Positions 1 to 35,011 of a stretch of 35,011 nt of DNA are shown piece after piece (position 1 is the first letter of the stretch; each line of letters opens with the position of its first letter). The DNA comes from Balneolaceae bacterium. Lineage in GTDB: Bacteria; Bacteroidota; Rhodothermia; Balneolales; Balneolaceae. The translations under genes were made by a program, and so were the position numbers. The notes beneath the pieces were generated by a model. It saw only the letters and a program-made list of their open reading frames with translations, made no database searches and was not told the origin of the DNA. Location of the stretch: positions 1 to 35,011 of the forward strand of contig REDS01000084.1 of the NCBI GenBank assembly GCA_007693395.1, written 5' to 3'.

Positions 1-12
1 CTGAATATTCAG
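1..12. repeat. 12-bp perfect palindrome upstream of the sulfhydrylase-like gene
   Basis: CTGAATATTCAG occupies the first 12 bases and is a perfect palindrome, ending 8 bases before the ATG at 21. It could be an operator or just the tail of a feature cut by the window edge. I see no Shine-Dalgarno sequence between it and the start codon. Confidence 0.3.
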
Positions 13-20
13 ATAGCAAT

Positions 21-1190
21 ATGCCAAAAAAGAACCATTTTGAAACGGATGCAATTCGAACACAAACTCCCTCTTCCGGTGAACGGGAGCATTCCACACC
101 GCTCTATATGACATCCAGTTTTACCTTCAAATCTGCAGAGCATGCCCGTGCCATGTTTGCCAACGAGATAGAAGGCAATGTTTACAGCCGCTACTCCAAC
201 CCGAATACAGATGAGTTTATCGCAAAAATTTGCCGTATGGAAGACGCCGAAAGCGGTGTAGCTACCGCATCGGGCATGGCGGGGGTGTTTGGATGTCTGG
301 CCGGTTTATTAGATCAGGGCGATCATGTTCTTGCTTCGCGATCACTTTTTGGCTCATCTCATCAGATTCTCAGCCAGATTTTACCCCGATGGGGTATTAC
401 TTTTTCCTATGCGAATACGATACACCCAGAGACGTGGGAGTCCCTGATCCGCCCAAATACAAAAATGCTCTTTCTCGAAACACCCTCAAATCCCGGCCTT
501 GATCTGATTGATCTCGAGTGGGCAGGAAAACTGGCAAAGGCTCACAATCTCATTTTGGTAGTTGACAACTGTTTTGCCACACCCTACCTGCAGCGCCCCA
601 TAGAGTTTGGAGCTGATCTTGTACAACATTCAGCCACAAAGTTTATCGACGGGCAAGGTCGTGCCATTGGCGGTGTAATTGTTGGCAGTGAAAAATATAT
701 GGAGAAAATCCGCTTCTTTACCCGCCATACCGGCCCCGCACTATCACCGTTTAATGCGTGGCTATTCAGTAAGAGCCTCGAAACACTTGCCGTCCGAATG
801 GAACGCCACTGCGATAATGCAGAAAAACTGGCGGACTTCCTGGGAGAGCATTCCGCTGTAAATTTTGTTAAGTATCCGTTTCATAAAGATCACCCACAGC
901 TGGAACTTGCAAAAAAACAGATGAAACGTGGCGGTGGGGTTGTTTGCTTTGAAATTAAAGGCGGCATTGAAAAAGCCATGCAGTTCATTGACAAGATCTC
1001 TCTTCTGTCTCGCTCTGCAAATCTTGGCGATACAAGAACCATTGTAACGCATCCCGCCACAACTACACACTCCAAACTGAGTGAAGAGGAGCAAAAAGCC
1101 GTGGGCATAACGCCCGGCTTAATTCGAATTGCAGTTGGCCTGGAACAGCACGAAGATATTACTGCCGATGTGGAGCAGGCTTTACTTTGA
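21..1190 (+). CDS. metZ: O-succinylhomoserine sulfhydrylase-like PLP enzyme (Cys/Met metabolism family)
   Basis: This 389-residue cytoplasmic enzyme belongs to the Cys/Met metabolism PLP-dependent family (fold type I), whose members make or cleave C-S bonds in methionine and cysteine synthesis. Visible landmarks are the phosphate-binding YSRYSNPN segment near residues 55-62, the SGMAG turn near 84-88, the PLP ring-nitrogen aspartate in VVDN (D182) and the Schiff-base lysine in SATKF (K207). The length and the GQGRAIGG stretch after the lysine fit O-succinylhomoserine sulfhydrylase (direct sulfhydrylation to homocysteine) better than a gamma-lyase, but subfamilies are hard to separate by eye. 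Cystathionine gamma-synthase or methionine gamma-lyase remain possible. The ATG at 21 gives a normal family N-terminus. It is followed by 225 bases before the next + strand gene, so the two are probably not co-transcribed. Confidence 0.85.
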   Translation: MPKKNHFETDAIRTQTPSSGEREHSTPLYMTSSFTFKSAEHARAMFANEIEGNVYSRYSNPNTDEFIAKICRMEDAESGVATASGMAGVFGCLAGLLDQGDHVLASRSLFGSSHQILSQILPRWGITFSYANTIHPETWESLIRPNTKMLFLETPSNPGLDLIDLEWAGKLAKAHNLILVVDNCFATPYLQRPIEFGADLVQHSATKFIDGQGRAIGGVIVGSEKYMEKIRFFTRHTGPALSPFNAWLFSKSLETLAVRMERHCDNAEKLADFLGEHSAVNFVKYPFHKDHPQLELAKKQMKRGGGVVCFEIKGGIEKAMQFIDKISLLSRSANLGDTRTIVTHPATTTHSKLSEEEQKAVGITPGLIRIAVGLEQHEDITADVEQALL

Positions 1191-1310
1191 TTTGGAATTT
1201 AGTTAATCCGGTTTTCACATCAATTTCCACACCATCTTACACCCTGCAGTTCATTCGTTATCTACATCCATTATACCTGATTCAAGAATAATGTAAACAG
1301 ATTTAATGCA

Positions 1311-1382
1311 GATTGATTTTCAATCAGAACCACATTAAGATATCGGTAACAAATTTACGGCCTTCAGATCCCGGTATCTGAA
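1311..1382. promoter_or_regulatory. Two short dyads in the leader of the amidohydrolase gene
   Basis: In the 225-bp gap (1191-1415) I see two inverted repeats. The first is GATTGA/TCAATC with a 3-nt spacer at 1311-1325. The second is TTCAGAT/ATCTGAA with a CCCGGT spacer at 1363-1382, ending 33 bases before the ATG at 1416. Neither is followed by a T-tract, so they are weak terminator candidates. The second lies where an operator or leader hairpin would sit. No promoter is evident. Confidence 0.3.
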
Positions 1383-1415
1383 AAATTGTTTTCTACTAAA
1401 TCAATACCTGATAAT

Positions 1416-2708
1416 ATGATCTACCCAAGACTCCTTACTCTTTTTACGGCACTACTTTTAATAGGTTCATTTACAGCCTGCAGCAGTGAAGATGAAAATG
1501 ATCTGCTGATATTTACCAATGCAACAATCTGGAATGGTACAAATCAGAACATGCAGGAAAATGCAGCACTTGTAACACGGGATGGCCGCGTAGTGTCTAT
1601 TCTTGATATGAATGACCCCGATTTCCCTGAACATGCCCAAACCGTTGACCTTGGTGGCGCGTTTGTAGTACCCGGCTTGATCAATGCCCACGGCCATATT
1701 GGAATGGCCGATGGCCTCGATACAAGCGCACAGGCCCACACAACAGATAACGTAGTGAGACAGCTCAAACTTTCTGCTGCCTATGGTGTAACAACGGTTG
1801 TGAGTTTGGGTGATGAACCGTATCACGCATTTCTTGTCCGTGATAATATTGACCCTGTTGAACGCGGTATGGCACGTGTATTCCTCGCCGGAGATGTGCT
1901 CAGCGCAGATACACCGGATGAAGCTGCAGAAGAGGTAGAACGAAACAGCCGGTACAACCCCGACTGGATGAAAATTCGTGTGGATGATGGATTAGGCCGG
2001 CGTGAAAAAATGTCGCCCGATGTGTACAGTGCTATTATCGATGAAGTTCACAATCGCAACCTGAAACTGGCGGCACATATTGTTTACCTTGAAGATGCAA
2101 AAGGTATTGTGCAAAGTGGCGGTGATCTGATTGCCCACAGTGTAAGAGATGAGCCAGTTGATAGCGAACTGATCGATCTGATGCTTGATCGGGATGTGTG
2201 CATAACGCCTACACTAACACGTGAGCTCTCTGTTTATGTTTACTCTGAACGGCCCGATTTTTTCGATGATCCTTTCTTTCTCGAATACGCGGATCCAGAA
2301 GTACTTGAGCAGCTTCAACGGTCGGAGGTTCAGGAGGTTTTTACAGGTAACGCTGCTGACTATTTCAGGGATGCCCTGCCACTGGCGAAAGAAAATATGG
2401 TAGCGTTGAATAATGCGGGAGTTCGTGTGGCAATGGGCACCGACAGCGGACCGCCTGCACGTTTTCAAGGCTATTTTGAACATCTTGAGATGCAAATGAT
2501 GCAGGATGCCGGAATGACACCAGCAGAGATACTACAATCATCCACCCGATATGCCGCAGAATGTATGGGGATAGATGAGGAACTCGGTACCCTGGAAGCC
2601 GGAAAATGGGCCGATTTTGTGGTAGTTGAAGACAATCCGTTTGATGACATCTCAAACCTGAGATCCATCCTCGACGTGTACATTGGAGCAAGACGGGTGC
2701 AGAGATAA
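1416..2708 (+). CDS. Amidohydrolase-family lipoprotein
   Basis: Metal-dependent amidohydrolase of the imidazolonepropionase-like/prolidase-like type, predicted to be exported and lipid-anchored. I start at the ATG at 1416 (430 residues) rather than the in-frame TTG at 1386, because the ATG places a clean signal peptide (MIYPRLLTLFTALLLIGSF) directly at the N-terminus, followed by TAC-SS with the acylated cysteine at C22. Metal ligands are visible: H-x-H in NAHGH (H92, H94), a lysine suited to carboxylation in WMKIRVDDG (K186), H221 in LAAH, H241 in IAHS and the catalytic aspartate in MGTDSG (D343). The C-terminal GTLEAGKWADFVVVEDNP is the usual beta-sandwich end of the family. The substrate cannot be told from sequence; a dipeptide or ester/lactone hydrolase is possible. 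Confidence 0.85.
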   Translation: MIYPRLLTLFTALLLIGSFTACSSEDENDLLIFTNATIWNGTNQNMQENAALVTRDGRVVSILDMNDPDFPEHAQTVDLGGAFVVPGLINAHGHIGMADGLDTSAQAHTTDNVVRQLKLSAAYGVTTVVSLGDEPYHAFLVRDNIDPVERGMARVFLAGDVLSADTPDEAAEEVERNSRYNPDWMKIRVDDGLGRREKMSPDVYSAIIDEVHNRNLKLAAHIVYLEDAKGIVQSGGDLIAHSVRDEPVDSELIDLMLDRDVCITPTLTRELSVYVYSERPDFFDDPFFLEYADPEVLEQLQRSEVQEVFTGNAADYFRDALPLAKENMVALNNAGVRVAMGTDSGPPARFQGYFEHLEMQMMQDAGMTPAEILQSSTRYAAECMGIDEELGTLEAGKWADFVVVEDNPFDDISNLRSILDVYIGARRVQR

Positions 2709-2746
2709 AAAATGAGCTCCGCCTTAATCAAAATTTCTGCATAAAA

Positions 2747-2776
2747 AAAGCCCGGAGCTTTTAAGCTGCGGGCTTT
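2747..2776 (-). terminator. Intrinsic terminator of gap, in the convergent gap with the amidohydrolase
   Basis: A hairpin is formed by AAAGCCCG and CGGGCTTT, with a further AGCTT/AAGCT stem inside. Read on the - strand the stem is followed by a run of seven T, giving a strong terminator for gap, which ends at 2814. On the + strand only three T follow, so it is a weaker terminator for the amidohydrolase. Confidence 0.85.
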
Positions 2777-2813
2777 GAAATTGCAATCAGAAGTTATACT
2801 TCCAAAAATACTG

Positions 2814-3812
2814 TTACACAATACGTGTAATCAGTTCTGCAGTTCTTGCTGAGTAACCGGCTTCGTTATCGTACCAACCAATTACTTTCACAAGATTGCC
2901 ATCCACTTTGATGGTTCCGCTATCGAAAATACATGAGTGCGGGTTACCAATAATATCAGTAGATACAAGCTCTTCATCGCTATACTCAAGGATTCCCTTC
3001 AGTTCGCTATCTGCAGCCTTTTTGAATGCAGCCAGAACTTCATCAGCGGTTGTTCCTTTTTTCACAACAGCTGTGAAATCGGTTAATGAACCTGTAAGAA
3101 CAGGAACGCGAACAGCACCGCCATCAAGCTTGCCATTCAGGTGAGGAAGTACCAAACCAACAGCAGCAGCTGCACCGGTTGTTGTCGGCACAATATTGGT
3201 AGCAGCGGCACGTGCTCTTCTCAGATCACTGTGCGGGCCGTCCACCAATGCCTGATCGCCTGTGTAGGCGTGGATAGTTGTCATAAATCCTTTCTCAACA
3301 CCGAAATTCTCATCAAGAACTTTTACCATCGGGGCAAGGCAGTTTGTTGTACAGCTTGCATTAGAATAAACGGTATTGCTCTTGTCGATTTCATTGTCGT
3401 TCACACCCAATACGATGGTCTGAATATCGCCCTTGGCAGGTGCTGAGATTATTACTTTTTTGGCACCGGCTTCAATATGCTTTGCACAGCCTTTGGCATC
3501 ACGGAAAATTCCTGTTGATTCCACAATTACTTCTGCTCCACGCTCTCCCCATTTCAGGTTTGCAGGATCTCTTTCTGCAGTAACACCAATTTTTAGTCCA
3601 TTAATCACAAGGTCGTTTCCATCGGCATATACTTCACCGCTAAATTTTCCTTGTGCTGAATCGTACTTAAATAAGTGAGCAAGTGTTTTTGCATCAGTCA
3701 GGTCATTTATTCCAACTACTTCTACTTTGTCACTTTGATGCTCAAGGATTGCACGCATAACAAGTCTCCCGATACGTCCAAATCCATTAATCCCTACTTT
3801 TACTTTTGCCAT
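2814..3812 (-). CDS. gap: Glyceraldehyde-3-phosphate dehydrogenase, type I
   Basis: This 332-residue glycolytic enzyme oxidises glyceraldehyde 3-phosphate to 1,3-bisphosphoglycerate in the cytoplasm. The Rossmann motif GINGFGRIGR is at residues 8-17 and INDL with D37 suggests NAD rather than NADP. The active-site motif NASCTTNCLAP puts the catalytic cysteine at C154, with the general-base histidine H181 in TTIHAYTGDQ. The WYDNEAGYSARTAELI C-terminus is typical and the length is standard. A GGAG Shine-Dalgarno sequence lies about 8 bases before the ATG. The gene is flanked by its own terminator (2747-2776) and a 205-bp upstream region, so it is probably monocistronic. Confidence 0.97.
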   Translation of the reverse strand: MAKVKVGINGFGRIGRLVMRAILEHQSDKVEVVGINDLTDAKTLAHLFKYDSAQGKFSGEVYADGNDLVINGLKIGVTAERDPANLKWGERGAEVIVESTGIFRDAKGCAKHIEAGAKKVIISAPAKGDIQTIVLGVNDNEIDKSNTVYSNASCTTNCLAPMVKVLDENFGVEKGFMTTIHAYTGDQALVDGPHSDLRRARAAATNIVPTTTGAAAAVGLVLPHLNGKLDGGAVRVPVLTGSLTDFTAVVKKGTTADEVLAAFKKAADSELKGILEYSDEELVSTDIIGNPHSCIFDSGTIKVDGNLVKVIGWYDNEAGYSARTAELITRIV

Positions 3813-3843
3813 AAAATTTTACTCCATTTACATTTTAAATTTA

Positions 3844-3857
3844 CTGCCTTCCGGCAG
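3844..3857 (-). promoter_or_regulatory. GNRA-capped hairpin in the gap 5' untranslated region
   Basis: Read on the - strand this is CTGCC-GGAA-GGCAG, a five-pair GC-rich stem capped by a GGAA (GNRA-class) tetraloop. It lies 32-45 bases upstream of the gap start codon. Such a compact hairpin in a leader could stabilise the mRNA. No T-tract follows, so it is not a terminator. Confidence 0.4.
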
Positions 3858-3924
3858 CGATCAATTCATTTAAAATACCCTTTTTTACGCTTTCAATCCA
3901 TTTTTACGATCATTTAAATGCAAG

Positions 3925-3957
3925 AATAACATTATTTAAAGATTGTAAGCGCTTCTA
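3925..3957 (-). promoter_or_regulatory. Candidate gap promoter region with a LacI-family-like operator
   Basis: TGTAAGCGCTTCTA at 3944-3957 contains the AAGCGCTT core palindrome and resembles LacI/CcpA-type operators (TGTAANCGNTTACA), with mismatches in the right arm. On the - strand, TATTCTTG (near 3923-3930) is one mismatch from the Bacteroidota -7 consensus TAnnTTTG. The operator-like core would then lie just upstream of the promoter for gap. Both elements are suggestive only. Confidence 0.3.
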
Positions 3958-4017
3958 ATTTGCAGGGATGAAATTGCCTCTTTTTTCAGTGTATGAATCT
4001 AAGCTTTAAGACTATTT

Positions 4018-4710
4018 TTAGATTTCCTCATCGAGATCTACGTCATCCGGTGCCACATCTGCATCATCCGAGATGATATCATCTACATCGCCTGCATCGT
4101 CATCATCATCATCGTCAGTTTGAACAGGAGTTACAACTTTACGCGTTTGTGCTTTAGCACCGGCACGTCTTAGCTGCATTACAATGTCAGGGTTATCATT
4201 GTCAAGTGCGATGTTTAGAGCGGTATCTCCATTCTTATCACGAAGGCGAACATTTGCCCCGCTATCAAGCAGAAACTTCGCAACGGCAGTATGCCCCTCT
4301 CTGGCAGCAAGCATCAGGGCTGATTGCCCCCATCGCTGTTGGGCATTTACATCAGCTCCATGTTGAAAAAGCAGTTCTACAGCCTCGAGATTTCCTTCAC
4401 GCGCAGCAACTATCAAAGCAAGGTTGCCGATTGGTGTGCCATGATCAAGAAGGTACTTCATTATTTCGATACTGCCGTTTTCGGCTGCCCTGTTTAGAGC
4501 GGTACCTCCCATTTTTGTAGTAATTGCGGGATCAGCGCCGTTTTCAATCAGATACTGTATTACGTCTATATGCCCATTTTCTGATGCATAAATTAATGCA
4601 GAAGAACCGTTTTTACTGGTTTCATTGAGGTCAGCTCCTGCCTTATGCAGCTCTCTGACCAGGTTCAAATTTCCTTCCCTTGCGGCTTGTAATAATGGTG
4701 AAAGATCCAT
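4018..4710 (-). CDS. Ankyrin-repeat protein with acidic C-terminal tail
   Basis: A 230-residue protein with about six consecutive ankyrin repeats (roughly residues 2-34, 35-67, 68-93, 94-126, 127-159 and 160-184), shown by the recurring G-x-TAL-x-x-A-x-x-x-G-H/N and LL-x-x-GA-x-x-N pattern. The repeat at 68-93 is shortened. No signal peptide or membrane segment is visible, so it is probably a cytoplasmic protein-binding scaffold. After residue 184 comes a short basic linker and a tail that is almost entirely Asp/Glu, including seven consecutive Asp (199-205) encoded by a trinucleotide run. The specific partner is unknown. It is separated from fmt by 164 bases that hold a good promoter candidate and two dyads, suggesting independent regulation. 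No clear Shine-Dalgarno sequence precedes the ATG. Confidence 0.9.
   Translation of the reverse strand: MDLSPLLQAAREGNLNLVRELHKAGADLNETSKNGSSALIYASENGHIDVIQYLIENGADPAITTKMGGTALNRAAENGSIEIMKYLLDHGTPIGNLALIVAAREGNLEAVELLFQHGADVNAQQRWGQSALMLAAREGHTAVAKFLLDSGANVRLRDKNGDTALNIALDNDNPDIVMQLRRAGAKAQTRKVVTPVQTDDDDDDDAGDVDDIISDDADVAPDDVDLDEEI
4095..4117. repeat. GAT/ATC trinucleotide run within the ankyrin gene
   Basis: A 23-base run of CATCGT/CATCATCATC units encodes the seven-Asp stretch of the ankyrin protein. Being in frame, slippage would change the length of the acidic tail without a frameshift. Confidence 0.6.
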
Positions 4711-4752
4711 GTTTTTATACTTTATAGATTAAAAAATTTCCTCATTTTCGGA

Positions 4753-4788
4753 TGTGAGTATATCACAAAAAAAGTTGATTTAATCAAC
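4753..4788. promoter_or_regulatory. Two tandem 15-bp dyads, likely operator pair for the ankyrin gene
   Basis: TGTGA-GTATA-TCACA (4753-4767) and GTTGA-TTTAA-TCAAC (4774-4788) are each 15-bp dyads with perfect outer arms and a TGA-N5-TCA core. Their centres (4760 and 4781) are 21 bp apart, two helical turns. They sit 43-78 bases upstream of the ankyrin ATG and immediately downstream of the TAATTTTG box at 4798-4805 (- strand). This is where a repressor would block transcription. Confidence 0.5.
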
Positions 4789-4797
4789 CGTTTAACT

Positions 4798-4805
4798 CAA
4801 AATTA
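4798..4805 (-). promoter_or_regulatory. Candidate Bacteroidota-type -7 box for the ankyrin gene
   Basis: Read on the - strand, TAATTTTG is an exact match to TAnnTTTG. It would start transcription near 4790, leaving a leader of about 80 bases. No clear -33 element is seen. An alternative is TATACT at about 4756-4761 (- strand) as a sigma-70-like -10 box. Confidence 0.35.
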
Positions 4806-4874
4806 ACAAGGTTGTCTAAATTAACTGAAATGATCGGAAGAGGTTGTAAAAACATCATTTATTTCGGCAGATTT

Positions 4875-5798
4875 CTACTCAAGCTTGCTGTTCAGATTGT
4901 AACCGTTAGCAAATTCAGCACCGGACATCACTTTTGTTCCCGGCAACTGAACGTCAAGTAGTTCAACTGATCCTTTACGGCAACCTGCCAACAATTGTTT
5001 ATCTGAATATCGTAATGTACCCGGTTCAATATTCAGGGATCTAACAGGTTTTGTTCTGTAGATGTTCATTTTTTGATCATCGTACATACACCAGGCTCCG
5101 GGGAAGGGGTTTAAGCCACGTATAAAGTTATGTACGGCGTCTGCATCCTGATTAAAGTTGATTTTTGTATTCTCTTTAAAAAGTTTTGGTGCAGGAGTAG
5201 CTTGTGAATTATCCTGCTCTTTAAGAGAATAATTTCCGCCTGCTATTTTGTCTATACATCTTATCAGTAATTTACTGCCTATATCTTTCAGGCGATTGTA
5301 GAGATCACCGGTATTCTCCAACGGGCCGATTGCTGTTTCAACTGTATCCACAATATTACCGGTATCTACCTTCTCATTCAAAAAAAAGACTGTGCACCCG
5401 GTTTTCTCTTCACCGTTAATTATTGCCCAGTGTATTGGCGCGGCACCGCGATACTTAGGTAGAAGTGAAGCATGTAAATTTACAGAGCCTATTTTTGGAA
5501 TTTCAAGAATGGATGGTGGTAATATCCTAAAGGCTACCACAACCAGCAAATCAGGCTTTAATGCTGAAAGCTGATCTCTGAATTCAGCTGATTTTACATC
5601 ATCTACATCAATAACGGGCAGGTTCAGTTCAAGCGCTCTGTTCTTAACGGCTGTAGGCTCAGGCTTGCCACGGCGGCCGCGGCGTTTATCGGGATTGCTG
5701 ACTACAGCCTGAACAGTGTGCATTGAATTATAAATGTTCTCAAGGCTGGGAACCGCAAAATCAGGCGACCCCATAAAAATAATTTTGAGTGGTTTCAT
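4875..5798 (-). CDS. fmt: Methionyl-tRNA formyltransferase
   Basis: Transfers a formyl group from 10-formyl-tetrahydrofolate to initiator Met-tRNA in the cytoplasm. At 307 residues the length is standard. The N-terminal formyltransferase domain opens with IIFMGSPDFAVPSLE (residues 6-20). The catalytic region is SVNLHASLLPKYRGAAPIHWAI, with N107, H109 and D145 (in KVDTGNIV) corresponding to the conserved Asn-His-Asp triad. The C-terminal OB-like tRNA-binding domain covers roughly residues 205-300. It starts 3 bases after the stop of def, so formylation and deformylation enzymes are translated from the same message, as in many bacteria. Confidence 0.97.
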   Translation of the reverse strand: MKPLKIIFMGSPDFAVPSLENIYNSMHTVQAVVSNPDKRRGRRGKPEPTAVKNRALELNLPVIDVDDVKSAEFRDQLSALKPDLLVVVAFRILPPSILEIPKIGSVNLHASLLPKYRGAAPIHWAIINGEEKTGCTVFFLNEKVDTGNIVDTVETAIGPLENTGDLYNRLKDIGSKLLIRCIDKIAGGNYSLKEQDNSQATPAPKLFKENTKINFNQDADAVHNFIRGLNPFPGAWCMYDDQKMNIYRTKPVRSLNIEPGTLRYSDKQLLAGCRKGSVELLDVQLPGTKVMSGAEFANGYNLNSKLE

Positions 5799-5801
5799 GG
5801 A

Positions 5802-6368
5802 TCAAACTCCTGCTTTTGGAACCACAGGATATGATATTTCCAGCTTACCGTTCTCAATTTTTCGAAGTGCAGACCGGTGAAGCCTGCGGCGAAAGGCGCT
5901 GATGTGATCAAGAAACAGCACCCCTTTCAGGTGGTCATATTCATGCTGAATAACCCGTGAAAGCCAGCCCTCTGCACGTAGGCGCTGCTTATTGAAATCT
6001 CTGTCCAGGTATGAAACTTCAATCATTTCAGGCCTGCTTACTTCATCCCTCACTTCAGGAATGCTAAGGCATCCCTCTTCAAGCCTGATTTCATTCCCAT
6101 CCATCATTATAATTTCCGGATTTATGAAAACCATCGGGCCAACATCGTCCTCCTCTTCAAGCTCCTCTGTCATCACATCTGTATCAACTACGAAAAGCCG
6201 AATTGATTTCCCGATTTGAGGTGCAGCCAAACCAACTCCGTTCGAGTTATACATTGTTTCGAACATGTTATCGATTAATTGCTGAAGCTCTTCGCTGTTT
6301 TCATTAACCGTTTCTGCATCCTGTCTAAGAACAGGATCGTTGTAGGTAACGATAGGTAAGATTGCCAT
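5802..6368 (-). CDS. def: Peptide deformylase
   Basis: Removes the formyl group from the N-terminal methionine of nascent proteins. It is a cytoplasmic metalloenzyme of 188 residues. All three family motifs are present: GVGLAAPQIG (residues 44-53), EGCLSIPE with metal ligand C100, and QHEYDHLKG with metal ligands H142 and H146 and catalytic E143. A short acidic insert (TEELEEEDDVG, about 67-77) lies between motifs 1 and 2. The gene starts 1 base after ruvX ends and stops 3 bases before fmt starts, placing it firmly in the HU-ruvX-def-fmt unit. Confidence 0.97.
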   Translation of the reverse strand: MAILPIVTYNDPVLRQDAETVNENSEELQQLIDNMFETMYNSNGVGLAAPQIGKSIRLFVVDTDVMTEELEEEDDVGPMVFINPEIIMMDGNEIRLEEGCLSIPEVRDEVSRPEMIEVSYLDRDFNKQRLRAEGWLSRVIQHEYDHLKGVLFLDHISAFRRRLHRSALRKIENGKLEISYPVVPKAGV

Positions 6369-6369
6369 A

Positions 6370-6801
6370 TTAAATTTCGGGACGCGCCTCTAAAAACTGT
6401 TGTAAAATTAAAGCAGCAGCAGCTTGATCCAGCCTGCCTTTCTTATTTCTTTTTCTTTTTGGAACACCAGAATCCACCATAATTTTCATTGCCTGGCGGG
6501 ACGAATAACGCTCATCCATTTTATAGATTCTAATACCTTTGAATTTATTTTTCAGTGCAGAAATATACTCAATTACTAATCGGGTTGCATCTGTATGTTC
6601 ACCCTCGGTGGTAAGCGGCCAGCCAACAACAATAGAACTAACTGGGCCATCAGAGTGAATTTGTCTCTCTATCTCTTTAAAAGAATCTTCAGGTGTAAAT
6701 GTACCAATGGGACTTGCAATGGTTCTAAGTAAGTCGGTTCTGGCTAAACCAACTCTCTTACTCCCCACATCTACACCCAAGATTCTGCCATAATCTACCA
6801 A
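6370..6801 (-). CDS. ruvX: Putative pre-16S rRNA nuclease / RuvX (YqgF family)
   Basis: A 143-residue RNase H-fold protein of the YqgF family, implicated in 16S rRNA 5'-end maturation and annotated as a Holliday junction resolvase homologue. The first acidic residue is in ILGVDVGSKRVGLA (D10) and VVGWPLTTEGE (about residues 58-68) is the family mid-motif. DERYSS (about 97-102) and DQAAAALILQQFL near the C-terminus supply the other acidic residues. The only plausible start is a TTG at 6801, since a TAG lies four codons upstream and no in-frame ATG occurs before the first motif. A GTAGG-like ribosome site is about 8 bases upstream. It begins 13 bases after the HU gene ends. Confidence 0.93.
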   Translation of the reverse strand: MVDYGRILGVDVGSKRVGLARTDLLRTIASPIGTFTPEDSFKEIERQIHSDGPVSSIVVGWPLTTEGEHTDATRLVIEYISALKNKFKGIRIYKMDERYSSRQAMKIMVDSGVPKRKRNKKGRLDQAAAALILQQFLEARPEI

Positions 6802-6814
6802 GAAGAAAACCTAC

Positions 6815-7126
6815 TTATAGTTCGTCAAGTGGTTGCTTAAGGAATTTCTTCAGCTTTTTGCTTGGCTTGAAGTGTGTTTTGCGATGAGCAGGCACGTAAA
6901 TCACTTCATTGGTTTTTGGATTTCTTGCCTTTGGTTTAGCTTTGGTCTCTTTAACTTCAAATACACCGAAGTTTCTGAGCTCAATTCTGCAAGTAGGGTC
7001 TGCATCCATCATTTTGCCTCTTAGGGCATCTATTACGGAATCAACCCACGGCTCTGCCTGGTTAAGTGGTACATCCATCTTATCTGCAACAGTCCGAACA
7101 ATATCTCGTTTTGTGTAAGTCACCAT
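6815..7126 (-). CDS. HU/IHF-family DNA-binding protein
   Basis: A 103-residue nucleoid-associated protein that bends DNA as a dimer. The N-terminal helices (TKRDIVRTVADKMDVPLNQAEPWVDSVIDALRGKM) and the beta-arm signature ELRNFGVFEVKETKAKPKARNPKTNE (prolines of the arm near residues 66-71) fit the family. The C-terminal extension, rich in lysine (KTHFKPSKKLKKFLKQ), makes it slightly longer than the usual 90 residues. HU and IHF cannot be separated by eye. It heads the unit with ruvX, def and fmt. A TATATTTG box at 7245-7252 (- strand) is a candidate promoter. Confidence 0.93.
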   Translation of the reverse strand: MVTYTKRDIVRTVADKMDVPLNQAEPWVDSVIDALRGKMMDADPTCRIELRNFGVFEVKETKAKPKARNPKTNEVIYVPAHRKTHFKPSKKLKKFLKQPLDEL

Positions 7127-7244
7127 TCTATCCTATGTGTATTACTATTTAATGTTTACTATGTAAGCGTATCAAATAATCAGCTTATATGTAAAGAAAA
7201 TAGCAAGTTTTACGCTAAGCACATAGAAATTTCTTACTCTTAGG

Positions 7245-7252
7245 CAAATATA
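7245..7252 (-). promoter_or_regulatory. Candidate Bacteroidota-type -7 box upstream of the HU unit
   Basis: On the - strand the sequence TATATTTG exactly matches TAnnTTTG. It lies in the 156-bp gap between the RelA/SpoT stop and the HU start, giving a leader of about 110 bases. The same octamer occurs upstream of the TPR gene (17624-17631). The -33 element is not clear. Confidence 0.35.
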
Positions 7253-7282
7253 AGTGTTTGCACCTACACGACATAGAGAGTT

Positions 7283-9529
7283 TTACTCATATCTCATAAC
7301 ATTTTTTATGCTATTAATTCTTTCAAGCCTCTTGATGATCTTTTCGAGGTGCTTAAGATCATTAACATAAGCGGTGATAATTCCCTCAAACATACCGCCA
7401 TCACTGTTTACATTAATACTCTTCATATTGGTCTGAAGTGATTTAGACAGAACCTCTGTGATATCGTTCACAAGCCCAACGCGGTCTTCACCGATAACTT
7501 TAATGGCACCCAGAAACTGATTTTCTATATTTCTCGCCCAGGTGATATCAATGATCCTTTCACCGTCTGTTTTTATAAGGTGATGTGCATTCTTACATGT
7601 AGATCGGTGTATTTTAACATCTCCGTTTCTGCTGAGAAAACCAATTACATTATCACCCGGAATAGGATTGCAACAATTCGCGTATGAATATTTTACATGA
7701 TCAAGCTCTCCTTCAACAAGCAGAGCGTTACCATCACCAACGGATCGGGCCGATTTGTAATACTCATCCTGAGGTAAGGCTCCCTGATCTTTTTTAAAAT
7801 CATCATCCTCATCTTTGTCGAGCCGCCCCTTACTTTTTAGCTGCTTTACAACTTTGAAAAGCTCGTTTACCTCAAAAGCACCGGTTCCAATTTCATAGAA
7901 CATCTCTTGGGTATCGTTAAACTTAAAACGTTTGGCTACTTTGGTAAGTTCCTGGTCTGTAATCTCAACTTTACCCCTGGCAGCCCGCTTTTCCCATATC
8001 TCCCGCCCTTCGTTCGATACTTTTCTCTCTTTTTGCTTTGCAAACTGGCGCAGCCTGGCTTTTGCTTTGTGTGTTACAACATCGCTCATCCAGTCGGGAT
8101 TGAGATTCACCTTATTCCCGGTTACAATCTCAACCTGGTCGCCTGACCTTAGCTTCTGCCTGAGCGGAACCATTTTGCCATTCACCTTCGCGGCAATGGC
8201 ACGCTCTCCAATTTCACTGTGTATCTCAAATGCAAAGTCTATGCAGGAAGCACCGTTAGGCAATGTTTTCAGTTCACCGTTTGGAGTAAACACATAAATT
8301 TCGTCCTGATAAAGATTAAGCTGAAAATCTTTTACAAACTCTGTAGCAGCATCGGGCCTTGGTGCATCGAGTACATCGCGCACCCAGTGAACAAATTTAT
8401 CGAGCTGATTATTTCCGCCGCTACTGCCCTCTTTATATTTCCAATGGGCAGCAAGCCCCTGCTCGGCTATATAGTCCATTTTCCGGGTACGAATCTGAAC
8501 TTCCACCTTGCGCCCCTTTTTGGTGATCACCGTTGTGTGCAGGGATTGATAGCCATTGGCTTTAGGTACTGAGATAAAATCCCTGAACCGCTTAGGTATT
8601 GGCGTATACCAGTCGGTAATTACGGAGTACACCCTCCAGCAATCCTCTTTGGTATGAGGATCTTCAAGTATGATGCGGATGGCAAACAGGTCGTATATCT
8701 CCTCAAAAGGCTTTTGCTGCATCTGCATTTTGCGGTAGATGGAGTAGATATGTTTTGGCCGGCCTTTTATTTCGAAGCTAAAGTTTTGATTTGAAAGTTC
8801 ATCCTTTATCGGATTCATGAACTCATCAATAAACTGTTCTCTCGCCTCTTTCTTTTCGCGCAATTTCCGCCCGATAAATTTGTACGAGTTGGGATCAATC
8901 ACCTTAAAACAGAGATCTTCGAGCTCATTTTTGATTCTGAAAAGCCCGAAACGATGTGCAAGCGGAGCGTACAGCTCCATCGTTTCTGTAGCTTTATTGA
9001 GCTGTTTCTGCTTTGGCAAATGCTTTATGGTACGCATGTTATGTACACGGTCGGCAAATTTTATAAGTACCACCCGTATATCTTCCGCCATAGAGAGCAG
9101 AAGCTTCATAAAGGTTTCTGCCTGCTTGGTATCACGATTTTCAAAAACACCTGAAATTTTGGTAAGCCCGTCTATAATATGTTTAACCGCCGGGCCAAAA
9201 AGTTCATCGATCTGCTCAAGGGTTACAGGCGTATCTTCAACTGTATCATGTAAAAGAGCGGCGGCAACAGATACATCATCTATGTTAAACTCCTCAGCCA
9301 TTATCTTGGCTACTTCGAGGGGATGTTCATAATATGGCTCGCCAGATGCGCGGGTTACATCTTCATGAGATTTACAACACAGTTTAAACGCGCGCTGAAT
9401 CAGCTCTTCATCGGTAGAGTCCAGGTGCTCGTGACAAAGCGATATCAGGGAAGCCAGTGAGCTTCGCTGTTTGGCATCCAGATCGTATTGATCAATCCGG
9501 CTGCGGAATTCTGTATCTACTTTTGCCAT
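7283..9529 (-). CDS. Bifunctional-type (p)ppGpp synthetase/hydrolase, RelA/SpoT (Rsh) family
   Basis: A 748-residue cytoplasmic stringent-response enzyme. The N-terminal HD hydrolase appears intact: H69 in YYEHP, H94-D95 in LLHDTVED and D160 in FADRVHNMRT. The synthetase domain has YDLFAIRII, the FISVPKANGYQSLHTTVI strand and EVQIRTRKMDYIAEQGLAAHWKYK (about 240-375). It is followed by a TGS domain (DEIYVFTPNGEL onward, about 412-472), a helical region, the conserved-cysteine segment YANCCNPIPGD and a C-terminal ACT domain (about 670-748). Both activities therefore look possible, as in a SpoT/Rel protein. Downstream spacing to HU (156 bp) and upstream spacing to tsaD (155 bp) suggest a separate transcription unit, though no terminator is seen after tsaD. 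Confidence 0.96.
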   Translation of the reverse strand: MAKVDTEFRSRIDQYDLDAKQRSSLASLISLCHEHLDSTDEELIQRAFKLCCKSHEDVTRASGEPYYEHPLEVAKIMAEEFNIDDVSVAAALLHDTVEDTPVTLEQIDELFGPAVKHIIDGLTKISGVFENRDTKQAETFMKLLLSMAEDIRVVLIKFADRVHNMRTIKHLPKQKQLNKATETMELYAPLAHRFGLFRIKNELEDLCFKVIDPNSYKFIGRKLREKKEAREQFIDEFMNPIKDELSNQNFSFEIKGRPKHIYSIYRKMQMQQKPFEEIYDLFAIRIILEDPHTKEDCWRVYSVITDWYTPIPKRFRDFISVPKANGYQSLHTTVITKKGRKVEVQIRTRKMDYIAEQGLAAHWKYKEGSSGGNNQLDKFVHWVRDVLDAPRPDAATEFVKDFQLNLYQDEIYVFTPNGELKTLPNGASCIDFAFEIHSEIGERAIAAKVNGKMVPLRQKLRSGDQVEIVTGNKVNLNPDWMSDVVTHKAKARLRQFAKQKERKVSNEGREIWEKRAARGKVEITDQELTKVAKRFKFNDTQEMFYEIGTGAFEVNELFKVVKQLKSKGRLDKDEDDDFKKDQGALPQDEYYKSARSVGDGNALLVEGELDHVKYSYANCCNPIPGDNVIGFLSRNGDVKIHRSTCKNAHHLIKTDGERIIDITWARNIENQFLGAIKVIGEDRVGLVNDITEVLSKSLQTNMKSINVNSDGGMFEGIITAYVNDLKHLEKIIKRLERINSIKNVMRYE

Positions 9530-9684
9530 AATCAGTTAGGGTAATAAAATACTCTGTATTTTTTGTAACTCCTTATTCGTCAACGTAGTTCATCTGCATG
9601 AATATTAAAAAAATGCTGCTTTACTGTATTGATTTTTTTCATTTTTTGACCAAAACAATAACCTGAAAATGCTTTTTGCTCAAT

Positions 9685-10677
9685 TTAAACTGCTTCTATT
9701 CTTGCAAACGGTTTGATCTGAAGCGTATCAAAGAAGCCTTCTCGCGCTTTTAACTCCCCTGTTTTAGCAATCATTGCAGCATTATCTGTACAGTATTGAA
9801 CGGATGGAATCATCAAATTGAGATGTAACCTTTTTGCAAGTTCTCCCATTTTGCGGCGCAGCATCGAATTGGCTGATACTCCACCGGCAAGCATCACATG
9901 CTTTACTCCTGTCTGTTTAACAGCGCGTTTTACTTTGGCTGTAAGTACATCGGTTATTGCCGCTGATACACTCGCACAAATATCATCGAGATTTTCTTGC
10001 ACATAACTTTCGCCCATTTCCTTAGCATAGTAAAGAACACTGGTCTTCAACCCTGAAAAACTAAAGTCGAGGCCTTTGTTTATCATCGATCTTGGAAAAT
10101 CATAAAACAAAGCATCACCATTTTGCGACCGCTTATCCACTTGCGGCCCTGACGGATAGGGTAATCCAAGAATTTTTCCAATTTTATCAAATGCTTCTCC
10201 GGCTGCATCATCGCGGGTATCTCCTAAAATTACGTGCGAAAAAATCTTTTCAACATGTACAAGCCTTGTATGCCCGCCGGATACTATCAACGCTACAAAC
10301 GGATAAACTTCATCATGCTCAATAAAATTGGCATACATGTGCGCATCAATGTGGTTTACGCCAATAATTGGCTTCCCTGCAGAAATTGCCAGTCCCTTGG
10401 CAAAACTCAATCCCACCAGCAGCGAGCCCATCAATCCGGGGCCCTGTGTTACGGCAATAGCATCAATCTGCTTCAGTGTGGTCTCTGCTTCCTGCAAAGC
10501 CTGACTCACCGTTTGCCAGATTGTTTTATGGTGTGCTCTCGATGCCAGCTCTGGCACCACACCCCCAAATGTTTCGTGTACAGCCTGAGATGCAATTATA
10601 TTTGACCGGATTTTCCCATCAGACAAAACTGACGCTGCAGTTTCATCGCATGACGTTTCAATTCCTAATATTACCAT
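9685..10677 (-). CDS. tsaD: tRNA N6-adenosine threonylcarbamoyltransferase
   Basis: TsaD transfers the threonylcarbamoyl group to A37 of ANN-decoding tRNAs, acting with TsaB/TsaE, which are not in this window. I place the start at the ATG at 10677 (330 residues). A longer reading frame to 10758 exists, but its extra 27 codons run through the dnaK terminator and carry no family sequence, whereas MVILGIETSCDETAASV is the canonical N-terminus. Metal ligands H109 and H113 lie in NHIDAHMY. Further landmarks are ALIVSGGHTRL, the PSGP loop and LAGGVSANSMLRRK near the C-terminus. The start is preceded at 6 bases by TCACTATCTT, a string found at the same distance before rluD. Confidence 0.96.
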   Translation of the reverse strand: MVILGIETSCDETAASVLSDGKIRSNIIASQAVHETFGGVVPELASRAHHKTIWQTVSQALQEAETTLKQIDAIAVTQGPGLMGSLLVGLSFAKGLAISAGKPIIGVNHIDAHMYANFIEHDEVYPFVALIVSGGHTRLVHVEKIFSHVILGDTRDDAAGEAFDKIGKILGLPYPSGPQVDKRSQNGDALFYDFPRSMINKGLDFSFSGLKTSVLYYAKEMGESYVQENLDDICASVSAAITDVLTAKVKRAVKQTGVKHVMLAGGVSANSMLRRKMGELAKRLHLNLMIPSVQYCTDNAAMIAKTGELKAREGFFDTLQIKPFARIEAV

Positions 10678-10682
10678 AAGCG

Positions 10683-10693
10683 CAAGATAGTGA
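10683..10693 (-). promoter_or_regulatory. Candidate promoter element immediately upstream of tsaD
   Basis: On the - strand TCACTATCTTG contains TATCTTG, close to the TAnnTTTG -7 box, and ends 5 bases before the ATG at 10677. Transcription would begin at or next to the start codon. The 10-mer TCACTATCTT is repeated upstream of rluD (32153-32162) with the same 6-base distance to ATG. Confidence 0.4.
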
Positions 10694-10722
10694 GTCTTTC
10701 CAAGCTTTTTACCCAAAAACAG

Positions 10723-10750
10723 AAAAGCCTCCGCAATTGCGGAGGCTTTT
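10723..10750 (-). terminator. Perfect palindromic intrinsic terminator after dnaK
   Basis: A perfect 28-base palindrome with AAAAGCCTCCGCAA as its left half. The GC-rich stem ends in four T on either strand, giving a bidirectional-looking terminator. It lies 27 bases after the dnaK stop codon on the - strand and before the tsaD promoter. Confidence 0.9.
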
Positions 10751-10777
10751 CCAATCACTCTGAGTTATATGAGTATG

Positions 10778-12703
10778 CTATTTTTTGTCGTCTTCGTCTT
10801 CCACAACTTCGAAATCAGCATCAACTGCATCATCGCTTTCGGCTGATGATGATGTATCACCGGCTCCGGCTTCATCGCCAGCTGCCTGTTGTTCTGCATC
10901 AGCAGCCTGATAAATCTCCTGTGAAGCTGCAGCCCATGCCTGATTCAGCTCTTCAATTGCAGGCTCAATACCATCAACATCTTCGGCCTTGTGCAACTCT
11001 TCGAGCTTGGTAAGAGCTTCTTCAATTTTGGTTTTGTTGCCTTCCGAGATTTTATCCTTGTGCTCATCAAGCTGCTTTCTTGTTGAAAATATGAGAGAAT
11101 CGGCCTTGTTGAGAGTTTCGATCTTCTCACGGATTTTTTTATCCTCTTCAGCATGCTCTTCAGCAGCTTTTTTCATCTTGCTGATCTCTTCATCACTCAA
11201 TCCTGAAGATGATTCAATTCGGATACTCTGCTCTTTTCCGGTGCCTTTATCTTTCGCACTTACATTCAGCACACCGTTTGCATCAATATCGAATTTAACT
11301 TCAATTTGAGGAACGCCTCTTGGTGCCGGCGGAATGCCATCCAGGTGGAAACGGCCAAGCGTTCTGTTGTCTCTCGCCTGTGCGCGCTCACCCTGCAAAA
11401 TGTGGATTTCCACACTGCTCTGGCTATCGGCTGCGGTAGAGAAGGTCTCAACTTTCTGTGTTGGAATTGTTGTATTCCCTTCTATCAGTTTGGTCATTAC
11501 GCCACCAAGGGTTTCAATACCCAGAGTAAGCGGAGTAACATCGAGAAGCACCACATCGTCCACATCTCCGGTCATAACCCCACCCTGAATTGCAGCTCCA
11601 ACAGCTACCACTTCATCGGGGTTTACACCTTTGCTTGGCTCTTTTCCGAAGAACTCTTTTACTACTTCCTGAATTTTCGGAATTCTTGTTGAACCACCAA
11701 CCAGAATCACTTCATCAATATCACTCTTACCCAAACCAGCATCTTTGAGTGCTTTTTCACATGGCGTGATGGTTCTTTTCACAAGATCATCCACAAGCTG
11801 CTCAAATTTTGCACGTGTAATGTCGATATTCAGGTGTTTTGGCCCGCTATCGGTTGCTGTTATAAACGGCAGATTTACGTTGGTTTTCTGTGAGCTTGAG
11901 AGTTCAATCTTTGCTTTTTCCGCGGCATCTTTCAGGCGCTGCATAGCCATTGCATCTTTCCGCAGATCAATACCTTCATCTTTCTTGAATTCATCCGCGA
12001 GGAAGTTGATCAGTCTCTGGTCAAAGTCGTCACCACCAAGGTGAGTATCACCACTGGTTGATTTTACCTCAAAAACACCATCTCCGAGCTCAAGTACAGA
12101 TACATCGAAGGTACCGCCGCCAAGGTCGTACACGATAATGGTCTGCTCTTTATCTTTCTTATCCAGCCCATAAGCAAGCGATGCTGCTGTCGGCTCGTTA
12201 ATGATACGCTTTACCTCAAGGCCTGCAATTTTACCGGCCTCCTGAGTTGCTTTTCGCTGAGCATCATTAAAGTATGCCGGTACAGTAATCACAGCTTCGG
12301 TAACTTTTTCGCCAAGATACTCTTCTGCAGTTTGCTTCATTTTCTGAAGCACCATTGCAGAAATTTCCTGTGGAGCATAGTTACGGTCATCAATTTTTAC
12401 ACGTGCCGTTCCATCATCGGATGATTTTACCACATTATATGAAACCTGGCTTGTCTCCTCTTTTACTTCATTAAACATGCGGCCCATGAACCGTTTGATT
12501 GATGAAATGGTTTTTTCTGGATTGGTGATCGCCTGTCGTTTTGCAGGTGCACCAACAAGCCGTTCTCCATCTTTAGAAAATGCTACCACAGATGGTGTGG
12601 TTCTGCCGCCTTCTGAATTTTGAATGACTACCGGCTCATTTCCCTCCATTACTGCCACGCAGGAGTTTGTTGTACCGAGGTCAATTCCTATTATTTTACC
12701 CAT
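10778..12703 (-). CDS. dnaK: Chaperone DnaK (Hsp70)
   Basis: A 641-residue ATP-dependent Hsp70 chaperone of the cytoplasm. The nucleotide-binding domain has the phosphate-1 loop [16 protein letters not shown] at residues 5-20, [15 protein letters not shown] near 194-208 and [14 protein letters not shown] near 336-349. The linker [15 protein letters not shown] leads into the substrate-binding domain, and the helical lid ends in an acidic tail (VVEDEDDKK). A purine-rich AAAGGAAAC site lies about 5 bases before the ATG. It follows hsp20 by 50 bases with no hairpin between them, so the two probably share a message. grpE, dnaJ and hrcA are not present, and I see no CIRCE element. Confidence 0.98.
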
Positions 12704-12753
12704 AATTGTTTCCTTTGAACGTTATTTTTGTCGTTGATTATATTCTTTTCGTG

Positions 12754-13185
12754 TTATGAAATGGGGATTGATGTTGCGTTATCATCAACATCACTGCCCT
12801 TTTTCTTTAATGAAATACGAAGCTCTCCACTGCTGAATGTTGCTTTGATTGTTGCCTCATCAGCAAATTGCGGAATGGCAAATGAACGGGAAAATGATCC
12901 GAACTTCCGTTCTGACTTTTTTCTGTTCTCATCATCTTCCAGATAGAGTTCACGCTCACCGCTAACAGTCATCACTCTGTCTTTCAATTCGATCTTAATC
13001 TGTTTTTTCTTCATGCCGGGCAGATCCATAACAATTGAAAATGAGGAGTCACTTTCAATAATATCGCAATCCGGGCTGAAGTGTCCGTTGGCAACATCCG
13101 TTGGTGCCATTTTCTCTACAAATTGCTGGATGTCTTTGCCAAGTTTTGATAATTGTTTTTCGATGTCGATTGTGAAGTTGCTCAT
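12754..13185 (-). CDS. Small heat shock protein, Hsp20/alpha-crystallin family
   Basis: A 143-residue ATP-independent holdase chaperone. The alpha-crystallin domain runs from about residue 40 to 133: SFSIVMDLPGMKKKQIKIELKDRVMTVSGERE at the start and the conserved FSRSFAIPQFADEATIKATFSSGELRISLKKK at the end. The C-terminal IPI is the I-x-I motif that mediates oligomerisation. It precedes dnaK by 50 bases on the same strand, so a stress-induced two-gene unit with dnaK is likely. Upstream, a sigma-54-type -24/-12 sequence lies at 13212-13227. The leader TAACT before ATG has no Shine-Dalgarno match. Confidence 0.95.
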   Translation of the reverse strand: MSNFTIDIEKQLSKLGKDIQQFVEKMAPTDVANGHFSPDCDIIESDSSFSIVMDLPGMKKKQIKIELKDRVMTVSGERELYLEDDENRKKSERKFGSFSRSFAIPQFADEATIKATFSSGELRISLKKKGSDVDDNATSIPIS

Positions 13186-13211
13186 AGTTATTTCGATTTA
13201 TTCCAGAGTAG

Positions 13212-13227
13212 AGCAACCTCAATGCCA
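13212..13227 (-). promoter_or_regulatory. Candidate sigma-54 (-24/-12) promoter for hsp20-dnaK
   Basis: Read on the - strand, TGGCAT-TGAGG-TTGCT matches 15 of 16 positions of TGGCAYRN4TTGCW, including the essential GG and GC dinucleotides at the right spacing. Transcription would start near 13201, about 15 bases before the hsp20 ATG. No better promoter (TAnnTTTG or sigma-70) is visible in the 122-bp gap. Confidence 0.45.
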
Positions 13228-13232
13228 ATAAT

Positions 13233-13251
13233 GTGAAGCTTACCCCTTCAC
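13233..13251. promoter_or_regulatory. GTGAAG/CTTCAC dyad upstream of the hsp20 promoter
   Basis: GTGAAG and CTTCAC form perfect 6-bp arms with a 7-base spacer, ending 6 bases upstream of the sigma-54-like box. Enhancer-binding activators normally bind farther upstream, so this could instead be a repressor site or chance. Confidence 0.3.
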
Positions 13252-13307
13252 TGACGTATTGACATAGATGAAATTAAGAATTGCGGACAGATGCCAGATT
13301 TGCGGAG

Positions 13308-14594
13308 CTATCTGCTAATTTGTTTTAAATGTGCCCAAAAATCGGGATAGGAAATGGCAGTACACTCTGCATCTTCTACCTGAGATACACCCGATGCCCG
13401 GGTGGCAAGCACAGCGGCTGCCATTGCCATTCGATGATCATGCCAGGATGGATAAATAGCCGGTTTTGGCGAGAAATCCGGATCACCGTGAATCAGCATA
13501 CCGTCATCTTTTTCTTCGATGGATGCTCCTGCCTTTTTTAGTATTTCTGCCATTGCGGAAAGCCTGTCAGTCTCTTTATGCCTGAGCTCTTCAGCGCCTG
13601 TTATTTTTGAAGTACCATCAGCAAAGCACATGGCCACCATTAAAACGGGAAGTTCATCTATACAGTTTGGTACAAGTACCGGATCAAGATCAATAGCTTT
13701 CAGTTCTGCCGGTGAAATCATGAGATCCGCTGCCGGCTCCTTCCCTTCTGAGCGGGGATTCACTACCAAAATGTTTGCCCCCATCTGATTGAGTACTTCT
13801 AATGCGGCAATCCTGCTGGGGTTCATCCCTGTATTTTCGAGTTGAATTTCGGCATCCTGATGAATACTGCCTGCAACAAGCCAGAATGCTGCGGCCGAAA
13901 AATCGCCGGGTATGGTATAGTTCTGTGCGGGGAGTATATCTGCTTTACTGCTTCTTATGATTTTTCCTGTGCCATAAGGCTCCGTATTCAATTCCAAAAG
14001 CCGCTCTGTGTGATCACGGCTCAACACGTGTTCCACAACTTCGGTAGGTTCATCACCAAACAAACCTGTTAGCAATACAGCAGATTTCAGTTGAGCGCTT
14101 GCAATTGGCAACGGGTAGCGCATACCCCGAATACCCCGGTGCGCGCCAATCTGAAGCGGAGCATAGGTCCCGTCTCTGCCATTTATTTTGCAACCCATCT
14201 CTGTTAGCGGTGTTATGATACGCTTCATGGTTCTGGCAGAGAGTGAATCATCCCCAATCATGTTGCATTCAATACCTGCCCCGGCAACAATGCCCGCCAA
14301 AAGACGCATGGTTGTTCCGGAGTTTCCGCAATCGAGAGGTTCATCAGGTTTTTTAAATCCCTCCCTGCCGGCACCTTGTATAGTAACCTCCATACCCTGC
14401 TGTTGAATTTCAACACCAAGCTGTCTCAGGCAAGCCAGTGTGCTTTGCGGATCTGCAGCCTCAGAGTAATTTTTGATCACACTTTTCTCGTTTGAAATGG
14501 CAGCAAAAAGAGCTGATCTGTGTGAAATAGATTTATCTGGCGGGGATACCAGTTTACCTTTCAGGGTTTTAACCGGTGCTACTTTTTCTGTCAT
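13308..14594 (-). CDS. aroA: 3-phosphoshikimate 1-carboxyvinyltransferase (EPSP synthase)
   Basis: Sixth step of the shikimate pathway, joining shikimate 3-phosphate and phosphoenolpyruvate in the cytoplasm; 428 residues, standard length. The N-terminal substrate-binding motif SPPDKSISHRS holds K21, S22 and R26. GNSGTTMRLLAG (residues 90-101) is the PEP-contacting loop in its Bacillus-like form. IDELP and EELRHKETDR carry the catalytic acidic residues, and HDHRMAMAAAVLA lies near the C-terminus. The start is 5 bases after the stop of the TPR gene, so it is probably translated from a message that begins upstream of that gene. No other shikimate gene is nearby. Confidence 0.97.
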   Translation of the reverse strand: MTEKVAPVKTLKGKLVSPPDKSISHRSALFAAISNEKSVIKNYSEAADPQSTLACLRQLGVEIQQQGMEVTIQGAGREGFKKPDEPLDCGNSGTTMRLLAGIVAGAGIECNMIGDDSLSARTMKRIITPLTEMGCKINGRDGTYAPLQIGAHRGIRGMRYPLPIASAQLKSAVLLTGLFGDEPTEVVEHVLSRDHTERLLELNTEPYGTGKIIRSSKADILPAQNYTIPGDFSAAAFWLVAGSIHQDAEIQLENTGMNPSRIAALEVLNQMGANILVVNPRSEGKEPAADLMISPAELKAIDLDPVLVPNCIDELPVLMVAMCFADGTSKITGAEELRHKETDRLSAMAEILKKAGASIEEKDDGMLIHGDPDFSPKPAIYPSWHDHRMAMAAAVLATRASGVSQVEDAECTAISYPDFWAHLKQISR

Positions 14595-14599
14595 CAGTA

Positions 14600-17584
14600 T
14601 TAATTGCTTTGGAGTAACCTGCGTGCTTTACGTGCGCCGTCGGTATCGGGGTAGGAGTCAATGATGGAATTGAGTAGTGAAATGGCATCACCCCTTCGGC
14701 CCTGACGGATGTATATCTCAGCAGTTTTGTATTGAGCTTCAGCAACCCATTCGGCATACGGCCCAAATAGAACCCGTACTCTTGAAAATGCTTCGAGTGC
14801 TGAATCGCGGTCTCCCTCTGCAAGAAATGTCTCACCAATCATCAGCTGTGCTTCAGCGCCGATTTCCGTTGTATTGTTTTCAGCCACATTTACAAAAAAC
14901 CTTCTGGCTTCATCAACTCGGCCATCTCTGAGCAAAACTTTACCAAGGCCATTTTTAGCCGAATCGTTATTGGGATTTATTGAGAGTACCCGCTCAAAAT
15001 TTTGTCTTGCACCGGTATTGTTTTGTAAGGCAAGATTTGCGTTGCCAACACCGAGAAAAGCTTCCTGTTCAAAGCGGGAATCATGCTCTGCAAGCTGCTC
15101 GAATCGCCGGATAGATTCATTGTAATTGCCCTGTTCGTAAAGTAAACGCCCAAGTTCAGCAAGAGATGTTGCCTTGCGATCGGAGTCCGGGAAGTCGTTA
15201 ATCAGCGTTTCGTATGTCTCAATGGCCTCTTGCTTACGGTTTAACCTCTGAAATGCATCGGCCATATTGAAGTACGCCTCAGGCATCAGATTACGATTGT
15301 TTGTGATGCGCAGGTACTGTCTGAACTCCCTCACAGCACCATCGTAATCGCCCGATTGAAACACATTTTCGGCTTGCCGGAAACGAAGGCGGTCAGCCGT
15401 TGTGGATGTTGGATTGTCTGCAAGAAACTCTTCGAGAATATCGGTGCTTGCATCAGACATACCGGCAGAGAGCTGCGCAAACTGAATACCATCAATCGCA
15501 TCGATGATATACTGGCTGCGGGGAAAATCTTCCAAAACTCTGTTGTAGGCAGCAATTGCTTCCTCAAAACGCCCGGCATTAAAATGAGAGTCTCCAATAT
15601 TGTATTGGGCACGGGCAGCCCACTCAGTACCGGGGAAGCGCCGGATTACTGTTTCAAACTCTTCTATAGCCTGATCGAAATTACCTGTATTGAGATAGAT
15701 GTAGGCTATATTATACTGTGCCTGCTCACGGAGCCGGCTGAACGGGTAGATACGCAGCAGCCTCCTGAACTGCGTTACCGCTTCGAAATTGCGATTCATT
15801 CTGTAGTGGCTGTTCGCAACCTGATACATGGCATAATCGCCCCCCGGATCAGCACCAATTGTTGCGTTGTAAAACTCTAACGCTTCACGATATTTACCCT
15901 GCGCAAAGAATGCATCTCCAATTCTGAGGCGGGTGTCTGTATCATACGGGAAAAGAGCAATTGTGGGTGGCTCATAGTTATTCAAAAAGTCAATTAGCGG
16001 GCCTGTTGCATTGGCAAAGTCACCCATCATAAAGTACGACCATCCCAAACTATATTTTGCCGCTCCTATCATTTCGTGATCAGGATAATTTCTGATAAAC
16101 CTCCCAAACTGCTCCGCTGCGCGTCCGTATTCCCCAATCTGGAAATTGGCATCAGCACTCCAGAAAAGCGCCTCTTGCCCAAGCTCTGTACCCGGTGCTT
16201 CATCGTAAACCAATTCAAATTCGGGCTGAGATTGTGCATAAGCCTGGTTGAAGTACATAACCCACGCCCGCTGAAATCTTGCCTGGCGTTTCAGTGCGGG
16301 GTCAATATCATCTATTTCACTGGCAAGGTCGAATGCCTCAATTGCCCGGGAATATTCGCCGTTGGCATGGTAGGCTTCACCCAAAAATGTTAAGATCTGT
16401 CCGGGATTTTCGAGCTGCTGGAAATTTCTTGCCAGGGGCAGAAGTACTTCAATCGCTTCATTGAAGAGACCCAATTCGAATGCAGTTACCGCCCATTCAA
16501 AGTGTGCGTGCTCGAAAAATACCCCCTCATCAAAACGATCGCCAAATTCACGAAATGTGTTTAAAGCATCGTTAAGTCTTCCTGAAAGTTTCTGGTTTAC
16601 AGCTTTATAGTAGAGTGCACGGCGAGCGATGTCATCATCACCGGAGGAGGCTTCAGCAAATGAGCGTGCTGCCCAGTGAAAAATGTCCTGCTTATGGAAT
16701 ACCCATCCCAATCCGTAATGAGCAATGCGTGCCTCATGGGGATCGTCAACCCGCCTCAAAAATTCCCTGTAGTACCGGGTGGCATCAGAATATGCATTAA
16801 TGGCATTGTAACTTTCGGCAATCAGATAAAATGCTTTTGTTCTGTTTTCATCATCCAGATAGGGAATCGCATCCCGAAAAGCCTGAATGGCCTCTTCATA
16901 TCTTCTCTGCTGGTAGTACGATTCACCCAAAGCCGTACCAATTCTGCGTGCCATTGCTGTGTTAGGATGGCGCTCCCTTAGCAGTTCAAAAGCATCTGCA
17001 GCTTCAGGAAACTGCTCCTGCTCCAGATATAACCTGCCTCTTGAGTAGAGCGCCGCGGGAGACCATATACTTCTGCGATGCTCATCCGATAGTTCAAGAA
17101 AATATCTTCTTGCTAAATCGTAATCACCGTTTTGTACAGCTACTTCGGCAAGGCTGTAGTATAGTTCGGCTCGATTCATATACGATTGCGGAAAATTCAG
17201 AGCCTGATCCATCCGGCGGATAGCGTAGTTATACTCTCTCCGCTCCAGGTGCTGTTCTGCAACTTCGCGCAGTAAAACAGCAACTCTGTTGCTTCCGGGG
17301 TAAGATTGAACAAACCTGTCTACATGAATGTCTGTGCCTAAAGAATCAATTTGTGTAAATGCCCGTACAATAAAAAAGTCAGCCGTTTCTCTTTTGATCT
17401 CGTTTTCACTGTTCTCAATAGCCTCCCGAAAAAGCGGTATTGATTCAGCAAAAAGGCCTCTTTCAAACAGATCTAATCCTGCCTGAAAACTTCTGCTGTA
17501 CGAATCCTGATGGGACTGAGCATGAACATCGGTTAAGAGCAGTGCAAAAGCTACAAGAAAAATAAAAAGGAGATTACGGCTCAT
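14600..17584 (-). CDS. Large secreted tetratricopeptide-repeat protein
   Basis: A 994-residue protein with a cleavable signal peptide (MSRNLLFIFLVAFALLLTDVHA, likely cut before QSHQ). The rest is built almost wholly of TPR-type helical pairs, recognised by repeated A-x-x-x-x-x-x-x-x-YP and G-x-Y-x-x-A-x-x-x-F units (for example FDQAIEEFETVIRRFPG and FEEAIAAYNRVLEDFP). There are more than twenty by eye. Many units resemble the BamD/YbgF-like subset used in periplasmic or outer-membrane assembly scaffolds. No lipobox or membrane anchor follows the signal peptide, so it is probably periplasmic. The partner is unknown. It is upstream of aroA by 5 bases. A TATATTTG box 40 bases before the ATG is a candidate promoter. 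Confidence 0.92.
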   Translation of the reverse strand: MSRNLLFIFLVAFALLLTDVHAQSHQDSYSRSFQAGLDLFERGLFAESIPLFREAIENSENEIKRETADFFIVRAFTQIDSLGTDIHVDRFVQSYPGSNRVAVLLREVAEQHLERREYNYAIRRMDQALNFPQSYMNRAELYYSLAEVAVQNGDYDLARRYFLELSDEHRRSIWSPAALYSRGRLYLEQEQFPEAADAFELLRERHPNTAMARRIGTALGESYYQQRRYEEAIQAFRDAIPYLDDENRTKAFYLIAESYNAINAYSDATRYYREFLRRVDDPHEARIAHYGLGWVFHKQDIFHWAARSFAEASSGDDDIARRALYYKAVNQKLSGRLNDALNTFREFGDRFDEGVFFEHAHFEWAVTAFELGLFNEAIEVLLPLARNFQQLENPGQILTFLGEAYHANGEYSRAIEAFDLASEIDDIDPALKRQARFQRAWVMYFNQAYAQSQPEFELVYDEAPGTELGQEALFWSADANFQIGEYGRAAEQFGRFIRNYPDHEMIGAAKYSLGWSYFMMGDFANATGPLIDFLNNYEPPTIALFPYDTDTRLRIGDAFFAQGKYREALEFYNATIGADPGGDYAMYQVANSHYRMNRNFEAVTQFRRLLRIYPFSRLREQAQYNIAYIYLNTGNFDQAIEEFETVIRRFPGTEWAARAQYNIGDSHFNAGRFEEAIAAYNRVLEDFPRSQYIIDAIDGIQFAQLSAGMSDASTDILEEFLADNPTSTTADRLRFRQAENVFQSGDYDGAVREFRQYLRITNNRNLMPEAYFNMADAFQRLNRKQEAIETYETLINDFPDSDRKATSLAELGRLLYEQGNYNESIRRFEQLAEHDSRFEQEAFLGVGNANLALQNNTGARQNFERVLSINPNNDSAKNGLGKVLLRDGRVDEARRFFVNVAENNTTEIGAEAQLMIGETFLAEGDRDSALEAFSRVRVLFGPYAEWVAEAQYKTAEIYIRQGRRGDAISLLNSIIDSYPDTDGARKARRLLQSN

Positions 17585-17623
17585 GAATCATTGTCTGTAA
17601 AAATGGGGGTGAAAACATCCTAT

Positions 17624-17631
17624 CAAATATA
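17624..17631 (-). promoter_or_regulatory. Candidate Bacteroidota-type -7 box upstream of the TPR gene
   Basis: TATATTTG on the - strand is an exact TAnnTTTG match. It lies 40 bases before the TPR ATG and 25 bases after the terminator of the previous operon, which is the expected place for a promoter. It would give a leader of about 35 bases. Confidence 0.45.
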
Positions 17632-17655
17632 TCAACTAAGCAACTATTGTTCCCG

Positions 17656-17676
17656 AAAAACCTGAATCATTTCAGG
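17656..17676 (-). terminator. Intrinsic terminator of the BatA-like/hflX/CBS operon
   Basis: On the - strand CCTGAA-ATGA-TTCAGG is followed by five T. It begins 3 bases after the CBS-protein stop codon at 17680, separating that operon from the TPR-aroA unit. Confidence 0.8.
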
Positions 17677-17679
17677 ATT

Positions 17680-18348
17680 TTACAGATCAAGATAACGCAT
17701 TAACTCATCTGCTCTTGAAGTCAAATCCATTTGATAGATATCATTTCTGTTTTCTGTAGTTGTGAGGTAGCCATGGCGCTGAAGTGAAGAGACGATTGCC
17801 GATGTATCATTCAGGCTTAATTTAATGGAAACACGAATCAGTGAGTCATCCAGATTTGGTTGCTCAACCGTGAGGCCAAGAATTTTTGCCCCTTCTGTTT
17901 CGATGAGATGAACAAGCTCGGCGAGTGTAAAATCTGCCTTAAACATCTGAACGGTAATCACAGAACCCGCTGTACCAATGTTAAGCATGATTGACAGCGC
18001 CTCGAGCACCTGTTTTTTTTCTATAATGCCGATATACCTGCCGGTCTCATCAACTACTGACAGGAGCCTAACTTCATGCTGCAGCATCAAACGGGCAACT
18101 TCAAATACGTGCTGGCTCTCATTTACATAGATTGGGTTTCTGATATGTGCTTCAGAGATCGATGCGCTTTCATCAGCAAATGAAGCAATATCAACAAACA
18201 AAACGTGGCCAACACATGTACCGGTTACAATCTCAACAACCGGTATGCTTGAGGATTGCCATGCATCCATCTTGGCGAGTGCAAGGGATATGGTGCTATC
18301 CGGTTGCAGGGGTTTAAAATCGGTATTTAATAGGTTTCCGGCTAACAA
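17680..18348 (-). CDS. CBS-domain protein with C-terminal ACT-like region
   Basis: A 222-residue cytoplasmic protein with a CBS pair: the first module is about residues 5-65 (SIPVVE...GHVLFVDIASF) and the second about 70-130 (NPIYVNESQHVFEVARLMLQHEVRLLSVVDETGRYIGIIEKKQVLEAL). The C-terminal 135-205 region (VITVQMFKADFTLAELVHLIETEGAKILGLTVEQ) looks like an ACT-type regulatory fold. CBS pairs usually bind adenosyl nucleotides, so this is probably a small ligand sensor, but no catalytic domain is attached. The only available start is TTG at 18348, one base after hflX ends, because a TAG lies five codons upstream; AGGTG about 5 bases before it can serve as ribosome site. It ends the operon, followed by a terminator. 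Confidence 0.88.
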   Translation of the reverse strand: MLAGNLLNTDFKPLQPDSTISLALAKMDAWQSSSIPVVEIVTGTCVGHVLFVDIASFADESASISEAHIRNPIYVNESQHVFEVARLMLQHEVRLLSVVDETGRYIGIIEKKQVLEALSIMLNIGTAGSVITVQMFKADFTLAELVHLIETEGAKILGLTVEQPNLDDSLIRVSIKLSLNDTSAIVSSLQRHGYLTTTENRNDIYQMDLTSRADELMRYLDL

Positions 18349-18349
18349 G

Positions 18350-19636
18350 TTACACCTGTTCTAAAGGTTTAATATCTGATAGTATCGACTCAAATCGTTT
18401 TTGATCATCTTTTGCTATACTGCCTTCAACAATAACGCTGTTTTCTTCAAACTTTTCATTTGTAACATTCGCGCTTTCGTGCAAAAATGCAACGGCTTTA
18501 TAGTGTGATAACGGTACATTGTAAGAAAAAGTAACATAATCTTCTTCAATTAGTTTTTCGAGGCGCTCTTCGAGTTTTGTTAGCCCGATGCCCCGCGCAG
18601 CTGAAACAAACAATGCTCCCGGATACTCTTTTTGCCGTTCAATTACCTGCTCAGGCTCAAGCTTATCCACTTTATTGAACACCAAAATGGTTTTTATGTT
18701 CTTGATGTGCAACTCTTCAAGCGTATCATTCACAATCCCGATGTAATCATCAATCATATTGCTGGCTGCATCCACCACATGCAGCAGAATATCGGCATCT
18801 CGAACCTCATCAAGCGTAGATTTGAAACTCTCAATCAAATGATGAGGCAGTTTTCTTATGAAACCAACCGTATCCGACAAAAGCACTTCATGATTCGCCA
18901 TTTCAAATCTGCGCACGGTTGAATCGAGAGTGGCAAAAAGCCTGTCTTCGGCAAATACATCGGCCTCCACAAGTGCATTCATCAGGGTTGATTTACCCGC
19001 ATTTGTGTAACCAACAAGCGCTACACGTACATTGCTCTCGCGCCCTTTTCGCTGAGTGGTGCGCTGCCTGTCTAACTTTTCGAGTTTTTCCTTGAGCGTT
19101 GAAATCCGCTTGCCAATCAGCCTTCTGTCCGTTTCAATCTGTGTTTCTCCCGGGCCTTTTGTACCGATACCTCCTTTCTGGCGGGAGAGGTGAGTCCAAA
19201 ATCTGGTTAAACGGGGCAACAGATATTGCAGCTGCGCAAGTTCAACCTGTGTTTTTGCGGCAGCTGTTTTAGCGCGCGATGCAAAAATATCAAGTATCAA
19301 ACCGCTGCGGTCTAACACTTTTATTTTTGTCACTTTTTCGATGTTGCGGATCTGTGTTGATGAAAGATCATCATCGAAAATGAGAATATCTGCATTTCTC
19401 TCTGCAACGGTTTGTTTAAGTTCGTTCAGCTTACCCTTACCCACATATGTGGCAGGATCAGGGTGGGGGCGGTTTTGCAGGATTTTTTCAACGGTTTTTG
19501 CCCCTGCTGTATCGCTCAAGAGCATTAATTCTTCAATGTACTCTTCTGCCAGGCCTCTTGGCACATCAGGTCCAAATAGCCCGATTAATACTGCGCGTTC
19601 TTTTTCGAGTGATGGTTTTCTTAAGTCTTCTAACAA
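18350..19636 (-). CDS. hflX: GTPase HflX
   Basis: Ribosome-associated GTPase that splits stalled or hibernating 70S ribosomes; 428 residues. The N-terminal HflX domain contains THPDP-like NRPHPDPATYVGKGKLNEL (about 55-73). The glycine-rich linker is GGIGTKGPGETQIETDRRLI (about 155-174). The G domain shows G1 GYTNAGKST (209-217), G3 DTVGF (about 253-257) and G4 NKVD. The start is a TTG at 19636, since no in-frame ATG precedes the HflX domain and a stop lies about 15 codons upstream. It sits 29 bases after the PH-like membrane protein and 1 base before the CBS protein, in one apparent operon with the BatA-like gene. Confidence 0.95.
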   Translation of the reverse strand: MLEDLRKPSLEKERAVLIGLFGPDVPRGLAEEYIEELMLLSDTAGAKTVEKILQNRPHPDPATYVGKGKLNELKQTVAERNADILIFDDDLSSTQIRNIEKVTKIKVLDRSGLILDIFASRAKTAAAKTQVELAQLQYLLPRLTRFWTHLSRQKGGIGTKGPGETQIETDRRLIGKRISTLKEKLEKLDRQRTTQRKGRESNVRVALVGYTNAGKSTLMNALVEADVFAEDRLFATLDSTVRRFEMANHEVLLSDTVGFIRKLPHHLIESFKSTLDEVRDADILLHVVDAASNMIDDYIGIVNDTLEELHIKNIKTILVFNKVDKLEPEQVIERQKEYPGALFVSAARGIGLTKLEERLEKLIEEDYVTFSYNVPLSHYKAVAFLHESANVTNEKFEENSVIVEGSIAKDDQKRFESILSDIKPLEQV

Positions 19637-19665
19637 ATTAGAGTGTTGTAAAATTGAATATAATC

Positions 19666-20253
19666 TTATTCGAATGCTTTAAAATCGAACGATGAATCAG
19701 CTACAGGAGTCATGATTTTACCAATTTTTAGGGCAACAATTTTATCAAATTTTCCGACTTTTCTGTCAGGCACGAAAAGTTCGAGTCTAATGAGCCGCTT
19801 ACTGAGCGCCGATTCTGTCTGCTCCTGATAAATGAACACATAATCCGACCCTTTGGTTGATGGCTTTTCTACATAATCATTAATTTGATGCCAGGCAATG
19901 GTTTGTGACGGATCGTTGATGTTCTTTACGATTCCATGATCGGTTATATACGATTTTGATGTAAAGTAGCTGCTTACAAACCAGGATATTCCCATCCATA
20001 CATAACACCCCATAATGGTGTAAAACTGTTCTATCTGATTTACAAATACCAACACTGAGGCTGCAATCGAGAAAGCCAGAAAAAGCGTAGAGAAGAGCGG
20101 ATATCCCCCAAGTTTACCCGACTTCCAGCTGATTCGGATATTTCTGAGCCTAAATGCATTGGCTACCGTGTAGGCTGCCAGCAGCGTAGAACCTAACGTA
20201 AACAACGCCAGTAGAAGAACAAAAAGGCTATATGTGTCAGTTGAAAAACTCAT
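19666..20253 (-). CDS. Membrane protein with C-terminal PH-like domain
   Basis: A 195-residue protein of unknown function. The N-terminal half has about four hydrophobic segments (roughly residues 8-28, 48-68, 73-93 in part). The C-terminal half, from about residue 98 (YITDHGIVKNINDPSQTIAWHQINDYVEK), has the beta-rich pattern of bacterial PH (bPH-type) domains: a strand, a hydrophilic turn, then TIAWHQIN as in the YdbS/YdbT-like families. That assignment is by pattern only. Its ATG overlaps the stop of the upstream BatA-like gene (ATGA), so the two are translationally coupled and may form a complex in the inner membrane. Confidence 0.75.
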   Translation of the reverse strand: MSFSTDTYSLFVLLLALFTLGSTLLAAYTVANAFRLRNIRISWKSGKLGGYPLFSTLFLAFSIAASVLVFVNQIEQFYTIMGCYVWMGISWFVSSYFTSKSYITDHGIVKNINDPSQTIAWHQINDYVEKPSTKGSDYVFIYQEQTESALSKRLIRLELFVPDRKVGKFDKIVALKIGKIMTPVADSSFDFKAFE

Positions 20254-22361
20254 TGAATGGTTTCAGCTTTGTAATGTCGGGAGATTAATGATTCTAATAG
20301 TAATAAAAGGATACCAATTATAACAAACCAATACCATATTTCACGACCAAATGAAGCAAGTTCAAGTTCGGTTACAATACCGGAAGGCTCGCCTGCAACT
20401 CTTGATACCGCAAACTGGTAGAATGTTGGAACCAGTGATTCCTCAAGCTCTGATGGTGATAACGCATTTAATGCCGATTCCATTGCATCCTGGTTCACAG
20501 AATATAGCAAGTTTGTTTCACCAGACCTGATCTCGAGCCAGCCGGGTGTCCACTCTACGGCAGGGTAGATAATTTCACTGCCTCGAAAGGTTTGGCGTAC
20601 TTCAGGCAGTATTGTTTCACCGGCAATGAAAAGCTCGGCAGAGTCGAACCCTTCCCCCGGCATGGTACGAAATGTATTGCCAAGTGTATGTGACAAAATT
20701 TCTGCGCCTTCTGCCTGCACAAGATAATCGATAGTACGATACATAAGCGGGGCAAAAAACGGTTTTATGGGGAAGTTAGACCATCCGGGATCACTGCCAA
20801 TGGCAGAATAAATCAGCCTGCCACTGCCTACCCGTGCTTCACTGAGCAGCGGCCTGCCGGTGGCGGTTCTGAGAATAGTTACATCAGCGCCACGATCTCG
20901 CGATTCAATTTCGAAGTAGAAGAATATTTCAGGAACATTCAGACGAATCTCTTCTTCATCCTGTTTATCAAAAATCATATCCAGAATCGGGTGCCCTTCT
21001 GTTGGGGTTGCCATCCTGTCAATCGGGCTGAAAGAACCATAGCTGCCCGTAACATTGGTGAAGCTGCCCGATCCGCTAAAATTTAGAAGCCGGTTATAAC
21101 TGGTAACACTTCCATCCGCGGCAGGAATCAGTAGCAGACCGGCTCCGCCCTGTACATGTTCCAGCAGTGACTGGCTCAGGAATTCAGGGATATTTCTTAT
21201 TCCATCAAGAATTACCGCATCATACTGAAATATATCTGACACCTGCAGATCGCTCACATTTTCAAAGCGTATATTAAACCGGTTTGATTCTTCTGCAGCC
21301 GCTTCGAGTAGCGGTGTAAGGTATGACTGCATACTGCGCGATGCCCCCGGTTCATTCAGCACAAGAATTTCCCTGGTTTCCGGCAGCCTGATTGCTGCGT
21401 AATATCGGTTATCGAACGAGAGTTCATCCCCTTCTATCAGCAGCTCTGCGGCTATGGATCGGTTGTTTCCAATCGGCACATCAAACACCATGTCGCGTGT
21501 TGCGTTCTGTTCAACGTTGAATGTTTGCTGGGAGATGAGTTCATCATCTATCAGCAGGCTCAGGGAGATGTTATTTGCCGCACCATCACCAAAATTCCGT
21601 AATTCAGATCGTAACTGAAGGGAACCGGCTTCCTCTATGCCTCCCATCTCAATAGATACATTCTCAAACCCAACATTTATGGTTTGGGAATCCCCCACTT
21701 TCATAAGTTGTACGCGCAAGCCATCAAGCCCGTCAATCTTATCCTCAAATATTGCTGCAAGCTGGCTTTCCTGCGCGTCTGTAATAAGATAGAGTACGGA
21801 ATTGCTCAAACCACTTGCCTCAAACTGATTTTGAATAGCCCGGATTCTCTCCTCAAGATAATTACCCGAATTAACCAGCTCAGTTTCAGTTATCCTGCGC
21901 TCTGCAACTTGCGGAGTAAGTGGTGGCAGATTGAGAGATTCACCATTGGTTACATTCAGCACTACCCTATCGTTGTTTTCTGCAAGTGAAAGGAGCTCAG
22001 ATGCAAGGTTTAGCGCCTGCTCAAAATATGGGCCATTGCGATCAACCCTCTCCATAGATGGGCTGTTATCAATTAAAATACCAATAGCCTTAGGCTCCGT
22101 ACTGCTTGCCCACCCAAATTGTGCCGGCAAAAACGGCCTTGATGCTGCCATCACCAAAGCAATAATTGCAAAACAGCGAACAGCGAGCAAGAGCCATCGT
22201 TTTATCTTAATTCGCTTCAGGGCTGTTGTTTTTAGCGACTCAAAAAATGCAAGTGTTGAAAACTGAATACGCTTTGGTTTTCTGATATTCAGCAGGTATA
22301 TCAAAAGGGGTACTGCAATCGTTAACAGGGCGATTAAAAAAAGCGGATTAAGAAAACTCAT
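20250..22361 (-). CDS. BatA-N/VWA domain membrane protein
   Basis: A 703-residue inner-membrane protein of the type common in Bacteroidota. The N-terminus is a BatA-N domain: MSFLNPLFLIALLTIAVPLLIY (membrane segment 1), the basic NIRKPKRIQFSTLAFFESL and a second membrane segment at about 56-73. A von Willebrand A domain follows with the metal-binding DxSxS motif D98-N-S100-P-S102 in ILIDNSPSM. The central periplasmic part (about 300-560) resembles a glutamine-amidotransferase-like/beta-sandwich region, and a final membrane helix lies near residues 673-692. The classical Bat operon (MoxR, BatB-E) is absent; here the partners are a PH-like membrane protein, HflX and a CBS protein. Its role in envelope stress is an inference from family associations. 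Confidence 0.88.
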   Translation of the reverse strand: MSFLNPLFLIALLTIAVPLLIYLLNIRKPKRIQFSTLAFFESLKTTALKRIKIKRWLLLAVRCFAIIALVMAASRPFLPAQFGWASSTEPKAIGILIDNSPSMERVDRNGPYFEQALNLASELLSLAENNDRVVLNVTNGESLNLPPLTPQVAERRITETELVNSGNYLEERIRAIQNQFEASGLSNSVLYLITDAQESQLAAIFEDKIDGLDGLRVQLMKVGDSQTINVGFENVSIEMGGIEEAGSLQLRSELRNFGDGAANNISLSLLIDDELISQQTFNVEQNATRDMVFDVPIGNNRSIAAELLIEGDELSFDNRYYAAIRLPETREILVLNEPGASRSMQSYLTPLLEAAAEESNRFNIRFENVSDLQVSDIFQYDAVILDGIRNIPEFLSQSLLEHVQGGAGLLLIPAADGSVTSYNRLLNFSGSGSFTNVTGSYGSFSPIDRMATPTEGHPILDMIFDKQDEEEIRLNVPEIFFYFEIESRDRGADVTILRTATGRPLLSEARVGSGRLIYSAIGSDPGWSNFPIKPFFAPLMYRTIDYLVQAEGAEILSHTLGNTFRTMPGEGFDSAELFIAGETILPEVRQTFRGSEIIYPAVEWTPGWLEIRSGETNLLYSVNQDAMESALNALSPSELEESLVPTFYQFAVSRVAGEPSGIVTELELASFGREIWYWFVIIGILLLLLESLISRHYKAETIQ

Positions 22362-22388
22362 TTATCAAAAAGTTTTTACCTTCACAGG

Positions 22389-22414
22389 TTTACAGTTAGG
22401 AACAAAACTGTAAA
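22389..22414. promoter_or_regulatory. 26-bp dyad centred in a divergent promoter region
   Basis: TTTACAGTT and AACTGTAAA are perfect 9-bp inverted arms with an 8-base spacer. The dyad axis (22401/22402) falls at the middle of the 79-bp gap between the BatA-like start (22361) and the lipoprotein start (22441). This is the expected geometry for one regulator controlling both genes. It could also form a leader hairpin in either transcript. Confidence 0.55.
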
Positions 22415-22440
22415 GAAGTATTAAGCTATGGTTATAACCA

Positions 22441-25134
22441 ATGCCTAACAAACATATTATTCGAAATTCAGTGTCTATCAATCATTCGAAACGGTTAATT
22501 AGTTCATTCATTCTGCTTATTGCTCTTCTTTTTTGGGGATGTGGAAAACCATCGGTTGAACATTGGTCAGATTTTATCCCCGGCTCCGCTCTCTTTGTCA
22601 TTGTTCCTGATAGTAATACATCGCTTGAGGAGATGCTTTCATCAGATATCATTCCGCTTTTTGATGATATCAGCCCAACAGCTTTTCAGCTTGTTTCGAA
22701 TATTCAGGATGGCTCGGATGATGCCCTTCTGGTTGAAGCGTTGTTTTTATACCCGGACACATCAAACGACTGGCAGCCGGCATGGATAACACAGCAAAAA
22801 CCCAGACTGCTCAACTATCTTACTAACAATTTTCAGCCGGAATTTGAGCAGAAAAATTATGATTTTTTGCGATTTACTATCGAAAAGCTCTTCTTCTCTG
22901 ATCGAATTATTTTTGTTGTTGAACTCGGTAATTATACCCTTTTCTCTGAATCGAGCATGGCAGTTGAGAATGCTATCCGTTCGCTTACCGGCCGCATTGA
23001 ATCCGCAAATATTTCGCAAGAACAGGTAACTCCCGGTTCTGTGGTTTTTAATTTTCCGGGATTAGATGTTCTCGCAAGGCAATTTGCACAGGTTACGTAT
23101 CGCCCGTTTCTCTACAATATTTTTGATGGCACAGAGGCATCATCTTTGCAGTTTCGGCAGGGTGGCAGTGATGGCTTTAACTGGCAATTCAGCGGCAGTG
23201 TACCCTTCTCTTCTGAAAAATCTGATCTGATGAGGCTCTACTCATCCGAGCCTTCATCTTTCATGCTGGAGAGATACATCCCCATTAATGCAGCAGCCTT
23301 CTCCATTTTCCGGCCATCCCCTATATCACTACCCATAGACCATCTCGAAGCCGATACGGATACAGATAACTTCCTGCTGGCAAATCAAACCCTGATCCGT
23401 GAGCTGCGCCAATACCTTGGCAATGAGGTGGCTTTTGTATCATTTGCTGACTCAGGCCCTGCCAGTGCGAGCGAATATCTCTACATCCGCTCACTGCAAA
23501 ATGGAGAGAGGGTAAAAGCTGTTTTTGATCAGCTCGCTGAAGAAGAACTGGCCATTAGAAATGATCGAACCTATTTTATAAACAGTGAAATTATCGGGAA
23601 ACTACTTGGATCTGAGCTTTATCCAAATGCCGATTTTTATGTAACTATTTACGACAGAGTTGCAGCCATAGCCCAGCGAAACGGACTTGCAGAGAGTGTT
23701 GGCGGTGATGCTGAACGCCGCAGAGTAATGTTTTTTGATGATGATTACCAAAGTATAAGGCAGTCGTTCCCCTCAGCATTGAGCTCTATCACCTATGTGG
23801 ATGCAGCCCGTTTCGGGCGATACGTACAGCCGTGGCTCTACCCTCAAAATTACATAAACACCCTTCTTGGGCGAATGGACAGGTTTGTGGCAACTACACA
23901 GCTCAGCGAAAACGGCCAGAGCCTGAATGTAAGGCTTACAAACTTTGAGCAAGAACGCACCGAGCGCCCCTTCCGCGATCAGTGGGTTTTCCCTCTCGGG
24001 GGAGCTGACATTACCGGCAAGGTTGTTCTGGCTGATATAACCGGCAGCTCTCGTAACGAGGTGGTATTCTCTGCAGATGATGGCTTTGTGTATGTTCTGG
24101 CTACCGATGGCACACTGGTAATGCAGGCAAGTACCGAGTTGGATGTTCCGATCGGCTCGCCTGTGGTGTATGATTGGTACGGGAACAATCAAAACATCAT
24201 TATGCAGGCAGCCGGTGACAAGGTGTACGCCTGGAACCGCGACGGTGAAATTCTGCCGAATTTTCCTGTACAGATGGGTGAAGCAATATCAACACCGCTC
24301 ACAGTAATGGATATAACCGGTAATGGCGTAGCTGAGATGATTCTTGCCACAGCAGACCGCCGCGTTCATATTCTCAATACCCGCGGGCAGGCTATAAACG
24401 GCTGGCCTCAAAGTACCAACGCCACTGTTCGGCACAGCCCGTTTATCAGTAATATTGGTGGTCAGCAGTCACTTTTTGTGTTCGCCGAAAATGCGCTGCA
24501 TGCATGGAATATCAACGGTCAGCGAAGAAACGGCTTCCCTGTGTTTCTTTCCACTCAGGTAAGCGGCTCGCCTGCACGATTCCGCAATCACATCGTGGCG
24601 TCCGGTTTTGACGGCAACCTTTTCAGTGTTGGCACAAGCACTCTTTTTTCTGATGAAAACGCCACCATACACCGTTCAGATTCTCTTTATGTACAATCCC
24701 TCTCTGTTTCCAACAGCAGCCTCAACTCCACGCCCCTTTCCCAATCCGTGATGCTGAGAGGAGATGACGGTTTGTTCCGTGATGATTTTGTTCTTCTGCA
24801 ATCCTCAAACGGATCTGTGTTTCTGTATGATGCCGCTGGTGAACTGCACTTTACAAAATCCCTTGGCCAGCCCTCAGCCGATCACTTTTCACCTTTAATT
24901 GCTGATATTAACAGCGATAACCGTGAGGATATCATTGCGCTTGCAGATTTTGGAAGGCTCTATGCCTGGGATATACTTAGTGGCGACCGTCACGCAGATC
25001 TGCCCACAACCGGTATGCGATACCCTTTGATATCAGATTATTTTGGTAACGGCAACAAAGAGATTATTGCCCAGACAAGAGAAGGCCTTCAGTGCTGGAC
25101 CATCTACTTCACCCGCCGGGAGAGTGGGGAATAG
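22441..25134 (+). CDS. Lipoprotein with C-terminal beta-propeller (PQQ/FG-GAP-like repeats)
   Basis: An 897-residue predicted lipoprotein. The signal sequence has a long polar start, then SSFILLIALLFWGC with the acylated cysteine at C34. Residues about 40-510 form a large domain I do not recognise with certainty; opening phrases like PGSALFVIVPDSN and a later ERYIPINAAAFSIFRPSP are reminiscent of DUF3352-like proteins. From about residue 515 there are repeated propeller blades: DGFVYVLATDGTLVMQ, KVYAWNRDGEILPNFPVQ, RRVHILNTRGQAINGWPQ, NALHAWNINGQRRNGFPV and SDNREDIIALADFGRLYAWD. Several carry acidic D-x-x-G-N/D-x-x-x-E/D calcium-binding-like turns (DITGNGVAEMI, DINSDNREDII). It is transcribed away from the BatA-like operon across a shared dyad, so a joint envelope role is plausible. 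Confidence 0.85.
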   Translation: MPNKHIIRNSVSINHSKRLISSFILLIALLFWGCGKPSVEHWSDFIPGSALFVIVPDSNTSLEEMLSSDIIPLFDDISPTAFQLVSNIQDGSDDALLVEALFLYPDTSNDWQPAWITQQKPRLLNYLTNNFQPEFEQKNYDFLRFTIEKLFFSDRIIFVVELGNYTLFSESSMAVENAIRSLTGRIESANISQEQVTPGSVVFNFPGLDVLARQFAQVTYRPFLYNIFDGTEASSLQFRQGGSDGFNWQFSGSVPFSSEKSDLMRLYSSEPSSFMLERYIPINAAAFSIFRPSPISLPIDHLEADTDTDNFLLANQTLIRELRQYLGNEVAFVSFADSGPASASEYLYIRSLQNGERVKAVFDQLAEEELAIRNDRTYFINSEIIGKLLGSELYPNADFYVTIYDRVAAIAQRNGLAESVGGDAERRRVMFFDDDYQSIRQSFPSALSSITYVDAARFGRYVQPWLYPQNYINTLLGRMDRFVATTQLSENGQSLNVRLTNFEQERTERPFRDQWVFPLGGADITGKVVLADITGSSRNEVVFSADDGFVYVLATDGTLVMQASTELDVPIGSPVVYDWYGNNQNIIMQAAGDKVYAWNRDGEILPNFPVQMGEAISTPLTVMDITGNGVAEMILATADRRVHILNTRGQAINGWPQSTNATVRHSPFISNIGGQQSLFVFAENALHAWNINGQRRNGFPVFLSTQVSGSPARFRNHIVASGFDGNLFSVGTSTLFSDENATIHRSDSLYVQSLSVSNSSLNSTPLSQSVMLRGDDGLFRDDFVLLQSSNGSVFLYDAAGELHFTKSLGQPSADHFSPLIADINSDNREDIIALADFGRLYAWDILSGDRHADLPTTGMRYPLISDYFGNGNKEIIAQTREGLQCWTIYFTRRESGE

Positions 25135-25152
25135 GGTTTATGCACATTTCTG

Positions 25153-25230
25153 ATGAAGAAGGTGGTGGTGATTGATTTAATTGAAGGCAAACTGAGTGCA
25201 GAATTAGAGAATCGCCGGCCCGAGGAGTGA
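25153..25230 (+). other. 25-codon open frame of unknown status after the propeller lipoprotein
   Basis: An ATG at 25153 opens a 25-codon frame (starts MKKVVVIDLIEGKLSAELE) ending in TGA at 25230, 18 bases after the lipoprotein stop. It has no recognised family and no strong ribosome site. It may be a gene remnant, a tiny peptide or chance. The rest of the 168-bp convergent gap (25135-25302) is AT-rich with no clear terminator. Confidence 0.15.
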
Positions 25231-25302
25231 GACAGCTTTTATCAAATTTCATTTTTATTTCTGCTTAACATGAGTTTATTTTTTTTAACGAACTCTTGCT
25301 AC

Positions 25303-26211
25303 TTAAAGAATATCAGCCAATGCCTCTTCAAGATCGGCGAAATCAAATTCGAAACCGGTTACCTCCAGTACTTTTGGTTTAACATTCAGGCTGCTTAGAA
25401 TGGGTTGAGCTGCCTCACCCAGTGCGATGTTAAGTGCAAATTCCGGTACACGGAATAGAGATGGCCGTCCCATTACCCTGCCCATCGCTTTTGCCAGATC
25501 GTTCATTGTAGCGGCATTTGGCCCACATGCATTATATGGCCCTGAAAGAGTCTTGTTCTCTATCGGGTAAAGAATGGCATTACAGAGATCGCGCATGTGG
25601 ATCCACGGTACATATTGATTGCCTGAACCTATGGGTCCACCCACAAACATTTTGTATGGCAGCAACATTTTTTCAACAACGCCACCATCTTTTTCAAGTA
25701 CAATGCCAATTCTTGGTATGGCAACGCGCACATTATTGCTTTGAGCTTTCAGTGCTTCTTTTTCCCAGTCAATGCAAACGTTGGCAAGAAAGTCTTCACC
25801 GTTTGTACTTCCTTCATTAAGCTCTTTATTACCTGAATCACCATAAATTCCAACTGCTGAGGCTGATATAAACAGTTCCGGCGGATTTTTGGCCTTACGG
25901 ATTCCCTCCGCAAGCTCTCTTGTTGAATCTATGCGGCTGTCGTAAATCTGCTTTTTTACACTTTCACTCCATCGCTGGCCAAACAGGTTTTCTCCAACCA
26001 GATTAATTACAATATCTGCGCTCTCAATTGCATCACTGAGTTCATCATTACCCCAGCCTATATACTTTCTGTTTTCAGCCTGTTGCTCGGAATACTTGTC
26101 GGGCGACCTGGTAATCAGAGTTAGAAAGTGCCCTTCTTTTAAGAGTTCGGAACAGAGATAGCTTCCTATAAATCCGGTACCGCCAGTAATGAGTATCTGT
26201 TTGGTGTCCAT
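25303..26211 (-). CDS. TIGR01777-family NAD-dependent epimerase/dehydratase-like protein
   Basis: A 302-residue short-chain dehydrogenase/reductase of the extended type, in the YfcH/TIGR01777 group. The dinucleotide-binding loop GGTGFIG is at residues 10-16. Next are INLVGENLFGQRWSESVKKQIYDSRI, ISASAVGIYGDSGNKELNE with the active-site serine and tyrosine region, and PRIGIVLEKDGG. The C-terminal DUF1731-like segment is VPEFALNIALGEAAQPILSSLNVKPKVLEVTGFEF. The physiological substrate of this family is unsettled. It follows cdsA on the same strand after 40 bases, so it may be the last gene of the long lipid/envelope unit. Confidence 0.93.
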   Translation of the reverse strand: MDTKQILITGGTGFIGSYLCSELLKEGHFLTLITRSPDKYSEQQAENRKYIGWGNDELSDAIESADIVINLVGENLFGQRWSESVKKQIYDSRIDSTRELAEGIRKAKNPPELFISASAVGIYGDSGNKELNEGSTNGEDFLANVCIDWEKEALKAQSNNVRVAIPRIGIVLEKDGGVVEKMLLPYKMFVGGPIGSGNQYVPWIHMRDLCNAILYPIENKTLSGPYNACGPNAATMNDLAKAMGRVMGRPSLFRVPEFALNIALGEAAQPILSSLNVKPKVLEVTGFEFDFADLEEALADIL

Positions 26212-26245
26212 ATTCGTATAACGTTCAAGAGGTGAAAATCAATCC

Positions 26246-26262
26246 TTTTGATCAGATCAAAA
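26246..26262. repeat. 17-bp dyad at the cdsA stop codon
   Basis: TTTTGATC-A-GATCAAAA is a perfect 8-1-8 inverted repeat overlapping the cdsA TGA (26252-26254). It has no GC stem or T-tract, so it is a poor terminator. It could be a binding site ahead of the epimerase gene or chance. Confidence 0.25.
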
Positions 26263-27052
26263 AGTAAAAATAGAAAAATATGAAGGGGGCTGACAGAATC
26301 ATGGAATCAAACCTGTCGAAGAGGCCGCCGTGTCCGGGCAACAGGGATGATGAATCTTTTACACTTGCGAGGCGTTTTAATTTACTTGCAGCAATATCCC
26401 CGAGCGGACCGAAGATGCTTATGAGAAAGACTGCCGCCGGTAAGTGCCATAGGGTTAGCGGGAATGGATCTGCCAAAAGGTAAACAATCAGATAGCCTGC
26501 GGCCGCACCAAGAAACCCAAACAAAAACCCTTCTACAGTCTTTTTGGGACTTATTTTTGGAGCCAGCGGTCGTTTGCCAAAAGTTTTCCCTCCAAAATAG
26601 GCAAATACATCGTTCCCCCATATCATGAAAAAGAGGGCCAGTGTTAGCCAGAAACCGTCGGTCTCAAGCCCGAGATTTCTAATCTGAACAATCATAAAAA
26701 AACCAATCGGTGCATAAATTCCGGTAAAAAGTGTACTCAGCCACCTGCCCGACGCTTCACTTTTCTTGTCGATTATTGCCCAGATTGTAACAAGTAAGAG
26801 CGCAGAAGAGACAGATATAACTACAATTTCCGGAAGCAGAGGCAGTATCCAGAATGTAAACCCGAGCAGTACGGAGAGTGGAAAAAAATCAGGGCTGTCG
26901 GCTGCGGTTACTATTCTGTGAACTTCCCATAGTGTAAAACCGGCTAAAATTCCCATCAGAATTTCAAAAGGACGCCCACCAAACCACGTTACAACCAAAA
27001 CCAATGCGGCAGCGGGTACAGCAAACAGTACTCTTTTTGTTAGTTCACTCAA
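26252..27052 (-). CDS. cdsA: Phosphatidate cytidylyltransferase
   Basis: Makes CDP-diacylglycerol from phosphatidate and CTP in the inner membrane, the branch point of phospholipid synthesis. It has 266 residues and about seven to eight hydrophobic segments. The family signature is complete near the C-terminus (residues about 223-249): SKLKRLASVKDSSSLLPGHG followed by GLFDRFDS. The reading frame starts with TTG at 27052, overlapping the stop of the DUF2007-like gene (TTGA); no in-frame ATG precedes the first membrane segment. This overlap implies translational coupling. Confidence 0.95.
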   Translation of the reverse strand: MSELTKRVLFAVPAAALVLVVTWFGGRPFEILMGILAGFTLWEVHRIVTAADSPDFFPLSVLLGFTFWILPLLPEIVVISVSSALLLVTIWAIIDKKSEASGRWLSTLFTGIYAPIGFFMIVQIRNLGLETDGFWLTLALFFMIWGNDVFAYFGGKTFGKRPLAPKISPKKTVEGFLFGFLGAAAGYLIVYLLADPFPLTLWHLPAAVFLISIFGPLGDIAASKLKRLASVKDSSSLLPGHGGLFDRFDSMILSAPFIFFYFYFLI

Positions 27053-27339
27053 TTATCCGTGGTTTGATCATCAGTAGATTCGTTATCGTCTTGTTGCTCT
27101 TCATTCAGTGCGGCAAGAGCTTTCCGTGCCTTTTTCTCGAAATCTGCCGGTACATAGAGGTATACCATAGACATCTCCCCTATGTTAAGGCTGTAAGATG
27201 AGTCTCGCTTTGAAAGGATATTTGATGGAATCTTCAAACTGGCAAGATAGCTTTTTGCAAGCTGCACCTCGTACTCTGTGCCTTTTTCGAGAACGCATAC
27301 CCAATTGTTAATTTCGTTTGGCTTTGATCCCCGCAGCAT
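27049..27339 (-). CDS. DUF2007-like small protein
   Basis: A 96-residue soluble protein. NNWVCVLEKGTEYEVQLAKSYLASLKIPSNILSKRDSSY and MVYLYVPADFEKKARKAL match the pattern of DUF2007 (putative prokaryotic signal-transducing protein: a compact alpha/beta domain about 65-75 residues long). An acidic tail rich in D, E, Q and N follows. The function is unknown. Its ATG overlaps the stop of the CPBP gene by one base (TAATG), and its stop overlaps the cdsA start by four, so it is tightly embedded in the unit. Confidence 0.75.
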   Translation of the reverse strand: MLRGSKPNEINNWVCVLEKGTEYEVQLAKSYLASLKIPSNILSKRDSSYSLNIGEMSMVYLYVPADFEKKARKALAALNEEQQDDNESTDDQTTDN

Positions 27340-28268
27340 TACGATGTTGGATTTCCATTAAAGTTAGACTGACGAAACATTACTGCCACAAGTAATCCAC
27401 TAATAAAAATACTTACTAAAAGGAGCCATATCGGTGGCAGAGCTTCTGCATTCATCTCACGAAACATAAGCTCCGGAAAATTAATCCCAGCTACAACTGC
27501 AGCTCCGTTATTTAAGAAGTGAGCGATAATTGCAGGCCATAGCGATCCGCTAAGCCATGTCATCAATGCGAGGATTGCCCCCAACGTTGCAAGCGGTAGC
27601 AGGTTACCCAGCTGAATATGAAACAACCCAAAAATGATGCTAGAAACAATTATTGCAGTGATAATACCCCAGCTTTTTTCAAATGATCGCATTACATAAC
27701 CGCGAAACAGAACCTCTTCACAAAGTGCCGGAACAACAGCAATATTAAAAAGTGCGAAAAGAAGAACTCCCTCGGTAGTTAAGAAGTTCTGAATCATCTG
27801 ATACTGATCAGTCTGCAGATTTGTAAAAAATTCGGGTACGGGCAGCAGTGAGTTCAGATAACCAAGATACATTACTGCTGGTTGAGCAGCCAGAATCAGC
27901 AGCCCCCCCAGCATCAGATATTTTAATGTATCTGTATGCCAGCGGATGCGCAGATACTCTTTCACTCCTTCGCCGATTGTATGCAACCGGGTAACTACAA
28001 ACGTTGCCAGGCCAATAAATAGAATCTGCCCTGTTGAATTTCCAATAAAGAGCAGATCCATTCTGCTTGTAAGAAGATCGGCAGCATCACTGATTTCAGA
28101 AAAAGCACCGGTCAAGAACATCAATCCGGTAAAAACGAGAGCTGCCGTGGCCTGGAATGAGATAAAGGCAACTACGAGCCAGATCATTACAATAGCCCAA
28201 TGGGCAAAACCGTTACGTTCTGCCCAGGAATGCTGATAATTATATGGCTGATGTTCGAAACTGCTCAT
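27339..28268 (-). CDS. CPBP-family intramembrane metalloprotease-like protein
   Basis: A 309-residue multi-spanning inner-membrane protein of the CPBP (CAAX protease/bacteriocin-processing, Abi) family. Motif 1 is EEVLFRG with E184, E185 and R189; motif 2 is FGLFHIQ with H217; motif 3 is WPAIIAHFLNNGAA with H250 and N253/N254. These are the residues expected for an active glutamyl-type intramembrane protease. About seven to eight hydrophobic segments are visible. The substrate is unknown. The gene follows the DUF4199-like gene by 8 bases and overlaps the next by one. Its role here among lipid genes is probably envelope related rather than immunity. Confidence 0.92.
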   Translation of the reverse strand: MSSFEHQPYNYQHSWAERNGFAHWAIVMIWLVVAFISFQATAALVFTGLMFLTGAFSEISDAADLLTSRMDLLFIGNSTGQILFIGLATFVVTRLHTIGEGVKEYLRIRWHTDTLKYLMLGGLLILAAQPAVMYLGYLNSLLPVPEFFTNLQTDQYQMIQNFLTTEGVLLFALFNIAVVPALCEEVLFRGYVMRSFEKSWGIITAIIVSSIIFGLFHIQLGNLLPLATLGAILALMTWLSGSLWPAIIAHFLNNGAAVVAGINFPELMFREMNAEALPPIWLLLVSIFISGLLVAVMFRQSNFNGNPTS

Positions 28269-28276
28269 TGAATTTT

Positions 28277-28867
28277 TTAGAGTTCGTCCTCTTTTTTCTC
28301 AGCAAAAATTGCCACACCGATAAGTGCTGTAATGAGGTTAAACAATCCTGTAACAGGAATACCCCAAAAAAGCTGGCGAAGAGCAGATTGATCCATAGAA
28401 TCTGCCATAGTATCAATCAGATCATCTCTGGTTGATGAAGGCATGTCCATCGCTTCTATATTTGCAATGATCGATTCAAGAATTTTTTGGTTGTACTCCG
28501 GATCAAAAAGCAAAACCCACAACTCGCTTAGCACTAAAGAAATAACTGTGATTACAGCGCCGGTTAAAAAACCAAGAGCTGCACCCTGACCCAATTTCAA
28601 AAAAGGAGAAACTTCTTTTGTGTAGTGCCATACCGTTACCATACCTGCAAAAGCGGTGATGAGGCAAATTATCCCGCTGCTTATTGTGGCTGGTGAGAAA
28701 AAAGAACCCGTTGGCTCGGAATTTATCTGTTGATAACCAAAAAAGAGGCCGGCTACAAAACTGACCAATCCAAATATCGCACCAACTATAACGATGCTGG
28801 GCCAGTAGCTTGCTATTGAAAATTTATGTTCCTGTGCAGTATCATGTTCATTCATCGTTATGCTCAC
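28277..28867 (-). CDS. DUF4199-like membrane protein
   Basis: A 196-residue membrane protein of unknown function with about four hydrophobic segments (near residues 22-45, 57-82, 92-118 and 165-190). A soluble loop between the third and fourth (EYNQKILESIIANIEAMDMPSSTRDDLIDTMADSMDQSALRQ) resembles the amphipathic insert seen in DUF4199 proteins of Bacteroidota. The frame opens with GTG at 28867, overlapping the stop of the DUF2085 gene (GTGA), but an ATG four codons later (28855) is an equally good start. It lies 8 bases before the CPBP gene. Confidence 0.65.
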   Translation of the reverse strand: MSITMNEHDTAQEHKFSIASYWPSIVIVGAIFGLVSFVAGLFFGYQQINSEPTGSFFSPATISSGIICLITAFAGMVTVWHYTKEVSPFLKLGQGAALGFLTGAVITVISLVLSELWVLLFDPEYNQKILESIIANIEAMDMPSSTRDDLIDTMADSMDQSALRQLFWGIPVTGLFNLITALIGVAIFAEKKEDEL

Positions 28868-29304
28868 TGTTTTTGTTTAAATAGTTCTGATATAACTGCT
28901 GCAACCGCAATGCCTAAAAGCAGCCCCAGCATAAATCTGCTTATATTTGTGTTAACCCATAAACCAAGCAAATTACCGGTAAAATCAGCAATTTGAAGGA
29001 ATACAGTACATAAAAGAAACCGTAATGTCCATTTTTTACTTGCCTTTAACCGTATCATCACAGGAATAGATAACCAGCCGGCAAGTAACCCGGCAAATAT
29101 ACCAAAACATCGGGTATTTACTGCCATCTGAACGCCATTAATGGAAAAAGATCTATCCGGCATTTGATGACACACACCCTCAAGAAGCCTTCCCGTCCAG
29201 TGCCCAATGGTTTGTTCGGCTCCCCAGATCCCTCCTCCAAGCGAAACTATCACCAGAAAAATAAGCGAAGCAAGAATACTTGTATAAAACCATCTGTGTT
29301 GCAT
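28864..29304 (-). CDS. DUF2085-family membrane protein
   Basis: A 146-residue protein with about four hydrophobic segments. Between the first and second is the DUF2085 signature: CHQMPDRSFSINGVQMAVNTRCFGIFAGLLAG, with C45-H46 and R65-C66. The Cys-His-Gln plus Arg-Cys arrangement suggests a metal or redox site near the membrane face, but no function is established. Its ATG directly abuts the thioesterase stop codon (no gap), and its stop overlaps the next gene, so it is co-translated with its neighbours. Confidence 0.85.
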   Translation of the reverse strand: MQHRWFYTSILASLIFLVIVSLGGGIWGAEQTIGHWTGRLLEGVCHQMPDRSFSINGVQMAVNTRCFGIFAGLLAGWLSIPVMIRLKASKKWTLRFLLCTVFLQIADFTGNLLGLWVNTNISRFMLGLLLGIAVAAVISELFKQKQ

Positions 29305-29739
29305 TTACGGCTTTGATTTCACAAGATCGAGAAAATTATCGGGTGCTTTGCACGGTTTTCTGCTTTCAGCATCAGCAAAGCAGAGATTTACCTGGCCCAA
29401 AACATGCGGTGCTGTTTGCCTGTACGTGGTTACCCGGTACCACGTTTCCAATTTTATGAGCGGTTTCTTGAAAACAGAAACCTCAACTGCCATCTCTTCA
29501 TCATAAAACACCGGAGACTTGTACTCAATCTGAGAAAAAATCACAGGCAGCATAAATCCTTCATCTTCTAACTGCGCATAAGAGAGCCCGAGTGACCTGA
29601 TCAACTCCGTTCGGGCAACTTCAAAATATTCCAGGTAGCGGGCGTAGTACACATAACCCATTTTATCCGTTTCGCCATACCTGCTTCTAAGCCGGTGTGT
29701 ATAGGTAATGATTGGCTTACTTTCAGGTAATGTAATCAT
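29305..29739 (-). CDS. Acyl-CoA thioesterase, YbgC-like hotdog fold
   Basis: A 144-residue 4HBT-type hotdog enzyme that hydrolyses acyl-CoA or acyl-ACP thioesters. The signature YGETDKMGYVYYARYLEYFEVARTELIRSLG contains the catalytic aspartate D25 and the following central helix. The length fits a single hotdog domain acting as a tetramer. It starts 12 bases after accA, linking it with fatty-acid initiation and the phospholipid genes downstream. Confidence 0.92.
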   Translation of the reverse strand: MITLPESKPIITYTHRLRSRYGETDKMGYVYYARYLEYFEVARTELIRSLGLSYAQLEDEGFMLPVIFSQIEYKSPVFYDEEMAVEVSVFKKPLIKLETWYRVTTYRQTAPHVLGQVNLCFADAESRKPCKAPDNFLDLVKSKP

Positions 29740-29751
29740 GCTAAGGGATCA

Positions 29752-30720
29752 TCAGGCATCTGACTTCGGGGCAGCTTTTTCCCACTCACCCATAGCGGCA
29801 TACTTTTCGATACGCTGGTCAACGAGTTTTGCCGGCTTCATTTTTTTGAGCCGTTTGAGGCTTTTCAGGATTTGATCTTTCACTGCCTGGGCCGATTTTT
29901 TATGATTGCGATGCGCCCCTCCAAGTGGCTCTGCAATTACACCGTCAATCACTTTTAGCTCCAGCAGATCTTTAGCTGTGAGTTTCAGCGCGGATGCAGC
30001 CTGTTCTTTATACTCCCATGTTTTCCAGAGAATGGATGAACACGATTCGGGCGAAATTACGGAGTACCAGGTATTTTCCATCATGTAGAGTTCGTTACCC
30101 ATCCCGATACCAATTGCCCCGCCGCTCGCACCTTCACCAATAACGATACTTATAATTGGCACCTCCAGCACGGCCATCAACTTAAGATTTCTGGCAATGG
30201 CTTCTGCCTGGCCACGCTCTTCTGCTTCCAGGCCGGGAAAAGCGCCTGGGGTATCGAGCAATGTTACAACGGGGATATTAAACTTTTCAGCCATTTTCAT
30301 CAGTCTGTACGCTTTTCGGTAACCCTCGGGATTGGCCATTCCAAAATTTCTGTACTGTCTCGATTTAGTATCCCGCCCTTTCTGATGGCCGATAATCATT
30401 ACCGACTCCCCATCAATTGTTGCAAGGCCGCCAACCATCGCTTTATCATCCGCGTGGTATCTGTCTCCATGAAGCTCAATGAAATCTTCCGTCATCAGAT
30501 CGATATAATCCAGCGTGTAAGGCCGTTCGGGATGGCGCGCAAGCTGTACCCGCTGCCATCGTGTTAAGTTAGTGAAGATAGATTCACGCAGCTGGTCAGC
30601 TTTTTCTCTGAGGCGGTCAATTTCCGGCTTTAATACTTCATCGCCGAGCGAGAGGGCATTCAGCTCTTCAATTTTTTTCTCTAACTCTTCAATTGGCTGT
30701 TCAAAATCGAGATATTGCAT
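29752..30720 (-). CDS. accA: Acetyl-CoA carboxylase carboxyltransferase subunit alpha
   Basis: Carboxyltransferase alpha subunit that, with AccD, transfers CO2 from biotin to acetyl-CoA to make malonyl-CoA for fatty-acid synthesis. It has 322 residues. The N-terminal helical region is [20 protein letters not shown]. Core motifs are [73 protein letters not shown] and [22 protein letters not shown]. accD, accB and accC are not in the window. It lies 74 bases after gldC, with an AT-rich spacer that could hold its own promoter. Confidence 0.97.
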
Positions 30721-30794
30721 GGTACTGGTTTTGCTAATTGCAGGTTTTTGTTTTTAATATAACAACAAATCACTTTGTATTGCTAAAGCTTCTC

Positions 30795-31130
30795 TTATTC
30801 GGCAATTTCCATTTTTTCGGCAAAGTAATCGCAAAAGTCTCTCATGTCACCACTAATGCGTTCATCATTGGTAGAGTTCTGAAGTGTATCGGCCATGCTT
30901 TTTAATGTTTGATGGAAGAAAATTTTCATTTCGTCGATGGTCATATCCTTCGTCCAGAGATCGAGCCTCAGGGTATCCTTGTTTTTATGATCCCAAAGGG
31001 CCAGTATCATCGCACGGCATTCTGCTTTATCGTAGCCTTTAAGGTCGGTGGCGGACCATTCTATGGCTTCCGGGATATTTTTATCATCGAGCTTTACTTC
31101 AATTCCAATTTTTTTTGACTGATTTGACAT
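30795..31130 (-). CDS. gldC: Gliding motility-family protein GldC
   Basis: A 111-residue soluble protein. The TLRLDLWTKDMTIDEMKIFFHQTLKSMADTL segment and the C-terminal MRDFCDYFAEKME are highly characteristic of GldC, a small cytoplasmic protein first linked to gliding motility in Flavobacterium but found in many non-gliding Bacteroidota. No other gld/spr genes are in the window, so motility cannot be inferred. It starts 8 bases after rluD ends. Confidence 0.92.
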   Translation of the reverse strand: MSNQSKKIGIEVKLDDKNIPEAIEWSATDLKGYDKAECRAMILALWDHKNKDTLRLDLWTKDMTIDEMKIFFHQTLKSMADTLQNSTNDERISGDMRDFCDYFAEKMEIAE

Positions 31131-31138
31131 GGATAGAT

Positions 31139-32146
31139 TTATTCTGGTTTACAATTATTTCTGAGCTTATCCAGCACGAACTGAAAATCTTCGGGCAGCG
31201 GTGAATCAAATGCTACGTGCTCGCACGTGGTGGGGTGTTCAAACCCAAGCGTTTTGGCGTGAAGTGCCTGCCTTCCAAGTTTTGCAAACATATTTTTGAG
31301 CATATTTTTTCTTGATCCGGTATTTGGGCCGTAACGAACCGTGTCACCACCGTAGGTTTTATCCCCAAAAATAAAGTAAGCTTCATGCTGCAAATGAACC
31401 CGGATTTGATGGGTGCGCCCAGTTTCGAGTTGTACTTCAAGCAGAGCAAGATGATCGAACTGTTCTAAGCGTGTAAAGTGTGTAATGGCATGCTTCCCCC
31501 CTTCTTTCAAAACTGTCATAATTTTTCGGTCGCGCGGTGAACGCCCAAGGTAGCTTTCGATAGTGCCACTTTCAGGGGGATATCCCCAAACAATAGCCCA
31601 ATAGGTGCGATCTGGTTTCTTTTTTGCAAACTGTTTGGAGAGTTTCTGATGAGTTAACTCATTTTTCGCAACTACCAAAAGGCCACTGGTATCTTTATCC
31701 AGGCGATGTACAATTCCCGGCCTCAGGGTCTCTTCTTCAGCATTGGCAAGATTACTTTTCGTATGATGGAGTAGTCCGTTTACCAGCGTGCCGGACCAGT
31801 TACCAAAAGCTGGGTGCACAACAAGATCTGCCTCTTTATTTACGATAAGAAGGTCATCATCTTCATACACAATATTCAGTTCCATTGGCTCTGGCCTTGC
31901 CTTTTCGGGTGGTGGCTTAGGGAGGGATATTTCAATCTTGTCGCCGGGCTGCATCAAATATGATGCTTTCTCTGTTTTGCCATTCACCAGTACATAGCCA
32001 TCCTTAATAGCTTTCTGCACTTTATTTCGGGTAGCATTTTGAACGAATGATGTGATGTACTTATCGAGCCGGATGTCTGTACTCTGGCCATCGGGTACAT
32101 TGAGCAGGTATTCTGTTTTTTTGGGGTTCTCTTTTTCAATAATCAT
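31139..32146 (-). CDS. rluD: Ribosomal large subunit pseudouridine synthase, RluD family
   Basis: A 335-residue RluA/RluD-type enzyme that converts uridines to pseudouridine in 23S rRNA. An S4 RNA-binding domain lies at about residues 25-80 (IRLDKYITSFVQNATRNKVQKAIKDGYVLVNG). The catalytic motif RPGIVHRLDKDTSGLLVVAKN carries the nucleophilic aspartate D150. LETGRTHQIRVHL near residues 240-255 completes the signature. The S4 domain fits RluD (positions 1911/1915/1917) rather than RluA, but RluC-like specificity is possible. A TATCTTTG box 5 bases upstream of the ATG suggests a very short or absent leader. Confidence 0.94.
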   Translation of the reverse strand: MIIEKENPKKTEYLLNVPDGQSTDIRLDKYITSFVQNATRNKVQKAIKDGYVLVNGKTEKASYLMQPGDKIEISLPKPPPEKARPEPMELNIVYEDDDLLIVNKEADLVVHPAFGNWSGTLVNGLLHHTKSNLANAEEETLRPGIVHRLDKDTSGLLVVAKNELTHQKLSKQFAKKKPDRTYWAIVWGYPPESGTIESYLGRSPRDRKIMTVLKEGGKHAITHFTRLEQFDHLALLEVQLETGRTHQIRVHLQHEAYFIFGDKTYGGDTVRYGPNTGSRKNMLKNMFAKLGRQALHAKTLGFEHPTTCEHVAFDSPLPEDFQFVLDKLRNNCKPE

Positions 32147-32150
32147 GGTA

Positions 32151-32162
32151 CAAAGATAGTGA
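32151..32162 (-). promoter_or_regulatory. Candidate Bacteroidota-type promoter abutting the rluD start
   Basis: On the - strand TCACTATCTTTG contains TATCTTTG, an exact TAnnTTTG box (32151-32158), ending 4 bases before the ATG at 32146. Transcription from it would begin at about the start codon. The TCACTATCTT string and its 6-base spacing to ATG are the same as for tsaD. Confidence 0.45.
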
Positions 32163-32188
32163 AAGTCTGCCTTTTTTATTCAGAAACG

Positions 32189-32233
32189 CACTTTTGAAAA
32201 AAAGTTTAAAAAAAAGTGTAAGGTTTTCACTTT
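32189..32233. promoter_or_regulatory. Three mutually complementary arms (alternative hairpins) upstream of rluD
   Basis: CACTTTT (32189-32195), AAAAGTG (32212-32218) and CACTTT (32228-32233) let the middle arm pair with either neighbour. That is the geometry of a switch or of overlapping operators. The same stretch holds a possible + strand promoter: TTGAAA at 32194-32199 and TGTAAG at 32217-32222 with a 17-base spacer. Confidence 0.3.
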
Positions 32234-32365
32234 ATATGGCTCATACTTATAGACTATTTATTAAGGCGGAAGCTATTACCGCGAAACTTCAAGAGATTTT
32301 TAGGGAATCAAGAGTAATACAAACCGTAAGTGGTTTCTTCAGAACTACCACTTACGGTTTTTTTT
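32229..32365 (+). ncRNA. Possible + strand small RNA ending in a strong terminator
   Basis: A strong terminator on the + strand (32321-32365) has no + strand gene before it; the flanking genes on both sides run on the - strand. A plausible start is near 32229, downstream of TTGAAA-N17-TGTAAG, giving a transcript of about 137 bases that can also form a GCGG/CCGC hairpin near 32273-32290. A 70-codon frame (ATG at 32236) runs straight through the terminator into the antisense of the glycosyltransferase end, so coding is unlikely. No known RNA family is recognised. Confidence 0.25.
32321..32365 (+). terminator. Strong intrinsic terminator, T-tract on the + strand
   Basis: AAACCGTAAGTGGT and ACCACTTACGGTTT form a perfect 14-bp stem with a 12-base loop (32335-32346), followed by five more T (eight in total) on the + strand. 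On the - strand the tail is TTTGTATTAC, which may still act weakly for the GT-C gene that ends at 32403. Confidence 0.85.
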
Positions 32366-32402
32366 ATTTCTCAATTTATTTACGATTTTATTCATTGATG
32401 GA

Positions 32403-33821
32403 TCAGGAATTCTCTTCGCCAGTTTTATATATTCTCAATCGGTAGTTATCAAGAAATGTTTTATCCAAAATTGTTTCAACCTGCACCCTCTCAATAAAAC
32501 TATTTTCATTTTCTGCGGACTGCATCCAATATTCACTATCTCTACGCTGCACAAAAACAATAAAAATATTCAAGTTTTGTATCTCTTCTATATGACCATC
32601 CGATAGAAACTCATAATGTATTGTTGACGGATATCCCTGTAGCTCAGACATGAATTTCATGGTAGATTTTTTATTATAAACTACAGCTGCATTTTGCGGA
32701 ACATGCTGAATGATTGCCTCTTGAATTTCCCGCTGTACTGAAACCCAATGATTAAAGATCACATTCCCAAATGCCACTCCAAATGAGATAGCAACAACAC
32801 TAACCTGCAATAAGAGCTTTCTTACAAAATCTGTTTGTATCAACCAATTAAGTACTCTTGGGACAGTGTGTGCAGTAGCAAATGCGAGAACAGGCAGCAA
32901 GGGAATATAGAAACGTGGCCCTAGAACAAGGCTTTTCAAAAAACCACTGCTCTCACCGCTGAAATCGTAAGCCAGGTAAAAAAGTGTGAAAACCACAATA
33001 GTTGTAACTACCTCAGTTCTGCGTTCACCCTTATAAAGTAATCCAAAAAATAATCCACCTGGCACAAAAACAGTAAGTGCAGTAAGATACACGAATGAGT
33101 TGTCTGCTATCGCACTTAGAGAGAATCCATAATGAGGATCTCGGGCAAAAAACGGATCACCAAAAATTAATTGAGCCATCATTAGGCGAAGGCTCACTCC
33201 AAGTAACCCTCCATATAGTAAAAAAGTCCAACTTACATTCATACGAAGCATGGCACCGGCAAAAAGCGGGGCAAAAAGCAACGCATTCGACTCTCTGAAG
33301 AGAATAGAAGCGCCAGCCACAAAGCCGGCAGCGAACCAGAGATAAACCCTGGTTTTTTCTTTTTGATGGCTTCCTTTCCAAAAAAGAAACCACCCTAATG
33401 CTACAACTCCTGCACTGACAACATCACTCGAAACAACACGAGCCATAACAAGGGCTGGTGGAAAGATCAGTAAAATAAGTGCATAGTGGGGGTTAAGTTT
33501 ACATACTCTGAGAAGTAACGCAGTAAAAAATATTGCAGCTGCAAGTGAAAGTGCAGGCATCCAGAACGCCAAACCCCAACCGCCAAAAAGCATAAAAATG
33601 CCTGCAACAAACGATGTACCAGGTGGATATTCACTCGGCAGAGAATATGTAACCTGTTGCGTAACGGGATGAAACTCTTCTACCATTATTTGGCCGTTCG
33701 CAAATGCAGCTGCCTGTCTTAAATAATGAGTTTCATCAATTAATATGCTAACACCGGGGTAGGTTGCAGCAAAACTGATTAAAAAAACAAGTACAGGCAG
33801 CCAAAGTTTTTTTAAGGCCAT
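32403..33821 (-). CDS. GT-C type membrane glycosyltransferase (ArnT/PMT-like)
   Basis: A 472-residue protein with about ten to twelve hydrophobic segments and a C-terminal soluble region (about 370-472). Just after the first membrane segment is an acidic pair (D29-E30 in ILIDETHYLRQAAAF), the usual GT-C catalytic loop feature of enzymes that use polyprenyl-phosphate-linked sugars. The second extracytoplasmic loop has SEYPPGTSFVAG, also typical. It probably transfers a sugar to a lipid, glycan or protein on the periplasmic face; acceptor and sugar are unknown. It follows the GT2 gene by 66 bases on the same strand, a common donor-synthase plus GT-C pairing. Confidence 0.82.
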   Translation of the reverse strand: MALKKLWLPVLVFLISFAATYPGVSILIDETHYLRQAAAFANGQIMVEEFHPVTQQVTYSLPSEYPPGTSFVAGIFMLFGGWGLAFWMPALSLAAAIFFTALLLRVCKLNPHYALILLIFPPALVMARVVSSDVVSAGVVALGWFLFWKGSHQKEKTRVYLWFAAGFVAGASILFRESNALLFAPLFAGAMLRMNVSWTFLLYGGLLGVSLRLMMAQLIFGDPFFARDPHYGFSLSAIADNSFVYLTALTVFVPGGLFFGLLYKGERRTEVVTTIVVFTLFYLAYDFSGESSGFLKSLVLGPRFYIPLLPVLAFATAHTVPRVLNWLIQTDFVRKLLLQVSVVAISFGVAFGNVIFNHWVSVQREIQEAIIQHVPQNAAVVYNKKSTMKFMSELQGYPSTIHYEFLSDGHIEEIQNLNIFIVFVQRRDSEYWMQSAENENSFIERVQVETILDKTFLDNYRLRIYKTGEENS

Positions 33822-33887
33822 TTCTAGTTAGTGTTTTCAAAAAGCAAGTTTAAATTTATATCTGAGCAATTGACACAAAACTGTAGA

Positions 33888-34610
33888 TCACTTTTTAAAC
33901 CTGAATATACCATACTTGAAGATGACATAAATTGCCCTAATACCGTCTTTCCAATCTATTTTTTTGCCCTCTTCGTAGGTACGTCCGTAATAAGATATAC
34001 CAACTTCGTATATTCGTACTTTAGGAATACGGGCAATTTTGCAGGTTACTTCAGGCTCAAAACCAAACCTTTTTTCAGAAAGATGCAGAGACTGTACCAT
34101 ATTCGTGTCGAACAGTTTATAGCAAGTTTCCATATCCGTGAGGTTCAAATTTGTAAACATATTCGAAAGGTTCGTAAGTAATTTATTACCAATAGTATGC
34201 CAATAGAATAGAATACGATGTGGTTTACCACCCATAAATCTCGATCCGTACACAACATCAGCATACCCATCTATTACCGGTTTAAGAAGATTGTTATATT
34301 CTGAGGGATCATATTCAAGGTCTGCATCCTGTATAATTAAATAATCTCCACTTGCCTTTGCAATTCCTGTATGCAAGGCAGCACCCTTTCCCTGATTGGT
34401 TTCGTGTTTATAGTGTTGAATCTCAAGATCAGGGTTTTCAGAAATAAATAGATCTATTATGTCCCCCGTCTCATCTGTAGAGCAGTCATTTATGATGATG
34501 ATCTCTTTATTTATATCATCAAGTAATTCCACACTTTTCACTTTTTCCAGTAAAGTGCGAATCGTAGCGGCCTCGTTGTAAGCAGGTATTATAATCGACA
34601 AACGATTCAT
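33888..34610 (-). CDS. Family 2 glycosyltransferase, polyprenyl-phosphate sugar synthase-like
   Basis: A 240-residue cytoplasmic-face GT-A enzyme similar to dolichyl/undecaprenyl-phosphate mannosyl- or glucosyltransferases (DPM1-like). The N-terminus LSIIIPAYNEAATI is followed by the nucleotide-binding NDCSTDETGDI. The metal-binding DADLEYDPSEY and the acceptor-side SRFMGG and METCYKLF segments follow, and there is an ER-x-GFEPE-like KRFGFEPEVTCKI motif. There are no C-terminal membrane helices, as in single-domain DPM1 forms. I start at the ATG at 34610; a TTG one codon earlier is the alternative. It likely makes the lipid-linked donor for the GT-C protein encoded next. Confidence 0.9.
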   Translation of the reverse strand: MNRLSIIIPAYNEAATIRTLLEKVKSVELLDDINKEIIIINDCSTDETGDIIDLFISENPDLEIQHYKHETNQGKGAALHTGIAKASGDYLIIQDADLEYDPSEYNNLLKPVIDGYADVVYGSRFMGGKPHRILFYWHTIGNKLLTNLSNMFTNLNLTDMETCYKLFDTNMVQSLHLSEKRFGFEPEVTCKIARIPKVRIYEVGISYYGRTYEEGKKIDWKDGIRAIYVIFKYGIFRFKK

Positions 34611-35011
34611 CAAATAACAAAGAATTAATTCAGCTGATTTTCTGAATAGCTAAAGTGCCACTATTGGAGAGAAGAATCAATGCATACTTTATTTGGTGGC
34701 AACATATTAACAGCATTTGAATCCGAATCGGTTCCTCTGAGAAAAAATCAGGAGCAGATCTGAGGTTATGAACATTATAAAAGCTAAATTAACTAATGAG
34801 CTAATGTATATAAAGTTGACAGGTTGATTATAATCTTACATATCAATCTGATGCAATCAAATAATTAAACAAAATACAAACCTATCACTTAAGCTTGTAA
34901 GGCTCCATTATCACATGTGATCTGCTGAACCCCTACCTGTCTTTCTGATAAAAAAGGGTTCTACAGGAAAGTTTGTGGGTAAAACAATGTACATATATTT
35001 TTCAACGAAAA
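34611..35011. other. 401-bp region without a recognisable gene
   Basis: No convincing reading frame on either strand. It contains an ATTCAG/CTGAAT dyad with an 8-base spacer (34628-34647) near the GT2 start. A 12-bp perfect palindrome, ATCACATGTGAT, lies at 34910-34921. At 34927-34967, GAACCC/GGGTTC and CCTGT/ACAGG cross each other, which would allow an H-type pseudoknot. The stretch is AT-rich. It is probably the upstream regulatory region of the GT2 unit and the edge of a gene beyond the window. Confidence 0.5.

Follow-up and report, generated by a model that had tools for sequence, protein, structure and literature searches.

A conserved, probable sigma-54 promoter upstream of the hsp20-dnaK operon in Balneolaceae

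The window, the whole 35,011-nucleotide stretch of DNA that was analyzed, is contig C6 of a Balneolaceae genome assembled in 227 contigs (3.56 Mb, 98% complete). On its minus strand, aroA (14594-13308) is followed by a gap of 122 bases and then by hsp20, dnaK, and tsaD. The hsp20 gene (13185-12754) encodes a 143-aa protein matching PF00011 (4.6e-21), and dnaK (12703-10778; 641 aa; PF00012, 2e-270) begins 50 bases past it on the same strand. Motif matching and conservation place a sigma-54-type -24/-12 box, TTGGCAT-N5-TTGCT, within the gap at 13212-13228 of the minus strand. The core of the box, TGGCATTGAGGTTGCT (TGGCAT-N5-TTGCT; 13227-13212), differs by one mismatch from TGGCAC-N5-TTGCW, and its GG (13226-13225) and GC (13214-13213) have the -24/-12 spacing. 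The box, its spacing, and its location in the hsp20 gap had been reported by a first-pass annotation of this DNA and were confirmed. The same annotation set the box about 15 bases before a "distance limit", a garbled wording; sigma-54 geometry predicts a transcription start near 13201 on the minus strand, 12 bases past the C of the -12 element (C13213), which would leave hsp20 a leader of ~16 bases. Its observation that CIRCE and TAnnTTTG elements are missing was reproduced. TAnnTTTG, the Bacteroidota sigma-A -7 element as written in that annotation, is absent from the 122-base gap, and no CIRCE of at least 15/18 bases was found within 300 bases before hsp20 in 32/32 Balneolaceae genomes, including the source genome. 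The minus strand of the gap also contains no sigma-70-like match.

The exact pattern TGGCAY-N5-TTGCW has a single match in the window, compared with a mean of 0.125 in 40 dinucleotide shuffles. Allowing one mismatch to TGGCAC raises the counts to three in the window and an average of 1.75 in the shuffles, so the earlier estimate of far fewer than one chance match per window is valid for the exact form only. One of the one-mismatch matches, TGGTACTGGTTTTGCT (30720-30735, plus strand), lies amid minus-strand ORFs with no plus-strand gene after it and is probably a chance occurrence. Across the genome, 13 exact matches were found versus 2 for a reversed-pattern control; 8 are within ORFs and 5 precede genes, namely hsp20-dnaK, a DnaJ-like gene, grpE-dnaJ, a WecG-like gene, and a SecA-like gene. 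The last two genes were named by eye only; their boxes are located 90 bases before the WecG/TagA-like gene (L049, 1121-1136) and 115 bases before the SecA-like gene (L050, 1501-1516). At the level of sequence, the window by itself is weak to modest evidence for the box, and conservation settles the matter.

The upstream regions of 30 Balneolaceae Hsp20 orthologues, source genome included, were aligned. The ten core bases (TTGGCA and TTGC) are invariant in 30/30 promoters, and mean identity is 1.00 in the box core and 0.98 in an upstream element (TGTCAATACGTCAG, described below), against 0.44 in the spacer and 0.58 in the leader. A dnaK motif follows the box by 520-660 bp in 30/30 relatives. 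Using a scoring rule in which GG and GC were obligatory and at least 10/12 positions had to agree, a box was found before hsp20-dnaK in 32/32 Balneolaceae; L065, which has no dnaK after its hsp20, was left out of these counts. The GG and GC dinucleotides, which the first-pass annotation had proposed to follow in relatives, are therefore retained throughout both sets. A wider set of 80 loci from a named collection comprised 64 loci titled mostly Balneolaceae, Balneolales, or their genera (L073-L136) and 16 more distant loci (L137-L152); five of the former (L086, L091, L114, L126, and L131), whose titles differ or are broader, were grouped by similarity. The closest Hsp20 in this collection, 97% identical, comes from a Balneolaceae metagenome assembly. 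Scores of 12/12 were obtained for 61 of the 64, the remainder being L135 (11), L131 (9), and L136 (0), and for 0/16 of the more distant loci. The hsp20 boxes of families f2 and f4-g18 are degenerate.

Boxes also precede other chaperone operons. A scored box was present before grpE-dnaJ in 30/32 Balneolaceae genomes and before groES in 29/30, counts that exclude genomes with no match or no upstream DNA; the reverse-strand control over all scored regions gave 3/149. The grpE miss in G003 reflects a contig with only 48 bases of upstream sequence, and in G028 the grpE and groES boxes end in GT, not GC. In the source genome, the grpE and groES boxes are at -62 and -105, counted from where the sequence match begins, and the Flavobacterium-type pattern of boxes before dnaK, grpE-dnaJ, and groESL is found there. 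For a cbpA-like dnaJ, 21 loci were examined and all 8 in which the ORF was found have a box. A further cluster on contig C96 (L071, 2134-5426) contains a second hsp20, a DegP-like protease gene, and a DnaJ-like gene in a row, with sigma-54-like boxes at both chaperone genes (TGGCATTTCAATTGCG upstream of the likely start of the second hsp20) and a full activator gene ~16 kb away.

At sigma-54 promoters, ATP hydrolysis by an AAA+ activator is needed to release the polymerase from a waiting closed complex. The first-pass annotation had suggested a search for rpoN; the source genome encodes it in an uninterrupted 502-aa ORF (PF04552, 4.4e-57), and rpoN was detected in 53/58 relatives, with no match in the other five. 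G031 (98% complete) has no rpoN match and three sigma-54-like boxes before chaperone operons (L231, L055, and L259); its rpoN may fall in an assembly gap. Six PF00158 matches were found in the source genome, and two of these represent full activators. The first, a 428-aa protein encoded on contig C150, contains GSFTGA (L183), an AAA+ domain at its extreme N terminus, and a Fis-type HTH; receiver and ligand domains are absent, and lptE is the next gene. The second is an orphan NtrX-like response regulator of 459 aa encoded on contig C96, with receiver, AAA+, and HTH_8 domains and a GAFTGA loop (L032). Counterparts of the sensor-less protein (60% identity or more across at least 300 residues) occur in 51/58 genomes, and G025 carries a 120-aa end piece (91%); among the 58 genomes examined, it is missing from G008, G026, G044, G047, G050, and G051. 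A DNA-reading helix of the form VSERTLYRKLDQY or ISERTLYRKLDQY is present at 30/30 of its loci and an lptE-like neighbor at 28/30. Autoregulation of this gene through a sigma-54 box of its own was considered and rejected, with no upstream score of 10 or more at 30/30 loci. G051 also contributes one of two HrcA-bearing loci of family f4, genus g18 (L057 and L058), in which the hsp20 box lacks the -12 GC and the upstream element is kept.

The sensor-less protein is, by a modest preference, the likelier activator of the chaperone promoters because it carries no sensor itself, because its DNA-reading helix is nearly constant, and because Flavobacterium psychrophilum has a regulator-lptE pair near groESL that appears to be orthologous to the activator-lptE pair. 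With neither a receiver nor a ligand domain, it would need to be held under control by a protein partner, much as PspA controls PspF. The orphan response regulator is a serious rival. If it were the activator of the same sigma-54 promoter, a phosphorelay would set chaperone expression, and its domain composition and the location of its gene near the chaperone cluster on C96 fit such a role. In addition, G008 (97% complete) lacks the sensor-less protein, yet its three boxes are intact and it encodes a 457-aa activator match at 49% identity. However, no kinase gene was seen beside the regulator in L032, and the conserved linkage of the competing activator with lptE, together with the F. psychrophilum pair near groESL, speaks for the sensor-less protein; control by the NtrX-like regulator is possible but on balance improbable.

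The upstream element TGTCAATACGTCAG (13251-13264, minus strand) has the shape TGNC-N5-GNCA, an imperfect inverted repeat, and spans about -63 to -50 from the predicted start. Its first base is 36 bases before TTGG in L002 and most Balneolaceae and 34-36 bases in several other families; variants at 35, 47, and 25 bases and one at 19 were found, and at one locus the best match is 67 bases before TTGG. The 11-12-base steps in this spacing preserve helical phase. In L029 and L031 the element is doubled in tandem with a 12-base step (TGACAATACGTC-CGTCAATACGTC). No exact second copy exists in the source genome (the 13-mer is unique at 0 mismatches), and the single one-mismatch site is below the reversed-pattern control. 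The weight matrix finds weak copies before grpE and groES; matching shuffles numbered 0/200 for each, an excess that rests on related, non-independent sequences. Reversed half-sites of the element also occur at similar distances at grpE. A third, weaker conserved stretch, TGGCATCTGTC (13286-13296, minus strand), was seen by eye in alignments; it reads TGGCATCAGGTCACA in many relatives, is degenerate in the source species, and is a possible second site. From its conservation, TGTCAATACGTCAG may be the site at which the activator binds.

A different role for TGTCAATACGTCAG was weighed, in which the sigma-54 promoter stands but the element is the operator of an unrelated regulator, with the activator acting elsewhere or from solution. 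Enhancers are usually further upstream than about -56, and a near-fixed spacing (36, 35, or 47 bases, with a few at 25 or 19) would be odd for an enhancer that acts by looping; the lack of an exact second copy in the genome also favors this reading. Nevertheless, shifts of 11-12 bases that keep helical phase are expected of a protein that contacts the polymerase, and the reversed half-sites at grpE argue against an unrelated operator. This assignment is considered unlikely, and TGTCAATACGTCAG is carried forward as a candidate activator site.

It is very improbable that the box is a chance consensus match and that hsp20-dnaK is transcribed from a sigma-A promoter or from the promoter of aroA. 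The number of one-mismatch matches expected per window and the position of aroA upstream of hsp20 on the same strand would allow this, but it conflicts with the family-wide invariance of the box amid a diverged spacer, with the like boxes before grpE and groES, and with the lack of TAnnTTTG and minus-strand sigma-70-like matches in the gap. A chance match was rejected on the invariance and the scored boxes in Balneolaceae.

The distribution of the repressor HrcA was compared with that of the boxes. No hrcA match was found in the source genome, and HrcA (PF01628) was detected in 15/58 genomes, comprising 0/35 Balneolaceae and 15/23 other genomes of the order. The best CIRCE score at groES is 11/18 in the source genome and 9-11 of 18 across Balneolaceae, versus 15-17/18 in HrcA-positive relatives. 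Among HrcA-positive genomes, groES has a CIRCE (at least 15/18) in 14/14 and a box in 0/14, and grpE has a box in 0/15; in several, an HrcA-like C terminus runs into grpE, as judged by eye from the sequence. Three HrcA-positive genomes of family f5 retain a box at hsp20-dnaK, which suggests that this box may predate the loss of HrcA. Genus g11 of family f4, without HrcA, has boxes at grpE (5/6) and hsp20 (5/6) and none at groES (0/4), and both HrcA and a scored box are lacking in G046 and G055. These cases run counter to a clean rule of HrcA or box, and the counts are not independent events because the genomes are related. Outside Balneolota, a phylum-wide groES sample (71 loci, against 108 genomes with a match; L361, L363, and L365 were dropped for want of a groES start) showed mostly CIRCE; a box score of 12 was obtained in one non-Balneolaceae genome (G058), and scores of 10-11 in G108, G130, G158, and G074. 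Control of the chaperones by HrcA/CIRCE or RpoH, as in model bacteria, would find a precedent in the HrcA and CIRCE of neighboring families, but with HrcA undetected in the source genome and 34 other Balneolaceae and groES CIRCE scores this low it is scarcely credible, and HrcA/CIRCE control was rejected for the source genome. Balneolaceae seem to have lost HrcA.

Collectively, the comparative data indicate that the box is very probably the promoter of the hsp20-dnaK operon, used by sigma-54 polymerase. RpoN-polymerase would read the box and wait in a closed complex at hsp20-dnaK until an AAA+ activator, perhaps bound at TGTCAATACGTCAG, hydrolyzes ATP and transcription follows. The main chaperones of Balneolaceae could then form one activator-driven regulon that replaces HrcA/CIRCE repression. 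In its most complete form, the proposal is that HrcA was lost and that hsp20-dnaK, grpE-dnaJ, groESL, and the cbpA-like gene came under one sigma-54 circuit, in which the sensor-less AAA+ activator is restrained by free chaperone and bound to the close, helically phased short palindrome. This full scheme is speculative and, taken as a whole, doubtful; if true, an entire heat-shock regulon was turned from repression to ATP-driven activation. The first-pass annotation had proposed that an activator ATPase takes the place of HrcA here, and the comparison, with two full activators present and HrcA not found, supports it; that annotation identified the box correctly and, so far as the evidence goes, read its meaning correctly too. 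Chaperone regulation in HrcA-less Bacteroidota-like bacteria is poorly worked out in the literature found. The window box is one clear instance, from a family of salt-loving bacteria, and the account is testable, with a sigma factor, two candidate activators, and one candidate binding site.

In Escherichia coli, the small heat-shock protein gene ibpB also has a sigma-54 promoter; there it is secondary to sigma-32, the main factor. The nearest parallel is F. psychrophilum, a fish pathogen of the Flavobacteriaceae and not a member of Balneolota. As described in the available text of PMC9723704, the 5' ends mapped there for groESL, lon, dnaK, grpE-dnaJ, htpG, and clpB carry sigma-54 motifs. These genes are induced on blood agar and partly by osmotic stress, plasma exposure, and freshwater, and heat is not named as an inducer in that text (PMC9723704). 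By locus tags, the regulator-lptE pair (THC0290_0733-0732) is near groES-groEL (0729-0728) (PMC9723704). The SM4 promoters of F. psychrophilum resemble those described here in relying on a single sigma-54 and a small number of activators (three PF00158 proteins in F. psychrophilum) and in the regulator-lptE pair; unlike here, the available text lists no hsp20 before dnaK and mentions neither HrcA/CIRCE nor an upstream element, and the promoter mutagenesis it describes concerned a gliding operon and not chaperones (PMC9723704). A 2025 survey, in the portion available, predicts GroEL, GroES, IbpA, GrpE, DnaJ, and DnaK to be under sigma-54 in Bacteroidota and Planctomycetota, with enrichment given at class level only and neither "Balneol" nor "Rhodotherm" in its main text (PMC12316311). 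The accessible text of PMC3162934 contains no chaperone case in Bacteroidetes, and a literature search found no publication describing chaperones under sigma-54 in Balneolota. This kind of control is thus already known, from the F. psychrophilum mapping (PMC9723704) and the Bacteroidota prediction (PMC12316311), as far as those texts extend. What appears to be new from the genome comparison, and was not found in the literature search, is the Balneolota member, the hsp20-dnaK operon, the exclusion between HrcA/CIRCE and sigma-54, and the phased element. The HrcA/CIRCE system has the same targets, groESL and (hrcA-)grpE-dnaJ, but works by a repressor and an inverted repeat, and it is present in neighboring families and not in Balneolaceae. 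Since neighboring families of one order show both states, HrcA/CIRCE or sigma-54, the swap of a stress circuit is open to direct test.
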